Below are positions 1 to 64,000 of a stretch of DNA of 64,000 nucleotides, in pieces; the first letter of the stretch is position 1, and every line of letters starts with the position of its first letter. The position numbers and the translations under genes were made by a program. The DNA is from a virus. The stretch spans positions 28,951 to 92,950 of IMG/VR virus record IMGVR_UViG_3300025647_000020; one strand, given 5' to 3'. The notes beneath the pieces were generated by a model, which was not told the DNA's origin, searched no databases, and saw only the letters and a program-made list of their open reading frames with translations.

Positions 1-2021
1 CAATAGTTAGTACTTTAAATGTTTTATCTTCAAGTGATCTAACACTGAATTTAACTGTAGATTTGTCTTTTGATGGTACTACTAGTCCTAATTTGATTGG
101 CTACTATAAAATGTTAGATGTTGATATAACAAGAGAGTTAACTTTTCCCCAGACTGTTATATCTCTTGTTAATGAGGGTACTAATATCGAATATACCATT
201 ATTTGTGGAGATACAATTTATACGTGTGATGTATCTCCTACTAATTTAGTTGAAGAAATTTCACCAACAAATCAAACTTATGTTGTTACTTGTAATAATT
301 TAAACGGCAGATTAAATGTTATATCTGGTTGTACCAACCCAAATGCTTCTAATTATAATCCATTTGCTAATTTTAACGATGGATCATGTTATTTTATATC
401 TGGGTGTACAATTCCTTTAGCTGATAATTATAATCCCTTAGCTGCAATAGATGATGGATCGTGTGAATGTTCAAACTATGATGTTTATTTTAGATTAGAT
501 GAAATTAATGATGTAATAAATATTACTCCATCTAGCGGTGAAACTTGCATGATTTCAGTAAAATTTAAATATGCAGTAGAAATAAACTGCGATAGTATCA
601 CTGATAGAATCTTAGAAAATAATATTAGACTTACTGATAAATTAAATGATTTACAAATTGATTTAAATCTGTATAATATTTCTGGTGATGTTATTATGTC
701 ACAGCGGATATACACATATGATGAAAATCTTTCATTATATGGAGATGAAGGATTATGCAATTCAGTTTATGATTTATATTCATTTGAAAATGGGTTAAAT
801 TGTGATGATGATGTTTTGAGAAGATTTATACCTCAATATTTGAAAGCTGAAAAGGTTTTTCTTTTAAGTGAACCTGATATTAGAGTAGGGTTAAATATTT
901 CAAATTTTGATTTTGACCATAGAGTTCATATAGATGAGGTAGAAATTACTGTTTTTTGCAATGAAACAGTAAATGTTTGTAGATTAATTCCTGATACTTT
1001 TGGTTTTAATTTATATAAATCTATTTCAATTAAAGTTAACGATGAACGCGAGTATTTACTTAATTCAAAAGAAATTGATTTAAAAGTTAGTCCTCTTTAT
1101 CATATTAATAATGATGTTATTAAATATTTTAATAAATATGGTTTCTATGGTAAACGAGATAGATTATTTGCACTTACATTAGACGAAGTAAAATACGAAC
1201 TAATAAATGTAAGATCGAGAAAGACAGACAGTAAATATTTTCATAAACACGATATATATGACATATATTTAAGTAATCAAGAATCATGTTCTTTACCAAA
1301 TAATCAATTAGAATATGATTATTTAGATGCTATATATGGGATTATTCCCAATAACTGGAATACTGTTATTGAACCATTTATTGATCCCACTTTAATTAGA
1401 AATAATAGCACCTATATTTATGGAAATAACATATTCCACTGTGATAAATATGTTTATCGCAAATATACGTTAGATAAGGGATGTGATGCAGATGTCGATA
1501 ATACTGTTGAAATTATCAATGATGATATATGTATTGCAAATAGTGAATATAAATCAAGATTTGAACTAATATCAGCAATTAATGATTTATGCGTACCTTG
1601 TGAGGGTACTGGTATTACTTATTCTTTCTTTGATGATGGCATAAGTGAATCGGGGAGGTTAATACAATATACAGGAGATACCTTTACAGGTATAACTGAA
1701 GTTATTAATTTTGATACAAATATTTTTTCAGATTGTGAGTGTGTTCCTGTTAATATAGAAATTACAGCATATTCTATTCCTTCCAAGAATGTATTATTTG
1801 TTGAATTTATAACAAGTGGAGTTAATGATGTTAGTGAAATAAAAGCTTATGTTGATGGAGTATTACAAACGGGTATAAATACAAATATTAATTTTGACTT
1901 TAATACCCAAGCGGGAAACTATACTTATACAAACCATCAATTTGCAATTGATATACTTATTATAGTAGAAAATAACTGTGGAACTGACTCAGATGAATTA
2001 GTAGGTATTCCTACATTTTAA
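1..2021 (+). CDS. Cysteine-repeat virion structural protein, 5' truncated
   Basis: The frame is open from base 3 to the TAA at 2019-2021, so the start lies outside the window. Two adjacent copies of a motif of the form GCTnPxAxNYNPxAxxxDGSC are visible (about bases 325-470). This repeat is common in secreted and virion proteins of Bacteroidota and marine T4-like phages, where the cysteines probably stabilise a small calcium-binding-like fold. The rest is beta-rich, Asn/Asp-rich and without catalytic motifs. The next large structural gene follows after 14 nt. Likely a tail, baseplate or fibre-associated protein; the exact role is inference. Confidence 0.55.
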   Translation, partial: IVSTLNVLSSSDLTLNLTVDLSFDGTTSPNLIGYYKMLDVDITRELTFPQTVISLVNEGTNIEYTIICGDTIYTCDVSPTNLVEEISPTNQTYVVTCNNLNGRLNVISGCTNPNASNYNPFANFNDGSCYFISGCTIPLADNYNPLAAIDDGSCECSNYDVYFRLDEINDVINITPSSGETCMISVKFKYAVEINCDSITDRILENNIRLTDKLNDLQIDLNLYNISGDVIMSQRIYTYDENLSLYGDEGLCNSVYDLYSFENGLNCDDDVLRRFIPQYLKAEKVFLLSEPDIRVGLNISNFDFDHRVHIDEVEITVFCNETVNVCRLIPDTFGFNLYKSISIKVNDEREYLLNSKEIDLKVSPLYHINNDVIKYFNKYGFYGKRDRLFALTLDEVKYELINVRSRKTDSKYFHKHDIYDIYLSNQESCSLPNNQLEYDYLDAIYGIIPNNWNTVIEPFIDPTLIRNNSTYIYGNNIFHCDKYVYRKYTLDKGCDADVDNTVEIINDDICIANSEYKSRFELISAINDLCVPCEGTGITYSFFDDGISESGRLIQYTGDTFTGITEVINFDTNIFSDCECVPVNIEITAYSIPSKNVLFVEFITSGVNDVSEIKAYVDGVLQTGINTNINFDFNTQAGNYTYTNHQFAIDILIIVENNCGTDSDELVGIPTF

Positions 2022-2035
2022 TATAAACAAAGATT

Positions 2036-4114
2036 ATGTCATATATAGTTGAAAGAGGAGAAAAATTAATCCTAACAAAAGTAACTGAAAGAGGAAGAAG
2101 AGCTATCGCAAGAGGTAACTTTAATTTTTCTTTTTATAGTTTAGGTGATAGCGAAATAGATTATAAAAATACTGATGGATTAGCTTTAATAAAACCTAAA
2201 GATAATCACCCTACTCAAGTTTCTTTTCTTTCATTGGCAGATGAAGAAAAATATATCCCATTAACTACATTAAATTCTAATGTAGTTAAATTTTCTATTA
2301 AAAATAAGGCAAAAACTAGAGGTTTTTTTGATGAATGTTTTATTGATAATGCCACTTTTTTAGAAGAATGTACTAAAATACAAGGAACATTCAAACTAGA
2401 TAAATTAAATGGTACTAAAATATTGGATTTATCTGGTGTTATTGATAATACAGAGTTTAATCTTTTAAATGATGGTGATATTATAAAAATTAAAATACCT
2501 AATTTAGCTATACCTACAAGTGGTTATACAACTACTGTTGATCCTCAACCGTATTTATATTTTGCATTGGAGAAAAATAGTATGAGTCCTGTTTTAAGTG
2601 TAGATAGATTTTTACCATCATATAACTATGTGAGTAATGGATCACTAATTGATGTTGCGTTTTGGGTTTTACCTAGAAAGGAAGATGCCATCACATATTA
2701 CTCGCCTAGTGGACAAACAATAGAGTGGAATTCAGAATTATTGGAGTTTTATGAAAATTGTGAAAGTGGCGACACTAAAGTTTGGAATTTTAATAGGGTA
2801 TTTTGTGATAGTGTAATAGGTACTATTGAATGTGAAGAAGACTATCAGAATTATGGCTCACAGAATTATAGTTCTTTATTAGTTTACCTAAATGCATGTA
2901 AGGCATGTTCTGACATCTCTTCTACTAATTGTAATGATAACCTAGAATCCAGTGAATTACCAAATACCTCATTATCTATTATTCATTTTTCTAATTTTAA
3001 CACAAGGAATGAATATGGAGAATACCTATACATTGACTCTGTAAATAAATTTTATTTATGTTTACCAGAATTAATGTGGCATAATAGAGATTTTGGCGGC
3101 TCCAAATTAGGTGATATTATGGGGATGAGATTTGTTAGCGATGTAACAAAAAAATATTTCTACCCTGAAACATTAAATTTAGAATATTTTGACCTAATTG
3201 AAGATGGGTTTTATGTTCAAAGTGGTGTTACTCCTCTAGTAGTAGGAAAAGTTTTCCCATCTTTGAAAATGGCTATTATCGAAAATGAAGAATTACAGAC
3301 TGTTCTTTCATACAAATCTAATAGAAGCTACTCTTTACCTAAATTAAAGGCCAGACAAATTTCACCAACTGGTGGCGTTAATACAGGTATTTTAAAAAGG
3401 GGTAAAAGAATATATCTAACATATTACTTAGAATCAAACAATGGTATTTTAAACGTATTACCTCAAGGAGTTATTAGTTACTTAGATAATGTGGGCAATA
3501 TTGACCGGGATGTGGATTTTACTATTGAAGATGTAAATAAATTTCCTTATATGAGAAACTTAAATGATGGAAACTATGATGGATTAGGGTTTTTTGCAAA
3601 TAAATTTAAAGTATTGTATCAAATACAGGATGTAGGGGTATACCCAAAATCAGATGAATGGCAAATTGTTGATTTTACGAATAATATTATTTTGAACAAT
3701 GAGCCTTTGGGAACCATTGAACCGTTGATCCTAGAACGACAACTTGCATCAGATAATAATTTTATCTTAAATGAGGCTCGTGTAGAAATGCATGGTTTAG
3801 GTTTATATGATAATACTTATTTCTGTATAGCATGTGACTCATCTAACTTAACAATGGGGGATGAAAGACTGTTTATTGGGAATGTTGAAACCTATATAGG
3901 AGCGGCTGTCTATAAAAAAGTAATAAATATTATTATAAAATCACCAGATTTGAAAAAAACTGATAATAATAGTTATGAAATTGGGAACAAGTTTTTAAGT
4001 GAGATTTCATTTTATAATTCTGATTATGAGCAAATTGCAGTATCTAAATTATCAAGACCTGTTCAAATAAGAGAAAATAGTACAACAGAAATTGAAATAA
4101 TTTTTGATTTTTAA
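2036..4114 (+). CDS. Large virion structural protein (tail/baseplate-associated, unassigned)
   Basis: A 692-residue protein beginning with ATG 14 nt after the previous stop. The N-terminus (ERGEKLILTKVTERGRR, then FSLGDSEIDY-like text) resembles a segment seen at the start of large structural proteins of Bacteroidota phages, where a 'T-x-R-G-R' stretch precedes 'GDSEIDY'. The remainder is beta-rich with cysteine pairs in the middle and no enzyme motif. Position, size and co-orientation with the preceding repeat protein suggest a tail or baseplate component. It ends just before a host-type promoter, so it is the last gene of its unit. I cannot assign a specific T4 counterpart. Confidence 0.45.
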   Translation: MSYIVERGEKLILTKVTERGRRAIARGNFNFSFYSLGDSEIDYKNTDGLALIKPKDNHPTQVSFLSLADEEKYIPLTTLNSNVVKFSIKNKAKTRGFFDECFIDNATFLEECTKIQGTFKLDKLNGTKILDLSGVIDNTEFNLLNDGDIIKIKIPNLAIPTSGYTTTVDPQPYLYFALEKNSMSPVLSVDRFLPSYNYVSNGSLIDVAFWVLPRKEDAITYYSPSGQTIEWNSELLEFYENCESGDTKVWNFNRVFCDSVIGTIECEEDYQNYGSQNYSSLLVYLNACKACSDISSTNCNDNLESSELPNTSLSIIHFSNFNTRNEYGEYLYIDSVNKFYLCLPELMWHNRDFGGSKLGDIMGMRFVSDVTKKYFYPETLNLEYFDLIEDGFYVQSGVTPLVVGKVFPSLKMAIIENEELQTVLSYKSNRSYSLPKLKARQISPTGGVNTGILKRGKRIYLTYYLESNNGILNVLPQGVISYLDNVGNIDRDVDFTIEDVNKFPYMRNLNDGNYDGLGFFANKFKVLYQIQDVGVYPKSDEWQIVDFTNNIILNNEPLGTIEPLILERQLASDNNFILNEARVEMHGLGLYDNTYFCIACDSSNLTMGDERLFIGNVETYIGAAVYKKVINIIIKSPDLKKTDNNSYEIGNKFLSEISFYNSDYEQIAVSKLSRPVQIRENSTTEIEIIFDF

Positions 4115-4115
4115 T

Positions 4116-4146
4116 TAGGTTAATTAAAATATTGTTCTTATATTTG
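4116..4146 (+). promoter_or_regulatory. Bacteroidota-type promoter (TAG box, N20, TATATTTG)
   Basis: TATATTTG at 4139-4146 matches the Bacteroidota -7 box TAnnTTTG. Exactly 20 nt upstream is TAG inside TTAGG (4115-4119), the same variant -33 box seen at 37768 and 57138. It lies 20 nt before the nuclease gene and would drive the DNA-metabolism operon. Confidence 0.55.
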
Positions 4147-4165
4147 CCCTATAAACTAAAATAGG

Positions 4166-5488
4166 TTGAAAATAGGGAATAATTTATTTGAAGAATTATC
4201 ATATTCAGAAGTTTTTTTAGAAGAGGATAATCACATCTACATAAATAAAGTCACTGGAAAATTTTACAATTCAGTGACAGGGTTACTTTCATTGATAAAA
4301 AATGAATTTAACCAAGATGAGGCTATAAAAGGCATAACTCGTCAATACCAAACTTTTCTTAGTTGGTTTAATTTTAGTAAAATTCCATCAGAACATTTAA
4401 TTGAATATCTTTCTCTTTATATAAATTATAGGCAGTTTACAGTAAGAGAAGAAAAAGAATTTGAAGGTCGTAAATATTCGGGTTATGCCATGCAATTAAA
4501 AGATTATGTTACCCCATCAGAATTTTATATTGAATATTCTTTTTTAAAAGAAACTCAAGAAATTAAGCGTAAAAAAAATATATATATAGGACAAGATGGT
4601 AAATTAATGAATAAGGCTAGTATATTGGAAATGTGGAAAGACATGACTGATATAGCTAATCATTATGGTAACATAGTACACGTTACTTTAGAGAGAGAAA
4701 TCTTGGAAAAACAAGGGCTACTTGATTTAAAAAATGATGTTTTATTACAAGCCATACAAGACCATTTTTTTTGGATTAAAAAACATCTTCCACTTTTTTA
4801 TGAAAAATATCCAAACTCAAATCATTCTTTTGAAGAATATGAATTAAATTGCACTTTAGGAGAATTAATGACTCATATTATTATTGAGTTTTACAAAGTA
4901 CACCAATTTGTAGGAAGATGTATTGTACCTGAAAAGAGATTATTATATAAAAATTTAACTGGTACAAAAGACATTCATGAAGATATAGATGGTTATCTTT
5001 TTAATACAGGTGACCATAAAACAAATAAGGATTTTTCTTTTACGTCAGAGTATAATCAAAGATTATTAGCACCCTTTAACCATTTAGTACAAAGTGAATT
5101 TAATCTTTATACTTTGCAATTATCAATATATAGCTTTATGGTAGAGCAAGTATATAATAAAAAATTAAATGGGCAATATATTACCTATTATAATCGTAAA
5201 TATGGAGCATTTAAGAAATTTGAGATTCCTTATTTAAAGGATGAGGCAGAAGTATTAATTCAGTTAAATACTGATTGGATAGAAGAAAGAAAGAAACGAT
5301 TCCTTTGTTCATCGTTAGGTGGTTTAATTGAAGCAACAATTAAACCTATATGGATGGATCATTTTGCTAAGTCTTTTTACTACTTTGTTAAAAGTAGTAA
5401 AGAAAAGGGTGATACTGATGTAAAGGTATTTAAAGATTTTATTTTTCAATATGAGCATAAATATAAAAATGTAACTTATCATGGATAG
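4166..5488 (+). CDS. PD-(D/E)XK nuclease of the RecB/Cas4-like exonuclease type
   Basis: A 440-residue protein. The catalytic core is visible in the C-terminal half: GTKDIHEDIDG, then FNTGDHKTNK, giving the acidic residue and the D-x-K signature of PD-(D/E)XK nucleases, followed by a Q-x-x-x-Y-type motif (LQLSIYSFMVE) typical of the RecB/Cas4 exonuclease branch. I chose the TTG at 4166 because no ATG lies earlier in frame. The gene overlaps the following DNA methylase by 8 nt, and recombination genes gp47/gp46 lie downstream, which supports a role in end-processing or host DNA degradation. Substrate polarity cannot be read from sequence. Confidence 0.7.
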   Translation: MKIGNNLFEELSYSEVFLEEDNHIYINKVTGKFYNSVTGLLSLIKNEFNQDEAIKGITRQYQTFLSWFNFSKIPSEHLIEYLSLYINYRQFTVREEKEFEGRKYSGYAMQLKDYVTPSEFYIEYSFLKETQEIKRKKNIYIGQDGKLMNKASILEMWKDMTDIANHYGNIVHVTLEREILEKQGLLDLKNDVLLQAIQDHFFWIKKHLPLFYEKYPNSNHSFEEYELNCTLGELMTHIIIEFYKVHQFVGRCIVPEKRLLYKNLTGTKDIHEDIDGYLFNTGDHKTNKDFSFTSEYNQRLLAPFNHLVQSEFNLYTLQLSIYSFMVEQVYNKKLNGQYITYYNRKYGAFKKFEIPYLKDEAEVLIQLNTDWIEERKKRFLCSSLGGLIEATIKPIWMDHFAKSFYYFVKSSKEKGDTDVKVFKDFIFQYEHKYKNVTYHG

Positions 5489-6227
5489 AATAGTTTTAAA
5501 ACAAGGAGATTGTCTTGAATTAATGAAAGATATAGAAGATTCTAGCATTGATATGGTATTTGCAGATTTACCATATGGAACAACTAAATGTAGATGGGAC
5601 GTTGTTATTCCATTTGAACCATTATGGGAACAATATGAGCGAATTATTAAACCTAATGGAGCACTAGTATTCACAGCTTCTCAACCATTTACAAGTGCTT
5701 TAGTTATGAGCAACCCTAAAATGTTTAAATATGAATGGATATGGGAAAAATCAAAAGCTAGTAATTTTTTAAATGCTAAGAAAAATCCGTTGAAGGCTCA
5801 TGAAAATATTCTTATCTTTGGAAAGAAAAAAGTTAATTATTATCCTTTAAAAATAGAAGGTAAACCCTATAATAAAGGAAAGCGGAAAACAGAAAATGGT
5901 TATGCAACAGATGTCTATGGTAAAATGGATAGTGATTTTTTGGTTGTAAATAAAAAAGGCTTGCGTTATCCAAGATCAGTACAATATTTTAAAACTGCTG
6001 AATCAGAGGGTAAATATTTAGCTACTCAAAAACCAGTAGCATTAGTAGAATATTTCATAGAGACCTATAGCAAAGAAAATGACATTGTTTTAGATAATGT
6101 TTTTGGTTCTTGTACAACAGGCATAGCCTGTATTAATAAAAATAGACGATTTTTGGGTTTTGAAAAAGACAACACGAATTTTAATATTGGTGAAAAAAGA
6201 ATAAAAGAAAAATTTAATTTAATTTAA
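5481..6227 (+). CDS. DNA (adenine-N6 or cytosine-N4) methyltransferase, class beta
   Basis: A 248-residue protein with the catalytic motif DLPYGT near residue 30 (a D/N-P-P-Y-type motif with L replacing the first P) preceding the SAM-binding motif FGSCTTG near residue 207. That order marks the beta group of amino-methyltransferases. TQKPVALVEYFI before the SAM motif is the conserved 'KP' segment of phage and restriction-modification methylases. It probably modifies phage DNA against restriction. It overlaps the upstream nuclease by 8 nt and is followed 2 nt later by the next gene, so the three are co-translated. Target base and recognition site are unknown. Confidence 0.8.
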   Translation: MDRIVLKQGDCLELMKDIEDSSIDMVFADLPYGTTKCRWDVVIPFEPLWEQYERIIKPNGALVFTASQPFTSALVMSNPKMFKYEWIWEKSKASNFLNAKKNPLKAHENILIFGKKKVNYYPLKIEGKPYNKGKRKTENGYATDVYGKMDSDFLVVNKKGLRYPRSVQYFKTAESEGKYLATQKPVALVEYFIETYSKENDIVLDNVFGSCTTGIACINKNRRFLGFEKDNTNFNIGEKRIKEKFNLI

Positions 6228-6229
6228 TT

Positions 6230-7321
6230 ATGAACAAAACAGAAAAAATGTTAAAGGGGTATGGGTTTGATGATGTAACAATTATCCCTTATGCTGAAAA
6301 CAGTATTAAATCAAGAGGTGAGATAGGGATCAATTTTAATGAGTTAATTTATGTATCTCCTATGGATAGCATCATTAATGATGCCAACATAGATTTCTTC
6401 AGGAACAGAGGTATCATAGTACCACAAGTACGTAATATGTGGAAAAATGATAAATTAGCTAATTCGGGCTATGTTACTTTTTCATTGTCAGAAGCTAAGA
6501 ATTTAATTGACCATAAAGAATCAGATGAGTTTGAATATATGAGCAATCAATTAAAAAATAATAAAAAAGTTAATTTACTAATTGATATAGCAAATGGCCA
6601 TTTAACCGAATTATGGTCTGTTTGTTCGCAGATAAAGTCTTATTATAAGGATTATCTATATCTTATAATTGGTAATATTGCAAATCCTAATACATATAAA
6701 CATATATGTGACATGGAAATAGCAGATGCAGTAAGAGTGGGAATTGGAGGTGGTTCAAGATGTCATACATCATCTAAAACTGCTATTCACTATCCAATTA
6801 TTTCACTATTAAGTACAATCAAGGATATTAAAGATAAATATAATTATAAAGTTGATATTATAGCGGATGGTGGAATAAAAAATTCATCTGATATAATTAA
6901 GTGTTTTTGTGCAGGTGCTGATAAAGTTATGATGGGAAGTGTATTTGCAAAGACTTTAGAGTCTGCTGGTAAAAAATTTTTTACTGATGAAGATAAATAT
7001 ATTTTACCAGTAATGGATGCCAAAATTGATGGTATTGATATTGATATGGTGGAAAGATACCGTAGTGGACAAACAATATATAGTGAATATAGAGGTATGT
7101 CAACTAAAGATGTACAAATAAAAGAGGGAAAAGCTGCACCAACTTACGAAGAAGGTTTTATTGAAAATATAAAAGTTGAATATATGTTAGATGAACTTTT
7201 GATAGAAATTAATAACTCGTTAAGATCAGCTTTTTCTTATTGTAATGCGAGAACATTATCGGAATTTTATACAACTTCAATTTTCATACAAAATTTTAAT
7301 AATAACCACAATAGTTTATGA
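6230..7321 (+). CDS. GMP reductase / IMP dehydrogenase family enzyme
   Basis: A 363-residue TIM-barrel protein with family landmarks in order: FDDVTIIPY at the N-terminus, YVSPMDS, the active-site loop VGIGGGSRCHT with the catalytic Cys near residue 178, the phosphate-binding IIADGGIKNSSDI, AGADKVMMGSVFA, and the C-terminal flap region YRGMSTKDVQ. No CBS domain pair is present, which together with the length favours the GMP reductase side (GMP to IMP), but IMPDH activity is not excluded. It would adjust purine pools during phage DNA synthesis. Its location inside a nuclease-recombinase operon is unusual. Stop TGA overlaps the next ATG. Confidence 0.8.
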   Translation: MNKTEKMLKGYGFDDVTIIPYAENSIKSRGEIGINFNELIYVSPMDSIINDANIDFFRNRGIIVPQVRNMWKNDKLANSGYVTFSLSEAKNLIDHKESDEFEYMSNQLKNNKKVNLLIDIANGHLTELWSVCSQIKSYYKDYLYLIIGNIANPNTYKHICDMEIADAVRVGIGGGSRCHTSSKTAIHYPIISLLSTIKDIKDKYNYKVDIIADGGIKNSSDIIKCFCAGADKVMMGSVFAKTLESAGKKFFTDEDKYILPVMDAKIDGIDIDMVERYRSGQTIYSEYRGMSTKDVQIKEGKAAPTYEEGFIENIKVEYMLDELLIEINNSLRSAFSYCNARTLSEFYTTSIFIQNFNNNHNSL

Positions 7322-8136
7322 TAAAAAAAATATATCATAGTGCTGATTGGCAATATTGTGTCAGTCGTACTGAAAATTTTGACAATGCAGCTTCTCAATA
7401 TTTTAAATTAATAGTAGAAGATATAAAAAAATATGGTTTAGATAATAAAGAAGTTTTACAAGTCATTGCAGGTGATATTTTTCATAATAAAATGAAATCT
7501 TCTGTACAAGATTTTCTAGCAATAAAAGATTTTCTACGAAAATGTGGTGAAATATCAGAGGTTATTGTAACGGTGGGGAATCATGATTATGACATGAAAA
7601 ATAAACAAAGAGGTGATATGTTGTCATTAGTTTTTAATAATTTTTTGATACCAAATGTCAATTATTATTTAAACAGTGAGATTATAGAGTATGAAAATTT
7701 AAGATTTTTTATTATATCTAACTATGATGACAATAAGTTTCCAGATAATTACTCTACAGATATAGAGAAGAAAGATAAATTTAACATCGGTATATATCAT
7801 GATACGCTAGTAGAGGCATCTAATTATGGTGACGCTGGTAGTTCAAAGTTTTTTAAGAACTCTCTATCATTAAAGAAATTTAATGGCTTAGATGCGCTTA
7901 TAATGGGTGATATACACAAAAGACAAATATTATTATTATCTAATGGTGCAAAAGCGGTGTATAGTGGATCACCATATCAGCACCATTATGGTGAGAGTAT
8001 AAATAATCATGGCTTAGTTGTTTGGGATATAGATAACGAAATTACCCCTCACTTTATAGACATCGAACCAAGACAACGATTTATAAAAGCAAATTTCATA
8101 AATAATAAACTAAAAGTTTTAAATGAAGAAATTTAA
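7318..8136 (+). CDS. 47: gp47-like (SbcD/Mre11) recombination nuclease subunit
   Basis: A 272-residue calcineurin-like phosphoesterase. Motifs in order: SADWQY (residues 8-13), AGDIFH (about 51), VGNHDYD (about 86), GIYHDTL, MGDIHKRQ and GSPYQHHYGE. These supply the metal ligands of Mre11/SbcD nucleases. The usual D-x-H of motif I reads D-W-Q, so the first histidine is replaced by glutamine. With the next gene it forms the Mre11-Rad50-like complex that in T4 (gp46/gp47) drives recombination-dependent replication and host DNA breakdown. ATGA overlap upstream and 14-nt overlap with the gp46-like gene downstream imply translational coupling. Confidence 0.88.
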   Translation: MIKKIYHSADWQYCVSRTENFDNAASQYFKLIVEDIKKYGLDNKEVLQVIAGDIFHNKMKSSVQDFLAIKDFLRKCGEISEVIVTVGNHDYDMKNKQRGDMLSLVFNNFLIPNVNYYLNSEIIEYENLRFFIISNYDDNKFPDNYSTDIEKKDKFNIGIYHDTLVEASNYGDAGSSKFFKNSLSLKKFNGLDALIMGDIHKRQILLLSNGAKAVYSGSPYQHHYGESINNHGLVVWDIDNEITPHFIDIEPRQRFIKANFINNKLKVLNEEI

Positions 8137-10675
8137 TAAAGAAGACCGTTTTAAATTATATGTTAATGGTACGTTAACAAAAAATGAGTTAAATATACAA
8201 TTACACGAGTCGGCTAAAATTCTAGGTGTCCCTATTGAAAACATCCAAATTTTTTCTACTGGCAATGAAATGGAAATTATAAGTGAAGTTATAGAAGATA
8301 AACTTTCTAGTGTAACGGGCTTACATAATTTATATGAAGAGTGGTTAAATAAATGTACTGATGTAGAAAAAGAAGAATTTTATAAAATTGACCAAAAAGT
8401 AAATATTAAATTTGAAGAAAAAACAAATAAGTCAAATTATAAAATTTTATATGTAAGGGGTAAAAATATAAGATCATTTGGTGAGTTTCAATTTAATTTC
8501 TTTGAATACAGTGATTTATTATTAATTAATTCTACTCCGCAAAACTATGGAGGTAAAACTAATTTTTTCAAGTTATTTGATATACTTTTATGGGGTAAAT
8601 GTCGAAAAACAGATGAATGGGCAAAATTAGATGAAACAGTTAATATTTTTGCTAATAAAAATGACACATATTTTATTGAAGGTATTGTTGAGGTATGTGA
8701 CAAAAGTTATTTTTTAAGAAGAGACTATTTTGTTAATAAGGCGGGAACAGTATCTCATAAATTTAAATTGTATCTCATAACGGATGAAAAAACAGCTAAT
8801 TCTTTTATTGAAATAGAAAATGATAATGTTTATTTTCATAACAAAGATAATCATAATCGCTCTATGGATGGACATTGGGCAATTAATCTCACTGAGGAAA
8901 CTGCCCATGAATCACTTAAAGTTTATCAGAGGGAAATAGGAGATATAGAGGAAAATTTAAAAATTTCACATTTTAATGCTGAAAACATCTATGAATTATT
9001 AATGACAAAACCATCTGAAAGAACTAGAAATTTCTTTAACTTGTTTGGTGGTGATTTTTTCACTAAGAAAAAGGAAGAAGCAAAAGTTTTACATAAGTCA
9101 TTTCTCACTAATTCTAAAATTAAAACATATGATCCATCAGTTATTTTACAATCTATTGATGATTTAGGTATAGAAATGGTAGAGTTAAATAGTAATTTAG
9201 ATTTAATATTAATTGAAAAAGAGCGAGTTGAACAAACAATTAATCAACTTAATATTAATACCGAAACTTTAAAAGAAAGTTTAAAAAAAATACCTCAAAG
9301 CCCGACTGATATTTTTTATTTAAAGTCTGAACTTGAAAGCTTAGAAAAAATAAAAGTAAATTATGCAGGAAAAATTAAAGAATGTACATATGATTTAAGT
9401 TTTGAAGAAAAAATTAGCACTATAAAAACTCAGCTTTCAGAGTTAAACCATAAATATAATGAGGAACTTATTGAATTGAGGGTAAAAATCATAGAAGTGG
9501 AAGGAACAGGTTTATCCAACTATAAAGCCTATGTCGATTTACACGATACATATAAAACAAAATCTTCATTAATAGAAAATTTTATTAAAGAGAAGGAGGT
9601 TATTTTAAAAGAATTAGATAATATAGGAACAAATTTAATTTGTGGGAAATGTGGTCAACCTGTAAAAAATAGGAACGAAGAAAAAAATACATTAAATAAA
9701 AGATTGCAGGAAATAATAGAGGAACTAGAATCATGTGATACAAACCCCCTATTAAATAAACTTAAAATTCTTGAGAGTAATTTCAACGCAAGAAAAAATA
9801 ATGCATTAATTCAATATAAAAAAAATGAGAGTGAAAACAAATCATTACATGATATAAATAAAAAAGAATTAGAGCAAGAAATTATTTCACTAGAATCGCA
9901 AAAAGAAATCTTTCAATTTAATGAAACAATAATTGCACAAATTGAAACTGTTGATTTAAAAATTTCTAATGTAACCGAGAAAATTGTTTTATTTAATACT
10001 CATATAGCTGATATAAAACATAATGAAAATGTTCAAGCACAAATTAGCTTATTAAAAGAAAAAGAATCTTTGGAAAAATCTAATTTAGTTCTTATAACAA
10101 GAAATTATGATGTATTAAAAAGTACTCAACAAATTAAAAGAGATCAAATTGCTCACCAAAAAGCAATATTAGAACAAATAAAAGGTGATATTATAATTGA
10201 TAAGGCATTTAAATTATATGTCGAGGCACATGATAAAGATGGAATCATAAATAATTTAATGCTTAACTATATAGGTGTTATTAATGAAGAGTTAGATGTG
10301 ATCATGGGTGATTTACCATTTAAATGTTATGTGGTACTTGAGAAGGGCATAATAGATTATATTATAGAAAATAATGAAACTAAATATAATTTAAAAAATG
10401 GGTCTGGTATGGAAAAATGTGCATCTATGTTAGCATTAAATTTAGTTCAAATTAATTTTTCTAAAATAAATATACCTAATTACATAAGAATTGACGAAAT
10501 TTTTGGGCCAATTGGAGGAGAAAATATCGAAATTATCTTAAAAATCTTAGAGAGATATAAATCAGTTTTTGAAAAATGTTTTATAATTTCACATCGTGAA
10601 GATATAAAAGATGCTTTTTTAAATGCCGAAGTTTTAACTATTAAAAAAGAAGGAAAAATAAGTAAATTATGTTAG
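8123..10675 (+). CDS. 46: gp46-like (SbcC/Rad50) recombination ATPase
   Basis: An 850-residue SMC-type ATPase. After an N-terminal extension of about 110 residues comes the P-loop PQNYGGKT (about residues 138-146); long heptad-rich coiled coils flank a CGKCG zinc hook near residue 508; the ABC signature is reduced to NGSGMEK (about 758); Walker B is IRIDEIFG (about 790) and the H-loop IISHRED (about 822). This is the complete Rad50 architecture. It pairs with the upstream gp47-like nuclease. The extra N-terminal region is not part of the ATPase core and has no recognisable domain. The end overlaps the sigma-factor gene by 7 nt. Confidence 0.9.
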   Translation: MKKFNKEDRFKLYVNGTLTKNELNIQLHESAKILGVPIENIQIFSTGNEMEIISEVIEDKLSSVTGLHNLYEEWLNKCTDVEKEEFYKIDQKVNIKFEEKTNKSNYKILYVRGKNIRSFGEFQFNFFEYSDLLLINSTPQNYGGKTNFFKLFDILLWGKCRKTDEWAKLDETVNIFANKNDTYFIEGIVEVCDKSYFLRRDYFVNKAGTVSHKFKLYLITDEKTANSFIEIENDNVYFHNKDNHNRSMDGHWAINLTEETAHESLKVYQREIGDIEENLKISHFNAENIYELLMTKPSERTRNFFNLFGGDFFTKKKEEAKVLHKSFLTNSKIKTYDPSVILQSIDDLGIEMVELNSNLDLILIEKERVEQTINQLNINTETLKESLKKIPQSPTDIFYLKSELESLEKIKVNYAGKIKECTYDLSFEEKISTIKTQLSELNHKYNEELIELRVKIIEVEGTGLSNYKAYVDLHDTYKTKSSLIENFIKEKEVILKELDNIGTNLICGKCGQPVKNRNEEKNTLNKRLQEIIEELESCDTNPLLNKLKILESNFNARKNNALIQYKKNESENKSLHDINKKELEQEIISLESQKEIFQFNETIIAQIETVDLKISNVTEKIVLFNTHIADIKHNENVQAQISLLKEKESLEKSNLVLITRNYDVLKSTQQIKRDQIAHQKAILEQIKGDIIIDKAFKLYVEAHDKDGIINNLMLNYIGVINEELDVIMGDLPFKCYVVLEKGIIDYIIENNETKYNLKNGSGMEKCASMLALNLVQINFSKINIPNYIRIDEIFGPIGGENIEIILKILERYKSVFEKCFIISHREDIKDAFLNAEVLTIKKEGKISKLC

Positions 10676-11739
10676 AGGAAAACAGATTTTTATATGACCA
10701 CGTAGGGCAGTATTACAAACCTATGAAATTATCAGAGCAAATGGATCACTTAATCATGTATTTAAATACTAAAAATTTAAAATATAGAAATGATCTGGTT
10801 TTTGCAAATTATAAATTAATAAAAAAATGTGTAATTAATATTTCACGTAACTGGAATTTAAAAGATGATCAACAACATGACATGTTTTTTTATGCTGTTG
10901 AGAGCGCATTAAAATCGTTAGACAGGTACACTATTGGAAGAGGCACTACAACTGTTCCTAGTTGGATAAATACTTGCGTAATGAATGATCTTTATGCCTT
11001 ATTAAAAAGAAGTTATACCGAAAGAGGTAATTTAAATATAATTGATGTAAGCCCTTCCTATAAGGATAACATAATTAATGATAGGAAAATTTATAATCAA
11101 GTCATAAAAACAAATGAAGTCCCCATAAAAAATATAAAATACAATGTGGGAGGAGAAGAGCTTGTTTATAGGGGTACTAATGACATATCTTTTTTTTCTA
11201 TTGATGAGTTAGAACATTTTGATTTATGTGATAATACGGACGTAGAAACAGAATTGAATAATGAATTATTAGAAATTATAAAAGACATTCTTTCTAAGCG
11301 CGAATTTTTAATTTTTAAAAATATAGCTTTAGGTATACGTACAAAAAAAGATATTATATATGAAATTCCACCTTTGAACAGTCAAGAACTTGAAAAACTT
11401 GAAAACCGAGGAAAAAACGAGATTATTATAAATAATAAATTAATAGAAGTAATATGGAGTAAGTTTTACAAGGGAGAAAAAGAATCTGTTAAAAATGGTA
11501 CATATGTATTTTCTTCCTCAGAACTCACAGAAGTTATTTATAATGGGAAAGATGTAAAACCAAGATTTATTAATTCTAAATATTTATATAATATAAAACT
11601 TGATAATGAAGGTTATTCAATAAGTGGAATGAGTGCAGGAATTATATATAATGAAGCATTGACAAAACTTCGAAATTTTTTAATTAAAAATAAAATAAAA
11701 AATATAACAGATTATGCAGACAAATTTACAAAAGTATAG
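10669..11739 (+). CDS. 55: Sigma factor of the T4 gp55 (late transcription) type
   Basis: A 356-residue protein. Residues about 40-115 read as sigma region 2: YRNDLVFANYKLIKKC, a D-Q-Q-H-D-M-F acidic patch, AVESALKSLDRYT, then a TVPSWINTCV segment matching the 'FSTYxxWWI' helix that binds the -10 element. The C-terminal half is less typical, and no clear region 4 helix-turn-helix is seen. Order 47-46-55 resembles the T4 map, where gene 55 encodes the late sigma. It is the natural candidate to recognise the CTATTTATAT elements upstream of virion genes here. Overlaps both neighbours. Confidence 0.75.
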   Translation: MLEENRFLYDHVGQYYKPMKLSEQMDHLIMYLNTKNLKYRNDLVFANYKLIKKCVINISRNWNLKDDQQHDMFFYAVESALKSLDRYTIGRGTTTVPSWINTCVMNDLYALLKRSYTERGNLNIIDVSPSYKDNIINDRKIYNQVIKTNEVPIKNIKYNVGGEELVYRGTNDISFFSIDELEHFDLCDNTDVETELNNELLEIIKDILSKREFLIFKNIALGIRTKKDIIYEIPPLNSQELEKLENRGKNEIIINNKLIEVIWSKFYKGEKESVKNGTYVFSSSELTEVIYNGKDVKPRFINSKYLYNIKLDNEGYSISGMSAGIIYNEALTKLRNFLIKNKIKNITDYADKFTKV

Positions 11740-11989
11740 TTCATATATTATGATTGGGCTTGCTTTACTATTACTTTTGGTATTATCTAATAAATGTAGT
11801 TTAAAAACACAGCTCATGTTAGAAAAAAAATCTAGAGAAGCTGATAAAAAAGAATTCATGTTAAAATTATCTAATATTGATTCTCTTTTCTTAAATGAAA
11901 AAAAAGAAATTCTTTTACTAGAAAAGGAATTTGATAATCCAAATACAACTCTAGAAGAATTAAAAAAAAGGTTAAATGAAAATAACTAG
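11714..11989 (+). CDS. Small membrane protein with coiled-coil tail
   Basis: 91 residues. A single hydrophobic segment (about residues 12-25, rich in Leu/Ile) is followed by a Cys and a charged, heptad-like Lys/Glu stretch. The topology resembles spanin or holin-accessory subunits, but nothing proves a lysis role. It overlaps the sigma gene by 26 nt and the next membrane protein by 14 nt, so it is translated as part of that operon. Confidence 0.55.
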   Translation: MQTNLQKYSSYIMIGLALLLLLVLSNKCSLKTQLMLEKKSREADKKEFMLKLSNIDSLFLNEKKEILLLEKEFDNPNTTLEELKKRLNENN

Positions 11990-12782
11990 AGGCACATTAA
12001 TTGCAGTAACAGTTGCTTGTTTAGTTCTATTTTATTTGGGATTAGGTATTACAAGTGTTTTTCACAGTATTTATTTTTGGCATATTTTTAATGAACAGTT
12101 TTATGCTTATTTACTAGCCATAGGTGTTTTTTTAGGAATTGCATCGGTATTGCTACTAACGTTCTTGAAAATAGGTACTAATTTTACCAAAGCAATGATC
12201 TTCTTTCCCACCTTATTTGCAGAAATATGTGGGAATGTTTTTTATCAATATATAAAAATTGATATTGCTTCTTTAGATTATCAGGCATATTTAGAACTTA
12301 TGACTCCATTACTTAACTTTTTTAAAATAATGGAAGATGCTGAATTTAGCTCTTATTTAAAAAGTATGACAGCAGTTATATTTGGATTATGGATACCGAT
12401 TGTTCACTTAGGAGTATTTTGGGGTCTTATGAGCATAATTAAAGAAGTAGACGTTTTTAATGAAAGTGAACAATCTGATGTAGATGTTAATTCTAATCAA
12501 GACGAGATTATTAAAAATGATGAACCTATTGTAGAAGATAAAACCATATCTTTAGATGAAGTGATTATTGAAAATCAAAAAGTTATTATCCCACTTGAAG
12601 AAAAAGAAGAGGAGATTCTAATATCTGATAATAAAGCTGATTTAACAAAAGAAGTTTTATTACCTATACTATCCGAAGATTTGTCTAATACTGAAATTAG
12701 CGATGTGACATATGAAAACAAGATAATATTAAAAGATACAGATAGTTCTGTTAAAAAAGGAAAAAGAACTATTAGAGAATAA
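11976..12782 (+). CDS. Multi-pass membrane protein with acidic cytoplasmic tail
   Basis: 268 residues. Four hydrophobic segments are visible (approximately residues 7-30, 40-62, 65-85 and 130-155), followed by a long Glu/Asp/Ile-rich hydrophilic tail of roughly 110 residues. No family recognised. Overlap with the preceding small membrane protein suggests that the two act together in the envelope. It is the last gene of the DNA-metabolism operon; a hairpin-bounded non-coding element follows. Confidence 0.5.
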   Translation: MKITRGTLIAVTVACLVLFYLGLGITSVFHSIYFWHIFNEQFYAYLLAIGVFLGIASVLLLTFLKIGTNFTKAMIFFPTLFAEICGNVFYQYIKIDIASLDYQAYLELMTPLLNFFKIMEDAEFSSYLKSMTAVIFGLWIPIVHLGVFWGLMSIIKEVDVFNESEQSDVDVNSNQDEIIKNDEPIVEDKTISLDEVIIENQKVIIPLEEKEEEILISDNKADLTKEVLLPILSEDLSNTEISDVTYENKIILKDTDSSVKKGKRTIRE

Positions 12783-12795
12783 AATATTAATTTTA

Positions 12796-12804
12796 CTATT
12801 TATA
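12796..12804 (+). promoter_or_regulatory. Late-type element CTATTTATA
   Basis: Matches the (C/A)TATTTATA element found directly upstream of capsid, tail tube and other virion genes. Here it lies 6 nt before the small structured RNA starting at 12811. Confidence 0.4.
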
Positions 12805-12810
12805 GATAAT

Positions 12811-12896
12811 GCAAGAACAATTTCTGTTTTTTATACTTATCATTTGTGCAGACGGGAAAATTGGCTATAGGTAAAAAAATGGGTTGTTCTTGCTTT
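12811..12896 (+). ncRNA. Putative small structured RNA (or 21-codon peptide gene)
   Basis: GCAAGAACAA at 12811-12820 pairs perfectly with TTGTTCTTGC at 12884-12893, and the 3' arm is followed by TTTT. The 63-nt loop contains an ACGGG/AAAATTGGC stretch. A late-type element sits immediately upstream, so the unit looks like promoter, closed RNA, terminator. The same DNA can encode a 21-residue peptide (12809-12874, start MQEQFLFF). I favour a small RNA because the closing stem ends in a T-run, but both readings are open. Confidence 0.4.
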
Positions 12897-12910
12897 TAAC
12901 ATAAAAATAT

Positions 12911-13255
12911 ATGACGTTTTTCATATCTGAAGAGGTATTAACATTACCTAATGATAATGATTTTTTAAATGATGCTAAAACAAATATTATTGAGTTAGCA
13001 GGTTCTTTGTCAGTAAGCTTTGACGATATTACTTACGATTATGAAAATAATATGTTTCAATGGTCAGGTTCGTTTGGTGATAAAATTAAGTGGTTATTTA
13101 CTATGGGAAAAGGCAACAGTGGGTTTTATTTAGAAAATGCTTCCATGTTAAGATTAGAACCTACTGTATTACAAGCTTTATTAAAACTACAAGGATATTT
13201 TAATGTTGGATTCACTAAAGCTGTAAATGAAAAACTAGCAAAAAAAGATTTTTAA
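12911..13255 (+). CDS. Hypothetical protein, 114 residues
   Basis: Soluble, acidic protein with no recognised motif. The middle is beta-rich with aromatic residues (FQWSGSF, IKWLFTMGKG). It is followed 10 nt later by another unknown acidic protein in the same direction and lies among virion-type genes, so a structural or assembly role is possible but unsupported. Confidence 0.5.
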   Translation: MTFFISEEVLTLPNDNDFLNDAKTNIIELAGSLSVSFDDITYDYENNMFQWSGSFGDKIKWLFTMGKGNSGFYLENASMLRLEPTVLQALLKLQGYFNVGFTKAVNEKLAKKDF

Positions 13256-13265
13256 TAAAAAACAT

Positions 13266-14024
13266 ATGAATAATAATAACACAAGCCCAGAAATATTGGA
13301 AATTAAGGCAGAGATGTCTGAAAATGATTCAGGTGCTTATGAAACTCCATTGGTACTAGAAGATGACTATATAGAATTGACCACAGAGCAATTTGAAAAA
13401 ATGGTGATCGAGAAATTAATGGAATCACAAGTCTATTCAGTTGCTGCTGATTTAACAAATAAATACATAAAGTCTAGTAAAACTAAGGCTAAAAAACCAG
13501 CTAAAAGTGGTTATTTCTTTCCTAAGTCAGATAGCAGTAATCCTCACAATACTGAGGATATGGAAGTTGAAAGAGGGAATAATGGTCTTGATTCTATGGA
13601 ATCCGCAGTTGATGGTGATGCCATAGGAGAATCAAAAAAAGAACAGATATTGGCCACTGATAAAGAAACTGGTAATTCAGTGGAAGGGGTTGGAAAAGAA
13701 TTGGTTAAAGACAATGATAACCGAGCAAAAGAAACTTCAAAAGATGATGTTACACAAGTTGGAGACAACCCAATTAAACTTTCTGAAAACATAAAAAAAT
13801 ATGTTTTAAAAGATAAGAGCTATTTAAATGAAGAATCTTTAGAGCGTATTTTAGAAAAATATCAATCTAAAATGAAGGGGAGTGTGTTTATCATCCAAGA
13901 TGGGCATGATAATGTCTACAAGATAGACTGGTCGCAAAATAAAGCTGAAATACTTGAAAAACACGATATAAATCATTACGCCAAACAAATAGCGTTACAA
14001 GAAAGATTATTTAAATTATTTTAA
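13266..14024 (+). CDS. Hypothetical acidic protein, 252 residues
   Basis: Low-complexity, charged protein. The centre (about residues 75-170) is rich in Asp, Glu, Lys, Asn and Gly and probably disordered. The C-terminal 60 residues are more ordered (GSVFIIQDGHDNVYKIDW). Such architecture is frequent in phage assembly or scaffold-like factors. No family recognised. Its stop precedes the next ATG by 1 nt. Confidence 0.5.
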   Translation: MNNNNTSPEILEIKAEMSENDSGAYETPLVLEDDYIELTTEQFEKMVIEKLMESQVYSVAADLTNKYIKSSKTKAKKPAKSGYFFPKSDSSNPHNTEDMEVERGNNGLDSMESAVDGDAIGESKKEQILATDKETGNSVEGVGKELVKDNDNRAKETSKDDVTQVGDNPIKLSENIKKYVLKDKSYLNEESLERILEKYQSKMKGSVFIIQDGHDNVYKIDWSQNKAEILEKHDINHYAKQIALQERLFKLF

Positions 14025-14025
14025 C

Positions 14026-14295
14026 ATGGATGTATATAATGTCAGGTCATACAATGGAGGTTTAATTTTACAAATTTTTAATGAAAATGGTACTTTTTAT
14101 TATTTTGATGCTACTCGTAAGGAAATCATAAGCAGTAATAGTCCTTCTATTAGAAATTTAGTTTTAGATGATCTAATAATAGATTGTGCATCTATATGTC
14201 TTACTTTTGAGATTGATTGTGTAGATGGAGCATTATTAACAAATGCTGCCTTTTGCTTGGTTACAAATGGGGGTGATCCAATAGTAGGAAATTAA
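14026..14295 (+). CDS. Hypothetical small protein, 89 residues
   Basis: Beta-rich protein with several cysteines near the C-terminus (IIDCASICLTF, IDCVDGALL). It resembles in composition the small cysteine-containing protein at 26702. Convergent with the minus-strand gene that ends at 14292 (4-nt overlap). Function unknown. Confidence 0.5.
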   Translation: MDVYNVRSYNGGLILQIFNENGTFYYFDATRKEIISSNSPSIRNLVLDDLIIDCASICLTFEIDCVDGALLTNAAFCLVTNGGDPIVGN

Positions 14296-14657
14296 GATTT
14301 TTTTTCATCGTTGTTAATGGCAGAGAGTTCATTTAAAAGAACCGCTGCCATTTCATTTTTCCAATTATCTGATTTGTAATAAATCATTTGCTGTAAACTG
14401 TTTATGAATAAAGATACTGCTCCCGATAAGCTACCACTAGCTATATAGGATAATAATGTATATTGAAATTCAATATTATGAATAGGTGTTCCAGTGAAAT
14501 GCAGAAAAATTCCTACCCAAAAACCAGTACATAGTGGACAAATAAATAATAACCCAAAAAAATTAGGTGATATTTTTTTAAAAAAATCTCTGAATCCTTG
14601 AAAAATAGAGCTATTTGTTATTATGATAGTAATAGCATAACAAATTAATAATATCAT
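14292..14657 (-). CDS. Small membrane protein with CPLCTGFW motif (DUF1360-like)
   Basis: 121 residues. A hydrophobic N-terminus and two or three further membrane segments flank the motif CPLCTGFWVG, which is characteristic of a small phage/bacterial membrane family (DUF1360-like). Function of that family is unknown to me. Overlaps the upstream minus-strand gene by 4 nt, so it is the last member of a four-gene minus-strand unit (15745 to 14292). Confidence 0.5.
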   Translation of the reverse strand: MILLICYAITIIITNSSIFQGFRDFFKKISPNFFGLLFICPLCTGFWVGIFLHFTGTPIHNIEFQYTLLSYIASGSLSGAVSLFINSLQQMIYYKSDNWKNEMAAVLLNELSAINNDEKKS

Positions 14658-14905
14658 TGTACTAAATTTATTGCACCTTGAAATCTTGTTTCTCCTATAA
14701 TAATAGTAACTTCCTCTGAATTTTTATCAATAATGTGATAATTTTCTTTTAAAAGTTTCATTTCATTCATAAGAAAATTTATTTTTTCTTCTAGTGTATT
14801 TGGCTCATCAAAAGTTTTTTTGTTTTTATCCATGTACTCAAAAAGACTTTCATTTTTTGTTGAAACTCTTTCTAAAAGTTTACTGGTATCATGATTTGGT
14901 TGCAT
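14654..14905 (-). CDS. Hypothetical protein, 83 residues
   Basis: Charged, helical N-terminal two thirds with possible coiled coil (EEKINFLMNEMKLL) and a short beta-like end (VTIIIGETRF). Overlaps both neighbours in the minus-strand operon. No family recognised. Confidence 0.5.
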   Translation of the reverse strand: MQPNHDTSKLLERVSTKNESLFEYMDKNKKTFDEPNTLEEKINFLMNEMKLLKENYHIIDKNSEEVTIIIGETRFQGAINLVQ

Positions 14906-15179
14906 CTAAATGTATTTTAATTTGTTCTTTAACTATTTTCGTTATTAATATTTCTAACGCATTAACATTAAATATTTCGCTTTTATTATTATAAGTAGAT
15001 GAGTCAGTCTTTTTTTTATTTAACCTATCCTCTATATTTTGAGTATGGGTCATTATTCTATTTAAAAAAACATTTCTTTCATCGGTTGTTAAAGGCTCTA
15101 CTATTTCATCACCAACTGCTAAAACAGCATATTCAGGTGGTATAACGGGAGTAGCTTCTTTTTTAAAAGCTTTTTTCAT
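14889..15179 (-). CDS. Hypothetical protein, 96 residues
   Basis: Small charged protein; the segment VEPLTTDERNVFLNRI resembles the PLTTEEKIAAI stretch of the small protein at 16285, hinting at a shared short helical motif. Overlaps the neighbouring genes at both ends. Function unknown. Confidence 0.5.
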   Translation of the reverse strand: MKKAFKKEATPVIPPEYAVLAVGDEIVEPLTTDERNVFLNRIMTHTQNIEDRLNKKKTDSSTYNNKSEIFNVNALEILITKIVKEQIKIHLDATKS

Positions 15180-15745
15180 AATATATATGGTTTATAAAGA
15201 GTTTCATATTTTATGTCAAATTTTTTAATGATATTTTCATTATATAAACTTCTCATTCTTTTATTTAAAATACCTAAATAAATATTTTTTTTACTAAGTA
15301 ATATATTCTGAGCAAAAAATGAAGCCTCTCTTTTATTTGTACAAACTATAAGATAATTTTTCTTATCCTCTGCTTCAAATATAATCTTATTAAGAAAAAT
15401 ATAAAAGACATAACCCTCTAATGAAGAAACTTCGTTATATCTTACATATGCTTTTTCTGGATATGAATAAAATAATCTCTCTTCATATATGTTTTTAATT
15501 TCTAAAACTTTATAGCCATTACTTGTTGTATATCCTAACCCTTTAGTATACGGGTTATTAGTTATTAACAGTAATTGATGTTTTATTGCTTTTCCATTCT
15601 TATAGGTTTTATAAAATTCTATATTTTTATTTTCTTTTAAAATTTTATCATATTTGTTTTTTATAATTACATATTTTTTATTTAATGCAATTGTAGTTTT
15701 TTCTACGCTATTCTCTATTTTAATAATTTTATAAAAATATTTCAT
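15176..15745 (-). CDS. Hypothetical protein, 189 residues
   Basis: First gene of the minus-strand unit, divergent from the gene at 15809. Basic, beta/alpha mixed, no signal peptide. A central segment (NPYTKGLGYTTSNGYKVLEIK) suggests a small beta-barrel. No catalytic motif seen. The intergenic strip of 63 nt carries the promoter of the divergent gene. Confidence 0.5.
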   Translation of the reverse strand: MKYFYKIIKIENSVEKTTIALNKKYVIIKNKYDKILKENKNIEFYKTYKNGKAIKHQLLLITNNPYTKGLGYTTSNGYKVLEIKNIYEERLFYSYPEKAYVRYNEVSSLEGYVFYIFLNKIIFEAEDKKNYLIVCTNKREASFFAQNILLSKKNIYLGILNKRMRSLYNENIIKKFDIKYETLYKPYIL

Positions 15746-15753
15746 AAATAAAT

Positions 15754-15784
15754 TTGGTTATCTGGATAAAATATATTATCTTTG
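15754..15784 (+). promoter_or_regulatory. Bacteroidota-type promoter TTG-N20-TATCTTTG
   Basis: TTG at 15754-15756 and TATCTTTG at 15777-15784, 20 nt apart, 24 nt before the ATG at 15809. A clear host-sigma promoter. Confidence 0.75.
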
Positions 15785-15808
15785 CACTAAATAATAAATA
15801 AATATTTT

Positions 15809-16288
15809 ATGATAGAATTATTAGAAGATGGCAATGATGTCAAAAAATTAGTTGATGATTTTTTTGACCGCACAGGAAATGACAACTATATGTCATATCA
15901 CGTTTTTTCATTTGAAATGAGGTTCAATAAACAACGAGATATTGGAAAAGTGGTTGTCTTAAAAGAAGATGAAAAAGAAATTCTTATTGCTGAAGGTATT
16001 AAAGAACCTGTCGATGTAAGAATCTTTTTTGATAGCAATGCTATAGATGAATTACGATCCATGTCTATAAATGAAGGTGATCCTAACCTACCTAAATTGG
16101 CTGTTGACCGTATATTGGAGGGGATTTGGTATGATCAAGAAAAAGATAAGGTCATGTACGATAAACCAACAGTACAAGAATATACTGGCATATTAACATC
16201 ATATGATCCTGTTGTAGTAACAGAAGTCTATAGAGCTGCTATTGATCAAATAGAGCAAAAGAGAAAAGAACAAAAAAATGGGGGTTAA
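15809..16288 (+). CDS. Hypothetical protein, 159 residues
   Basis: Acidic soluble protein behind a strong host-type promoter, hence likely expressed early. Contains no recognised motif. Convergent with the 45-codon minus-strand gene at 16285 (4-nt overlap of the ends). Confidence 0.55.
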   Translation: MIELLEDGNDVKKLVDDFFDRTGNDNYMSYHVFSFEMRFNKQRDIGKVVVLKEDEKEILIAEGIKEPVDVRIFFDSNAIDELRSMSINEGDPNLPKLAVDRILEGIWYDQEKDKVMYDKPTVQEYTGILTSYDPVVVTEVYRAAIDQIEQKRKEQKNGG

Positions 16289-16422
16289 CGAGTAATACCC
16301 ATAACTTTTTTTATCGCAGCAATTTTTTCTTCTGTTGTTAAAGGCTGCTGTCTAACAATATTATTAAAAGTTGCTGCGGTATTAGTTGCAGTATTTCTTG
16401 AACCTCTTGTACAATTACACAT
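16285..16422 (-). CDS. Hypothetical 45-residue protein
   Basis: A short open frame starting MCNCTRGSRN at 16422. I preferred this ATG to one 48 nt upstream because the longer form would run into the divergent amidase gene. The C-terminal half (QPLTTEEKIAAIKKV) resembles the end of small proteins elsewhere in the window. Small, plausible, but not proven. Confidence 0.4.
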   Translation of the reverse strand: MCNCTRGSRNTATNTAATFNNIVRQQPLTTEEKIAAIKKVMGITR

Positions 16423-16423
16423 T

Positions 16424-17281
16424 ATGAAAATCGTTTTAAATAAATATTTAAATAAAATAAAATTTATCATAAAAAACGATAAAGTATTGTTTTTTCAGAT
16501 AGTATTATTATTGTTATTATTATTAGTTATTTATCGTGGATTTCATCACTTACCTGATAAAACAGAAATAAATGAAATTCTCATGAATAGTAAACAAAAA
16601 AACCTGTATATTATTGATGTTGGACATGGATATACAGGTGAATGTAAGGGTAATCATGTAAAATTGGAGGATGGTAGTTGTTTTTACGAATATCAATATT
16701 GCTATGATCTTTATAAAAAGATAGACATTATGTTAAAAAAATCTAATATTTTTTCCATTTTATTAGATACTAATGTTTTAGTGCAAAACATGCCTATTAA
16801 TACAAGAGTAAGAGAGGTTAATAATATAGTAAGAAAAGTTAATAGAGCAAATATTACAACATTAGTGATTAGCTTACATGCAAATTATACTAGTAAAAAC
16901 CCTGATGCAACAGGAGTTGAAGTTTATATAAACTTAGAAAAGCAAAAAAATATTTTAGATGCAAGTTTATATAATGAAGCAATGACAAATGCAGCCATAC
17001 TTTTTGCTAATAACCTAGCTCATTATAGTGGACTACCATTAAGAAAGTCTAGGGGTAAGGAATATAAATTATCAGAATTAAGGCCAGAAGATTGCGGCAT
17101 TTTAAAAAGAACAAAGTGCTATGCGATTTTAACAGAAAACGGTTTTTTCTCCAATGAGAAAGAAAGAAATAAAATGCAAACCGATAAATTTAAAACAAAT
17201 ATTGCGTATGCACATTATGCCAGTATATGTGAAATAGAGGGAATTATCCCTTATCCTATAAATATTTTTTATGAACAATAA
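16424..17281 (+). CDS. Membrane-anchored N-acetylmuramoyl-L-alanine amidase (endolysin-like)
   Basis: 285 residues of the Amidase_3 family, which cleaves the bond between N-acetylmuramic acid and the stem peptide. A leucine-rich transmembrane segment (about residues 24-40) acts as signal anchor. The zinc-site motifs follow: DVGHGY (about 64-69), the glutamate in FYEYQY (about 88), SLHAN (about 150-154), and the catalytic glutamate in LTENGFFSN (about 237). The anchor would place the enzyme on the periplasmic face and suggests a signal-arrest-release endolysin, which is inference. It overlaps the MazG-like gene by 11 nt. Confidence 0.8.
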   Translation: MKIVLNKYLNKIKFIIKNDKVLFFQIVLLLLLLLVIYRGFHHLPDKTEINEILMNSKQKNLYIIDVGHGYTGECKGNHVKLEDGSCFYEYQYCYDLYKKIDIMLKKSNIFSILLDTNVLVQNMPINTRVREVNNIVRKVNRANITTLVISLHANYTSKNPDATGVEVYINLEKQKNILDASLYNEAMTNAAILFANNLAHYSGLPLRKSRGKEYKLSELRPEDCGILKRTKCYAILTENGFFSNEKERNKMQTDKFKTNIAYAHYASICEIEGIIPYPINIFYEQ

Positions 17282-17735
17282 CTTAAAAAAAGTAGAAGAA
17301 TTTCAATTATTCTTTGGTAAACCAGTAAGAAAAAAACCTACATTAATTTCAAAACCAGAATTTGAGTTGAGGGTTAAACTTCTAAAAGAAGAATTACAAG
17401 AATTAGAAGATGCTTATGAAGCAAATGATTTAATAGAAATTGCGGATGCGCTTATTGATATTGAATATATTTTGCATGGTACAACATTAGAAATGGGGTT
17501 TGGTGATTATAATGAAATTCTGTTTGATGAAGTACATTCTTCTAATATGAGTAAAGCCTGTGATACGTTAGATGAGGCTAACTTATCTATTTTGTCTTAT
17601 AAGCAAAAAGGAGTAGAAACCTATTCCTTATATAAGGAAGAGTATGGCAAATATTTGATTTTGCGTAGTGAAGATAATAAAATTTTAAAATCAATAAATT
17701 ACAACGAAGCTAACTTAACTAATTTTTTTAACTAA
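17271..17735 (+). CDS. MazG-like nucleotide pyrophosphohydrolase
   Basis: 154 residues. Residues about 33-65 show the all-alpha NTP pyrophosphatase pattern: KEELQELEDAYEANDLIE, then IADALIDIEYILHG, providing the E-x-x-E and E-x-x-D metal-binding pairs of MazG and HisE-type enzymes. Such phage enzymes hydrolyse (d)NTPs or ppGpp-like nucleotides and tune host metabolism. The C-terminal 60 residues are not part of the fold and may be specific to this phage group. Translationally coupled to the amidase. Confidence 0.7.
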   Translation: MNNNLKKVEEFQLFFGKPVRKKPTLISKPEFELRVKLLKEELQELEDAYEANDLIEIADALIDIEYILHGTTLEMGFGDYNEILFDEVHSSNMSKACDTLDEANLSILSYKQKGVETYSLYKEEYGKYLILRSEDNKILKSINYNEANLTNFFN

Positions 17736-17757
17736 ATTAATCAAAACTTTAATTTTT

Positions 17758-19875
17758 ATGAACAAACTTAATTTAAATGATGGTTCTTTCTTATACCAAA
17801 TGACTAGTGAGTTAAATACTCAGGTTGTTAAAGAAGAAAAACAAAAACATTATTGCATTGCAATAGATGTTAGTGGGTCGATGCATTATTCGCTTGAATC
17901 TATTCGAGAACATTTAGGAAATCAGATTGCAACGTCATTGGCTGAAAATGATTTGTTGTCTATTATCTATTATTCTTCTAATGGTGATTTTGGACTTATC
18001 TTAGACCGTTTTATCTATAAGGGGATAGATTCTCTTATGTCGGCTAAAAATGCCGTCAAAATGCTTAAATCACGTAATTTAACTGGCTTTTGTGATCCTT
18101 TGAAATTGGCAAAGAAAACTTTTACTCAATCTGAAACCAATATTTTTATTTTCATGAGTGACGGGTATGAAAATCAGAATTCAATTACCTCAGTATTGAA
18201 TGCAACATCTGATTTAGCATCTGTTGTTGATTATGGTATTGTTATTGAGTATGGAGATTACGCTAACCACGATTTGTTGCTAAAGATGGGTGATATTTTA
18301 GGAACAACAATATATGCAAAAAATGTTCAGACCTATAATATTCAACTAGACACCATTGTTAAAGGAACATATTCTTCTAATACTATTAAAATTCCTAGTA
18401 CAGATATTGAGCAAATTTTCTTTGTACAGGATGGATTAACAGTTGTTCCTAAGTTGGTAGATAACGAGTATATTATTCCTATTGACTTGGTGTATTATGT
18501 TGTTTCATTTAATTCTAATTATGTACCAGCAAAAGAGATAAGTCAACTAAATCAAGGGTTACTGGGATTATGTTACATCAATGAATCTAAGCCTAGTAAA
18601 GTATGGGAATATTTGGGACAATTGGGTAGTATATCATTAATTGACCAATATTCTGGGGCCATTGGCAATCAAAAATTAAATGAGTTTCAACAAAAACTTC
18701 TTTCTTATATTGTAGCTGAAACAGAACTATTTGAAGGCGGGTTTGACTTAAATTATTTACCACCATCTAATGAATTCAATCTTATTGATTTGTTACAATT
18801 ATTGAGTGAAGATGAAGAAACAAAAGTTTACACAAGAGATGATCGTTTTAACTATAGTAAGATTGGTTCATCTAAGGTTCAAACATCAACATTAGATGAA
18901 GAGAATCCTTATAAGTTGGATTATGAATATGTTGACCTCATTGAAAAAGGTAATCCCTTGGAATTAGTATATAACTCATCTCGTGCAAACATTTCATTTC
19001 AAGTTAATCATAAAGTTAGTGTTGATCTAACACCTGTTATTAATGCTAAAAAATTAGTAGGGTTGCCTGAAAAAGTGGAAACAATTATTTTTAGAAATTA
19101 TACTATTGTAGCTGATTTAATTTTAAATCTAAAACAAATGGTTGTAACTACATCTGAAGAAACACTAAAAATCATTCCTACTGATTTGTATGAAATTGTT
19201 AATGGTAGAGTAGTTTTGTTTTTAGATAAGTTATCGCTTACCAATCGTGATATGATTGCTAGTGTTGACATGGAAGCATTTGCAGAACAAGTCTTGGATG
19301 ATAAAATGTTAGCTTATCGCCAACGTGTTTTTAATTCACTATCAAAAGAAAATGAAGTAAAATCATATTCTAATCCTTTTGTTGAAAAATATGGTGAAGA
19401 AGTGGCAAATCAATTATCAGAACTTGGAATTGGTAATAATGGTTTTTCTCCTAAAGTAGTTAGTGTGAGCGGTCAAGATATGTACTATGCTCCTGAAATT
19501 ACTACTAAGGTAGCTGGGATACAATCAGTCCCAAGTTTGGATAATGTGATTAAAAAAGTAAATGAAAAAGGAGAAGCAAAATTAACTCCGGGTGAAACAA
19601 TTCTTTATGGAATTTATAAAGAATACCTAACATTTATCTCTATGCCACATTATGTTAATTCTGCTGATCAAAAAGCATTATTAATCAGTTATTTGGAAAC
19701 AGAACAAAAGTCTATCCGAAAAGTAAAGCGTAATATCCTTTATAATTTATCAAAATCAATTTTCGTAGCTTTGCTGAGTAAACAAAAAATTGACAATGAT
19801 CAGTATGAAGTAACAAAGGAAAATAATAAATTTTCTATCACAATTGACCAAAAGGTTAAAGAAGTGCTTATTTAA
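17758..19875 (+). CDS. von Willebrand factor A (VWA) domain protein
   Basis: 705 residues. Residues about 30-200 form a VWA domain with the metal-ion-dependent adhesion site DVSGSM (about 37-42), a threonine in LTGFCDP and IFIFMSDGYEN. The remaining 500 residues are beta-rich without a recognised family. VWA proteins often pair with AAA+ ATPases; the ClpB-like ATPase at 22389 is the nearest candidate. The gene is ended by a strong bidirectional terminator shared with the tail tube gene. Likely a large cytoplasmic assembly or host-takeover factor; role inferred. Confidence 0.7.
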   Translation: MNKLNLNDGSFLYQMTSELNTQVVKEEKQKHYCIAIDVSGSMHYSLESIREHLGNQIATSLAENDLLSIIYYSSNGDFGLILDRFIYKGIDSLMSAKNAVKMLKSRNLTGFCDPLKLAKKTFTQSETNIFIFMSDGYENQNSITSVLNATSDLASVVDYGIVIEYGDYANHDLLLKMGDILGTTIYAKNVQTYNIQLDTIVKGTYSSNTIKIPSTDIEQIFFVQDGLTVVPKLVDNEYIIPIDLVYYVVSFNSNYVPAKEISQLNQGLLGLCYINESKPSKVWEYLGQLGSISLIDQYSGAIGNQKLNEFQQKLLSYIVAETELFEGGFDLNYLPPSNEFNLIDLLQLLSEDEETKVYTRDDRFNYSKIGSSKVQTSTLDEENPYKLDYEYVDLIEKGNPLELVYNSSRANISFQVNHKVSVDLTPVINAKKLVGLPEKVETIIFRNYTIVADLILNLKQMVVTTSEETLKIIPTDLYEIVNGRVVLFLDKLSLTNRDMIASVDMEAFAEQVLDDKMLAYRQRVFNSLSKENEVKSYSNPFVEKYGEEVANQLSELGIGNNGFSPKVVSVSGQDMYYAPEITTKVAGIQSVPSLDNVIKKVNEKGEAKLTPGETILYGIYKEYLTFISMPHYVNSADQKALLISYLETEQKSIRKVKRNILYNLSKSIFVALLSKQKIDNDQYEVTKENNKFSITIDQKVKEVLI

Positions 19876-19885
19876 TATTACGTTG

Positions 19886-19924
19886 GGGGGAAAGAAGCTA
19901 TTATTGTTCTTTCCCCCATATTTT
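19886..19924. terminator. Bidirectional Rho-independent terminator
   Basis: GGGGGAAAGAA (19886-19896) pairs with TTCTTTCCCCC (19907-19917), an 11-bp stem with a 10-nt loop, between the convergent VWA and tail tube genes; an AT-rich tract follows on both sides. Confidence 0.75.
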
Positions 19925-20414
19925 AATAGAGTAATATACAACGCTGTGGTTGTATAGTAAAACTAAGTTCTATTACACCTTCTCCTTCCATCTCATAGTC
20001 ACCAAAACTGATTTCATCTACAAGAATACAATTCTCATATCTCCATACTGATATAGCAGTACCTGCGGGATCGAGAATTTCAAAATCAATATCTTTAGCA
20101 TATCCAACTGCATAACCTGATCGACCTGTTACAGCTTCATGGTGTAATCTTTGCCATTCTATTAGTGCCTGAGTAGTAGATGGTGCAATAAAGTCACGAG
20201 TAACCACTGACAGTGAACCCCAAACACTTTTACCAATAACATAAGTCTCAGTATTTAAGTACCCCATTACCACTTTATTATTTGTAACTTTAGGGGCTTG
20301 AAAACTTTTTATCATAAAAGGCAATATTCCTATATCATTAGGAAATCTAGCTACAAATCTATGCTTTTGTTTTGGTTCAGCTTGTATAGGGGCTTGAAAT
20401 AGTAAATCAGCCAT
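19923..20414 (-). CDS. 19: Tail tube protein (T4 gp19 family)
   Basis: 163 residues, the size of gp19. Hallmarks: HRFVARFPND near the N-terminus, SFQAPKVTNN, the WGSLSVVTRDF strand, EWQRLHHE, and the C-terminal DEISFGDYEMEGEGVIELSFTI split over two strands, typical of tail tube proteins that polymerise as hexameric rings. A late-type element lies 12 nt upstream on the minus strand and a terminator at its end, so it can be a monocistronic late unit, as expected for an abundant virion protein. Confidence 0.85.
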   Translation of the reverse strand: MADLLFQAPIQAEPKQKHRFVARFPNDIGILPFMIKSFQAPKVTNNKVVMGYLNTETYVIGKSVWGSLSVVTRDFIAPSTTQALIEWQRLHHEAVTGRSGYAVGYAKDIDFEILDPAGTAISVWRYENCILVDEISFGDYEMEGEGVIELSFTIQPQRCILLY

Positions 20415-20426
20415 ATATTATTTTTT

Positions 20427-20436
20427 ATATAAATAG
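20427..20436 (-). promoter_or_regulatory. Late-type element CTATTTATAT (minus strand)
   Basis: Reads CTATTTATATAAAAAA on the minus strand, 12 nt before the tail tube start codon; identical in its first 16 bases to the element before the major capsid gene. Confidence 0.6.
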
Positions 20437-20446
20437 TTATTATTAA

Positions 20447-21295
20447 TTATTTTGTATATTGGAATTTCATATATTTTTTAAAAATTTCTTCAAAGGCATC
20501 ACTATCTAAAATTTTATAAACATGTATTCCAAACTTCTTTAGTTTAGTATCTGTAAATTTTAATTGATATAAGGCTCTTCCCATGTGGGGTATCATTATT
20601 TCTGCACTAACATCAATGGCCTCATTTAAAGAAACTCCGTTCTTTAATACTTTAGTAAGAATAGTAATATCTGCATCTTCTATTTGAGATTTAAGCTCTC
20701 TTTTTAATTTAGTTGTTATTAATGGAAAATAATCTAATATGCCATCCATTAATTCATATCTTGCTCGTTGTTCTTTGTTACCTTTAGCTCGTAACCAATT
20801 AATTCCTTTTTTTACCTGTTTTATTTGATCTTTAGTTTTATTACCATAGCTTTTTTCATTTATTGTTGCTAAATCTAAAATTTCAGGGATTTCATTAACC
20901 ATGAAAAATTGCATATTATTAATAATGTCTGCCTTAACTTTAGGTTGAGACAAATATTTTTCAATGGCTCCTTGGTAAGCAATATCTATTTTTTTCTCCC
21001 CACTAATATTTTTAAAAAAAGAAGGTTGAGAAGCATATATGTAATAATCTATAAATAATCTTGCGAAAAGTTTATAAAAATCTTGTGTTTTACCATTCTC
21101 ATAATCATTTAATACTTGTAATAAGCTTATTCTACTTGCTAAGGTAGGCATTTTTTTCTTTATATAATTTGAGAAATCACCACCAAAGATTTCCGCAATT
21201 TTTTTTATTATGTTTTTATTTAAATTACGCTGTTCGCTTGTAGATAATCTATCCATCAATGAATCTATAATTCCAGCTTCTACTAATATTTGCAT
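20447..21295 (-). CDS. Hypothetical virion-type protein, 282 residues
   Basis: Helical, basic protein beginning MQILVEAGI, similar to the short N-terminal signature shared by several proteins in the window. No enzyme motif. It directly follows the small protein at 21297 in a minus-strand late unit that ends before the tail tube gene. Could be a tail assembly chaperone or an internal virion protein; neither is demonstrated. Confidence 0.5.
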   Translation of the reverse strand: MQILVEAGIIDSLMDRLSTSEQRNLNKNIIKKIAEIFGGDFSNYIKKKMPTLASRISLLQVLNDYENGKTQDFYKLFARLFIDYYIYASQPSFFKNISGEKKIDIAYQGAIEKYLSQPKVKADIINNMQFFMVNEIPEILDLATINEKSYGNKTKDQIKQVKKGINWLRAKGNKEQRARYELMDGILDYFPLITTKLKRELKSQIEDADITILTKVLKNGVSLNEAIDVSAEIMIPHMGRALYQLKFTDTKLKKFGIHVYKILDSDAFEEIFKKYMKFQYTK

Positions 21296-21296
21296 T

Positions 21297-21638
21297 TTAT
21301 TGTATAACGTTTATGATAATTTCTTCTTTTAAAGGTAAAATATATTGACCTTCTTCATTTATGATAATAATTTTCATTCGATATTTCCCTATTTTTTTTG
21401 TTAGTATTAATGGAATTTTGTAACTAAGAAAAAACTTATCTGGGCAATCATTACAATTAGGTACTTCTATTAATTTGACCTTTCCACATTTAACCAATGT
21501 TTTACAATTATCATATGTTTTAATTATAGATGATATTTCAGATGCTTTTAAAATATTTAAATAATCATTTTCGGTATATCTATTGAATACCAATTGCATA
21601 TGAGGTAAATCACTATTTTGTCGTATGTAGAAATCCAC
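21297..21638 (-). CDS. Small beta-rich virion-type protein, 113 residues
   Basis: Starts with GTG at 21638, the only in-frame start consistent with the late element 5 nt upstream. N-terminus MDFYIRQNSDLP followed by beta strands and a C-x-x-C pair (NCNDCPD). The pattern resembles small Ig-like structural proteins in Bacteroidota phages. Function unknown; co-transcribed with the next minus-strand gene, 1 nt apart. Confidence 0.5.
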   Translation of the reverse strand: MDFYIRQNSDLPHMQLVFNRYTENDYLNILKASEISSIIKTYDNCKTLVKCGKVKLIEVPNCNDCPDKFFLSYKIPLILTKKIGKYRMKIIIINEEGQYILPLKEEIIINVIQ

Positions 21639-21643
21639 TTTTT

Positions 21644-21653
21644 ATATAAATAG
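21644..21653 (-). promoter_or_regulatory. Late-type element CTATTTATAT (minus strand)
   Basis: CTATTTATATAAAAA on the minus strand, only 5 nt before the GTG start at 21638. Together with the element at 21689 it makes a divergent late promoter pair. Confidence 0.55.
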
Positions 21654-21688
21654 TTTTATATATTTTTATAACAACAATTTTTCATTAT

Positions 21689-21698
21689 CTATTTATAT
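21689..21698 (+). promoter_or_regulatory. Late-type element CTATTTATAT
   Basis: CTATTTATATGTAAAG, 6 nt before the ATG at 21705; divergent partner of the minus-strand element at 21644. Confidence 0.55.
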
Positions 21699-21704
21699 GT
21701 AAAG

Positions 21705-22397
21705 ATGTATAGGATTAATAAGAAAAAGTTGGCTGCTGCACTAAATGAAGCAGTATTACTTCAGAAAAAAAACTATAAAAATTTAACATTTGTTGATGAG
21801 ATTTTTAATTCATTTGATATACATATAGATAACATCAAGCATATTATTAGAGAGAGAAGTACAAACAATGCTAAAAGATTATATACATACCTTTTAGAAG
21901 AATGTAATTGTAGCAGCAGATATGATGATGTTGCACCTAAGTTAAATTATCCACCTGAGGAAACTATGCTATATGATGATGATGTCAATGAACAATATGG
22001 AGATGAGTATTATGATGATGATTATAGCTCGGTAGACGATAATATAGAAAAAACAAGGGATGTTTTTCGTATTATTTATGACAGAGAACCAACAGATGAA
22101 GAGTTAGAAGATTTTATGGATAGTGATATATTCCACGATTATATCAGAAGTGAAGAAGAATCAAGGGGAGATGCCCAGCATGATTTTAATCGAGATATGG
22201 CCTTAGGAGAATCAAGTGATGAAGAAGATCAAACACCAAGTTTTTGGGCAGCATATAATGAATCTGTTAAAAAAATGAAAATAGCTAGAAAAAAACTTAG
22301 TGAATCTGACGTATTAAAAATTAAGTCAGAAGGTTATGACGTTAAAGCTTTCGTGAATGAAGATGATATGATGGAATATGTTAAATCCCTAAAATAG
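21705..22397 (+). CDS. Acidic hypothetical protein, 230 residues
   Basis: Very acidic middle (a Tyr/Asp-rich stretch at about residues 85-115), a helical segment with YDREPTDEELEDFM and a basic C-terminal region. No recognised domain. A late-type element lies directly upstream, so it is probably a virion or assembly protein. Convergent with the ClpB-like gene, sharing a hairpin at the ends. Confidence 0.5.
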   Translation: MYRINKKKLAAALNEAVLLQKKNYKNLTFVDEIFNSFDIHIDNIKHIIRERSTNNAKRLYTYLLEECNCSSRYDDVAPKLNYPPEETMLYDDDVNEQYGDEYYDDDYSSVDDNIEKTRDVFRIIYDREPTDEELEDFMDSDIFHDYIRSEEESRGDAQHDFNRDMALGESSDEEDQTPSFWAAYNESVKKMKIARKKLSESDVLKIKSEGYDVKAFVNEDDMMEYVKSLK

Positions 22398-22404
22398 GGA
22401 TTTA
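22381..22404. terminator. Convergent-gene hairpin (possible terminator)
   Basis: TTAAATCCCT and AGGGATTTAA form a perfect 10-bp inverted repeat with a 4-nt loop exactly where two convergent genes overlap. It lacks a long T-run, so terminator strength is uncertain. Confidence 0.45.
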
Positions 22405-24377
22405 ACATATAATTTTTTGTTTTCTTTTAAAAGGTTCTTAAAATTTCTAGCCGTCATTTTTTCATTAAATGCTTTTTGAATAATAGCACTAGTAATTTTA
22501 AGACTATATATCTTAGCAAATTTTTTATAATCATTTAATAATAGCCCATCAAAGTTAATTATATTTGTTATTGCATCAGAAAAACTTTTAGTAAAATATT
22601 TTTCAAGATTTATTACATTTTCGTTTTGTACATATGAAATAAGATTATTCTTATTAAGACTACTAATGAAAAATATAAAAGCGTTTTCAAATGAAAACTC
22701 ATCTCCTTTACCATCTAATAATACACCATTTTCAAGAATACTAGAAAATAGATCAATAAAACTTGGGTGTGCCAATTCTATGTTTTCAACTATGATAACA
22801 GTATTAGGATTATTATGTATATAATTAGTTAATAACCCACCCTCTGAATACCCAACATACCCTGCGCTTGCACCAATTAATTTGTTTATACTAATCTTAT
22901 CTGTGTATTCACTTGCATTAATTATCAATTTCTTTTTGTTACATAATTCATTGGCAATTAACGTGGCTAAATATTTTTTACCCATTCCTTTCTCGCCATT
23001 TAACAGGAATGATATAACTCCTGATTCATTTCCATTATTATATAGAGAAGAAATGATTTTTTGTACACCAAGTTCATTACCTGCATATTTCTTCATAATA
23101 TTATTATAACAGTCCTTATAAAATCTTTTACTATTTTTCACAATAGAAATATCATAATTATCTGTAAAAGTTGTTTCTATATCTTTCAAGGTGACAATAA
23201 CATTTTCAGTGGGGGCAGTTTTAATTTTTACTTTTGAGTAGGCACAGTCTAAAATTTCTAAAGCAGCATCAGGCATATATAGATCATTAAGGTATTTTAC
23301 TCCATTGTCATATATAGATTTCAATGCTTTTTCATTACATGAAAAATTGTTTGAGGCTGCAAAATTTTGCATAATTTTTATTGTAGTGTGTTCATCAGTT
23401 TGATTGATTTGAATCTTACTAACTCTTCTCACAAAAGCTTTGTCTTTTTTTAAATGTCTGTTAAATTCATCATTAGTAGTTGCAAGAATCACCTGTAATT
23501 TACCCCTTGCCATTGGTTCTTTTAAAACATTTAAAATAGATAAACCATCTTCTCCACCTGCTCCATTAATCAATACATGAGCTTCATCGAAAAATAAAAC
23601 TATGTTTTCATTATCCTGAAAATCTTTTATTAAAAATTCAAGTTTTTTCTCCAAATCACCTCTAAATTTAGTTCCGCTTACTAATTTATTAACATCAATG
23701 TGGAGAATTTTTTTATCTATGTAGTTTGGTAAACTTTCCACTATTTTAGTTTTACCAACCCCAGCCTGACCTACTAATAGTATATTACGTTTAGTAATTT
23801 TATTTAATATTTCTATGCATAGTTTTATTTCTCTATCTCTACCATATAAAATATTATTATTAGGGTTCAATTCAGAAAGATAATCTTTTTGGGGGCTAAC
23901 TTTCTGAACAATTTCATCTTCTTCTGATAAAAAATCTTCTCCATCGTTGACAAATTCATTTTCAAAAAACACTTCTGACCCGCTAAGATTAAAATCTTGT
24001 TCATACGTTTCAATAAATGTTTTTTGCGAAACGTTAAGATAATTAATTGCTCCGTAAGCAAGCCATCTCATATCAAATAGTTGTATAAAAATATCATATA
24101 CTGTTGCTTCATTAAAACATTCAAATGATGCCATGAATCTAATCAGTTCATCTGAATATTTTTGATCAGTAATTGGATATTTTTTTACATTTGCCTCTAT
24201 TTTAGAAGTTACCATAGGTATTTTACTATCCAATCCCTCTAATGTATGAATAATAGTACTATAGCCTTCTGCTAATATAGAATACAAGAAAATCTCCGTG
24301 GTAACCACATTACTTTCAAAGATTGAAAAAGCCCATCTTTCAGAATCTTCCAATAAATTTTTTCCGTTTAGTATCAT
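22389..24377 (-). CDS. ClpB/ClpA-like double AAA+ ATPase with degenerate second domain
   Basis: 662 residues. A Clp_N-like helical region (about 1-160) precedes AAA-1 with intact Walker A GQAGVGKT (about 204) and Walker B LFFDEAH (about 259). AAA-2 has NGEKGMGKK (about 458), with Lys in place of Ser/Thr, and VIIVENIELAHP (about 525), where the canonical D-E pair reads E-N. The first ring is therefore probably active and the second structural or inactive. No middle (M) coiled coil of ClpB is obvious, nor a ClpP-binding loop I can identify. Likely a disaggregase or unfoldase used in virion assembly or with the VWA protein; inferred. Confidence 0.75.
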   Translation of the reverse strand: MILNGKNLLEDSERWAFSIFESNVVTTEIFLYSILAEGYSTIIHTLEGLDSKIPMVTSKIEANVKKYPITDQKYSDELIRFMASFECFNEATVYDIFIQLFDMRWLAYGAINYLNVSQKTFIETYEQDFNLSGSEVFFENEFVNDGEDFLSEEDEIVQKVSPQKDYLSELNPNNNILYGRDREIKLCIEILNKITKRNILLVGQAGVGKTKIVESLPNYIDKKILHIDVNKLVSGTKFRGDLEKKLEFLIKDFQDNENIVLFFDEAHVLINGAGGEDGLSILNVLKEPMARGKLQVILATTNDEFNRHLKKDKAFVRRVSKIQINQTDEHTTIKIMQNFAASNNFSCNEKALKSIYDNGVKYLNDLYMPDAALEILDCAYSKVKIKTAPTENVIVTLKDIETTFTDNYDISIVKNSKRFYKDCYNNIMKKYAGNELGVQKIISSLYNNGNESGVISFLLNGEKGMGKKYLATLIANELCNKKKLIINASEYTDKISINKLIGASAGYVGYSEGGLLTNYIHNNPNTVIIVENIELAHPSFIDLFSSILENGVLLDGKGDEFSFENAFIFFISSLNKNNLISYVQNENVINLEKYFTKSFSDAITNIINFDGLLLNDYKKFAKIYSLKITSAIIQKAFNEKMTARNFKNLLKENKKLYVKSLF

Positions 24378-24414
24378 AAATATTTTATTATATTTATCAC
24401 AAAGATATAAAAAA

Positions 24415-24741
24415 ATGCTAGTATATACTAATAGAGATGAAGGTATTTTAGAAGAAAGTTACTTTTCATCATCTAATGTCCTATGTATCCGTTATTTAGA
24501 AGTTGAAAAAATAATGGAAGTGTTATTTAATTCTGGAAGATTGTATACCTATCATGAAATACCCAGAGATTTCTTTATTAGAATTAGAATGGCTGATAGC
24601 CAAGGAAGTAAAATTAACGAATTATTGGTAAAAAAACAAGTTGGTAAAAAATTATATAATGAAACATTGAGTGGAATAATTTCACCTGAAGATATTGCAA
24701 AAATAAAAAATTTTATAAATGAGAAAAGTAATAAATTATGA
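24415..24741 (+). CDS. KTSC domain protein
   Basis: 108 residues starting at the ATG at 24415, right after the divergent ClpB-like start; an upstream in-frame start would overlap that gene. Central pattern: SSNVLCIRYLEVEKIMEV, F-x-S-G-R-L-Y-x-Y, then IPRDFF and ADSQGSKINE, matching the KTSC fold named after the lysyl-tRNA synthetase C-terminus. Function of phage KTSC proteins is unknown; RNA or nucleic acid binding is a guess. Overlaps thyA by 23 nt. Confidence 0.65.
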   Translation: MLVYTNRDEGILEESYFSSSNVLCIRYLEVEKIMEVLFNSGRLYTYHEIPRDFFIRIRMADSQGSKINELLVKKQVGKKLYNETLSGIISPEDIAKIKNFINEKSNKL

Positions 24742-25648
24742 AAATAGTTATATAAAACTATTAGAAACAATAATGGAAGATGGGTATGATCATGATGACC
24801 GTACAAGCATTGGAAGAAAATCTATACAGGGTTATCAGATGACCATTGATATGAAAAAATCATTCCCCATGTTATCTTCAAAGTATGTTAATTTTAATAA
24901 TATTAAATATGAATTATTTTGGTTCTTAGGTTATCACATGAATTTACCTGAGTATAAGTCTCTTAACCTTACAAATATAAAATATTTGGTTGATAATAAT
25001 GTAAATATTTGGAATGAATGGCCTCACCAAAATTATCTTAAACAGACGGGTAATTTCATATCATTAAAAACTTTTAAAGATAATATCAAAGAGGATTTTG
25101 ACTTTGCGAATAAATGGGGTAATTTAGGAAATGTATATGGAAAACAGTGGTTGAATTGGAATGGCACAAATCAAATAGAAAAAGTTATTGCCTCTATTAA
25201 AAATAATCCTTTTTCCTCAAGGCATATAGTTTCTGCTTGGAATGTTGATGAATTAGGTGATATGTTATTACCACCTTGCCATAATATGTTTCAATTTTTA
25301 GTAAATGATCAAAATGAGTTAAGCTGTATTTTTAATATGCGTTCGACAGATGTTTTTTTAGGATTACCATATAATATCGCATCTTATGCACTGTTATTAG
25401 AGATAATAGCAAAACATTGTGGGATGGGGGTTAACTTATTAATTTATAATGGAGGTGACGTACATATATATCACAATCACTATGACGCTATCAAACAACA
25501 ATTATCGAATTATAATAATTTAAACAATACTCTAACTCCACAGTTAATTTTGCCAAATTATGAAAATATTAATGATATTAATATTAGTGAAATATTCATA
25601 CAAAATTACACACATAGTGGAGTAATAAAAGCACCTGTTGCAGTTTAA
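24719..25648 (+). CDS. thyA: Thymidylate synthase (ThyA)
   Basis: 309 residues. Converts dUMP to dTMP with methylenetetrahydrofolate. Landmarks: KYVNFNNIKYELFWFL near the N-terminus, SSRHIVSAWNVDEL with the phosphate-binding arginine, the nucleophile in PPCHNMFQF (Cys about 187), FNMRSTDVFLGLPYNI and GGDVHIYHNH. All core residues are present. With the dCMP deaminase at 29601 it supplies dTTP for a very AT-rich genome. Starts within the KTSC gene. Confidence 0.92.
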   Translation: MRKVINYENSYIKLLETIMEDGYDHDDRTSIGRKSIQGYQMTIDMKKSFPMLSSKYVNFNNIKYELFWFLGYHMNLPEYKSLNLTNIKYLVDNNVNIWNEWPHQNYLKQTGNFISLKTFKDNIKEDFDFANKWGNLGNVYGKQWLNWNGTNQIEKVIASIKNNPFSSRHIVSAWNVDELGDMLLPPCHNMFQFLVNDQNELSCIFNMRSTDVFLGLPYNIASYALLLEIIAKHCGMGVNLLIYNGGDVHIYHNHYDAIKQQLSNYNNLNNTLTPQLILPNYENINDINISEIFIQNYTHSGVIKAPVAV

Positions 25649-25649
25649 A

Positions 25650-25659
25650 CTATTTATAA
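25650..25659 (+). promoter_or_regulatory. Late-type element CTATTTATAA
   Basis: CTATTTATAATAAAAT, 9 nt before the ATG at 25669. Confidence 0.5.
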
Positions 25660-25668
25660 TAAAATACA

Positions 25669-26700
25669 ATGAATTTTTTTATTCGTCAAGGTATATTAAA
25701 AGAGTCTATAGATTTTAAATCTTTTCAAATTAAAGACTCTCTTAACCCAGAAATTTTTAATGATAATAGTAAAATGAAAAAGGAAGTACGAAAAAGTCTA
25801 CTTGAAATGGCAGAAAACTTTTATGATTTTTTACAATTTGATTGGTTAGCTGAAAAATATTCAGATGTATGGTTAGTTGGTTCAATGGCTTCTTATAATT
25901 GGTCTGAAAAATACTCTGATATTGATGTTCATCTAATCATGGATTTATCTTTAATTTCTAATCATATTGATCTCCTTAAAAGTGATTTGTGGGCATCAAA
26001 AACATTATATAACGATGAACATGATTTAACAGTCAAAAATTATAATGTTGAGTTGTACATGCAAGATATAAATGAAAAGATAGAAAGCAATGGTATTTTT
26101 TCTATCTTAAAACAAACATGGATTAAAAAACCTGTGAAATTAGAACATATAAATACTAACCAAAAAAGGGTTAGTTATTATGTGGGGATGATAGAAAAAA
26201 GAATGGAAGAAGCCATAAAACAATTTAGATTAGGAAACTATGATGAAGCTAGATCATTAAATTCTGATATTTTAGAAGATGTTATGAATCTTCGAAAAGA
26301 AGGTTTAGCCGAGGGAGGTGAATTTTCAGATAAAAATATTGCATATAAGTCATTAAGACGTGATGGCACGATGGATAAACTTAATAGATTAGATATTCTT
26401 GCATTTGATAAAAAAGTTTCCATAGATACAACCAATAAAGAGAAATTAGATAATGGAGAAATAACCCCCCAGAAAAAAGCCGAATTACCCAATGATGAAA
26501 CTAGCGATCAAAAAAATGGTGGAGCTGAAGAGGAAGAGGATACTGATGGCTACACCGATGGTATTAATTATGTTATTAATGGCCGTAAATTTAATTCACT
26601 GCGACAAGCAGAGGAAAAACTAGGTGTGGCAAAATCTACCATAGAATATAGAGTAAATTCAGAATCAGATAAGTGGAAGGGATATAAAAAATTAACTTAA
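25669..26700 (+). CDS. Nucleotidyltransferase fused to a NUMOD-like DNA-binding domain
   Basis: 343 residues. Residues about 60-95 show the nucleotidyltransferase signature VGSMASYNWSEKYSDIDVHL (G-S plus D-x-D). A charged linker (about 240-295) joins a C-terminal module, VINGRKFNSLRQAEEKLG then AKSTIEYRVNS, which matches the NUMOD helix-turn-helix repeats usually found in homing endonucleases. Adding such a module to a nucleotidyltransferase is unusual. The N-terminus MNFFIRQGILKE resembles the shared short N-terminal signature, and a late element lies upstream, so the protein may be virion-associated. Confidence 0.65.
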   Translation: MNFFIRQGILKESIDFKSFQIKDSLNPEIFNDNSKMKKEVRKSLLEMAENFYDFLQFDWLAEKYSDVWLVGSMASYNWSEKYSDIDVHLIMDLSLISNHIDLLKSDLWASKTLYNDEHDLTVKNYNVELYMQDINEKIESNGIFSILKQTWIKKPVKLEHINTNQKRVSYYVGMIEKRMEEAIKQFRLGNYDEARSLNSDILEDVMNLRKEGLAEGGEFSDKNIAYKSLRRDGTMDKLNRLDILAFDKKVSIDTTNKEKLDNGEITPQKKAELPNDETSDQKNGGAEEEEDTDGYTDGINYVINGRKFNSLRQAEEKLGVAKSTIEYRVNSESDKWKGYKKLT

Positions 26701-26701
26701 T

Positions 26702-27094
26702 ATGTTTAATTGTAGAGACGTAATAACCTCTGATTATACCATTAATTGTGCAAAAATATGTATTAGATCATGTGAATTATTTGATGCATTGCATTTCTTA
26801 GAAGAAAATGTATTATATGCAACTGAAATAGTAGGTGCTACTTATACATGGAATATATATTCTCAATATAAGTTAGAATTATCATTGGGGAGTGGGCAAT
26901 ATAATGATGTTATTTCAATTGACCCTGCTCTTGGAATTTATGGTGAATTAAATGTAGGTAAAAGTTTTTTACTGTTAAAACAATTATTAACAGATAATAA
27001 CATATTTATAGAAAGCGGATGTTTTACTATTGAATTAGAAATTGAAACATCTTGCTATAAAAACCAAAAAAAAATATATTTGTTTAATGGATAA
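26702..27094 (+). CDS. Cysteine-containing hypothetical protein, 130 residues
   Basis: Beta-rich protein with cysteines in NCAKICIRSC and ESGCFTIELEIETSC. Resembles small virion decoration or neck proteins in composition only. Starts 1 nt after the previous stop, and its end overlaps the next ATG by 8 nt, so it is in the capsid-region operon. Confidence 0.5.
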   Translation: MFNCRDVITSDYTINCAKICIRSCELFDALHFLEENVLYATEIVGATYTWNIYSQYKLELSLGSGQYNDVISIDPALGIYGELNVGKSFLLLKQLLTDNNIFIESGCFTIELEIETSCYKNQKKIYLFNG

Positions 27095-28043
27095 GAATAC
27101 AAAAGCAAGAAGTGGCAATTTACTAGAAGCCATGATAAAGCTTACCAAAGAAAAGAAAGTTTTTAATTCATATTTCTCTAAAAAAATTGATGAGACGCAA
27201 ATCTATGTCATAAAGGAGAAAGGTAATTATATCTTAGTAAAAGAGGCAAATAACCCAGTTGGTTATGAGCGATATAGCAAACATAATTTCAAATCATTAA
27301 ATGGCGCAATTAATAATATTAATCTTCTTATAACAGAAGCTGAAAAATATGTTATTAAAGAACCCATCCCAGCATCATCTGTTGATGATATGGGTGGAGC
27401 TGATGATTTTGATATGGACAGTGATAGTGAAGAAGTTTCACTAGATGACGATGAAATGTCAGCAGAAGAAGATCAAGGTGAAGCCATTGAAACAGATTTA
27501 TCTGAATATCAAGAGCTGGCAGGAAAATTGGCTTATATCTTAAAAGATGAAGCTGATGAACTAGATGATTATGATGCTACTGTAAAATATGTTTTTAATA
27601 CTTTGTTAGCATCTTTAAAAATTGATACAGTTAGCCCTGAATTGTTAGATAGCATTAAAGAAAAGCTAACAAAAAATGAAGATACACCCGAAGAACCAAC
27701 AGATGAAGTTGTAGAGCAGTATGTTCATGAAATGGCTAAGAAAAAAGGATATGTTGTTGAATCTGTATTTAAAGATAAAACACTCTTAAAAGAATATGGA
27801 GAAGAGGATTCTCCTTGGGATGATTATTCTTTGACCGATAAGCAAGTACAATATGATAAAGATCAAACAGGTCTTCCTTATTATATGAATAGTAAAGAAG
27901 ATTTAGTAGATGATAGTCTTGATGACGACGACGACGACGATTTTGACGACGACGATAGTCATAATAAGGGCCATTGGTTTCACGGGTTTGACAATTATGC
28001 AGATTACGATGATTTATTAAGTGATAATTTTTTAAAAGTATAA
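27087..28043 (+). CDS. Acidic scaffold/prohead-core-like protein
   Basis: I use the ATG at 27087 (MDKNTKARSG), which overlaps the preceding stop, rather than an upstream in-frame start. 318 residues, strongly acidic: an Asp/Glu-rich block near residues 110-145 and a poly-Asp run near 275-290 encoded by GAC repeats around 27926-27955. Predominantly helical in between. Position two to four genes before the major capsid gene and the acidity fit a T4 gp22-like prohead core protein. That is inference from context; no homologous motif is certain. Confidence 0.45.
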   Translation: MDKNTKARSGNLLEAMIKLTKEKKVFNSYFSKKIDETQIYVIKEKGNYILVKEANNPVGYERYSKHNFKSLNGAINNINLLITEAEKYVIKEPIPASSVDDMGGADDFDMDSDSEEVSLDDDEMSAEEDQGEAIETDLSEYQELAGKLAYILKDEADELDDYDATVKYVFNTLLASLKIDTVSPELLDSIKEKLTKNEDTPEEPTDEVVEQYVHEMAKKKGYVVESVFKDKTLLKEYGEEDSPWDDYSLTDKQVQYDKDQTGLPYYMNSKEDLVDDSLDDDDDDDFDDDDSHNKGHWFHGFDNYADYDDLLSDNFLKV

Positions 28044-28048
28044 TAATT

Positions 28049-28654
28049 ATGAAAAACATTTTAGAAAAATACGGCAAGTTGGTTACAGAAGCCGAAGAAA
28101 CACAATTAACCCCTTCTGATGTAGAAAATGAGGCATATACACTTTTAGGTAAAATAAAAACATTTTTACAAAAAGCAAAACCTCATATCTCAGGAGATCA
28201 ACAAGCTATTTTAAAGGGTGCAGCTACTGTTCTTGCCAGTTTATTAAATATTGAAGACACTAAACCTGTTGAAGAAGATGTCAAGATGGATGTCAAGACT
28301 TATACAGATATGCCTGACCAAGATATAAAAAAAATTACTGATAAAGGAAATGAAAATAGTATTACACTTACTGAATCCGAGGGCAGTGTTAAACCTACTC
28401 AATTTTATCAGCCACAAGGAAGTCAAAAATATAACGTTACGGTTAATTTTTCAAAGTTTTACGCTAATGATAAAAAACAAGTTTTTGATTTCTTTTCAAA
28501 TATGGAAACAAAATGGGATTTAGGTATTAAAGTAACAGATATTGACGGTCAAGGAGACTCACAAATCAATGAAACTTATACTAAAAATCAGGTCATGGCA
28601 CTAATAAGTGCAAAGAAAAAAGGTTATATAGTTGAGGGTATTGAAGTGATATAA
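28049..28654 (+). CDS. Prohead/virion-associated protein, 201 residues
   Basis: Starts MKNILEKYGKLVTEAEE; helical first half, then a beta-rich C-terminal half ending in ISAKKKGYIVEGIEV. The phrase KKGYVVES also occurs in the previous protein, suggesting a shared module in both. Six nt after the scaffold-like gene and overlapping the next gene's ATG by 1 nt. Likely part of the capsid assembly operon; exact role unknown. Confidence 0.45.
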   Translation: MKNILEKYGKLVTEAEETQLTPSDVENEAYTLLGKIKTFLQKAKPHISGDQQAILKGAATVLASLLNIEDTKPVEEDVKMDVKTYTDMPDQDIKKITDKGNENSITLTESEGSVKPTQFYQPQGSQKYNVTVNFSKFYANDKKQVFDFFSNMETKWDLGIKVTDIDGQGDSQINETYTKNQVMALISAKKKGYIVEGIEVI

Positions 28655-29577
28655 TGAAGGAACAGGTACAAAGAACATATTCCATATTAGATGAAATATT
28701 TAATATTTCAGAATTTTATAGTTTAGAAGATTATAAAAAAGATTATACCTATGTTTTTAATAAAAAAAAACAGGTATTAAATCAAATTTATAAAACATCT
28801 GATTTCCAACAAATAAAACAAGCCTATGAACTTAATATCCAAGATATAGAAATTTTTGAAGATAATAATGAGGAGCAAATAAAAAGTGCCATACTTTCTT
28901 TTTTCTCCATTTTTTCTAAGTCAAAAGTTACTATCCACCTAGAAAAAGATGATTTATTTAGCTTACTACATAAAGTAAAGAATAATAATAAGGAAAAATA
29001 TATTTCTGATAATATCTTAAATTATATCAGAAATGATGTTAAAAGAGGAAATTCATCACTTGAACCAGAGTCTGAGAAAAAAATTTTAACATATGTTAAA
29101 ATTTCCGAACAATCATCAGATATTAACATGGAACAACTCATAAAGTATTTAATATTAGTTGGTTATGTAAACAACATATCTAAGTTTTTTTTCACTGAGT
29201 CTATATATAATCAATTCAATAAGAGTTATTCTAAATGGATAAAGTATTATTCCTTTAATGATTGTTATAAATTTATCAATACAGGTAAGTATATACCCAA
29301 TGATTCATACATGCAATATAAGAATGGATTATCTATTAGTGGATTAAATACTATTATCATATTAAGAACGGGGGTAAAGTTATTAATGTTAAAGAATTTA
29401 AATCTTCCAAATATTAATTCATTGGAATTAGAGCTTTTAGGTGATATTATTTTTGAAAAAGTTTCAAGGATAAATCCAGATTTAGAGGTATTAACAACCC
29501 AGCTATATGATTTGATGTCTAAAAGTGAAAATGATCTAAATCAAATTATTTTTAAATCTCTTTGTAATATCAGATAA
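28654..29577 (+). CDS. Hypothetical capsid-operon protein, 307 residues
   Basis: Mainly helical soluble protein, Lys/Asn/Ile rich, without recognised motifs. Located between scaffold-like genes and dCMP deaminase/major capsid. A prohead protease or portal-associated factor would be expected nearby in T4-like phages, but I see no serine protease triad signature. Unassigned. Confidence 0.45.
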   Translation: MKEQVQRTYSILDEIFNISEFYSLEDYKKDYTYVFNKKKQVLNQIYKTSDFQQIKQAYELNIQDIEIFEDNNEEQIKSAILSFFSIFSKSKVTIHLEKDDLFSLLHKVKNNNKEKYISDNILNYIRNDVKRGNSSLEPESEKKILTYVKISEQSSDINMEQLIKYLILVGYVNNISKFFFTESIYNQFNKSYSKWIKYYSFNDCYKFINTGKYIPNDSYMQYKNGLSISGLNTIIILRTGVKLLMLKNLNLPNINSLELELLGDIIFEKVSRINPDLEVLTTQLYDLMSKSENDLNQIIFKSLCNIR

Positions 29578-29600
29578 TTTTTTTATATTTTATAGAAAAT

Positions 29601-30077
29601 ATGAATTTATCTAAATGGGATTTAAGATTTATCAAGCGAGTTGATGAAGTGGCAAGCTGGTCAAAAGATAATTCTACTAAAGTTGGCTGTTTATTTGTGA
29701 AGAATAAAAAAACCTTAGTAGAAGGTTATAATGGTTTGCCAAGCTATTTAAATGATAAAAATGAATATTATCATAAAGCTCCACAAAAATATTTTTATTT
29801 TGAACATGCTGAAAGAAATGCGATTTATTTAGCACAGCAGAATGGTATTTCTTTAGAGGGGTCAACCTGTTATCTCAATTGGATTCCTTGTCCAGATTGT
29901 ATGAGAGCGATTTTATATCAAAAACCAGAAAAAATTCTTTGTGATTTAACTATCCGTGAAAAACGAGAAGATTGGAAAGATAAATTCCAAGCATCTATTC
30001 ATTTGTCTAAAATGGCTGATGTTATTATCTTATTCACCCACGATGGAGTAAATTGGTCAGAACAACATAATCTTTGA
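29601..30077 (+). CDS. Deoxycytidylate (dCMP) deaminase
   Basis: 158 residues. Zinc-dependent deaminase with HAERNAIYLA (about 69-78, supplying the His ligand and catalytic Glu) and WIPCPDCMRA (about 96-105, the two Cys ligands). STKVGCLFV and EGYNGLP are the usual N-terminal strand and loop. Converts dCMP to dUMP, feeding the ThyA encoded upstream. Lies just before the major capsid gene, separated by 29 nt that hold a late element. Confidence 0.85.
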   Translation: MNLSKWDLRFIKRVDEVASWSKDNSTKVGCLFVKNKKTLVEGYNGLPSYLNDKNEYYHKAPQKYFYFEHAERNAIYLAQQNGISLEGSTCYLNWIPCPDCMRAILYQKPEKILCDLTIREKREDWKDKFQASIHLSKMADVIILFTHDGVNWSEQHNL

Positions 30078-30085
30078 TTAATTAC

Positions 30086-30095
30086 CTATTTATAT
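30086..30095 (+). promoter_or_regulatory. Late-type element before the major capsid gene
   Basis: CTATTTATATAAAAAATA, 11 nt before the ATG at 30107. This is the best example of the element and the same sequence as at the tail tube gene on the other strand. Confidence 0.65.
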
Positions 30096-30106
30096 AAAAA
30101 ATATAA

Positions 30107-31813
30107 ATGGTTAATCATTTAACAGGATTAAACAAATCTTTTATACCGACCGATAATCTTTTAGTAGAAAAATACAGTAATTATTCTGAACATGATAAAT
30201 TTGGGCAGTATGATAATTATAACTTCTTATTAGAAAAGACTGAACCTGAAAAGGAACAATTAAGTTTGCTTTTAGAGAATGTGTCAGGAAATGTGTCAGG
30301 TGTTTTCGCTTCTATTGCATTTCCACTTATTAAGCGTACTTTTGATAATATCATATCAAAAAGCCTAGTTACATTTTACCCAATTGATAAAGCATCAAGT
30401 AAAATTTTCTTTTTTTATCCTAAAGTATCATCTCGCAGAGAAAGCGGTGGTAAGCAAATTCACATAGAAAATACAAGTGATTATAAATGTTTAGGATTAA
30501 ATTGCCCTGAGCCTTTTGTGGAAAGCTGTAAATCATTTTACGATCAGCTTTATAATGATTCTTTTTATGATCAATCTAAAGGAGCGTATGAAGTTATAGT
30601 TGCTACTGGGACTCCTTTTTCATTTGATGCAGATAGTTGTATAGTACCTTATACAGATGTCACCTCACAAGATAATACTATTAGAGCCATTGGTTTTAAA
30701 ATAACTGGATTAAATAACAAGCCAGTCTTTAGTAATGGCAGAGGAAATGAAATAGCTGTTGAAGAATTTATTACATCTTTTAGAGTTATAAACTCTGGTG
30801 CTCCTATTGTTGATTCATCTGATAATGTAATATATCAAACAGGTGATGAAGTTAAGGGAAGATTTTTCGCACAAAAATATGGGGATAGTATTGTACATGT
30901 TGATGATTTATGCGATGAAAATGGGTATATTTTATATGAAATTGATTTAAAACATCCTGTTAGTTCTGGCAATCCAACAACATATGATGGATATGTTGGA
31001 GTTTTACCTAACGTTAATATTTCTTCAAATTTTACATTTACTTGGAAACGATATGATACCCTAGAAAATAATGGACAAATTAGTGAATATGGTTTTGATT
31101 TACGTGGTATAGATTTACAAGTTGTTGATCGAATGACTAGAGCGATATGGTCACCACAACTTCAAATGGATTTACAAGCATATCAAAATATTAACGCTAA
31201 TAAAGAATTTATTAATTCTATGTCGCAGCAAATTGCCTTAGAAATTGATAGAGAGATTTTACTTGATTTAAAAAACGCTGCGCCTTGGGCATTAAGATTT
31301 GATTATTTAGGATGGCAAAATACCACTCAAACTTACAATCAAGAGTTATGGAACAAAAAATTATTCGACAAGATTAATGAGGTTTCAGCACAAATACATA
31401 AAACGACTAATTGTGGTGGAGCAAATTGGGTTGTTCTTAGTCCTGAAGCTTCTGCTCTGTTCCCTAATTTAAGCATTTTAAGAGAGGGAGAGACACTTAC
31501 AGAAAAAGATAGGTACAACATAGGTCTAAAGAGAGTAGGAACCTTAGGAGGGAGATATGACGTATTTATTGATGCTTTTGCTAAACCTAATGATATACTT
31601 ATTGGGTTTAAACCAGAATCATTGACAAATGTGGGGTATATTTATGCACCATATGTTTTAGCACAACCAAGTGTTCCTGTTATGAATCCAAATAATTTCT
31701 CTATAAATCAGATGTTAATGACTAGATATGCAAAGAAATTTACTAATAGCAAGATGTATGGGAAAATTTACGTAGATAATATACCTACATTTAATACATT
31801 TGAAAGTCGATAA
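30107..31813 (+). CDS. 23: Major capsid protein (T4 gp23-like)
   Basis: 568 residues, close to gp23 size. Recognisable features of the T4 capsid family: GVFASIAFPLIKRTFDN after a hydrophilic N-terminal segment, VGVLPNVNISS, the long helix with MSQQIALEIDREILLDL, NWVVLSPEASALFP, and IYAPYVLAQP near the end. In T4 the N-terminal about 65 residues are removed by the prohead protease; here SLLLE at about residues 53-57, just before NVSGNVSG, fits an L-x-E cleavage site, by inference. Own late element upstream; a short spacer separates it from the histidine kinase. Confidence 0.85.
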   Translation: MVNHLTGLNKSFIPTDNLLVEKYSNYSEHDKFGQYDNYNFLLEKTEPEKEQLSLLLENVSGNVSGVFASIAFPLIKRTFDNIISKSLVTFYPIDKASSKIFFFYPKVSSRRESGGKQIHIENTSDYKCLGLNCPEPFVESCKSFYDQLYNDSFYDQSKGAYEVIVATGTPFSFDADSCIVPYTDVTSQDNTIRAIGFKITGLNNKPVFSNGRGNEIAVEEFITSFRVINSGAPIVDSSDNVIYQTGDEVKGRFFAQKYGDSIVHVDDLCDENGYILYEIDLKHPVSSGNPTTYDGYVGVLPNVNISSNFTFTWKRYDTLENNGQISEYGFDLRGIDLQVVDRMTRAIWSPQLQMDLQAYQNINANKEFINSMSQQIALEIDREILLDLKNAAPWALRFDYLGWQNTTQTYNQELWNKKLFDKINEVSAQIHKTTNCGGANWVVLSPEASALFPNLSILREGETLTEKDRYNIGLKRVGTLGGRYDVFIDAFAKPNDILIGFKPESLTNVGYIYAPYVLAQPSVPVMNPNNFSINQMLMTRYAKKFTNSKMYGKIYVDNIPTFNTFESR

Positions 31814-31824
31814 ATTTACTGTAT

Positions 31825-32916
31825 ATGTTATACACATTATTATGCATATTATGTTTTATAAACATAATATGCATTTTTTTTAATTTTTTATTTTATAAGC
31901 GTAATTATTATAAAATAAAAATTATAGATGGAATACAAAAAAACAGTCAGGTTTGCATATACGTTAAAGATAAAAATCATAGATTTAATTTTGTAACTGA
32001 TAATTTTGAAGAATTTGCACCATTATATAACGTGTTTGGATTTACAGATTATGATTTTTTCCCTAAAGACATTGCTGATAAATTTAGAGAGGGAGACTTA
32101 CATGTGAGGTCAACACATGAAAGGTTAAATATTATTGATGCATTAGAATTAGGAGATAATGTTTTATATTATAATTCATCTAAATTTATGATTGATAACG
32201 AAAACATGTGTGGTGTAAGCATAGATATAACTAATGAAATTAAAAAAAGTGAAAAGGTACAAGAAACGAATAATTTTTTAACTCATATAAATTACATAAT
32301 AAGACATGATTTATATAACTCAATAAATTTAGTTAATCAGTTTTTTATTAAAATCGAAAAAAAAATTGAAATAGAATATTTAGAAGAGCATAAAATAATT
32401 GGAGCTTTTAAAGCTTTAAAACAATGTATTTTTACTTTAAAAGAAACCTTTCAAGGGATTTGTGATTTTAGTATAATGTTGGATGATCATAAAAAATTAC
32501 CTGTTGAAAGTTTTTACTTAAGTGTAATATTAAATGATTTTTTAAAAAAAACCGCTTATTATTCATATGTAGATATAGATGAAGAAATGGGAATAATTAC
32601 AGCAAATAAATCATTGATGATAACGGCTCTTATCAATTTAATAAAAAATGGAATTAAGCACAATAATTCACAAAATAAAAAAGTAAAAATTTATAAATGT
32701 GAGAATGATCTACTTATAGAAGATAATGGGTATGGTATAACAGATGAACAACTTTCTAAATTTATAAAGCCATATTCACAAGCAAATGATAATGGTGAGG
32801 GATTAGGGTTAGGATTATCAATAACAAACCTAATTTTAAAATACCATAATTTAAATTTATCTGCTTTACCTAAAGAAAACGGTACTATTTTAGTAATAAA
32901 AAATATATTCATATAA
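31825..32916 (+). CDS. Membrane-anchored sensor histidine kinase
   Basis: 363 residues. One transmembrane segment (about 2-24), a PAS-like sensor region (about 38-135), a dimerisation helix with the phospho-acceptor in IIRHDLYNSINL (His about 161), and an ATP-binding domain with N box LINLIKNGIKHN (about 270), G1 IEDNGYGI (about 297) and G2 GEGLGLGLSI (about 324). All residues needed for autophosphorylation appear present. Histidine kinases are very rare in phages. It lies directly after the capsid gene and upstream of a cognate-looking response regulator, so the signal may concern virion maturation, infection stage or host state. Confidence 0.82.
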   Translation: MLYTLLCILCFINIICIFFNFLFYKRNYYKIKIIDGIQKNSQVCIYVKDKNHRFNFVTDNFEEFAPLYNVFGFTDYDFFPKDIADKFREGDLHVRSTHERLNIIDALELGDNVLYYNSSKFMIDNENMCGVSIDITNEIKKSEKVQETNNFLTHINYIIRHDLYNSINLVNQFFIKIEKKIEIEYLEEHKIIGAFKALKQCIFTLKETFQGICDFSIMLDDHKKLPVESFYLSVILNDFLKKTAYYSYVDIDEEMGIITANKSLMITALINLIKNGIKHNNSQNKKVKIYKCENDLLIEDNGYGITDEQLSKFIKPYSQANDNGEGLGLGLSITNLILKYHNLNLSALPKENGTILVIKNIFI

Positions 32917-32925
32917 TATATTTTT

Positions 32926-32935
32926 ATATTTATAT
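32926..32935 (+). promoter_or_regulatory. Late-type element ATATTTATAT
   Basis: ATATTTATATGAAAAA, 15 nt before the response regulator ATG at 32951. Confidence 0.45.
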
Positions 32936-32950
32936 GAAAAAAAAGTTTTG

Positions 32951-33397
32951 ATGTTTAGCAACTATAAAATAAAAACACTTTTATGTGTTGAAGATGATAT
33001 ATTTTATTCATATCTTTTTCAAGATGCAGCAGAAAGTGTAGATTTAGCAATAAAAGTAAAAGCCATTCATTCTTCTGATGAAGCAGAAGAATGGTTTATT
33101 AAATCAAGAAAGCGGGGGGATGTTCCTGATTGTATTTTTGTGGATGTAAATCTTAAAGGGTCTTCTTTTTCTGGGTTAGAACTTATAAGAAAAATTAATT
33201 TTGAACATGGAAATAACGTTGTTATTGGTGTTATATCAACATCTAATGATGATCAAGAAAAAGCAACAGCAGTAAAAAATGGGGCACAATTCTGGATTTT
33301 GAAAGACACGTTAGATTTAGAAAAAGTATTAATTGATTTTAAAGATGATTTTATAGGTTTTCAAAACAGATTATTACCATTTAAAACCTATAAATAA
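32951..33397 (+). CDS. Single-domain response regulator (REC)
   Basis: 148 residues; the ATG at 32951 is preferred to the adjacent TTG. Receiver landmarks: acidic pair in CVEDDIF (about 13-17), phospho-acceptor Asp in FVDVNLKG (about 65), Ser/Thr in VISTSND (about 97), and Lys in WILKDT (about 118). No DNA-binding or output domain follows, so it acts through a partner, possibly the coiled-coil membrane protein encoded next. Its last base overlaps the next ATG. Confidence 0.85.
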   Translation: MFSNYKIKTLLCVEDDIFYSYLFQDAAESVDLAIKVKAIHSSDEAEEWFIKSRKRGDVPDCIFVDVNLKGSSFSGLELIRKINFEHGNNVVIGVISTSNDDQEKATAVKNGAQFWILKDTLDLEKVLIDFKDDFIGFQNRLLPFKTYK

Positions 33398-33999
33398 TGA
33401 TTATTGATGAAAAAACATTTGAGGCTCTATATGAATTAAAAGAAACACAGGAGATTTTTTTGAGTGGAGATATAATAAAATTTATAGAGCCTCAAGATGA
33501 ATTACAAAAAGTATATTTGTTTGAATGTATTACTTTATATAAAAATTCTATAAGAAATCGTTTAAGTACTTCACAACTAGTTTTAAAACAAAATTTACAA
33601 CTAGTAAAAAAGGAAACTATTTTATTAGAAACGTTAGAACAATTAAGAATTGAAAGTGAAGCAGTAAAAGAAGAAAAAAATAGAACTAAAGAAATATTAG
33701 TTTTAACCGAAAGAGATAAAGTTTCTGCTGAACAGCAAGTAGAGATACTCAAAACCAGTAAAAAATTAGACATATTAAATAGAGGGTTACTTTTTAGTAT
33801 GATAGCTATATTTACTATTATTGTTAGTGTTACTCTTATTCAAACTGCTTTTCTGTATAAAAATTTAGAAACTGATCAAATTATAGGCAATGTGTTTAAT
33901 ATATACAATATCTTACTAACTGGTTTACTTACAATAGTCAGCAGTGTCTTAGGGGTAAAAATAGGGTTAAATAATAATAAGGAAGAAAAAACAGTTTAA
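33397..33999 (+). CDS. Coiled-coil protein with two C-terminal membrane segments
   Basis: 200 residues. Residues about 50-130 are a strong coiled coil (Glu/Lys/Leu heptads), followed by two transmembrane segments (about 134-155 and 168-190) and a short basic tail. Overlaps the response regulator by one base, so the kinase, regulator and this protein form one operon. It is the obvious candidate output of the two-component system at the inner membrane, perhaps regulating lysis or superinfection; this is inference. Confidence 0.6.
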   Translation: MIIDEKTFEALYELKETQEIFLSGDIIKFIEPQDELQKVYLFECITLYKNSIRNRLSTSQLVLKQNLQLVKKETILLETLEQLRIESEAVKEEKNRTKEILVLTERDKVSAEQQVEILKTSKKLDILNRGLLFSMIAIFTIIVSVTLIQTAFLYKNLETDQIIGNVFNIYNILLTGLLTIVSSVLGVKIGLNNNKEEKTV

Positions 34000-34015
34000 A
34001 TATTTTCTTTCACCG

Positions 34016-34701
34016 TTGGCAACCCTTATATTTAAAATAAAATTGAAAGAGGATATTAACATAGAAGTTTATTTTATGGCACGACAAGTTGGAAAAACAA
34101 TGAGGGCAATTGAAAGATTTGTTATGAACTATGATAAATCTATATTTATCAATCCTAATAATGAGTCAACTAGATCAACAATTGAAACAATCCTTCTTAA
34201 TTACCCTCATCTAAATCCCGGATTTTTAAGTAAAAAAGTTTTCTCGCTTAATGCTAATAGAAATAAATACATGGATGCCAGATATGGGGAAAAAATATTA
34301 TATTTGATGAATATTTATCATCCCCAGTCAAAGATGGCGTAATTTCTATTCTTTTCCCCCAGTTAGAGAACATATATGTTTATTCATCATTTGATAAAGA
34401 GTACATTGTATTAAATAATACCGTGCCAAAATATAGATTACCCGATTACATGATAATTAATTTACCCGAAGTAGATAGATTGCAATTTCGGCAATTTAAT
34501 GATGTTTTGCTCACTAATGATAATACAAGAATATTGGTGGTTCCTAATTACAACATCAATACTAAATTAGAAAAGCAGTTGGGGGAAAGAGCTTACAAAA
34601 TAGGAGTTTTAAATAATATATTATCAAGCAGCGATAATAGTTCTTTATTGTGGGATCAAGCGTTTATGGCATTATTCCCCAACATATCAGATAAACATTA
34701 A
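34016..34701 (+). CDS. P-loop ATPase interrupted by a -1 frameshift
   Basis: Two open frames make one ATPase. Frame 1 (TTG 34016, or ATG 34076) has the P-loop MARQVGKTMRA, of the R-Q-x-G-K-T type seen in terminases, and would stop at 34342. In the -1 frame the chain continues KNIIFDEYLSS (Walker B), then IYVYSSFDKEYIV (sensor-like) and runs to TAA 34699-34701. The switch must lie at GGGGAAAAAA (34286-34295); an extra A there would also restore one frame. The strand NIEVYF before the P-loop favours the upstream start. Total about 228 residues, short for a terminase. Either programmed frameshifting on A6, a mutation, or a homopolymer error. Confidence 0.55.
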
Positions 34702-34775
34702 CAGTTTTATTTAGTTGATAATCAATTATTTAAGGTAATTAGTTATCTTTATAAAAGTTTTTTTTGCTAAAATCC

Positions 34776-34806
34776 TTGCCAGTTAACAAAAAACAACCTA
34801 CGTTTG
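34776..34806 (+). promoter_or_regulatory. Bacteroidota-type promoter TTG-N20-TACGTTTG
   Basis: TTG 34776-34778 and TACGTTTG 34799-34806, 20 nt apart. The sequence CTACGTTTGCAACGTAG around the -7 box is a 7-bp inverted repeat and could be an operator. Drives the HNH gene at 34851. Confidence 0.65.
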
Positions 34807-34850
34807 CAACGTAGTTATAAAAAACAATTTTTTCATCTAAAAAAAATATT

Positions 34851-35216
34851 ATGCAAATTGACGTTAGTGATAGCACAGTTCATTTGGTAGAAACAATTTG
34901 TCCTAAGGGGACAAAAGACAAAGTATTATATACTGCGTTAAAAATGACTTGTTGGAATGAAAATGCTGAGGTAATTTTTGAAGCAGGAATAACATGTCAT
35001 TAATGCAATTATATAAAACATGTTCAATGTTGTCATATTATTGATGTTTCTAAATTTTCAGATGAAACACCATTAAATATAATTAATCACCCAGATAATT
35101 TATTATGGCTTTGCCCCAATCATCACTGGGAATTTGATAATGGCCTCCTTGATAGTTTATATGATTTAATAAAAGATCATGAATTATTGAAGAAATACTT
35201 GCACATGATAAAATAA
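34851..35216 (+). CDS. HNH endonuclease with in-frame TAA
   Basis: Reading from ATG 34851 gives 50 codons, a TAA at 35001-35003, and 70 further codons to TAA 35214-35216. The stop falls in the zinc-binding part: TCH-stop-CNYIKHVQCCHIIDVS continues into WLCPNHHWEFDNGLL, so both halves are needed for the HNH fold (C-x-x-C, H-H, C-x-x-H). Glutamine at the stop gives an ordinary C-x-x-C. Either the gene is read through or it is a recent pseudogene; similar stops in six other nearby genes favour readthrough. Confidence 0.6.
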
Positions 35217-35229
35217 ATCTGTATATTTG
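35199..35229 (+). promoter_or_regulatory. Bacteroidota-type promoter TTG-N20-TATATTTG
   Basis: TTG 35199-35201, TATATTTG 35222-35229, spacer 20. Located at the end of the HNH gene, first of two tandem promoters before the tRNA cluster. Confidence 0.65.
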
Positions 35230-35280
35230 CATAGTAATTAATAGAAAGAATATTTTTTTACTATTTATTTTAAGAAATAG

Positions 35281-35311
35281 TTGCATTATAAGAAAAAAGT
35301 TTTTATCTTTG
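35281..35311 (+). promoter_or_regulatory. Bacteroidota-type promoter for the tRNA cluster
   Basis: TTG 35281-35283, TATCTTTG 35304-35311, spacer 20; 37 nt before the first tRNA. Consensus match at every position. Confidence 0.75.
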
Positions 35312-35347
35312 CACTGTTGAAAGTCGAAAGACTATAAATTTTTAAAT

Positions 35348-35421
35348 CGGAGATTAGAGCAGTCTGGTAGCTTGCTTGGCTCATAACCAAGAGGTCATTG
35401 GTTCAAATCCCTATATGTGCA
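35348..35421 (+). tRNA. tRNA-fMet-like (CAT), mispaired acceptor and T stems
   Basis: D arm, anticodon arm (CTTGG, loop CTCATAA, CCAAG) and GGTTCAAATCC T loop are initiator-like. The acceptor halves (CGGAGAT and TATGTGC) and T stem (ATTGG, CCCTA) do not pair. The 3' part resembles the end of the Asp tRNA at 35709, so this may be a chimeric or decayed copy. Confidence 0.5.
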
Positions 35422-35459
35422 ACTACAAAAACTTTTTTAAAAACATAATTTAATAGAAA

Positions 35460-35552
35460 TGAATACAATGCTAAAAAATACAAAGATTAATAATGCAGCG
35501 CAACCGCTTCATGGGGATCGTTGTATCTACGCACTAAAGGTTCATTTTTGAC
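35460..35552 (+). CDS. Possible 30-residue peptide
   Basis: ATG 35460 to TGA 35550-35552, starting MNTMLKNTKINN, just before a strong terminator. It could be a leader peptide or chance; the stretch CGCAACCGCTTCATGGGGAT is more GC-rich than its surroundings and might instead be part of an RNA. Confidence 0.25.
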
Positions 35553-35571
35553 AGAAAAAAAGTTTTACTTC

Positions 35572-35608
35572 AAAAAAACCCTTTAGTGCAAATTAAAGGG
35601 TTTTTTTT
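35572..35608 (+). terminator. Rho-independent terminator
   Basis: AAAAAACCCTTTA (35573-35585) pairs with TAAAGGGTTTTTT (35594-35606), an uninterrupted 13-bp stem ending in a T-run. Separates the fMet-like tRNA from the rest of the cluster. Confidence 0.8.
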
Positions 35609-35708
35609 ATGTTCATTGACATAGTTGGATTATTTTAGAAAATATTAACTGAAAAAGGTAGTCAGTCCTTTGGAGTGCAAACATTATTGCCACCAGTTGA
35701 TACATAAA

Positions 35709-35784
35709 GGTCTATGGGGCTGCTTGGGTTGGCCGTCGGATTGTCTATCCGAATATCAGATGGGTTCAAATCCCATATAGACTG
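35709..35784 (+). tRNA. tRNA-Asp (GTC)
   Basis: Acceptor GGTCTAT/ATAGACT, anticodon arm TCGGA-TTGTCTA-TCCGA, T arm ATGGG-TTCAAAT-CCCAT, discriminator G. Complete cloverleaf. A second Asp(GTC) gene lies at 36433. Confidence 0.85.
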
Positions 35785-35790
35785 CAACAT

Positions 35791-35870
35791 GCTCCTGTAC
35801 GCAAAATAGGCAAAGCGGCCACACTTAGGATGTGGTGATTTATTTGTGGGTTCAAGTCCCACTGGGAGTA
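35791..35870 (+). tRNA. tRNA-Leu (TAG)
   Basis: Acceptor GCTCCTG/TGGGAGT, anticodon arm CCACA-CTTAGGA-TGTGG, 10-nt variable arm, T arm GTGGG-TTCAAGT-CCCAC. Reads CUA/CUG. Confidence 0.85.
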
Positions 35871-35950
35871 CAATTTAATAAGTTTCAAGTAAAAGTGCTT
35901 ACTTAAAGACAAATAGTGATTTGATCTTTTTAATGAAGATTATTAATATA

Positions 35951-36026
35951 TCTAGATGTAGCTTAAATGAATAAAGCACCATGTTTGGGACATGGAAGAT
36001 GTCAATTTGAGTTTGACCATCTGGAC
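35951..36026 (+). tRNA. tRNA-Pro (TGG)
   Basis: Acceptor TCTAGAT/ATCTGGA, anticodon arm CCATG-TTTGGGA-CATGG, T stem GTCAA/TTGAC with an atypical loop TTTGAGT lacking the usual TTC. Confidence 0.75.
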
Positions 36027-36027
36027 T

Positions 36028-36346
36028 TTTTTTGAAAAAGGAATCTCTAACGTATGTCGAAAGAGATATAGGGCTGGCAGTTAGCCTATTGCAGTTTAAA
36101 AATAACTTTTATACGTTTTTTTAAACGCATAAAGAAATTAATATATAACTATTAATTTTCATACTGTTGGAAACCAATGATTGCATATGAAAATGTAATC
36201 TTGTTTACTAAACACGTTTTTAGTGGTTGCACTGAACCCTTGATTTTTAGTAAAAAATCATAAACAGGCTACAAAGATCAGTTTATTAAAACTGTCAATA
36301 ATAACGTTAGGTTAGCTGCCATTGATTAATTTCATAAAAAGCTCCA
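36028..36346 (+). other. Hairpin-rich non-coding stretch inside the tRNA cluster
   Basis: No gene and no intact tRNA in 319 nt. Several local hairpins: TCTCT/AGAGA at 36044-36070, GGCT/AGCC near 36073-36087, CTTTTATACGTTT/AAACGCATAAAG at 36106-36134, GATTGCA/TGTAATC near 36179-36200, GATTTTT/AAAAATC near 36243-36260 and CAGTTT/AAACTG near 36279-36294. Could be tRNA-processing spacer, a structured RNA or decayed tRNAs. Confidence 0.35.
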
Positions 36347-36420
36347 CAGGAGTTAGCTCAGTTGGTTAGAGCGTCATCTTTACATGGTGAATGTCAATGG
36401 TTCGATCCCATTACTCTTGT
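36347..36420 (+). tRNA. tRNA-Val (TAC)
   Basis: Acceptor CAGGAGT/ACTCTTG, TAGCTCAGTTGGTTAGAGC D arm, anticodon arm TCATC-TTTACAT-GGTGA, T arm AATGG-TTCGATC-CCATT. Confidence 0.85.
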
Positions 36421-36432
36421 CATTTTAATTAT

Positions 36433-36508
36433 GGTCTATGGGGCTGCTGGATGTGGCCACTCCCTTGTCGCGGGAGAGATCAGACGGGTTTGAATCCCGT
36501 ATAGACCG
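36433..36508 (+). tRNA. tRNA-Asp (GTC), second copy
   Basis: Acceptor GGTCTAT/ATAGACC, anticodon arm CTCCC-TTGTCGC-GGGAG, T arm ACGGG-TTTGAAT-CCCGT, discriminator G. Same acceptor as the copy at 35709 but a different anticodon stem. Confidence 0.85.
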
Positions 36509-36522
36509 CTTTTATTATTTAT

Positions 36523-36595
36523 GGGGCATTGATGAAACTGGCTATCATATAACACCTGCAATGTTATTTTACGGGTTCAAACCCCGTATGCTCCA
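36523..36595 (+). tRNA. tRNA-Ala (TGC)
   Basis: Acceptor GGGGCAT/ATGCTCC, anticodon arm TAACA-CCTGCAA-TGTTA, T arm ACGGG-TTCAAAC-CCCGT, discriminator A. Confidence 0.8.
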
Positions 36596-36650
36596 CCCAA
36601 TTAATTGACTATCAGTGTTTTATGTTATGTCAGTTAATCTTTTACTTTAA

Positions 36651-36729
36651 TACTGAGATACCCCCCTTGACTGATATTCAAAATAAAGGTAATTGGGTGA
36701 AAATATGGATTCGACCCCCATTCTCAGTA
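36651..36729 (+). tRNA. tRNA-like element without a recognisable anticodon arm
   Basis: A perfect 7-bp acceptor ACTGAGA/TCTCAGT and a T-loop-like ATTCGACC are present, but the middle contains no standard D or anticodon arm. It holds ACCCCCCTT and AAAGGTAATTGGGT, which can pair partly. May be a decayed tRNA or one carrying an insertion. Confidence 0.4.
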
Positions 36730-36740
36730 CTTTTTTTACT

Positions 36741-36814
36741 AGCAGGTGTGGTGTAATTGGTAACATACAATCCTTCCAAGATTAAGTCGCAAGATCGTTC
36801 CTTGTCACCTGCTC
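36741..36814 (+). tRNA. tRNA-Gly (TCC)
   Basis: Acceptor AGCAGGT/ACCTGCT, anticodon loop CTTCCAA closed by AATC/GATT, T stem GCAAG/CTTGT with an unusual loop ATCGTTC. Confidence 0.75.
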
Positions 36815-36826
36815 TGATTTTTACAT

Positions 36827-36900
36827 GCTTCTATAGCTCAACTGGATAGAGCAATTCCCTACGAAGGAATAGGTTGTTAGTTCGACTCTAACTAGAAGTA
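36827..36900 (+). tRNA. tRNA-Arg (ACG)
   Basis: Acceptor GCTTCTA/TAGAAGT, TAGCTC D arm, anticodon arm ATTCC-CTACGAA-GGAAT, T arm GTTAG-TTCGACT-CTAAC, discriminator A. Confidence 0.88.
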
Positions 36901-36911
36901 CAAATTTTTAA

Positions 36912-36983
36912 AGACCTATCGTATAATGGCTATTACCCCTGATTTTGAGTCAGGAAATTCCAGTTCAAATCTGGATAGGTTTA
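36912..36983 (+). tRNA. tRNA-Gln (TTG)
   Basis: Acceptor AGACCTA/TAGGTTT, anticodon arm CCTGA-TTTTGAG-TCAGG, T arm TCCAG-TTCAAAT-CTGGA. Reads CAA; a near-cognate candidate for reading UAA/UAG as glutamine, although the anticodon is not a true suppressor. Confidence 0.85.
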
Positions 36984-37000
36984 TTTTTTTTCTTAATATG

Positions 37001-37031
37001 TTGCATTTGTAGTTTATTTTATGTAACTTTA
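37001..37031 (+). promoter_or_regulatory. Bacteroidota-type promoter TTG-N20-TAACTTTA
   Basis: TTG 37001-37003 and TAACTTTA 37024-37031 (final G replaced by A), spacer 20, 8 nt before the HNH gene. Confidence 0.55.
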
Positions 37032-37038
37032 CTTTAAA

Positions 37039-37764
37039 ATGAAAAAATGGAATTTAGAGGAAACAAATAAATTAAAACTATATATAGCTCAAAGAATGAG
37101 CTATGAAGAAATTTGTTTAAAAATGAATAGGACTTTTAGTTCGGTTGGTAATAAAGCTAGAAAATTAAATTTAACATATAATCCTAAAAAAAGAATTTAT
37201 CGAAGTTTATACATTTGTCAAAATACAAAATGTGTAAAAACATTTGAAGGATACGTTATAGCTAACCCGAAATATTGTAGTAGTTCATGTGCTGCCCAAG
37301 TAAACAATTTAAATGTTCAAAGAAATAAACAAAAAAAAATAGATTTACCTCCAAAAATAAATAAACAAAAAATAATAACACATAGTTTTTGTTTATACTG
37401 TAAGGCTGCTAAACATAATATCTATTCAACTTACTGTAGTGTAACATGCTCTAGTGAACATAAGAGAGACATTAAGATTGGATTATGGTTAAATGGAAAG
37501 CACAGTGGACATAAAGGAAAAACTTTACAATTATGTGGTTTTGTAAAATATCATCTGAGAAAAATCAGAGGCACAAAGTGCTGTCAATGCGGGTGGGATA
37601 AAAAACACCCTATAGATGGAGCTACATGTAACCATATAGATCACATTGACGGTGATGCATCTAACAATAAAATAGAAAATTTGAGAATATTATGTCCCAA
37701 CTGTCATTCATTAACAGCAAACTTTGGTTCACGTAACAAAAATTCTGCTAGAAATTTTAATTAA
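37039..37764 (+). CDS. HNH homing-type endonuclease with N-terminal helix-turn-helix and zinc fingers
   Basis: 241 residues. The N-terminus (WNLEETNKLKLYIAQ, then YEEICLKMNRTFSSVGNKA) is a helix-turn-helix of the kind used for DNA recognition. Two zinc-finger-like Cys clusters follow (YCSSSC, FCLYC plus YCSVTC), then the HNH core CNHIDHIDGDASNN with LRILCPNCHS. A typical free-standing homing endonuclease, sitting next to the tRNA cluster where such elements often reside and possibly responsible for spread of the tRNA region. Confidence 0.8.
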   Translation: MKKWNLEETNKLKLYIAQRMSYEEICLKMNRTFSSVGNKARKLNLTYNPKKRIYRSLYICQNTKCVKTFEGYVIANPKYCSSSCAAQVNNLNVQRNKQKKIDLPPKINKQKIITHSFCLYCKAAKHNIYSTYCSVTCSSEHKRDIKIGLWLNGKHSGHKGKTLQLCGFVKYHLRKIRGTKCCQCGWDKKHPIDGATCNHIDHIDGDASNNKIENLRILCPNCHSLTANFGSRNKNSARNFN

Positions 37765-37767
37765 CAT

Positions 37768-37798
37768 TAGGATTAATCAGTTATTTTATTTATCTTTG
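37768..37798 (+). promoter_or_regulatory. Bacteroidota-type promoter (TAG box, N20, TATCTTTG)
   Basis: TATCTTTG 37791-37798 with TAG (inside TTAGG) 20 nt upstream, 22 nt before the lipoprotein start codon. Confidence 0.6.
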
Positions 37799-37820
37799 TG
37801 TCAACAAAAACAAAAAAATC

Positions 37821-38087
37821 ATGAAATTATTTTATGTTTTATTATTGATTACTGTATTGAGCTTTACTAATTGTACCGAACAAGCTAGAACAAAAGCCTT
37901 TGGAGGAACTATGACGATTGAACTGGAAAAGGGAGAACGTCTTATTGAAGCTACTTGGAAAGATACACAACTATGGTATTTAACTGAACCGATGAAAGAA
38001 GATTATGTGCCTAATACTAAAACGTTTAGAGAACAATCTTCATTTGGAATGATGGAAGGAAAAGTTGTATTTAAAGAAAGTCGATAA
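37821..38087 (+). CDS. Small lipoprotein
   Basis: 88 residues. N-terminal signal MKLFYVLLLITVL ends in a lipobox-like SFTNC, so Cys18 should be lipidated. The mature part is small and beta-rich (GERLIEATWKDTQLWYL). Exposed on the host envelope, it could alter the receptor or block superinfection, as do several small phage lipoproteins; this is inference. Confidence 0.65.
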   Translation: MKLFYVLLLITVLSFTNCTEQARTKAFGGTMTIELEKGERLIEATWKDTQLWYLTEPMKEDYVPNTKTFREQSSFGMMEGKVVFKESR

Positions 38088-38104
38088 TATTACATAAGAA
38101 ATCA

Positions 38105-38175
38105 GATGGTAGTACATGTAAATAATATTAATCGTTCAGTTCAGCACAGAGGTTATGTTATTTAGTACTATCATC
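38105..38175 (+). ncRNA. Long imperfect hairpin upstream of the split tRNA-Glu
   Basis: GATGGTAGTAC (38105-38115) pairs with GTACTATCATC (38165-38175), then a 3-nt bulge, then TAAATAA (38119-38125) with TTATTTA (38158-38164): 18 bp around a 32-nt loop. It ends 5 nt before the tRNA-Glu 5' end, so it may be a processing signal, terminator or small RNA. Confidence 0.4.
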
Positions 38176-38180
38176 AAATT

Positions 38181-38304
38181 CTCCGGTGGCTTAGTTGGTT
38201 AAAGCATCCCACTTTCCTGTCCATTTATTAAGACTAATCCGTTTTAGTTTTTTAAAGGCCAAGATTAATGGGAGGATCGTGGGTTCGAGTCCCACCCGGA
38301 GAAC
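38181..38304 (+). tRNA. tRNA-Glu (TTC) interrupted by a 50-nt insert in the anticodon loop
   Basis: Acceptor TCTCCGG/CCGGAGA and T arm GTGGG-TTCGAGT-CCCAC are perfect, with D stem GCTT/AAGC. The anticodon stem TCCCA/TGGGA and a normal loop CT-TTC-AA form only if 38217-38266 is removed, that is between positions 36 and 37. The 50-nt insert is U-rich and much shorter than any group I intron. An intact tRNA-Glu(TTC) exists at 52618. Confidence 0.65.
38217..38266 (+). other. Putative 50-nt tRNA intron
   Basis: Insert between nucleotides 36 and 37 of the tRNA-Glu. CCATT (38221-38225) can pair with AATGG across the 3' junction (38267-38271), and AATC with GATT, giving a bulged stem around the splice sites. 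Boundaries can shift by one or two bases. Confidence 0.45.
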
Positions 38305-38317
38305 ATAAAAGCTAAAT

Positions 38318-39238
38318 ATGTCAAGAAACGTACAACATTCTTTATTGGGAAAAGCTAAGGCTAATAAAAAAGATGAATTTTATACACAATTTAAAGACAT
38401 AGAGGGTGAATTAAAACATTATGAACATCATTTTAAAGATAAAATAGTTTATTGTAATTGTGACGATCCTAATGTTAGTAATTTTTCAAAATATTTTATT
38501 TTAAACTTTGAAAGATTAAAACTAAGAAAATTAATTTCTACTGGGTATAAGAAAGAAGGTAGAGGAGTTGGAAATCTTTATAAAAAAGATCAAAATAAAA
38601 TTATTCGTCTAGAAGGTAATGGAGATTTTAGAAGTGAAGAATGTATTGAATTGTTAAAAGAATCAGATATTGTAGTTACTAATCCTCCATTTTCTTTGTT
38701 TCGTGAATATGTAGGACAATTAATAGAATACAAAAAAAATTTTCTCATTATTGGCAATATAAATGCTCTTACCTATAAAGACATTTTTAAGCTTATTAAA
38801 AATAATAACGCTTGGATGGGTATTAACATGGGAAGAGGAATCTCAGGGTTTATCGTTCCAGAACATTATGAGCTTTATGGGACAGAGACTAAAATAGACG
38901 ATGAAGGAAATAGAATAGTCTCACCTAATAATTGTTTTTGGTTGACAAACTTAGATACATCTAAACGACACGAAGACATCGTTCTTTCAAAAACATATTA
39001 TGGATGTGAAAGTGAATATCCAATATATAATAATTATGATGGTATCAATGTAAATAAAACAAAAGATATACCAAGGGATTACAGGGGAGCTATGGGTGTA
39101 CCAATAACATTTCTGCATAAATTTAATCCAGATCAATTTGAAATAATTAAATTTAGAAAGGGAAATGATGAAAAAGATTTATCAATAAATGGCAAATGCC
39201 CATACTTTAGAATTTTAATTAAAAATAAAAGATTATAA
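38318..39238 (+). CDS. Adenine-specific DNA methyltransferase, EcoRI-methylase-like
   Basis: 306 residues. N-terminus NKKDEFYTQFKDIEGEL is typical of the EcoRI-type adenine methylase family; VYCNCDDPNVSNF marks the SAM-binding region and VVTNPPFSLF the catalytic N-P-P-F. WLTNLD and CPYFRILIKNKR near the end also fit the family. Probably protects phage DNA, or modifies host DNA, as an orphan methylase; no cognate nuclease is adjacent. Begins 14 nt after the split tRNA. Confidence 0.8.
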   Translation: MSRNVQHSLLGKAKANKKDEFYTQFKDIEGELKHYEHHFKDKIVYCNCDDPNVSNFSKYFILNFERLKLRKLISTGYKKEGRGVGNLYKKDQNKIIRLEGNGDFRSEECIELLKESDIVVTNPPFSLFREYVGQLIEYKKNFLIIGNINALTYKDIFKLIKNNNAWMGINMGRGISGFIVPEHYELYGTETKIDDEGNRIVSPNNCFWLTNLDTSKRHEDIVLSKTYYGCESEYPIYNNYDGINVNKTKDIPRDYRGAMGVPITFLHKFNPDQFEIIKFRKGNDEKDLSINGKCPYFRILIKNKRL

Positions 39239-39295
39239 AAATAGAAAGACAGAAGCTTGGCAGACAGGTGATATTAGTAAATTATATTTTTATAA

Positions 39296-39369
39296 ACCCC
39301 TATAACTCAGTTGGTTAGAGTATCGTACTTTTAATGCGAGAGTCCTTGGTTCGAGTCCAAGTAGGGGTA
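39296..39369 (+). tRNA. tRNA-Lys (TTT)
   Basis: Acceptor ACCCCTA/TAGGGGT, anticodon arm TCGTA-CTTTTAA-TGCGA, T arm CTTGG-TTCGAGT-CCAAG. Complete. Confidence 0.88.
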
Positions 39370-39383
39370 CAAATTTTATTAAA

Positions 39384-39473
39384 GGGGGTGTAGCTGATGT
39401 GGTTTTAGCGGGAGACTGTTAATCTCTGATTGAAAATATTGAAATAAAGTGGGTTCGAATCCTACCGCCCCCG
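39384..39473 (+). tRNA. tRNA-Asn (GTT) with enlarged variable region
   Basis: Acceptor GGGGGTG/CGCCCCC, D stem GCTG/TAGC, anticodon arm GGAGA-CTGTTAA-TCTCT, T arm GTGGG-TTCGAAT-CCTAC. Between anticodon and T stems lie 21 AT-rich nt instead of the usual 5 and without a stem. Confidence 0.7.
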
Positions 39474-39484
39474 CTTTTATTTAT

Positions 39485-39558
39485 TCTGAGGTGGCTGAAT
39501 TGGTTAAGGCACGTTTCTTGTAAAAACGGTTTTGCAGGTTCGAATCCTGTCCTCAGAT
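39485..39558 (+). tRNA. tRNA-Thr (TGT)
   Basis: Acceptor TCTGAGG/CCTCAGA, anticodon arm CGTTT-CTTGTAA-AAACG, T arm GCAGG-TTCGAAT-CCTGT. Complete. Confidence 0.85.
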
Positions 39559-39577
39559 CATTTTTTCTAAAATAAAC

Positions 39578-39608
39578 TTGCAATTGTCATTAATTAATCT
39601 TATCTTTA
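39578..39608 (+). promoter_or_regulatory. Bacteroidota-type promoter TTG-N20-TATCTTTA
   Basis: TTG 39578-39580, TATCTTTA 39601-39608, spacer 20, 22 nt before the small membrane protein. Confidence 0.6.
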
Positions 39609-39630
39609 CAAAAATTAAAACACAATAATT

Positions 39631-39828
39631 ATGAAAACAATTTTTATTCTTTATTTTGCTACTATAGCTTTTGCACTTTTTGGTTGGGGGAGCTGTATTC
39701 ACAAGTTTATCCAATGTGACTTTGACAGTACAAAAACAAGTTATAAGTCAGAAATTATCTATGGTGTTGGTACATTTGTTCCTGTGATAGGAGTTTTTAT
39801 AGGATATATGAATGTAGGAGAAGGTTAA
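39631..39828 (+). CDS. Small two-helix membrane protein
   Basis: 65 residues: a hydrophobic N-terminus (about 3-20), a short loop with CIHKFIQCDF, and a second hydrophobic segment (VGTFVPVIGVFIGYM). Own early promoter. Small early membrane proteins of this shape often act in superinfection exclusion; no direct evidence here. Confidence 0.55.
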   Translation: MKTIFILYFATIAFALFGWGSCIHKFIQCDFDSTKTSYKSEIIYGVGTFVPVIGVFIGYMNVGEG

Positions 39829-39846
39829 AAAATTTTTTATAGGTAT

Positions 39847-39877
39847 TTGCTTTTATGCATTTATCTCTGTATCTTTG
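39847..39877 (+). promoter_or_regulatory. Bacteroidota-type promoter TTG-N20-TATCTTTG
   Basis: TTG 39847-39849 and TATCTTTG 39870-39877, spacer 20, only 4 nt before the ATG at 39882, so the transcript is nearly leaderless. Confidence 0.7.
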
Positions 39878-39881
39878 TATT

Positions 39882-40439
39882 ATGGAACAAATAAAATTAC
39901 AACTTACAACAGGGAATGATAAACAATCACGCAGAGCGTTAGATTTTTATCCTACTCCACCTGAAGCGACTATAGCTTTATTGGACTTTCTTAAATTAAA
40001 ACCTACTACAGTATGGGAGTGTGCTTCTGGAAATGGAGCAATGGTAGATGTGTTAAAACAATATGGTCACGATGTAATAGCTACAGATATAATAAATGGG
40101 GAAGATTATCTTCTCATAAAAAGAGATGCTGATATTATTATCACTAATCCACCATTTAATATATCAGATAAGTTTATAGAAAAAGCAGTTAATGAATGCT
40201 CAATTGTTGCATTTTTGTTAAAAACACAATATTGGCACGCAAAAAAAAGATATAAGCTTTTTAAAAAACATTCACCATCATACATTTTACCTTTAACTTG
40301 GAGGCCAGACTTCTTATATCAAGAACGAAAAAATGGAGCAAAAGGTTCTCCAACAATGGATGTTAATTGGAATGTTTGGATAAAAGGTGATTCAACTACT
40401 AAATATTTACCTTTACTAAAACCAAATAACATTTTTTAG
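39882..40439 (+). CDS. DNA N6-adenine methyltransferase-like protein
   Basis: 185 residues from ATG 39882 (the start downstream of the promoter box; an upstream in-frame ATG would overlap it). DFYPTPPEAT is the usual opening of phage adenine methylases, VWECASGNGAMVD the SAM site and IIITNPPFN the catalytic N-P-P-F. MDVNWNVWIKGD closes the domain. Third DNA methylase in the window. Short, without a visible target-recognition domain. Confidence 0.75.
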   Translation: MEQIKLQLTTGNDKQSRRALDFYPTPPEATIALLDFLKLKPTTVWECASGNGAMVDVLKQYGHDVIATDIINGEDYLLIKRDADIIITNPPFNISDKFIEKAVNECSIVAFLLKTQYWHAKKRYKLFKKHSPSYILPLTWRPDFLYQERKNGAKGSPTMDVNWNVWIKGDSTTKYLPLLKPNNIF

Positions 40440-40455
40440 TAAAAATTTAAAAATT

Positions 40456-40749
40456 ATGAGAATAACATTTGACGCATTATTTTACTATGCAAGAGAACAA
40501 TATGGTATTGGGTGGAATCCATGTAATGACATATTTTTTGGTGGCGTTCTTGATTATGGTTCATTCAATGAATATGATCGTTATTGTTTAATAGATCAAT
40601 TTGACATTGAAGTAGGCACAAAAATTGATGGCGCATTAATAAAAGAATTATATAACAATAATCCGCGAAATGGAAAAATAGGTTACATGATAACCTATAA
40701 TTTCATGATTGATAATAAAATAGATGATTTGTTCATTGATAATAAGTAA
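40456..40749 (+). CDS. Hypothetical protein, 97 residues
   Basis: Acidic, Asn/Tyr-rich protein 16 nt after the methylase, probably co-transcribed. No motif recognised. Confidence 0.45.
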   Translation: MRITFDALFYYAREQYGIGWNPCNDIFFGGVLDYGSFNEYDRYCLIDQFDIEVGTKIDGALIKELYNNNPRNGKIGYMITYNFMIDNKIDDLFIDNK

Positions 40750-40818
40750 AATAATATGGAATACTTTAGTGATTATAAGCTTTTTATAAAAAGTGTAAAA
40801 GATTTAACTCTTTAAAAT

Positions 40819-40900
40819 GCTTCTGTACATAAATTGACAAAGCGGTTATTATTATTTTTTCAGCCCGACCGTTCCATCATCAAATAATAATGGGGTGTAA
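40819..40900 (+). pseudogene. tRNA-Leu-like 5' half remnant
   Basis: GCTTCTGTACATAAATTG followed by ACAAAGCGG closely resembles the 5' half of the tRNA-Leu at 35791, but no anticodon arm or matching 3' half follows. Instead a hairpin ATTATTATTT/AAATAATAAT encloses CAGCCCGACCGTTCC. Probably a decayed tRNA. Confidence 0.35.
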
Positions 40901-41002
40901 TCTGCGGAAAGATTAGTATACAAGGAATAAGTTGAATCAGTTATTTCAAAATCTTCTTTTAATAAACCTATGTTTGTATGTTCTGAAAGATATATTATCA
41001 TT

Positions 41003-41740
41003 TTAATTATTACTTATAGCTTTAAAATCTTTTGTTTCTCTTTCTACATTTTTATATTTATCTTCACCTGTTTTGGGGACTAATTTTTTGTTTACTATAT
41101 GATAATTATCATCGTCTATTTCGCCTAAATTGGTATAATCAAAACCATGTAGAATTGCTATTTTTTGTACGGGGAATTTACCATAAACTGTTGCATATGC
41201 TGCTTGCCCCACCACTTCTGTAAAAAGTGCGGGGATTGCTAAGTTAGGGGCTAATTTAGCATGAACATTAAATGCTGCAATTTCACCTTTACCCCCAAAA
41301 CCAACGTTTGCTTGTATGTGAGTTAAATAATCATGGATTGTTCGCATAACAATATTATCCTCAACGGAAAATATCGGATGCTCAGAATAATCTATATTTA
41401 TTTTAAGTATACCTGTTTTTTGTACCTCTGATTTCATTTCAGGCTGTGTTTGATAGGGTTGACCTCCCTTTATATATTTGACATCAAATTTTCGACCTAA
41501 GATATTAAATGTTTTACCCTCATATGATTTATGTTCACTGACAAATAAAACATTAACTTTTGATAATAATCTTTTAAATAACGTATAATTTGAATTTTTT
41601 AATGAATCCCAATGTTTTTTAGCTCCGGGTTCTAATTCGGGGGCTTCCTCATAAGCTTTTGCAATTAATTCTAGATATTGAGAATAGTCACTTAACATCA
41701 TTTTTTCACCTAATAGATTTTCATTTATATATATTATCAT
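41003..41740 (-). CDS. Conserved-looking phage protein with N-terminal packaging-like signature
   Basis: 245 residues beginning MIIYINENLLG, one of a group sharing a hydrophobic M-x-I-x-[ILF]-[EN] start. The body has a striking conserved-looking stretch: TIHDYLTHIQANVGFGGKG then AAFNVHAKLAPNLAIPA, with several His residues that could bind metal. No known enzyme class identified. A late-type element lies 14 nt upstream on the minus strand although the surrounding genes use early promoters, suggesting a virion-associated protein. Confidence 0.5.
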   Translation of the reverse strand: MIIYINENLLGEKMMLSDYSQYLELIAKAYEEAPELEPGAKKHWDSLKNSNYTLFKRLLSKVNVLFVSEHKSYEGKTFNILGRKFDVKYIKGGQPYQTQPEMKSEVQKTGILKINIDYSEHPIFSVEDNIVMRTIHDYLTHIQANVGFGGKGEIAAFNVHAKLAPNLAIPALFTEVVGQAAYATVYGKFPVQKIAILHGFDYTNLGEIDDDNYHIVNKKLVPKTGEDKYKNVERETKDFKAISNN

Positions 41741-41754
41741 AATATAAAACTTTA

Positions 41755-41764
41755 AAATAAATAG
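41755..41764 (-). promoter_or_regulatory. Late-type element CTATTTATTT (minus strand)
   Basis: Minus-strand CTATTTATTTTAAAG, 14 nt before the start codon at 41740. Confidence 0.4.
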
Positions 41765-41768
41765 TGTA

Positions 41769-42185
41769 ATGGAACAGTATTTTAATGCATATTTTATAAT
41801 AAATAAATTATCAGTAATTTTATCTCCTTATTTGAAAAATCAAAATATGAATAGATATTTGATAAATAATTCATATGATAACTTTATGATTATAACTGCT
41901 TATGTTTCGAATGAAATAAATAAGATAGAAGAAAATAAAAAAAAGAATAAATTATTAAAAAAAGATATAAAAACTTATAAATATTTTAAATGCTATGGAG
42001 CAGATAAAATAATAAATTATAAACATAGAGAGGATTCATTTATTGTATTTAATATCTCTAAACAGTATTCTTTAGAGTTATGCGAAAAATATAAACAAGA
42101 TTGTATACTGTGGGGAGAAAAAAATAAATTCCCTATTTTATTAGATAGATTTGGCAATGATTTGGCAGATATTAAAATAGTATAA
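41769..42185 (+). CDS. DUF3293-like hypothetical protein
   Basis: 138 residues. Lys-rich centre, then HREDSFIVFNISKQYS and LCEKYKQDCILWGEKN, which resembles the 'E-D-S-F-x-V' and 'Y-x-Q-x-x-I-x-x' pattern of the DUF3293 family. Function unknown. Divergent from the preceding minus-strand gene. Confidence 0.4.
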   Translation: MEQYFNAYFIINKLSVILSPYLKNQNMNRYLINNSYDNFMIITAYVSNEINKIEENKKKNKLLKKDIKTYKYFKCYGADKIINYKHREDSFIVFNISKQYSLELCEKYKQDCILWGEKNKFPILLDRFGNDLADIKIV

Positions 42186-42212
42186 AAGGAATAAAATTAA
42201 ACCAATAATTAT

Positions 42213-42243
42213 TTGTTATTTTAAAAGTTTATCAGTATCTTTA
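42213..42243 (+). promoter_or_regulatory. Bacteroidota-type promoter TTG-N20-TATCTTTA
   Basis: TTG 42213-42215, TATCTTTA 42236-42243, spacer 20, 49 nt before the HNH gene. Confidence 0.6.
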
Positions 42244-42292
42244 CAGTATCGAAAAACTTATTTTATTTATTTAACCGATAAAAAAATTTAAC

Positions 42293-42973
42293 ATGTACAA
42301 AAAATTAAAAAGAATTTCACTTGACGATTTTGTTAAGATGTTTGAGGATGAAAAAGCTTCATCTAGAAAATATAATTGGATAAAATTAATTAATTCAAGT
42401 AAACTTGTATGTCCTGTCAGTAGAGTAAAGGTATCTTACTGTAGTTATGATCAAAAAGAATCTGGAAGTTTGCATTATAATTTTTATAGTGAAGATGAAC
42501 TGTTATTTACTATTGATCACATAATCCCTTTATCTAAGGGAGGTACAAATGACATTGAGAATATTTGTCCGATGTTGGCAGAGTATAATTTTGCCAAAGT
42601 AGATGAGTTAACTGATATTATTAAAAATAGAAAAGAATATATTACTTGTGCGGCTATCTATTATCCAGAGATAGATTTAAGTGATGTTAGAAGTTCAATT
42701 AGTTATCCAAGCAATATTCAACAAGGCATTGTAGTTACTGGACATCGACACTCTAATTGTATAAACACAATGCTTGTTTTAAGAGGTATACGTTCAGTAG
42801 AGAGGTCTAATGACCCCAATGAAATAGTTACGGGGTGTTCTATTCAAGGATTTATGACTTCTAATAATAGGTTTGTTAATAGAAAAGAAGCTGCCATAAT
42901 AGCTTTAGCTGCGAAACAAATAGATGTTCTTAATTATAGTAAGACAGAATTATATAGTGAAGATTTATATTAA
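42293..42973 (+). CDS. HNH endonuclease
   Basis: 226 residues. The HNH core is FTIDHIIPLSKGGTNDIENI (about 81-100) followed by CPMLAEYNFAK; the His-Ile-Ile-Pro-Leu-Ser-x-Gly-Gly signature is diagnostic. The second zinc-binding Cys pair is incomplete (CPVSRVK upstream, CPM downstream). The C-terminal half is unrecognised. Own early promoter. Could be a homing endonuclease or host-DNA nuclease. Confidence 0.7.
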   Translation: MYKKLKRISLDDFVKMFEDEKASSRKYNWIKLINSSKLVCPVSRVKVSYCSYDQKESGSLHYNFYSEDELLFTIDHIIPLSKGGTNDIENICPMLAEYNFAKVDELTDIIKNRKEYITCAAIYYPEIDLSDVRSSISYPSNIQQGIVVTGHRHSNCINTMLVLRGIRSVERSNDPNEIVTGCSIQGFMTSNNRFVNRKEAAIIALAAKQIDVLNYSKTELYSEDLY

Positions 42974-43075
42974 GATTAACTCATCAAAAGAAAAAGCTAT
43001 TAATGATAGTCTAAATTTGTTGTGAAAAATTTTATTACTTATGTTTTTAAGTTTCTTTATAAAAAAATAAAATAA

Positions 43076-43315
43076 ATGAAAAAGTTAATAGGAAAGATTA
43101 TGGCTAGACTCAGTAAAAAAACATTATTAGTTATAACTGATAGTAATTGTGAATCACAGCAAGATAATAATGGGGATTTAGTTCCGCTTATTTGGATGAT
43201 TGAAAATTTAAAAAGAAGAGAAGGTGGTTGCACAATGAATGAACTTGTTGTAGAAGCAAAAAGAAATTTTGAAGGAATAGAACAAATTAAACAGATTACT
43301 ATTCATTCAACATAA
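43076..43315 (+). CDS. Hypothetical protein, 79 residues
   Basis: Small mixed protein with a basic N-terminus and an acidic C-terminus. First of a run of small genes. No family recognised. Confidence 0.45.
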   Translation: MKKLIGKIMARLSKKTLLVITDSNCESQQDNNGDLVPLIWMIENLKRREGGCTMNELVVEAKRNFEGIEQIKQITIHST

Positions 43316-43339
43316 TTTACAAACAAAACAAACCTTAAT

Positions 43340-43567
43340 ATGATAGACAAGCAAGTAGAAATCTATTTTAATAGTGAACAGGTAGCGGATAAGATAGATT
43401 TAGATATATTTTATCTGACTCAATTTATGAAAAACATAGAAGATTCAGAGATTGACTGGGAAAGTTCATCTTTATGTTATCCTCATAAAGAATGTTTCAT
43501 GGCTCATCAATGGGGTTTAACCTATAGTTATGATGGGCAGGATTTTACTTATAAAAATGATATGTAA
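43340..43567 (+). CDS. Hypothetical protein, 75 residues
   Basis: Acidic protein with aromatic-rich end (WGLTYSYDGQDFTYKND). No motif. Followed 30 nt later by an ART-like gene. Confidence 0.45.
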   Translation: MIDKQVEIYFNSEQVADKIDLDIFYLTQFMKNIEDSEIDWESSSLCYPHKECFMAHQWGLTYSYDGQDFTYKNDM

Positions 43568-43597
43568 TTTATCATAAAAAACCCTATTTTTTTTAAA

Positions 43598-44077
43598 ATG
43601 GTTATTATATTAGAAAGTGAATTAGAAATGCTTGGTTATCATTGCACAAAAAGAGAACTCAACGGTGATTTCCAAGGCGATATAAGCGGTGAGTATACCG
43701 CCCGATTTTTAAGATCATTTATAGATATTATTAAAAGTAATCATCTATATAATGAGTTTAAAAATTTATTAAAAGAGGAGAATGATTTCTACGAAGAGGA
43801 GGATCAAAATGAAAAAATAATAGATATAGATCATTTAATAGATGAATTACCTATTTATGAATATGAACAAGAAGCATATGATGTTATAGCAGCTATTTTT
43901 GATAATTTAAGTTTAAATATTATTTTTACAAATGATTCACCATTGAAACAATATGGTGAATTTTGTTATAAAGTTAGAGTGCTTAATAGAAATTATGTTC
44001 GTGCAGAAGATGGAGGTGAAATATTAGCAAACGTATATATCATTTGGAATAAAACAAATAAATTTATATTATCTTAA
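43598..44077 (+). CDS. Possible packaged effector, ART-like N-terminus
   Basis: 159 residues. Starts MVIILESELEM, one of the clearest cases of the shared N-terminal signature, immediately followed by GYHCTKRELNGDFQGD, which resembles the 'x-Y-H-G-T/S-x' first strand of ADP-ribosyltransferase folds and closely parallels GYHGSKRDS in the protein at 59326. The rest is acidic and lacks a clear catalytic Glu motif. CTATTTTTTTTAAA upstream resembles the late element. Two nt separate it from the next gene. ART assignment is tentative. Confidence 0.4.
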   Translation: MVIILESELEMLGYHCTKRELNGDFQGDISGEYTARFLRSFIDIIKSNHLYNEFKNLLKEENDFYEEEDQNEKIIDIDHLIDELPIYEYEQEAYDVIAAIFDNLSLNIIFTNDSPLKQYGEFCYKVRVLNRNYVRAEDGGEILANVYIIWNKTNKFILS

Positions 44078-44078
44078 T

Positions 44079-44843
44079 ATGTTATTTTTTATAGACGAAG
44101 CATTAGAAAAAAGAGTTATAGGTTATTATTCTACTGATAAAGAATATAAGGCGGGTGATATTGTAACAATTGAGAGAAATATTGAAAATCACAAACATTG
44201 GCCATTAAGAAAAAAGATATTGGAAAAATGTTTTGAATTAGTTAGATCAGGGATGTTCCCTAAAAAAAATAGTAGATTAAAATGTATATTTGTTAATCCC
44301 ACAAAAAAAAATAGATTTAGCAGAATAGCATCTAAAACGTATGTCGTTGAAATATTAGGAGAACGTAATTATGTTGATTCTATGTTAGTCGATGATTTAA
44401 TGGATAATATATCAGATACTGTTGATTTAGATAAAGCAAGGGAATTAGCAGTTGATAATTTAGATATAATAAGAGCTTACTGGGAAGGTAAAATAAATAA
44501 TCGCTCCGATGTTGAAATTTTATGCGAACGAGTAAAGATTATAGAAAAAGCAGATTATGATATTTCTAAGGGAGATATTATTCAATTAAAAAAAGAACAA
44601 GAGGTAATTTATTATACTGCAACAAATGAATATAAAAAATATAAGTATACAGATTATGATGATCTGGGGACAGACATATTTAAAAAAGTAAAACTACCAA
44701 GAGGGACAAAAATTCATATTGATTATTTACCTAAACGAAATGGTAAAAAATATCATTTAAGTGGATATATAATTGGTAATAAAAATAGGGATATTATATC
44801 TTTTGATATTGATCTAAATGATGTGATAGTAGAGAAGTCCTAG
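44079..44843 (+). CDS. Possible packaged effector, ART-like (DUF2441-like)
   Basis: 254 residues. N-terminal signature MLFFIDEALEKR, then GYYSTDKEYKAGDIVT, again like the first strand of ADP-ribosyltransferase-type folds, and RLKCIFVNPTKKNR. Middle is helical and acidic; the C-terminus beta-rich. Co-transcribed with the protein at 43598. Whether it has catalytic activity cannot be said from motifs alone. Confidence 0.4.
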   Translation: MLFFIDEALEKRVIGYYSTDKEYKAGDIVTIERNIENHKHWPLRKKILEKCFELVRSGMFPKKNSRLKCIFVNPTKKNRFSRIASKTYVVEILGERNYVDSMLVDDLMDNISDTVDLDKARELAVDNLDIIRAYWEGKINNRSDVEILCERVKIIEKADYDISKGDIIQLKKEQEVIYYTATNEYKKYKYTDYDDLGTDIFKKVKLPRGTKIHIDYLPKRNGKKYHLSGYIIGNKNRDIISFDIDLNDVIVEKS

Positions 44844-44861
44844 TTTAATAAACGTTTCACT

Positions 44862-44871
44862 ATATTTATAT
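44862..44871 (+). promoter_or_regulatory. Late-type element ATATTTATAT
   Basis: CTATATTTATATTTAAATAA, 14 nt before the ATG of the secreted protease. Confidence 0.45.
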
Positions 44872-44885
44872 TTAAATAAAAAATA

Positions 44886-47135
44886 ATGAAAAATTTATTA
44901 TTATCATTGTTGTGTATTTTATTTTCTGTTAGTTTGTTTTCACAGAATTTATTTACAAAAATACCAACAGTCAAAGTACTTGATTTAACAAAGTACGAAG
45001 TTTTAGCTATAAATAATAGTGTTTTAGATCAGATTAAGGAACAATCTAAAGATGATTTAGCAATGGTTATCCCATTTGATAATTACTATTTAGATTTAAT
45101 TCTTACTAAAGACGACATTGAATTACCAATGATAAAAACTTCTTCTGGTAAGTCAGTGTTAGTTGATGATTTACAGGCATATTCAGGTATTGTTGCAAAT
45201 GATCCATTGTCGGCTGCAAATATTTATTTTCTGGATGGTGAAGTTATGGGGATTGTTACAAGAGGAGAAGAAAGAATTGTTCTTCAAAAACAGGATGCAA
45301 ATTATATTGTTTTTGAAGATAAGAATGTTTTTAAAAATGAACCTTTTACTTGTGGCACCAACACTGATGGTATAACAGTTCAAAATTTAATAACAGAGTT
45401 TGCAGTAAGTGATGTATGTACAAAAGTATATCTTGAGGTTGATAATGATATTTTCAAGCAAAAAGGTAGTGTAGCCAATACAGCTAAATATATTACAAGT
45501 TTGTTTGATCAAGTAAAACAACTTTATGCAAATGATGGCTTGAAAATTGCCATATCTGAAATGTTTATCTGGGATACTCCCAGCCCTTATGTTACAGGGG
45601 GTAGTGGTGAAATGTTGACACAATTTTATAATTATCGAACAGATTATAATGGTGACGTGGCACAATTACTTTCTTATAAATCTAGTGGAGGTATTGCGTT
45701 TGTTGATGTTTTATGCAATACCAATAAAAAGGTAAAAACTTCTTTTTGTTCTATTCAATCTACATACTTAAATGTTCCAACATATTCATGGTCAGTTATG
45801 GTTATGGCACACGAGTTAGGACATAATTTTGGATCACCCCATACACATGATTGTGCATGGAACGGAAATAATACAGCGATAGATAATTGTGTTCAAACAA
45901 ACTGTGCATCAAATGGCATTCCTTCAGCAGGTGGAACAATAATGAGTTATTGCCATTTAAACAGTGTAGGGATTAATTTTAGATTAGGTTTTGGTGAACA
46001 ACCCTCTAACCTTATGAGAAGCCGTGTAGCCAGTGCTAATTGTTTAACCGTGTGTGATAACGGTGGAGGTGGCGATAATCCACCACAAGACACCTCTGGG
46101 CTTAATGAGTTAAGATTTACACTTAAATTAGATACTTATAGTCCAGAAATTTCATGGCAGTTAGTTGGTACAGATAAAAAGGTTTTCTACGAAGGAAAAA
46201 ACTATAATAAAACACAGGCAAATCTTTATGTTTTAGATACTTTCTTTTTACCTAGTGGATGTTATTCTTTAATTGTTTTGGATTCATATGGTGATGGACT
46301 TTGCTGTAAGTATGGGAGTGGTTTTTATTCTCTGAAAAGCTTAGATGATAAAGTTTTAGCTTTTGGTAATGAATTTGGTAAAACTTCTGAGACAAGTTTT
46401 TGTCTTGAAGGGGCTAAAGAAGAATGTTTAATTAATTTTAATGAAAATAAGCTTTTTTCTTATGGTACTAACCAAGATGCAGGTACAGTTGAAATTATTG
46501 AAAATGGATATGGCATTATGTTGAAAGATAATGCTTGGAAAGCAATTGATTCAAAATATAACATGACAAATAACACTATGCTTAGTTTTGAATTTAAATC
46601 TAGCATAGAAGGAGAAATTCACGGTATTGGACTAGATGACAACGATATTATTTCATCTAATTTAACATTTAAAGTATTTGGTACACAAAATTGGGGTATT
46701 TTAAATTTTGATAATTATGTACTCAATCAAGAATATCGTTATTATGAAATTCCCATCGGGAAATATTATGTATTGAATGCTTCAAAATTGTTTTTTGTAG
46801 CTGATCAAGATGGTGGGACAAGAAATGGTAATTCATATTTCAAAAATGTCCGACTATACGAAGCGGGTGACTGCAATGTTGCTAACCCTACATCTAACAT
46901 TGTAGAAAATAAAGTGGCAATAACAATTGATTCTAAAATTATGACTGTAAGTTTTTCTAATTTACAACATGATATTTTATATACAATCTTTGACGAAAAG
47001 AATTATATTACTGAAACAGGTGTTGTTAACAGTGAAAACTTTAAAGTTGATTTAAACGAATATCAACAAGGAGAATATAAGTTTGTTGTAACAAATTACG
47101 GTCTTGTCACAGAAAAGAATTTTACTATTGAGTAA
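44886..47135 (+). CDS. Secreted reprolysin-like zinc metalloprotease with T9SS-like C-terminus
   Basis: 749 residues. A classical signal peptide (residues 1-20, ending SLFSQ) is followed by a propeptide-like region, then the metzincin catalytic site MAHELGHNFGSPHTHDC (HExxHxxGxxH, about 307-322) and the Met-turn GGTIMSYCH (about 352): an ADAM/reprolysin (M12B)-type peptidase. Beyond it are a cysteine-containing domain with DSYGDGLCC and a C-terminal about 70-residue beta domain ending VDLNEYQQGEYKFVV, like type IX secretion sorting domains of Bacteroidota. A phage protein with export signals is unusual; it may degrade extracellular protein or act at lysis. Own late-type element and terminator. 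Confidence 0.8.
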   Translation: MKNLLLSLLCILFSVSLFSQNLFTKIPTVKVLDLTKYEVLAINNSVLDQIKEQSKDDLAMVIPFDNYYLDLILTKDDIELPMIKTSSGKSVLVDDLQAYSGIVANDPLSAANIYFLDGEVMGIVTRGEERIVLQKQDANYIVFEDKNVFKNEPFTCGTNTDGITVQNLITEFAVSDVCTKVYLEVDNDIFKQKGSVANTAKYITSLFDQVKQLYANDGLKIAISEMFIWDTPSPYVTGGSGEMLTQFYNYRTDYNGDVAQLLSYKSSGGIAFVDVLCNTNKKVKTSFCSIQSTYLNVPTYSWSVMVMAHELGHNFGSPHTHDCAWNGNNTAIDNCVQTNCASNGIPSAGGTIMSYCHLNSVGINFRLGFGEQPSNLMRSRVASANCLTVCDNGGGGDNPPQDTSGLNELRFTLKLDTYSPEISWQLVGTDKKVFYEGKNYNKTQANLYVLDTFFLPSGCYSLIVLDSYGDGLCCKYGSGFYSLKSLDDKVLAFGNEFGKTSETSFCLEGAKEECLINFNENKLFSYGTNQDAGTVEIIENGYGIMLKDNAWKAIDSKYNMTNNTMLSFEFKSSIEGEIHGIGLDDNDIISSNLTFKVFGTQNWGILNFDNYVLNQEYRYYEIPIGKYYVLNASKLFFVADQDGGTRNGNSYFKNVRLYEAGDCNVANPTSNIVENKVAITIDSKIMTVSFSNLQHDILYTIFDEKNYITETGVVNSENFKVDLNEYQQGEYKFVVTNYGLVTEKNFTIE

Positions 47136-47152
47136 ATTTCTTTTTTCTTAAT

Positions 47153-47192
47153 AAAAAACTCCCAGTAAATTGTTTTTATTGGGAGTTTTTAT
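47153..47192 (+). terminator. Rho-independent terminator of the protease gene
   Basis: AAAAAACTCCCA (47153-47164) pairs with TTGGGAGTTTTT (47179-47190), ending in a T-run. Confidence 0.8.
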
Positions 47193-47288
47193 ATTTTTTA
47201 AATTTCAAAAATATATATTTCTTTTATAGAGAAGGAATGTAATTTTTGTCCGAAAAAAGTGATAAATCATAATATTTAAAGAAAAAAT

Positions 47289-47319
47289 TTGTATTTCTAA
47301 ATATTTTTACATATTTTTG
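47289..47319 (+). promoter_or_regulatory. Bacteroidota-type promoter TTG-N20-TATTTTTG
   Basis: TTG 47289-47291, TATTTTTG 47312-47319, spacer 20, 24 nt before the Nudix gene. Confidence 0.7.
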
Positions 47320-47342
47320 TTTTTTTTAAAGCAATATTTCAT

Positions 47343-47681
47343 ATGGAACTCACAGTAGGAATTATATTAGCGGAAAATAACAAAATGTTATTAGTACATC
47401 CCACTGGGGCGAATTTTTGGAATATTCCTAAAGGAATACAGGAAGATGGTGAAACAGATTGGGTTACTGCGAAAAGAGAGTTGCATGAAGAAACTAATAT
47501 TAATTTAGCTGATTATAACTATTCCATAATAAAAGAATCAGCTTTTTATAAATATAAAAAAAGATCAAAATACGCAAAAGCATTTTTGGTTATTTTAAAT
47601 GAAAAAATAAAAAGAGAATTAAAATGTAATACATTTTTTGACAATTTTGACAAGGGTAATATTATTGCCACCCATGATTGA
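47343..47681 (+). CDS. Nudix hydrolase
   Basis: 112 residues. The Nudix box is complete: GIQEDGETDWVTAKRELHEE with TNI following (G-x5-E-x7-R-E-x-x-E-E). KMLLVHPTGANFWNIPKG is the usual lead-in. Substrate unknown; because ART-like and macro-domain genes are nearby, ADP-ribose or NAD-derived nucleotides are attractive candidates. Ends in TGA overlapping the next ATG. Confidence 0.8.
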   Translation: MELTVGIILAENNKMLLVHPTGANFWNIPKGIQEDGETDWVTAKRELHEETNINLADYNYSIIKESAFYKYKKRSKYAKAFLVILNEKIKRELKCNTFFDNFDKGNIIATHD

Positions 47682-47874
47682 ATTATTTAATTAGTTAACT
47701 TCTGATGTACAGCATCAGATTTTAGAACTAATAAAATCAGATATTATAACTGTGTTATAACAGTTGGAAGAAAAAAAACTTTCAAAACCAATTGATTATG
47801 AACAACATTTAGAAACAATTAATAATTTAATAAAAACTTGTAAAAATGAATTCATATCCAAACTTGGAAATTAG
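47674..47874 (+). CDS. Small helical protein with in-frame TAG and TAA
   Basis: Read from ATG 47674, overlapping the Nudix stop: MIELFN-(TAG 47692)-LTSDVQHQILELIKSD then ITVL-(TAA 47758)-QLEEKKLSKPIDYEQ and on to TAG 47872-47874. With glutamine at both stops the product is a coherent 66-residue amphipathic helical protein. The frame stays in a protein-like composition across both stops, which is unlikely by chance at this AT content. Confidence 0.5.
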
Positions 47875-48124
47875 CTTAGAAGATCAATTGAATATTTGGG
47901 AAAAAGTTAATAAATGTAAAACATAAAAAGAGTTATCTGATATTATCTTAGAATTATCAGATAATACGGGTGCCATCAAGGGGAAATCATATTCTCATAA
48001 TGCAGAGGTGATGGCACAAGAATGCCTTAATTTTTCACCAATCAACTATAATTCACTTACAAGAAAACATGGAATTAGAGCACAGGCAATGCTCATTTAT
48101 TACTATAACCAAAAGAATAATTAA
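47846..48124 (+). CDS. Hypothetical protein with in-frame TAA
   Basis: ATG 47846 overlaps the previous gene. After 26 codons comes TAA (47924-47926), then 65 codons continue to TAA 48122: NKCKT-stop-KELSDIILELSDN, later NYNSLTRKHGIRAQAM. The downstream part is clearly coding in character. No family recognised, though the C-terminal half could be helix-turn-helix-like. Confidence 0.5.
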
Positions 48125-48129
48125 ATTGC

Positions 48130-48160
48130 TTGTATTATTAACATATTTAACTTATCTTTG
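48130..48160 (+). promoter_or_regulatory. Bacteroidota-type promoter TTG-N20-TATCTTTG
   Basis: TTG 48130-48132 and TATCTTTG 48153-48160, spacer 20, 16 nt before the ATG at 48177. Confidence 0.75.
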
Positions 48161-48176
48161 TAAAAAAAATAACTAT

Positions 48177-48617
48177 ATGAACATTTTAAAAAATTTGTTT
48201 TGTTCTTCAATCCAAAAAGAACTTGAAAATACTAAGCGTAAATTAGAATTGGTAACAAGTAATTATAATACTTTTATAGTTGCAGTAACGCAAAATCGAG
48301 ATTTATCATCACAGAGAAATGTTGAAACATTAATTGATGCCGCAACTGAACAAGTAGATAGAACATCATTGAGTATCTATGACTTTAAAAGTTGTATTCA
48401 CTTACAAGTAGAAACCCTATTGTATCAGAATAGCTTAAAGAACCCTGTACAAAAAGAACTTCAACGACAAATTCAATTGTTGACTATGATGATGCAAATG
48501 GCAAAAAAAATTAATATGTCATTTTTCGATGATGACAATGCTTATGACATATATACTACTTTCGATGGAGATGTTGATAAATGGTTATTCAACTTAAATA
48601 TGGTAGTAGGGGAATAA
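48177..48617 (+). CDS. Hypothetical helical protein, 146 residues
   Basis: I take ATG 48177 because the promoter lies just upstream; in-frame ATGs before it would be untranscribed from that promoter. Helical, Gln/Met-rich, with a coiled-coil-like start (LENTKRKLELV). A structured RNA follows 5 nt after the stop. No family recognised. Confidence 0.5.
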   Translation: MNILKNLFCSSIQKELENTKRKLELVTSNYNTFIVAVTQNRDLSSQRNVETLIDAATEQVDRTSLSIYDFKSCIHLQVETLLYQNSLKNPVQKELQRQIQLLTMMMQMAKKINMSFFDDDNAYDIYTTFDGDVDKWLFNLNMVVGE

Positions 48618-48622
48618 TAAAA

Positions 48623-48699
48623 GGGGGAAAGCACCAAAGACACCCGCACGTCGGTTGGTGAAGGGCAAACAGCGGGCTAGTGCCCTGAAAGCTTCCCCC
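48623..48699 (+). ncRNA. Compact structured RNA with two hairpins and a loop-loop pairing
   Basis: Outer stem GGGGGAA/TTCCCCC (48623-48629 with 48693-48699) encloses hairpin 1 CACCAA/TTGGTG (48632-48637, 48655-48660) and hairpin 2 GGGCA/TGCCC (48663-48667, 48681-48685). The loops contain CCCGC (48643-48647) and GCGGG (48672-48676), perfectly complementary, so a kissing interaction closes a three-way junction. GC content far exceeds that of the flanks. A T-run follows. Could be a riboswitch, ribozyme or small RNA; no known class matched. Confidence 0.65.
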
Positions 48700-48727
48700 A
48701 TTTTTTAATTTAATTAAAACATTTTTT

Positions 48728-48964
48728 ATGGAAACTGCTCTTATAGAAGAATTTCTTCAGAAAAAAAATGAATTTGAACAACCCGAAGCAAATCTCTATA
48801 ATCATTATAAACAAATAGTTTTAGAGAAATTAAAAACTGTAAAATGCGTAGAAGATATTATAGATATAAAAGAATTATTAAGGGTGGTTCCTTACTGTGC
48901 ATCGAAAGTTCTTTTATTTAGAATGCTTATTTTAGCAGAAGAAAAATATAAAAATAACTTATGA
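48728..48964 (+). CDS. Hypothetical helical protein, 78 residues
   Basis: First gene after the structured RNA, 29 nt downstream, so it could be the regulated gene if the RNA is a cis-element. Helical and Leu/Glu/Lys-rich; no motif. Overlaps the next ATG by 4 nt. Confidence 0.45.
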   Translation: METALIEEFLQKKNEFEQPEANLYNHYKQIVLEKLKTVKCVEDIIDIKELLRVVPYCASKVLLFRMLILAEEKYKNNL

Positions 48965-49167
48965 AAAATAATAAAACATTGCAAAAAGTCAGTGCTACTA
49001 AAGATGATAGTGGCCATTGGTATGTTATTCCTGATGGAATGCTTAGTGAATTTAGATCAGATGAAGATAATGCCTCTATGGTAGATAGTGGCCAATTTGA
49101 TGATAAATGGGGAGGTTATAGAACTGGGGGAGATATAAATAAAGTACAACTATGGGCAGAAATTTAA
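48961..49167 (+). CDS. Hypothetical protein, 68 residues
   Basis: Small protein with SGHWYVIPDGMLSEF and FDDKWGGYRTGGD, a beta-rich pattern seen in small phage proteins of unknown function. Overlaps both neighbours. Confidence 0.45.
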   Translation: MKNNKTLQKVSATKDDSGHWYVIPDGMLSEFRSDEDNASMVDSGQFDDKWGGYRTGGDINKVQLWAEI

Positions 49168-49721
49168 ATATCACAAGTGAGGTATTAGATGGACTAGGAT
49201 TTTCAGAATATTGGGATGAACATGAAATATGGGGAACAAGAACTTTTGTTTTTTCTAATGGGCAGCATTTTAGAATTATAGAACAAGAAGCAATAGACGA
49301 TGACTCAGATGGTTATTCATTAGATGGTCAATATGTGGCTAATCATTTTTATTTTGGTGGATGGATGGCATGGCCTAAAATAGATAAAGGGAAATATGAT
49401 TTATTTTTCCTACATGAAATGTATGATTGTTTAAAAGAATGTTACCCTGATTGTTTAGAAGAATTTGTTTCTATTTGCAAAAATGTAAAAATGGGTAAAT
49501 ATATAGATGATTATCTAGAAAGAAAAGTAGTTTAAAAATATAGTAAACACTACATGTCTAATTTTTCAAAACATTGTATGTTACAATTATTAACTAAGCG
49601 TAATGGAGATGGACTAGCTGAAATTAGTAGCCTTGATTTAGCAAGGATTAAAAACATTTTAGATGAATCTTCTCTTGATTATTGGCCAATAAATAATTTG
49701 CCATTTCATATTAAACTCTAA
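49152..49721 (+). CDS. Hypothetical protein, apparently extended through an in-frame TAA
   Basis: The first part (127 residues, with WGTRTFVFSNGQHFRI and CLKECYPDCLEEF) stops at TAA 49533-49535. The same frame stays open for a further 61 codons to TAA 49719-49721, containing MLQLLTKRNGDGLAEI and LDESSLDYWPINN. Either one readthrough protein of about 189 residues or two genes (the second from ATG 49554, 55 residues). In-frame continuity without another stop supports the first reading. Confidence 0.45.
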
Positions 49722-49728
49722 TTAAATT

Positions 49729-50211
49729 ATGAAATACATAAAAGGTGATATTGTAAAGCTTTTTAACGAAGGTAATTATAGGATTCTTATACATGGAGCT
49801 AATTGTCAACAAAAGATGGGTAATGGCGTGGCTAAGGCATTAAAAAACAAATGGCCACAAATCTATGATGCTGACCTAAATTATAATCCCGATAAGAAAC
49901 CTTTTGAAAGATTGGGGGATTATTCATATGCAGTAGTAGATATAAACAATACCAGAAAAGTTATCATTAATGCATATACTCAGTTATACTATGGCAACGA
50001 TGGCAAGCGATATGTTTCGTATGATGCAATAGATCAAGTTTTTGAGAAATTGAAGAATTATTTCATAAAACACAACATAACTGATAAAAAAATAATTATA
50101 CCTAAGATAGGATCAAAATTAGGTGGAGGTAATTGGGATGTTATTGCAGCAATTATAGATAATCACATGAAAGATTATGATTTAACAGTTGTAGAGTTTG
50201 ATGAAAACTAG
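49729..50211 (+). CDS. Macro domain protein (ADP-ribose processing)
   Basis: 160 residues. Macro-domain landmarks: MKYIKGDIVKL, LIHGANCQQKMGNGVAKAL (the adenosine and ribose-binding loop), and IPKIGSKLGGGNWDVI (phosphate loop). Such proteins bind ADP-ribose, remove it from targets, or dephosphorylate ADP-ribose-1''-phosphate. It could reverse host or phage ADP-ribosylation, matching the ART-like genes in this region, or counter NAD-based defence. Eight nt after the preceding gene. Confidence 0.82.
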   Translation: MKYIKGDIVKLFNEGNYRILIHGANCQQKMGNGVAKALKNKWPQIYDADLNYNPDKKPFERLGDYSYAVVDINNTRKVIINAYTQLYYGNDGKRYVSYDAIDQVFEKLKNYFIKHNITDKKIIIPKIGSKLGGGNWDVIAAIIDNHMKDYDLTVVEFDEN

Positions 50212-50216
50212 CGAAC

Positions 50217-50474
50217 ATGAAAAAACAATTAATATATTTATATCGAAAATATTTTATGGGTAAAACAATTATCTTTTTAAAAAACAATTGTAAAAATCCT
50301 ATGGATGTTTTCATAGCTTTAAAAAAAATGATTCAAGATGTAAAGTTTTTTGGGTTCTTTGATTATTTTTTTATAGGAACAATAAGTTTTTTTATGGGGA
50401 GAATATTATATTATAATCAATATATGGTTCTTTTTTTTTTATTTATATTTTTATCAACTGATTTTTATCACTAA
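50217..50474 (+). CDS. Small membrane protein, 85 residues
   Basis: Two Phe/Ile-rich hydrophobic segments (about 44-60 and 66-82) after a basic N-terminus. No family. Starts 5 nt after the macro gene. Confidence 0.45.
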   Translation: MKKQLIYLYRKYFMGKTIIFLKNNCKNPMDVFIALKKMIQDVKFFGFFDYFFIGTISFFMGRILYYNQYMVLFFLFIFLSTDFYH

Positions 50475-50488
50475 TTAAAAAATAAACG

Positions 50489-50704
50489 ATGAATGATCTT
50501 GCAGAAAAGTTAAAATATGAGGTTGTTAATAAATTAATGAAGAATGAACAATTAGTAGGTGAACTTTGTTTAGTTCAGGGTAAAAAATCATTCACCAGAA
50601 GAGAAATAGCAAATGAAATAAAAGAAAACTCTGAGTGGGGAATCACCTTTCTTGGTAACATATTAATGTTAGCTATTGAAATAATGGCATCTGAAAAAGA
50701 ATAA
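50489..50704 (+). CDS. Hypothetical protein, 71 residues
   Basis: Helical; FTRREIANEIKENSEWG suggests a short helix-turn-helix. No family recognised. Confidence 0.45.
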   Translation: MNDLAEKLKYEVVNKLMKNEQLVGELCLVQGKKSFTRREIANEIKENSEWGITFLGNILMLAIEIMASEKE

Positions 50705-50729
50705 CAGAGAGAAACAACAAATTATAATC

Positions 50730-51143
50730 ATGAACGACATTTTAATAAATAACAAAGGTATTGACGTTATAATCCTTGAAGATGGTACAACATTAAAAAT
50801 GCCATTAAAAGAAGCCCTTGAAATTATTATATCCTCATCTAACGATGAAGATACACAAGAATTACATATTAGTGCAGATAAGGGGCAAACGATAATTACT
50901 GGATGTATTATTAATAAAACCACTATCAAAAATAGTGAGGGATATAGTGATGAATTTTTACCTAATATTGGTGATAAAGTATTAGCGGAAAATAAAATAG
51001 GAGAGATTATTGCTTTCAAAAATAAAAGTGAAGTTATTGTGAAATTTGCAAAACATTCCTTTGCTACTGTTCATATAGGTGAAGTAGTTTTCTTATCAAG
51101 GAAAATAAAATTTTTAGATAAGATAGTGAAATACTTTGATTAG
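50730..51143 (+). CDS. Hypothetical protein, 137 residues
   Basis: Acidic first half, then NIGDKVLAENKIGEIIAF, a small beta-barrel-like (SH3/KOW-type) segment, and a hydrophobic end. Might bind nucleic acid; tentative. Confidence 0.45.
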   Translation: MNDILINNKGIDVIILEDGTTLKMPLKEALEIIISSSNDEDTQELHISADKGQTIITGCIINKTTIKNSEGYSDEFLPNIGDKVLAENKIGEIIAFKNKSEVIVKFAKHSFATVHIGEVVFLSRKIKFLDKIVKYFD

Positions 51144-51187
51144 AAGAAAAAAAAGATTAACTTTACAGAAACAAAATAGGAATTATT

Positions 51188-51448
51188 ATGAATCAAATTA
51201 ATCAAGGAGGGAGACGCATTTATCAATATGATGATCATGTTGTAATTGACGGGAAAACATATACTTTTCCAGATGAAGTTAAAAACAAACATATAAAAGA
51301 TTTAGTCATAGATGATGAAGAAATCATTATTAATGGGTCTTTGCTTAATCTTTAGGATGGTAGCTTTACAAAAAAGATTATTTTTTCTCCTGCAACATTA
51401 GTAAATAAGTTATTTTATTCATTTATTAATGTTATAAGAAAAAAATAA
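51188..51448 (+). CDS. Hypothetical protein with in-frame TAG
   Basis: ATG 51188, 55 codons (with YDDHVVIDGKTYTFPDEV), TAG at 51353-51355, then 30 more codons (DGSFTKKIIFSPATLVNK) to TAA 51446. The beta-rich first half and the basic second half look like one 86-residue protein if TAG is decoded. Confidence 0.45.
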
Positions 51449-51510
51449 GATGCAAAATAATAGAAGAATTGTTTTTTTTGTTGAAATATTTTTTAAAAAA
51501 ATAACTCACT

Positions 51511-51984
51511 ATGTACTCATCAATTGATTTTGATCAAAAATACAATAATTGTCAACTATCAATAGATGGCAAAGAAAAAAAATTATTCCAAAGTGGGGAC
51601 TATGTAAAAGATTGGTTTAATCTTATGCATTACGCCATAATTAATTCTCAAGATGATAATATTGTTTTTTCATCTTCAATAGATGAATTTATCACTGTCT
51701 TTAATGTAAAATTTCTATATTTAATTTTAGAAGATATGAGTTTTTCTAAGGCCGAAAATGATCTTCTGGTAGAAGAAAAAGGTATTATGTTTTTTGTCAC
51801 TGAAGAACAATATAATTCTAATATTAGTTGGGGGGAATTTAAAAAAGCATATCTATAAGGGTTATAGGGAAAAGAATTTTTATTACCAATCGGATTAATA
51901 AAGATAATGTGTCACATTTTAAAATGTGATAAATTATCTGAGCAAGAATTAACAGTTGTATTTGAGGAGTTAAAATATAAGTAA
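51511..51984 (+). CDS. Hypothetical protein extended through TAA and TAG
   Basis: 115 residues up to TAA 51856-51858 (WGEFKKAYL). The frame continues GL-(TAG 51865)-GKEFLLPIGLIKIMC and LSEQELTVVFEEL to TAA 51982-51984, 41 sense codons beyond the first stop. Two stops 9 nt apart inside an otherwise open, coding-like frame. Readthrough would give a 157-residue protein. No family recognised. Confidence 0.45.
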
Positions 51985-52003
51985 AAAATATTTTCTCAAA
52001 TAG

Positions 52004-52034
52004 TTGCATGATATATTTTTATGCATTATCTTTG
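52004..52034 (+). promoter_or_regulatory. Bacteroidota-type promoter TTG-N20-TATCTTTG
   Basis: TTG 52004-52006, TATCTTTG 52027-52034, spacer 20, 19 nt before the second tRNA-Lys. Confidence 0.75.
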
Positions 52035-52053
52035 TAGCGTTAAATATATACAT

Positions 52054-52126
52054 TCCCCCGATACTCGTATGGTAGGGTACGCCGCTTTTAACGGTGGTAT
52101 AGTGAGTTCGAATCTCACCGGGGGAA
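52054..52126 (+). tRNA. tRNA-Lys (TTT), second copy
   Basis: Acceptor TCCCCCG/CGGGGGA, anticodon arm CGCCG-CTTTTAA-CGGTG, T arm GTGAG-TTCGAAT-CTCAC, discriminator A. An alternative register giving anticodon TTA was rejected because its stem would not pair. Confidence 0.82.
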
Positions 52127-52141
52127 CAATAAAATATTTTT

Positions 52142-52294
52142 ATGAATAAAAATTTTGTTAATACTTATGCAGTAACTGGAACATTTCATGGATCAATTGT
52201 TATAGCAAATAGTGAAGGAGAAGCAAGAAGAATATTTCATGATTATTATAATGGTGAAAGTATAACAAGCATTTATATAAAAAATACTTTATGA
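52142..52294 (+). CDS. Hypothetical 50-residue protein
   Basis: ATG 52142 to TGA 52292-52294: TYAVTGTFHGSIVIANS and GEARRIFHDYY resemble a small phage protein with a beta-beta-alpha layout (ATPase-fold-independent). The stop overlaps the next ATG, as in a real operon. Confidence 0.45.
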   Translation: MNKNFVNTYAVTGTFHGSIVIANSEGEARRIFHDYYNGESITSIYIKNTL

Positions 52295-52404
52295 TAATTA
52301 AAGAACAATGTTTTTTAGAAAGAATAGTAAAAACTATATGCAATATAATGGACTATTTAAAATATTTAAATAAAAAATTAGAAAAAGCTTGCAAATACAA
52401 ATAA
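52291..52404 (+). CDS. Hypothetical 37-residue protein
   Basis: ATG 52291 overlaps the preceding TGA; helical and basic (ERIVKTICNIMDYLKYLN). Small, supported only by coupling and length. Confidence 0.3.
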   Translation: MIIKEQCFLERIVKTICNIMDYLKYLNKKLEKACKYK

Positions 52405-52419
52405 AAAGACATATATTTG
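52389..52419 (+). promoter_or_regulatory. Bacteroidota-type promoter TTG-N20-TATATTTG
   Basis: TTG 52389-52391, TATATTTG 52412-52419, spacer 20; serves the leader-like peptide or the downstream tRNAs. Confidence 0.65.
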
Positions 52420-52450
52420 TATTGTAAAACAAAAAAAGAATTTTTTTAAA

Positions 52451-52460
52451 CTATTTATAG
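52451..52460 (+). promoter_or_regulatory. Late-type element CTATTTATAG
   Basis: CTATTTATAGGAG, 3 nt before a short reading frame at 52464; also provides a GGAG ribosome-binding-like sequence. Confidence 0.35.
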
Positions 52461-52463
52461 GAG

Positions 52464-52547
52464 ATGAAAAATGTAACTGTATATTATTATAACTTTAGTT
52501 GGTGCTTTTTTTCGGAGGAATCTGAAAAGACACTAGGGGTTATGTAA
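52464..52547 (+). CDS. Possible 27-residue peptide
   Basis: ATG 52464 to TAA 52545, with a GGAG upstream. Tyr/Phe-rich (VYYYNFSWCFF). May be a leader peptide before the terminator at 52573; weak evidence. Confidence 0.3.
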   Translation: MKNVTVYYYNFSWCFFSEESEKTLGVM

Positions 52548-52572
52548 TATAATGTTACAAACAAAGATTTAT

Positions 52573-52617
52573 AAAAATCTCCTAGTTCAATGTTTTTGAG
52601 TTAGGAGATTTTTTTTT
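52573..52617 (+). terminator. Rho-independent terminator before the tRNA-Glu
   Basis: AAAAATCTCCTA (52573-52584) pairs with TAGGAGATTTTT (52602-52613); the T-run abuts the tRNA 5' end at 52618, so it may also act as a processing signal. Confidence 0.75.
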
Positions 52618-52690
52618 GTTGCCGTGGACGAAGTGGTTAAGTCGTGATATTTTCAATATCAAGGTTACGGGTTCGAACCCCGTCGGCAAT
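52618..52690 (+). tRNA. tRNA-Glu (TTC), uninterrupted
   Basis: Acceptor GTTGCCG/CGGCAAT, anticodon arm TGATA-TTTTCAA-TATCA, T arm ACGGG-TTCGAAC-CCCGT. Confidence 0.85.
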
Positions 52691-52718
52691 ACGATATCTT
52701 CAAAAGAGAAGGTAAAAT

Positions 52719-52793
52719 GGTGAGATAGCTTATATGGTAGAAGCGCAGGTCTGAAAAACCTGAGATGGTCGGGATCGTTACCCCCTCTCACCA
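52719..52793 (+). tRNA. tRNA-Phe (GAA)
   Basis: Acceptor GGTGAGA/TCTCACC, D arm TAGCTT, anticodon arm CAGGT-CTGAAAA-ACCTG. The T arm is atypical (TCGGG, loop ATCGTTA, CCCCC), with two mispairs. Confidence 0.75.
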
Positions 52794-52810
52794 CATATTA
52801 TTATTAAAAT

Positions 52811-52892
52811 GGGCGTATCGTATAGCGGCAATTACGGGAATCTGTAACATTCCTCTCATTTGAGTTCCAAGGTTCAAATCCCTGACCTACCG
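52811..52892 (+). tRNA. tRNA-Tyr-like (GTA), poorly paired acceptor
   Basis: Anticodon arm GGAAT-CTGTAAC-ATTCC and a long variable arm fit tRNA-Tyr; T loop GGTTCAAATCC present. Acceptor GGGCGTA and ACCTACC pair at only three of seven positions. Degenerate copy or wrong boundaries. Confidence 0.5.
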
Positions 52893-52900
52893 CAATTTAG

Positions 52901-52987
52901 GGAGGTAATGTAAGCTTGGTTGCTTACGCCAGACTGCTAATCTGTGCGCTCCTGAAAGGGAGGGGGGTTCGATACCTCTGCCTTCCG
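52901..52987 (+). tRNA. tRNA-Ser (GCT)
   Basis: Acceptor GGAGGTA/GCCTTCC (five of seven paired), anticodon loop CTGCTAA closed by CAGA/TCTG, long variable arm GCGCTCC-TGAAA-GGGAGG, T loop TTCGATA. Class II architecture typical of Ser. Confidence 0.75.
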
Positions 52988-53212
52988 CAAAAAAACACAA
53001 TATATCTCCTTTTCACTTTTTATTGAAAGTTTCTTAACATATGTTAAAAATCTTTTTAATTGAAAGTTATAATATTGATTATCAATTAATTGTGTTGTGA
53101 AAAAATTGTTTGTTCGGCTATTAAGTAATTATTTAGAAACCTTTTTACAATATAAGTCTTAACAATTATGTGACAGCATCAAGTTATAATTGATAACAAA
53201 ATTGCGATAGCA

Positions 53213-53329
53213 GCGTTAAGGATGGAAATGGCTTGTCCCAAACCTTTAGGTCGCTTACGCTCCTGAAAGGGCGCAAGCGCAGGGATGAACGATAGTGAAC
53301 CATGTACAGCCTGACCCGCAGGAGAACGC
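53213..53329 (+). ncRNA. GC-rich structured RNA of unknown class
   Basis: A GC-rich island in AT-rich DNA with no open frame. Stems: GCGTT/AACGC (53213-53217, 53325-53329), GTCCC/GGGAT (53235-53239, 53282-53286), ACCT/AGGT (53242-53251), an internal hairpin CGCTT-A-CGC-T-CC/GG-GCG-C-AAGCG split over 53252-53279 with loop TGAAA, and CTG/CAG near 53311-53321. It shares GCTTACGC and CTCCTGAAAGGG with the adjacent tRNA-Ser. The rest of 52988-53363 shows nothing coding. Confidence 0.55.
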
Positions 53330-53363
53330 CCACAAAATAAATTTTATTATTATAATATTAAAC

Positions 53364-53394
53364 TTGCACAAACCAATATATTCCCTTATATTTG
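53364..53394 (+). promoter_or_regulatory. Bacteroidota-type promoter TTG-N20-TATATTTG
   Basis: TTG 53364-53366, TATATTTG 53387-53394, spacer 20, 24 nt before the ATG at 53419. Confidence 0.75.
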
Positions 53395-53418
53395 CATCGT
53401 TAACCTATATAAAAAAAT

Positions 53419-53895
53419 ATGATGACAAGTTTTGAAACTATTGATAAAGTAATAAGAACATATATAAAATCTGTTATAAAAATAGATGAACAGATAAATA
53501 AGTTTGTTCCAAATAGTCATATAGCAGAAACATATAAATTGGTTCTAATCTATGCTGAACAAGAATCTAAAAATCAAGATTTGTTTAGTAATGTAAAACA
53601 TCACCCCTATGACTCAATAGGAACAAACAATCCAGATAATTATGATAGATTAGAAGATGGCAGATTTCTTAATAAAGAAACATATAGCGTTGGAATAAAT
53701 CATTTATTGATTCCTGACTATTTTGATTTAAAGAGATTAAAAAATGATACTGTTAATGAACTACATTCAACTTATAAAAAACTTAGAGAAAAGAAAGATA
53801 TAGTCAGAAATAATATTTTATTAGGTAGAATAGAGCTAAGTGATTACACACATCCACAATTTTCAAAATCATATAAAATAAAAATTAAAAAATAA
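53419..53895 (+). CDS. Hypothetical protein, 158 residues, upstream partner of RtcB
   Basis: Helical, Lys/Asp-rich protein. Three nt separate it from the RtcB gene, and both share a promoter. No domain recognised. Being fixed upstream of an RNA ligase, a role in RNA repair (e.g. a ligase cofactor) is conceivable but not shown. Confidence 0.5.
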   Translation: MMTSFETIDKVIRTYIKSVIKIDEQINKFVPNSHIAETYKLVLIYAEQESKNQDLFSNVKHHPYDSIGTNNPDNYDRLEDGRFLNKETYSVGINHLLIPDYFDLKRLKNDTVNELHSTYKKLREKKDIVRNNILLGRIELSDYTHPQFSKSYKIKIKK

Positions 53896-53898
53896 CTT

Positions 53899-54933
53899 AT
53901 GACTAACAATAAAATAAATTATTTTACACCTTTGGTTGATATTGAGCAAAATGCTTTAGATTAAATAAACAATCTTGCATTAGATGAAAATATCAATCAA
54001 ATAGCTGTTTTCTCTGATATACATTATTGTGACGAGAAAGCTATTCCAGTTGGATTAGCATTTTCTACTAACGCTCACATTTATCCTTTAATTACGGGTA
54101 AAGATGTTGGGTGTGGGGTAGCTTATATGAAAATTCCAAAGCAATATGTTTTAAAAACTTTTGATAAAGACAAACATTATAATGCATTTCATAACGCTCA
54201 TTTAAAAATGACTGATGAAGGCTTAGGTGGAGGTAATCATTTTTTATCTTTAGAAGAAGAGAAAGATAATCTTTATATTATCGTTCATACCGGAACCAGA
54301 AACAGAGGGATTTACATGTATCAAAAACATTATGCTATGTTGAATGGTAGTAATTCTATCTCTGTTAATGAAATAGATGAAAAACATCCAGAGTAGTATG
54401 ATGAATATAATGATGTTCTATTCTATGGTGTTAATCGAAGAAAGCAATTTCTTTACAGTACTTTAGATTTTTTGATTAGGAATCATTATGTAGAAGACGA
54501 CGATTATTATACAAATGACAGTATTCACAATCACATCAAAAAGGAAGGGGATTATTGGATTCATCGAAAAGGAAGCACAGAACTTAATAATGACATTATT
54601 GTTGTGCCGTTATCAATGACCAGAGGAAGTCTTTTGGTTAAATCGACCTATGATGCTGGAAACTTAAATTCGTGCTCTCACGGGGCTGGCAGAGCTTTGA
54701 GTAGAACTAAAACTCTTAAATATTGGTATGCGTCTTTAAAGAAAAAAGAACGTCGCCAATATGAATTAGATTTTCCTGAGTTATTGGGAAGGGATGGTAA
54801 ATTCAGCAAAGGTTATATTCAAGAGTTTGATTTTGCTTATAAGAATACAACAGAATTAATGAAAGAACAATATTTTTTAAATCCTGTAACTCAAACAACT
54901 CCTATTTGTACCATTAAATTTTCTGAATTATAA
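53899..54933 (+). CDS. rtcB: RtcB RNA ligase with two in-frame stops (TAA, TAG)
   Basis: Read from ATG 53899 with stops at 53962-53964 (TAA, codon 22) and 54394-54396 (TAG, codon 166), the frame gives a 344-residue RtcB, shorter than the about 400 of bacterial forms. Catalytic landmarks survive: KDVGCGVAYM (metal Asp/Cys), GLGGGNHFLSL (His), IVHTGTRNRG (His), HNHIKKEG, CSHGAGRALSRTK (guanylylated His) and IKFSEL at the end. RtcB joins 2',3'-cyclic phosphate and 5'-OH RNA ends, repairing or splicing tRNAs. ALD-stop-INNLA aligns with Q in E. coli RtcB as I recall it (RQQLINTA). Confidence 0.72.
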
Positions 54934-54943
54934 ATAAATCTTA

Positions 54944-54974
54944 TTGCTTTATAACAAATTTATTATTATCTTTG
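54944..54974 (+). promoter_or_regulatory. Bacteroidota-type promoter TTG-N20-TATCTTTG
   Basis: TTG 54944-54946, TATCTTTG 54967-54974, spacer 20, 9 nt before the ATG at 54984. Confidence 0.75.
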
Positions 54975-54983
54975 TAAAAAAAA

Positions 54984-55511
54984 ATGCAAGAAATACAACC
55001 AACAGTAAAAGATAAAATCGCAAAGTTTCGTGAGTACCTTGATTATTTTGAGCGACATTATGATAACGTTCAAAAAGCATGGGCGTTAATTAATGAAAAA
55101 TGTGACAACAAAGGGTTTAAATTTATGTATGATGATTTTATGTGGAATATCATAGATATGGAAGTGAAGTCACATGATGACAGTAAGTTATCTGTTCATG
55201 AATTTACGCAGTATCGGAATTATTTTTTTCCTGCATTTGGTGAAGAAAAAGACGGCTCTAGTTTTTTGGCCGCATGGGAACATCACAAAGAGCATAATGA
55301 ACATCATTGGGAAAATTGGACGAAAAAATATGAATCTAATCCTTACTGTGATGTTTTCATTGTAATGAATGTAGTGGACTGGGTTGCTATGGGTTTTGAA
55401 TTTGGTGATACAGCAAAGGATTATTATGAAAAAAACAAATTAAACATAAAAATTCCAGAACAGGCAATCAAATTAATGTACGAAATTTTTGATTGTATTT
55501 ATACTGCATAA
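54984..55511 (+). CDS. DUF5662-like protein
   Basis: 175 residues. Pattern SHDDSKLSVHEFTQYRN, then WEHHKEHNEHHWENW: an array of His and Asp residues characteristic of the DUF5662 phage family, likely an HD-like metal-binding fold. Function unknown. Its paralogue follows at 55541. Confidence 0.6.
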   Translation: MQEIQPTVKDKIAKFREYLDYFERHYDNVQKAWALINEKCDNKGFKFMYDDFMWNIIDMEVKSHDDSKLSVHEFTQYRNYFFPAFGEEKDGSSFLAAWEHHKEHNEHHWENWTKKYESNPYCDVFIVMNVVDWVAMGFEFGDTAKDYYEKNKLNIKIPEQAIKLMYEIFDCIYTA

Positions 55512-55515
55512 AGTT

Positions 55516-55525
55516 ATATTTATAT
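55516..55525 (+). promoter_or_regulatory. Late-type element ATATTTATAT
   Basis: TATATTTATATGTATAA, 15 nt before the ATG at 55541. Confidence 0.4.
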
Positions 55526-55540
55526 GTATAACAATGTATT

Positions 55541-56023
55541 ATGAAAATTTACCTAGAATCAAAAACAATGGATGTCTATGACAGCAGAGTTGAAACTTTG
55601 CTTCAAATAAAAAGATTAAATGAGCTTTTAAATAAAGCTGCTGTTGAGTTACTTGATAGGGCAATTGTCCATGACAAATCAAAGCTAGAACAGCCTGAAA
55701 AAGATTTATATGATAAGCTTACTCCTCTCCTTAAAAAAGCCTCTTCCAATAGCGATGAATATAAAGACCTATCAAAGCAATATAAAATCGCCATTGACCA
55801 TCATTATAAAAATAATCGACATCATCCAGAACATTATAAGAATGGGGTAAATGACATGACATTATTTGATATCATTGAAATGGCTATGGATTGGTTAGTT
55901 GATGTTGGTGATTCTCCAAATGATATATTTAAACTTCTTAAAGAAAATAAGGAAAAATACAATCTTTCAGATCAATTGGGATCAATTTTAAAAAATACAT
56001 ATAAAAAAATGAATAATGAATAA
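55541..56023 (+). CDS. DUF5662-like protein with packaging-like N-terminus
   Basis: 160 residues. Begins MKIYLESKTMD, matching the shared N-terminal signature. RAIVHDKSKLEQPEKDLY and IDHHYKNNRHHPEHYKNG carry the same His/Asp array as the preceding protein, so the two are diverged paralogues, one with the signature and one without. The signature plus a late-type element suggests that this copy is placed in the virion. Confidence 0.55.
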   Translation: MKIYLESKTMDVYDSRVETLLQIKRLNELLNKAAVELLDRAIVHDKSKLEQPEKDLYDKLTPLLKKASSNSDEYKDLSKQYKIAIDHHYKNNRHHPEHYKNGVNDMTLFDIIEMAMDWLVDVGDSPNDIFKLLKENKEKYNLSDQLGSILKNTYKKMNNE

Positions 56024-56065
56024 TAGTTATTTATTCATTATTAGCTGAATAATAGTAAAATTAGT

Positions 56066-56096
56066 TTGTTATATTGGAATAATATCATTATCTTTG
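56066..56096 (+). promoter_or_regulatory. Bacteroidota-type promoter TTG-N20-TATCTTTG
   Basis: TTG 56066-56068, TATCTTTG 56089-56096, spacer 20, 17 nt before ATG 56114. Confidence 0.75.
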
Positions 56097-56113
56097 TAAA
56101 AAAAAAAGAAAAT

Positions 56114-56548
56114 ATGAAATTTATAGCAGATGATATAAAAGAGGATGGGTTATCCCACTTTGAACTTCGTAAGAAGTTAGAGCAAATATACCAAGAGGGA
56201 AATTTTAATAGCTCTAGTTTTTTCTTTAAATTACGAGAATTGGGTTACGAAATTATTCAACCTTTTGAATTTAAATTTACCCCAGCAAAAACATATACTT
56301 TATTATGTCCACATTCTTTTCCATGTTCATGGGGTGACTTTTATTTTGAAAAACCTGATATGCCTACTATAACGATTAGTGGAGGAGAGCTAGAAGAAAC
56401 AGGTGAATGGGATTATGTTAATTCTACAATGAACAGTATTTTTTATGATATTTTCACAACAGAAAATGAAATAACGGAAGAATTAACAATTAAACTCATA
56501 AAAAAATATTTAGGAATTACGGTTGAAATAAAACAAATTAATAATTAA
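56114..56548 (+). CDS. Hypothetical protein, 144 residues
   Basis: ATG 56114 (MKFIADDIKED) chosen because the promoter lies just before it. C-P-H-S-F-P-C cluster (LLCPHSFPCSWGDF) could bind zinc. No family recognised. Confidence 0.5.
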   Translation: MKFIADDIKEDGLSHFELRKKLEQIYQEGNFNSSSFFFKLRELGYEIIQPFEFKFTPAKTYTLLCPHSFPCSWGDFYFEKPDMPTITISGGELEETGEWDYVNSTMNSIFYDIFTTENEITEELTIKLIKKYLGITVEIKQINN

Positions 56549-56559
56549 AAAATAAAATT

Positions 56560-56814
56560 ATGGACTGGAAATCAGGAGAAGAACTATTTCAAGAGTGGAT
56601 GGTAAAAAATCATCCCTATTTTTATCCATCAGTAAAACTAGCAATGATTTTTTTCATTTTTAGTTTTTTGTGGATGGGTTATATGCTGTTATTTTCTCAT
56701 TGGACATATTACGATGAAGAACTAACAGTATTATCTGGCACTATGATAGTAGTTACTTATATCTATTATAGAGTAATGCTTGATAAGCATTTAACTAATT
56801 TTTTAAAATCATAA
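56560..56814 (+). CDS. Two-helix membrane protein, 84 residues
   Basis: Amphipathic start (EELFQEWMVKNHPYFY) followed by two transmembrane segments (about 25-45 and 55-70). Its N-terminal half is repeated in the next small gene. Confidence 0.5.
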   Translation: MDWKSGEELFQEWMVKNHPYFYPSVKLAMIFFIFSFLWMGYMLLFSHWTYYDEELTVLSGTMIVVTYIYYRVMLDKHLTNFLKS

Positions 56815-56826
56815 AAACATAACGTT

Positions 56827-56940
56827 ATGAATTTAGCTAAAAAAATTTTTGAAAATTGGGTTGAAGAAAACTACCCATATTTTTATATTACATGGTTATT
56901 ATTATTTGTCATAGGACTTATGGGTTCCAACAGTGTTTAA
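56827..56940 (+). CDS. Truncated paralogue of the preceding membrane protein, 37 residues
   Basis: KIFENWVEENYPYFYITW then LLFVIGLMG parallels FQEWMVKNHPYFY and its membrane helix in the gene at 56560. The frame ends early at TAA 56938. A tandem duplication, probably decayed or reduced to one helix. Confidence 0.4.
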   Translation: MNLAKKIFENWVEENYPYFYITWLLLFVIGLMGSNSV

Positions 56941-57119
56941 AATATAATGAATATCAAAATGTTTATTATAGGGGGGGAGGTGATTGGTCAGTTCAATTTA
57001 GGATTATAGATGAAAAATTGTATAGTTGGTCACCTCTACATAAATTATTGCATCGACAAATATTAATAGAAGTAACTGAGGAACAGTGGCGAGAAAGCAA
57101 TAAAGGATACATTGATTAA
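56892..57119 (+). CDS. Hypothetical protein, 75 residues, overlapping start
   Basis: Overlaps the truncated membrane gene by 49 nt. The credible part begins at FQQCLKYNEYQNVYY and continues with RGGGDWSVQFRIIDEKLYSW. A G7 run at 56971-56977 is a potential frameshift or sequencing-error site. The true start is uncertain. Confidence 0.35.
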   Translation: MVIIICHRTYGFQQCLKYNEYQNVYYRGGGDWSVQFRIIDEKLYSWSPLHKLLHRQILIEVTEEQWRESNKGYID

Positions 57120-57137
57120 AAAAAGATTGAAAAATAT

Positions 57138-57168
57138 TAGGACTTATTAAATATATGTTTTATCTTTG
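57138..57168 (+). promoter_or_regulatory. Bacteroidota-type promoter (TAG box, N20, TATCTTTG)
   Basis: TATCTTTG 57161-57168 with TAG (TTAGG context) 20 nt upstream, 33 nt before the secreted protein at 57202. Confidence 0.6.
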
Positions 57169-57201
57169 TTCTTTATTAATCTTTAAAACAAAAAACAAAT
57201 T

Positions 57202-57576
57202 ATGAAAACTTTTTATTTTATTTTTGCATTGTTTATTAGTTCCACATTAACTGGTCAAAGTTTTTGCGTAGAAAAAATAATAAACCCCATTACTCCGGCA
57301 CCTTGCTCCATTGAGGGGCATTCAGATACCTATGATGGGTGGTTAGTTCAAGTAGGTGTTTATCGACAATTTGTTCAACCACGAGAAGATACTTTTGCTT
57401 ATTTCTTTATGGATGATGATGGAGGATTTTTCTCTTATTATATAGATAAAAATTATACTGAAGGTCAGGCGAAAGCAGCAGCAATAATTTACAGAAGTCT
57501 AGGCTTTTGTGATGCCATTGCAAAAATTAATCCCGTCAAAGTTTACCTATTTATTGGTAAGGGGCGGCAATTATAA
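57202..57576 (+). CDS. Secreted SPOR-like protein
   Basis: 124 residues with a cleavable signal peptide (1-18, ending TLTGQS). The mature part, WLVQVGVYRQF then EGQAKAAAIIYRSLG, resembles SPOR domains, which bind denuded peptidoglycan. Could act in the periplasm at division sites or during lysis; inferred. Confidence 0.55.
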   Translation: MKTFYFIFALFISSTLTGQSFCVEKIINPITPAPCSIEGHSDTYDGWLVQVGVYRQFVQPREDTFAYFFMDDDGGFFSYYIDKNYTEGQAKAAAIIYRSLGFCDAIAKINPVKVYLFIGKGRQL

Positions 57577-57596
57577 CATTTTTTAAAAAAGTAAAC

Positions 57597-58064
57597 ATGA
57601 AATTTAAAAAATTAATTACTCAGGAATCAATAGAACTTTATTCTTACGTAAAGGACTACATCACTTTACATAATGATACAGTCATTGGAATTTCAACAGA
57701 TTCTCTATGCAAGAGTAATAAAATAGTTTACGCCACAGTTGTTGTGCTTTATCGTAAAGGTAAAGGTGGTCACGTGCTTTATCGCCGTGAATTCAAAGAA
57801 CGTAAACTATATGGTAAAGCATCAGGTAAAAACTTTGAAAAACTTTACTATGAAACGATTTTGTCACAACAAGTCGTCGAAATATTAGAAGATTTTTCTC
57901 CATTAATTGATGTTAATTTAGATTTCAATAATGATCCTCTTTATTTTTCAAATAACGTATTGTTAGCCTCTATGGGCTGGTTTAAAGCAAAAGGTGTAAA
58001 GGTTTCTGGTAAACCATGTTGCTATGCTCAAGTAGCAGATGAAGTGGTTAGATGCGTAGGATAA
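57597..58064 (+). CDS. YkuK/DUF458-like RNase H-fold protein
   Basis: 155 residues. IGISTDSLCKSNKIVYATV, RKGKGGHVLYRREF, then DVNLDFNNDPLYFSNN and KGVKVSGKPCCYAQVAD match the DUF458 (YkuK) family, predicted to adopt an RNase H-like fold with conserved Asp residues. Role in phages unknown. Followed by a terminator. Confidence 0.65.
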   Translation: MKFKKLITQESIELYSYVKDYITLHNDTVIGISTDSLCKSNKIVYATVVVLYRKGKGGHVLYRREFKERKLYGKASGKNFEKLYYETILSQQVVEILEDFSPLIDVNLDFNNDPLYFSNNVLLASMGWFKAKGVKVSGKPCCYAQVADEVVRCVG

Positions 58065-58107
58065 AAACAACCCACTACTGTTTTATTATGGTGGTGGGTT
58101 GTTTTAT
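58064..58107 (+). terminator. Rho-independent terminator
   Basis: AAAACAACCCAC (58064-58075) pairs with GTGGGTTGTTTT (58094-58105). Confidence 0.8.
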
Positions 58108-58142
58108 TATTTAAATGTTAAGGGGGAGTAGCTTAAATTCCA

Positions 58143-58152
58143 CTATTTATTA
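58143..58152 (+). promoter_or_regulatory. Late-type element CTATTTATTA
   Basis: CTATTTATTAGAAATA, 16 nt before the ATG at 58169. Confidence 0.4.
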
Positions 58153-58168
58153 GAAATAGCTATAAAGC

Positions 58169-58717
58169 ATGATAATTTTCCTTGAATCCAAAAATATAGG
58201 TCATAATAATTTAAAATTAACCGGAACTATCCCTAAATATCTTTATCCCTTATTTTATGATTTTGTTAACTATTGTAGAAATAAAATAGGTATAGATAAT
58301 ACCACAATAAATTTAAATTTTAAACAAGTTAAAAATAATGAAATAGGGTTTGTTAATTTTTCGAATGTTTTGAATGGGGAAAATAAAATTATTATAGATA
58401 AAAACGCAAGTTATCCCTTTTTATTAAAATACATAGCACATGAATTAACACATATAAAACAAATTATCAATAAAGAATTACAAATAAAAGAGGGGTTTTT
58501 TATTTGGAATAATGAGAGAAATATTTCCATAGCTGAATATAACATAATTATTAAAAATTATGATTTTGATACTTATAAAAATCTAGAATGGGAAAAAGAA
58601 GCTTATGATAATCAATATAAGATATTAAATGATTATATTAGTACGGACTCGCTTAAAAACTTAGCTACTCAGGCAACAGACCCAACCTTAAAATACATTT
58701 TATTAAATGCCTTTTAA
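58169..58717 (+). CDS. Zinc-protease-like protein with packaging-like N-terminus
   Basis: 182 residues. Starts MIIFLESKNIG, the clearest member of the shared N-terminal signature. The centre has YIAHELTHIKQ, an H-E-x-x-H zinc-binding motif; the downstream ERNISIAEYNI and EWEKEAYDNQ offer a possible third ligand Glu. No signal peptide, so it acts in the cytoplasm, possibly on host proteins after injection. A late-type element lies upstream. Confidence 0.6.
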   Translation: MIIFLESKNIGHNNLKLTGTIPKYLYPLFYDFVNYCRNKIGIDNTTINLNFKQVKNNEIGFVNFSNVLNGENKIIIDKNASYPFLLKYIAHELTHIKQIINKELQIKEGFFIWNNERNISIAEYNIIIKNYDFDTYKNLEWEKEAYDNQYKILNDYISTDSLKNLATQATDPTLKYILLNAF

Positions 58718-58733
58718 AAAATTTTTATAAAAT

Positions 58734-59000
58734 ATGAATGATATAAATATAAATTGGAACCCCATTGAAACTATCCCCATAGATAAGATGGTTATGGCAT
58801 ATTTAATAGGTTTTATTAATGGAGAGTGTGAATTTTCATATAGTTTAGTAGCACTCAACAGTAAGACTTCACAAATAGAAGTATATACTTCTTTATTCCA
58901 CAAAAAAGAATTTATTTTTAGTTTAGGGGCACATTATGTAGCATGGGCTGATCTTGATGATGAAACCATGCCATTTAAATTAAATAATATTTATAATTAG
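58734..59000 (+). CDS. Hypothetical protein, 88 residues (DUF551-like?)
   Basis: INWNPIETIPIDKMVMAY and AWADLDDETMPFK faintly resemble the small DUF551 family of phage proteins. Low certainty. Sits between effector-like genes, 16 nt after the protease-like gene. Confidence 0.4.
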   Translation: MNDININWNPIETIPIDKMVMAYLIGFINGECEFSYSLVALNSKTSQIEVYTSLFHKKEFIFSLGAHYVAWADLDDETMPFKLNNIYN

Positions 59001-59002
59001 TT

Positions 59003-59323
59003 ATGTCAGAAAGTACGATACAAATAGTAAAATTAAAAAGAGTAGACAAAATTCATAATAATATAAGTGATTATTGCCACCCCTTATCATTACTTGAGTT
59101 TATTGAAGAAAATCGTGAAACTCATTTTTTACTTAGAATTGAAACGCAAATATATTTCTTTCAAAAAGAAATAATAGATTTCGAAGTTGATGATTGTAAT
59201 TATATGATTAGTGGCATGGAAGAAGATGCAGATCATATAATATTTCTGTCATATTATGATGGTGCCACATATGCAGATGAATTAATAGAGGAGAGTTTAA
59301 TGAAATACTATAATGAAAAATAA
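59003..59323 (+). CDS. Hypothetical acidic protein, 106 residues
   Basis: Acidic (several Glu/Asp clusters) and small; 2 nt before the ART-like gene. Size, acidity and tight coupling would fit an antidote or chaperone for that protein, but this is only a suggestion. Confidence 0.4.
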   Translation: MSESTIQIVKLKRVDKIHNNISDYCHPLSLLEFIEENRETHFLLRIETQIYFFQKEIIDFEVDDCNYMISGMEEDADHIIFLSYYDGATYADELIEESLMKYYNEK

Positions 59324-59325
59324 AT

Positions 59326-60141
59326 ATGTATATTTTTTTTGAGGGAAGTGATAATAACAGTGTGGGGTATCATGGATCAAAGCGAGATTCCCTTATTTTT
59401 TATGATAGAAATGAACATGTAGATTACAATTTGTTAGGATACGGATTATATCTCACATCTTCAAAAAAAGAGGCATCACATTATTCTAAAGTAAAAGGTA
59501 ATGAAGTAGGATATGTTTATAAAGTATTAATAAGCGGTAATATTGTTAATTGGTTAGATATTGTGCAGGAGAAAGAAAAAATCATAAAGTCTGATTCATC
59601 TTTTTATAACTATTTCATGGAAGATAATAAATATAATTTTGAAGATGGTATTTATGAAATTGATTTAAATAATTATTTAGAGTGGGATTTTTTAGAAAAT
59701 GACCTGCCAGATTGGGCTAAAGATGATAACGGTAAACCGGGATATTTTATAAGTGGAAAAATAAATGGTCAAGAGATAAATCAAGAATATGGATACTCTG
59801 AAAAAGAAATAAATGAAAAAATAAAAATGTTTATTAACGGATTAAATATAAAAGATACTATGGCTGAAATTAATATAGGCAATCAATATTTTTACGGCAA
59901 TAAAATAAAAAAAATAAATACCAATACTGTTTTTGCTTCTTACCACAATCTTTATACTTATCTTTATCTCAGGTTTAATACTACTAAAAAAGTATCCGAA
60001 TATTTTGTTAAAATGGGAATAGATGGAGTAAGATATAAACAGGATACAATAGATTATGATGAAATGTCAAATGATAAACCTATAGTAACAGTAATTTATA
60101 ATCCTAAAATGATAAAGGTATTAGATAAACTTTCAGTATAA
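59326..60141 (+). CDS. Putative ADP-ribosyltransferase with packaging-like N-terminus
   Basis: 271 residues. MYIFFEGSDNNS (shared signature) leads into VGYHGSKRDSLIF, then GYGLYLTSSKKEASHYSK, the Y-H-G-S ... G-x-G-x-Y-x-T/S ... A-x-x-Y pattern of the diphtheria-toxin/ART-PolyVal-type ADP-ribosyltransferases. A DGVRYKQDTID segment near residue 225-235 could supply the third motif. T4 packages its ADP-ribosyltransferase Alt in the capsid and injects it to modify RNA polymerase; this protein may play the same role. One base before the next gene. Confidence 0.6.
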   Translation: MYIFFEGSDNNSVGYHGSKRDSLIFYDRNEHVDYNLLGYGLYLTSSKKEASHYSKVKGNEVGYVYKVLISGNIVNWLDIVQEKEKIIKSDSSFYNYFMEDNKYNFEDGIYEIDLNNYLEWDFLENDLPDWAKDDNGKPGYFISGKINGQEINQEYGYSEKEINEKIKMFINGLNIKDTMAEINIGNQYFYGNKIKKINTNTVFASYHNLYTYLYLRFNTTKKVSEYFVKMGIDGVRYKQDTIDYDEMSNDKPIVTVIYNPKMIKVLDKLSV

Positions 60142-60606
60142 ATGATTCAACAGAAAAAGAAGATTTGCAAGGATTGTAATACCGAACAATATGTTTTTTC
60201 ACATGGTCGGTGTAAGAATTGTGCCTATATTTTTAAGTTAAATGGTCAGGTTGAAATAGAGCAGCCTATAATTCTTCCAATTGAATTAATGGAAAAACTA
60301 ACAAAAATAAAACAAGTTAGTAAGACTAATACTTATCAAGACAGTAAAGGAAAAAGATGGACAACTCAAGAAATTGAGATAAAAGTAAATAGGGCAAAAG
60401 CAGAAAAAATAGATTTATTCCTAAATGAGTATGGTTATATTTTTTGTGAACAGTGTAAAACCTCTAATGCTTTTAAGTTTGATTGTTCACATGAAATAAG
60501 TGTTAAACAAGCAAAAGAAATTGGCCAAGTTGAATTAGCTTGGGATATTGACAATATAAAATTAAGATGTAGGTCATGTCATCAGGAGCATGACAATTTG
60601 GCATAA
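60142..60606 (+). CDS. HNH-type nuclease with N-terminal zinc ribbon
   Basis: 154 residues. N-terminal CKDCNTEQYVF-x-HGRCKNC zinc ribbon; C-terminal FCEQCKTSNAFKFDCSHEIS with LRCRSCHQEHD gives the paired Cys and His residues of an HNH nuclease. Immediately follows the ART-like gene. Possibly a homing endonuclease. Confidence 0.65.
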   Translation: MIQQKKKICKDCNTEQYVFSHGRCKNCAYIFKLNGQVEIEQPIILPIELMEKLTKIKQVSKTNTYQDSKGKRWTTQEIEIKVNRAKAEKIDLFLNEYGYIFCEQCKTSNAFKFDCSHEISVKQAKEIGQVELAWDIDNIKLRCRSCHQEHDNLA

Positions 60607-60693
60607 CAAATAAATATATTAGTGACAAAGTGACAACTTAAATAAATTGGCACACTAATTGAAAAAGAACAATAAAAAAATAAAACAAATATT

Positions 60694-61065
60694 ATGGAAG
60701 ATTTTCAAAGAATGTTAGAAGAACTTTTTAGGGGTTCAGGGTTTTATCCGGTTAATTTTAAGGTAATTTATACTGGGGGTAATGATCCTTCATTTAAAGC
60801 TGATCCTACTAATGTTTATGCCAAAAAAGAAAAAACATTAGGTGATCTTTTAAAGGAAAAAGAACATGAGCTTAATTTAGCAGAAAGGGAAGAGCGATAT
60901 GAAGATTGTGCTAAAATCCATAATGAAATTACTGATCTAAGGGAAAACTATGAGGTTAAAAATGAAAAACGAATTGTTTTAAGAGATCAAATAAACTTAG
61001 CTGTAAAAGAAAAGAGATATATGGATGCAGCCAAGTTTAAAAAAGAGTTAGAGGAGCTAGTATAA
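60694..61065 (+). CDS. UVR-motif-like protein, 123 residues
   Basis: The C-terminal half holds two copies of an antiparallel-helix motif (LAEREERYEDCAKIHNEI and LAVKEKRYMDAAKFKKEL), like UvrB/UvrC interaction (UVR) motifs and McsA. The N-terminus is Gly/Phe-rich. Likely a protein-protein adaptor. A terminator follows. Confidence 0.6.
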   Translation: MEDFQRMLEELFRGSGFYPVNFKVIYTGGNDPSFKADPTNVYAKKEKTLGDLLKEKEHELNLAEREERYEDCAKIHNEITDLRENYEVKNEKRIVLRDQINLAVKEKRYMDAAKFKKELEELV

Positions 61066-61067
61066 AT

Positions 61068-61109
61068 AAAAAAGTGGTTATGGATTAGTTTTCATAACCA
61101 CTTTTTTAT
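61068..61109 (+). terminator. Rho-independent terminator
   Basis: AAAAAAGTGGTTATG (61068-61082) pairs with CATAACCACTTTTTT (61093-61107), a 15-bp perfect stem. Confidence 0.85.
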
Positions 61110-61118
61110 TTAATTTTG

Positions 61119-61128
61119 ATATTTATAT
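61119..61128 (+). promoter_or_regulatory. Late-type element ATATTTATAT
   Basis: ATATTTATATAAAAAC, 12 nt before the ATG at 61141. Confidence 0.5.
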
Positions 61129-61140
61129 AAAAACAAAGCT

Positions 61141-61440
61141 ATGCCTTGTAAAATAGAAGCTATTGCTGCTGCTCAACGTGCAATTATATTAAATCAAAAC
61201 ATATACAGTGCAGATAATGTATATGGCCCATCACATCCTAATGCAAATCAGGAAGTAGGTTCAGATGATCCCCTTAACAAGAAAGGGCGTGGAACGGGAG
61301 GAACTTTTGATACCTCTTTTAATGCAGGTAATTATACAGATAAGTTTGGTAGACCTGAAGTTTATAATAGTGGAAGACAAGCAGTTTATACAAATTTTTA
61401 TAATCCAAATAACTCTTACGATACATTTGAATGCGTTTAA
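61141..61440 (+). CDS. Small structural-type protein, 99 residues
   Basis: Gly/Asn/Tyr-rich and probably extended (RGTGGTFDTSFNAGNYTD). Begins MPCKIEAIAAAQRAI. Behind a late-type element and in an overlapping operon, so a virion protein (head or neck) is likely. Confidence 0.5.
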   Translation: MPCKIEAIAAAQRAIILNQNIYSADNVYGPSHPNANQEVGSDDPLNKKGRGTGGTFDTSFNAGNYTDKFGRPEVYNSGRQAVYTNFYNPNNSYDTFECV

Positions 61441-61784
61441 TAACTGAGGTCAAACAAATAATTAATGAAGCGATAAAATTAACTGATTTAAAAGATGCAA
61501 TTTTAAATCGGTTGGTTATAGAATTTAATTATGAAAATAAGGGTATAAGGAGAGTTGAACCAGTATTAATTGGTTTGACTAAAAGGAATAACCCTGCTAT
61601 AAGAGCATATCAAATTAGAGGTAATACTTCCACTCAAAATAATGAATGGAAGATTTTTTTGACAAGTAAAATGTCCAATCTTAAAGTTCTAGATATCACT
61701 CAAGCTGAAAATAGACCTAAGTATAACCCTAGCGGAGATGCAGAATTTAAAAAGATAGTTATACAAAGACCAATACCACAATAA
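61431..61784 (+). CDS. WYL-like domain protein, 117 residues
   Basis: LKDAILNRLVIEFNYENKG then RRVEPVLIGLTKRNNPAIRA and FLTSKMSNLKVLDI follow the WYL-domain layout (SH3-like beta fold that binds ligands or nucleic acid). Overlaps both neighbours in a late-type operon, so it may be a structural protein using this fold. Confidence 0.5.
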   Translation: MRLITEVKQIINEAIKLTDLKDAILNRLVIEFNYENKGIRRVEPVLIGLTKRNNPAIRAYQIRGNTSTQNNEWKIFLTSKMSNLKVLDITQAENRPKYNPSGDAEFKKIVIQRPIPQ

Positions 61785-62236
61785 TGAATTTTTTAGCAAG
61801 TGGGAATCTAATAGAATTAGTATTAGCTTTAAGAATTTACAATCTTAAAGCTAATACAATCTATCGGCCTATTTCGAAAATAAAAGATTTATATTATGAA
61901 ATAGGGAATGGGCAAATGATTGTTATAACAGAAAATATCAATGAAGCATTTACAGCTAATATTTTAAAAGGTGAGACTACTGACTATATAAATAAAATCA
62001 TAGATGTTTTTTCCTTTAGGGGTAAATTTTATATTATACAAAATCATGTAGTTAATTGGTGTCCAGTAACTAATCCAGATATAATCAATAATTTACAGAA
62101 AGAATGTTTACTTTATAATGTCCCACTTATAAATTATGATGAAAAAAAATTTGGCAATAATGGTTCATTGAAACACCATTATTGCCAATTAGAATCTTTT
62201 AACCCCATGTCACAAAATATACCTATCTTTAAATAA
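61784..62236 (+). CDS. Hypothetical protein, 150 residues
   Basis: Mixed alpha/beta, no motif seen. Coupled to the WYL-like gene (overlapping start) and convergent with the glycosyltransferase (8-nt overlap). Confidence 0.45.
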   Translation: MNFLASGNLIELVLALRIYNLKANTIYRPISKIKDLYYEIGNGQMIVITENINEAFTANILKGETTDYINKIIDVFSFRGKFYIIQNHVVNWCPVTNPDIINNLQKECLLYNVPLINYDEKKFGNNGSLKHHYCQLESFNPMSQNIPIFK

Positions 62237-63347
62237 GATTGTATATGTCCAATCTTTGTTTTCCAGTTTTTTTATAATCAAAGTGTTCACTACAATACTC
62301 ATATAGTTTTTCACCCATATCTTTTCGCATTTCGTTCTCATTTTGCAGCATTTTAAGCGACTTTACAAAGTCTCGGTGAGCCTTCTTGTTATCTACTATA
62401 AAGCCTCCACCACAAGCCTTTAAAACAGCACTGTATTGAGGTAAATCAGAAGCGACAACTGGAATTTTGTGTAAAGCACTCTCAATTAACTTTAATTCTG
62501 ATTTATACTTATTAAAGTCGTTATTAACAAGAGGTACAATAAAAACATCGAATTGATTTATAATTTTAAGATATGATCTGATATCCATTGACCATAATCT
62601 TTTATAGTTTTGTTCATCTACTTTTAGGTATTCATTTTGTTTATTGTATCCCATTAAGTAATTTTTATATGCTGGATCAACTAAATTATAATTATTTGTA
62701 ATTATGTGTTCATATTCACTCCACACACCATTATTATTTATTGAGACTGTCCCATTGGAATTTATTTGTCTGTTGTCAAACCCTGCAAGGATAAATTGCA
62801 CATTTTTCATCTTGCTAAGTATACCGATCTTTGACATAAGCTTCATATCATCTACGTGAGAACTGCTCCCTGCCCAACCGATAGTAAACCTACTATTTTC
62901 TGACTCATCTACATGCTTAGATTCATATTCATAATTAAGTGAGTTAGGTACAATAAAGATGTTACTATTGTATTTTTTTAATGTTCGATGTATTTGTTCA
63001 GTTGAGCAGATAACCGCAGAAACTTTTTTCACATAGTTAAATAAAGTTTCGGTTGTCTTATTAAATTTGTTATATTGGTATAGGTAATGTGTCACTGGTA
63101 CTTCCCAAAAATCATCTATGTCCAAGATAATTTTTTTACCACTTATAAGAGAATTATCTATGAAATTTCTTATTGCTGGATTTTGCAATGAAGAGAAATG
63201 AAGAAAGAATTTTTCTTCATTAGAATTAGTGGCATCTTCTACATCGCCAAACTCAATATCATAATTTAAATTTTCATAGAGAAAAATATGTGGGTCTTGT
63301 ACACGGTATTTTTGTATTCCTCCACTAACGTTGTCGAAAATAAACAT
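62229..63347 (-). CDS. Glycosyltransferase, GT-B fold (GT4-like)
   Basis: 372 residues. C-terminal Rossmann domain with IGWAGSSSHVDDM, VQFILAGFDN and the nucleotide-sugar binding stretch ESALHKIPVVASDLPQY with GGGFIVDN; the N-terminal domain has ILDIDDFWEVP and FIVPNSLNYEY. This is a family 4-like transferase. Phage glycosyltransferases modify DNA bases, virion proteins or host surface; which applies here is unclear. Start codon follows the gene at 63360 by 12 nt on the minus strand. Confidence 0.75.
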   Translation of the reverse strand: MFIFDNVSGGIQKYRVQDPHIFLYENLNYDIEFGDVEDATNSNEEKFFLHFSSLQNPAIRNFIDNSLISGKKIILDIDDFWEVPVTHYLYQYNKFNKTTETLFNYVKKVSAVICSTEQIHRTLKKYNSNIFIVPNSLNYEYESKHVDESENSRFTIGWAGSSSHVDDMKLMSKIGILSKMKNVQFILAGFDNRQINSNGTVSINNNGVWSEYEHIITNNYNLVDPAYKNYLMGYNKQNEYLKVDEQNYKRLWSMDIRSYLKIINQFDVFIVPLVNNDFNKYKSELKLIESALHKIPVVASDLPQYSAVLKACGGGFIVDNKKAHRDFVKSLKMLQNENEMRKDMGEKLYEYCSEHFDYKKTGKQRLDIYNLI

Positions 63348-63359
63348 ATATATTATAAT

Positions 63360-63959
63360 TTAAATTTTAAAATCATTAAAACTTCCTAAAACTTCTCTGT
63401 ACTCATAGAAATCGGGAATATTTGTGTCTTCACACTTATCACTTATCTTATAAAAAAAATCGTATAAATCCTGAGTGTATACTATTGATTTAGGAGTATC
63501 AATAGTATTTACAACTATTTTTTTTGATGCATATAATAACTTAGAGAAAACATCAAGGGTAATTTTATGATCTATTTTTTCTATAATAATTAAATCATAA
63601 AAATCCTCTTCTAGATTTATTTTTATTGAGGAGCCTTTATAATGGATAAATGTTATCTTAGATGTTTGATCAATAAAACATCTTTCTTCTGGGTCATAGT
63701 TTATATCATATGTCCAACCATTTTCCTTTGAATATTCTTTTAATAAATCAATGGAAAAAAGAATATTCATAATTGAATCAGATATGACCAATATGTTTGT
63801 CCAATCACCCCACACTGAGTTATCTACAATTATGGGAGAAAAATGTTCTAGAAATTGGTAATTTACAGATGTCCCAAAAATTAACAAATCTTCCTGATTA
63901 ATAGTATCAAGAAGATTTGTTAATTCAATTGGTTTTTTATGACTATAATCCACACTCAA
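63360..63959 (-). CDS. Hypothetical protein, 199 residues, upstream of the glycosyltransferase
   Basis: Alternating beta/alpha pattern (ILVISDSIMNILF, FYDLIIIEKID, KKIVVNTIDTP) suggests a Rossmann-like fold, perhaps a degenerate methyltransferase, but no SAM-binding glycine motif is clear. Probably co-transcribed with the glycosyltransferase and works on the same glycan. The remaining 41 bases to the window end hold no gene. Confidence 0.45.
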   Translation of the reverse strand: MSVDYSHKKPIELTNLLDTINQEDLLIFGTSVNYQFLEHFSPIIVDNSVWGDWTNILVISDSIMNILFSIDLLKEYSKENGWTYDINYDPEERCFIDQTSKITFIHYKGSSIKINLEEDFYDLIIIEKIDHKITLDVFSKLLYASKKIVVNTIDTPKSIVYTQDLYDFFYKISDKCEDTNIPDFYEYREVLGSFNDFKI

Positions 63960-64000
63960 TGTTTTCTACATTAAATATAAATTTTTTTTTTCTTAGTTAA

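Follow-up and report, generated by a model that had tools for sequence, protein, structure and literature searches.

A probable short intron in a phage tRNA-Lys(UUU) gene, a variant of a class of anticodon-loop inserts in phage and bacterial tRNAs

An interrupted tRNA gene and its surroundings

The analyzed window, 64,000 nt taken from a virus record of 92,950 bp, contains a tRNA gene with 50 extra nucleotides inside the anticodon loop (Table 1). The identical interrupted gene is present in a fuller, 132,834-bp IMG/VR record of the same phage, the capsid protein of which resembles T4-type major head proteins. The Rfam alignment of this gene skips the insert bases within the anticodon loop, and ARAGORN detects the gene solely when introns are allowed, with a different placement of the insert. 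Removal of the 50 nt yields a complete cloverleaf with perfect pairing in the acceptor (7 bp), the anticodon stem (5 bp), and the T stem (5 bp). The central claim of an earlier note on this DNA, namely, that a tRNA carries a 50-nt anticodon-loop insert, is borne out, with the start of the gene corrected from 38181 to 38180. Given that the interrupted tRNA ranks 6th best among the 15 Rfam tRNA matches, its exons are not decayed.

Table 1 Features of the interrupted tRNA gene and of other loci in the window
Feature	Position	Strand	Basis or detail
HNH endonuclease-like ORF	37039–37764	+	Weak Pfam matches
Interrupted tRNA gene	38180–38303	+	Rfam RF00005, 56.5 bits
tRNA-Lys(UUU) 5′ exon	38180–38215	+	Rfam, ARAGORN, match to tRNA-Lys
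5′ exon, acceptor 5′ strand	38180–38186	+	
5′ exon, D arm	38189–38205	+	
5′ exon, anticodon stem	38207–38211	+	
5′ exon, loop CUUU (32–35)		+	
50-nt insert (taken as intron), 35/36 junction	38216–38265	+	38215–38264 equivalent (repeated T)
Hairpin in insert	38230–38251	+	AAGACUAA / UUAGUUUU, loop UCCGUU
tRNA-Lys(UUU) 3′ exon	38266–38303	+	Rfam, match to tRNA-Lys
3′ exon, loop U36 A37 A38	38266–38268	+	
3′ exon, anticodon stem	38269–38273	+	
3′ exon, variable loop	38274–38278	+	
3′ exon, T arm	38279–38295	+	
3′ exon, acceptor	38296–38302	+	
3′ exon, A73	38303	+	
Adenine methyltransferase gene	38318–39238	+	EcoRI-type relative
Intact tRNA-Lys(UUU), closest in sequence to joined exons in window	39296–39370	+	Similarity
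tRNA-Asn	39384–39474	+	Expanded variable region
RtcB-like open frame, 322 codons	53965–54930	+	In-frame TAG at 54394

Three junctions are possible for the insert: those at 34|35 and 35|36 produce the loop CUUUUAA, that is, tRNA-Lys(UUU), and the one at 36|37 produces CUUUCAA, that is, tRNA-Glu. The earlier note had chosen the last of these, with the insert at 38217–38266. When the exons joined with the Lys loop were compared with phage records, the annotated full-length or near full-length matches, from many phages, were mostly tRNA-Lys, the exception being Cellulophaga tRNA-Ile, and within the window, the best match to the joined exons is tRNA-Lys(UUU) at 39296, with low similarity to tRNA-Glu. 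Because of these matches, we take the gene to be a tRNA-Lys(UUU) gene with the intron at either of the two equivalent positions in Table 1, and the Glu identity was rejected. The uninterrupted relatives identified by the joined-exon search are distant tRNA-Lys only.

The HNH endonuclease-like ORF, which precedes the interrupted tRNA by about 400 bp, could encode a free-standing homing endonuclease. At the DNA level, the methyltransferase gene directly 3′ of the tRNA is 70% identical to one from a Helicobacter phage. The variable region of the tRNA-Asn is about 18 nt longer than usual.

Folding of the window insert together with the loop gives z = −2.3, and tests for tRNA-like architecture detected no 7-nt T-loop, 7-bp P1, or NCCA tail in this insert. 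The same phage encodes a second insert-bearing tRNA, identified with Rfam outside the window (114 nt; 114821–114934 of the fuller record, minus strand). This is a weaker case: the joined form without the insert of about 40 nt would leave an odd 8-nt loop, and the fold of the insert is not significant (z = −0.02). Searches for relatives of the window locus via the methyltransferase and capsid genes yielded near-identical copies only, and BLAST comparison of the insert-bearing tRNAs of the window and two others with phage records produced no full-length match.

Short inserts in phage and bacterial tRNAs

Viral contigs were scanned for tRNA arms separated by 30–60 extra bases, and the candidates were examined for perfect pairing in the anticodon stem and acceptor; tandem tRNAs and tRNA-like elements that lack a regular anticodon arm, which are not introns, were set aside. 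The scans yielded about 60 distinct insert-bearing tRNAs, mostly from phages, with intact exons and with inserts of 33–71 nt (median, 47 nt) that all lie at sites from 34|35 to 36|37. The window tRNA conforms to this class, with an anticodon-loop insert in the range of 30–100 nt, intact exons, and insertion at 34|35, 35|36, or 36|37. Given the second insert-bearing tRNA in the same phage and the dozens of phages with an insert at the same site, the window insert is beyond chance. The interrupted tRNAs mostly decode ANN codons, being those for Asn, Lys, Ile, Met, Thr, and Arg, with the proviso that the scan patterns favor some D-arm types. This preference is strong, not absolute: given the exceptions, one Val(UAC) (L472) and one bacterial Leu(UAA), the rule that inserts occur only in tRNAs with U36 was dropped.

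Most of the inserts fold into an acceptor/T-arm minihelix: the helix P1 leads through a linker to a hairpin whose T-loop has 7 nt, and the second strand of P1 comes either immediately after this hairpin or a few bases later. This fold was found in 43 of the 61 inserts, compared to 0.37 expected from shuffled inserts. Under a stricter test that required tRNA geometry (P1 of 7 bp, T stem of 5 bp, no spacer, and at most one mismatch in each), 26 of 63 inserts qualified, compared to a rate of 0.05% among shuffles; in 10 of the 26, N-CCA is located exactly at the position of a tRNA 3′ end. An example is the insert L156 (GTTAAGC-acgggtatt-CGTGG(TTCAACT)CCACG-GCTTAGC-ACCA). The covariation score for 33 aligned inserts with their exons was 0.816, compared to 0.185 when shuffled and at most 0.19 when slid, but because these inserts were preselected for the fold and the exon stems were included in the score, the minihelix shuffle test is the fairer statement.

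Neither the window insert nor its sister shows the arrangement that defines the tRNA-like (type I) subclass, namely, a P1 helix adjoining a T-arm hairpin whose T-loop has 7 nt. Plain hairpin-like inserts without the minihelix comprise a minority of the other phage inserts as well (for example, L147, L152, L410, and L373). Given that the window insert is such a plain hairpin, its removal is less certain, although the site, the size, and the integrity of the exons are common to the class.

In four loci, L126, L234, L435, and L047, the model R1 detects another match, full-length or long, close to the first interrupted tRNA; the one in L126 is a known Lys insert-bearing tRNA, whereas the other three may be additional interrupted tRNAs. 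Ten phage loci (L036, L040, L068, L091, L097, L112, L113, L439, L441, and L470) contain tRNA-like elements that have a D arm and a T arm but, in place of the anticodon arm, 45–65 nt with the recurring motifs GAGCACGTA... and ACAGCAAT. These elements are not introns and possibly represent a separate family of tRNA-like RNAs.

Among the matches listed in a scan of bacterial and archaeal genomes, we found, along with archaeal introns of the known kind, at least three phage-kind inserts in one Armatimonadetes assembly. In this Armatimonadota genome, G073, four tRNA genes are interrupted, those for Lys(UUU), Arg(UCU), Ile2(CAU), and Leu(UAA). The tRNA set of this fragmented MAG showed no uninterrupted copies of these four; the two insert-bearing contigs that we read also encode typical chromosomal functions, among them tpiA and methionine sulfoxide reductase. 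A covariance model applied to 291 genomes of the phylum revealed interrupted tRNAs in one more genome only, G081, in which the insert is located on an 866-kb contig and the interrupted Lys gene adjoins nadB and pyk. In G081, a sister species, Lys(UUU) and Ile2(CAU) are interrupted, but no insert is present in Arg(UCU) or Leu(UAA); the exons of the latter two are nearly identical to those in G073, and the empty sites are clean at 35|36 (Arg) and 34|35 (Leu). This genome has an additional, divergent Lys(UUU) gene. Between the interrupted Lys genes of G073 and G081, the exons differ in 1 of 72 positions and the introns in 15 of about 58; conserved exons combined with a drifting insert are the expected outcome of selection on the joined tRNA. 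Both genomes also contain dense arrays of divergent tRNA genes that are partly orthologous (contig C181 of G073, locus L574, and C1:962500–964600 of G081, locus L606).

The cultured Agrobacterium phage Atu_ph07 carries interrupted genes for tRNA-Asn, unannotated and with an insert of 46 nt, and for tRNA-Lys, at about 68.16–68.28 kb and with an insert of 48 nt. According to the Atu_ph07 paper, the tRNAs of this phage represent every amino acid but Asn and Thr. The joined tRNA-Asn is 92.8% identical, over 69 nt, to the uninterrupted tRNA-Asn of Agrobacterium phages OLIVR5/6.

As an observation, phage tRNA introns are already known from a single earlier report on Lak phages, in which Devoto et al. 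2019 (PMC6784885) described introns in Lak phage tRNAs, termed them enigmatic, noted that one possibly encodes a tRNA itself, and found that the introns are missing from some variants. Reading the Lak-A1 sequence by eye, we found the same acceptor/T-arm minihelix in one Asn intron and in one other intron, and a whole nested tRNA in the Thr intron. The Lak introns and the class described here thus both reside in phage tRNA genes, and those of Lak-A1 contain this minihelix or a nested tRNA; however, the Lak introns that we read are longer and include an extra 5′ segment, whereas the window insert is shorter and has no tRNA-like domain. A shared architecture, bacterial cases, and an enzyme partner are not given for Lak in PMC6784885, and no account of such an architecture, of bacterial cases, or of a mechanism was found in the literature searched, which excluded preprints and most subscription journals.

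Alternative explanations and candidate enzymes

The rival explanation that survives best, although we consider it unlikely, is that the window gene is an insertion mutant or a dying tRNA gene, with 50 nonfunctional nucleotides and with intact phage tRNA-Lys genes doing its job. The window indeed has two other predicted tRNA-Lys(UUU) genes, the insert lacks the conserved tRNA-like fold, and the loop of the second insert-bearing tRNA of the phage is irregular. However, the exons show perfect pairing and rank with the better-scoring tRNAs of the window, a random insertion would reach the 34–37 interval in only a few per cent of cases, and inserts of the same size recur at the same site, both across dozens of phages and among the housekeeping tRNAs of bacteria. 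This recurrence of site and length disfavors the insertion mutant that the earlier note had offered as one possibility.

The likeness to short, protein-spliced introns rather than to group I introns, suggested in that note, is a fair one. Group I introns, for example, that in the cyanobacterial tRNA-Leu(UAA), are located in the anticodon loop as well, and the short insert of the G073 tRNA-Leu(UAA) lies at 34|35. The group I core, however, encompasses roughly 100 nt and about 10 helices are needed (PMC4033280), compared to the 33–71 nt of the class inserts. A group I intron was rejected for the window insert, which at 50 nt is too short and shows no Rfam match to a catalytic core or to any intron.

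The archaeal and eukaryotic tRNA introns, for their part, share with the class a short length, a location in the anticodon loop, and the requirement for an endonuclease and a ligase. We nevertheless find it highly improbable that the window insert is an intron of this type, with a bulge-helix-bulge, a splicing endonuclease, and sealing by RtcB, even though the phage has an RtcB-like gene. The canonical site of these introns is 37|38, with processing by way of the bulge-helix-bulge or TSEN, whereas the sites here are 34|35 to 36|37; the folding around the splice sites called for in the earlier note revealed no bulge-helix-bulge; and the splicing endonuclease domain PF01974 is absent from 20 insert-bearing records (phage-encoded genes only). 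RtcB, which had been proposed as the joining enzyme, was detected in 2 of 30 insert-bearing records, both of the window phage and of no other phage tested, and was accordingly rejected as the class-wide partner; in the window, its frame contains the in-frame TAG. The product of this frame is a possible ligase, not a class-wide one. Conserved motifs are present on both sides of the single TAG, which could reflect read-through, recoding, or recent loss.

Thus, RtcB and the archaeal-type endonuclease do not track the inserts, but ATP-dependent RNA ligases do. A ligase of the PF09414 family is encoded in 19 of 21 insert-bearing records of at least 119 kb (one of the 19 below the family cut-off, with a clear Rnl1-type match) compared to 9 of 23 comparable controls (p = 0.0005), a comparison that ignores kinship and in which the controls may themselves carry inserts, ligases being common in large phages. 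Rnl1-type ligases are present in several insert-bearing records, and the window phage encodes a PF09414 ligase at 97316–97882 of the fuller record.

The frequent presence of RNA ligases in insert-bearing phages could also be taken to favor retention of the insert during infection, such that it protects the tRNA, for example, as a decoy for host anticodon nucleases or as a reserve processed on need. Known anticodon-nuclease targets include tRNA-Lys, and most inserts occur in tRNAs for ANN codons. We regard this role as very unlikely, given that G073 shows no uninterrupted copy of the four decoding tRNAs, which fits constitutive removal better, and that the pattern of the first scan favored some tRNA types. 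Least probable of all is a minimal ribozyme that catalyzes its own removal: the RNA architecture is conserved although the loci do not all have a conserved protein partner, but this architecture is that of a tRNA rather than of any known ribozyme, the window insert matches no Rfam ribozyme or intron family, and 40–50 nt is far below the size of known self-splicing introns.

Proposed removal of the insert

Short introns in the anticodon loops of phage tRNAs and, rarely, of tRNAs in bacterial chromosomes are a widespread, little-studied class, as indicated by the constant site, the intact exons, the recurrence, the empty sites in sister bacteria, and the minihelix in most members. From the sequence comparisons, the window gene probably contains a genuine short tRNA-Lys(UUU) intron, a variant type of this class, that would be removed by cutting and RNA ligation. 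The notion of a spliced phage tRNA put forward in the earlier note therefore stands as the best reading of the sequence, stripped of the Glu identity, the bulge-helix-bulge, and the RtcB partner.

Under this scheme, an endonuclease would recognize the tRNA-like or hairpin shape of the insert and cut the transcript at both ends of the insert, leaving 3′-OH and 5′-phosphate ends; an ATP-dependent RNA ligase of the Rnl1 or Rnl2 type, common in large insert-bearing phages including the window phage, would then seal the anticodon loop. The cutting step is the least certain for the window insert, a hairpin variant without a tRNA-like domain. RNase P and tRNase Z process tRNA-like RNAs, including acceptor/T-arm minihelix substrates and mascRNA, and leave the 3′-OH and 5′-phosphate ends that Rnl-type ligases join. 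Because the insert element resembles the end of a tRNA, these enzymes are the natural candidates for the cutting. The class shares with their tRNA-like substrates the 7-bp acceptor, the 5-bp T arm, the T-loop, and sometimes NCCA, but, unlike these substrates, the class minihelix sits inside another tRNA, and its cleavage is putative.

More tentatively, and with less probability than the intron itself, the inserts could point to a distinct form of tRNA splicing in bacteria and phages, in which the intron is a nested mini-tRNA that is cut out by the tRNA end-processing enzymes, after which a ligase joins the exons. An acceptor stem, a T arm, and sometimes CCA would be placed in the anticodon loop, with RNase P acting at the 5′ end of the intron and tRNase Z or a similar enzyme at the 3′ end; the hairpin introns of the window phage would then be reduced relatives.

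According to a 2014 review (PMC4033280), introns in bacterial tRNAs are exclusively of the self-splicing type, group I (or group II). If true, the splicing proposed here would be a route absent from that account, operating in phages and in bacterial housekeeping tRNAs; it would assign a constitutive role to RNA ligases and would explain missing tRNAs in phage annotations, such as the tRNA-Asn of Atu_ph07.
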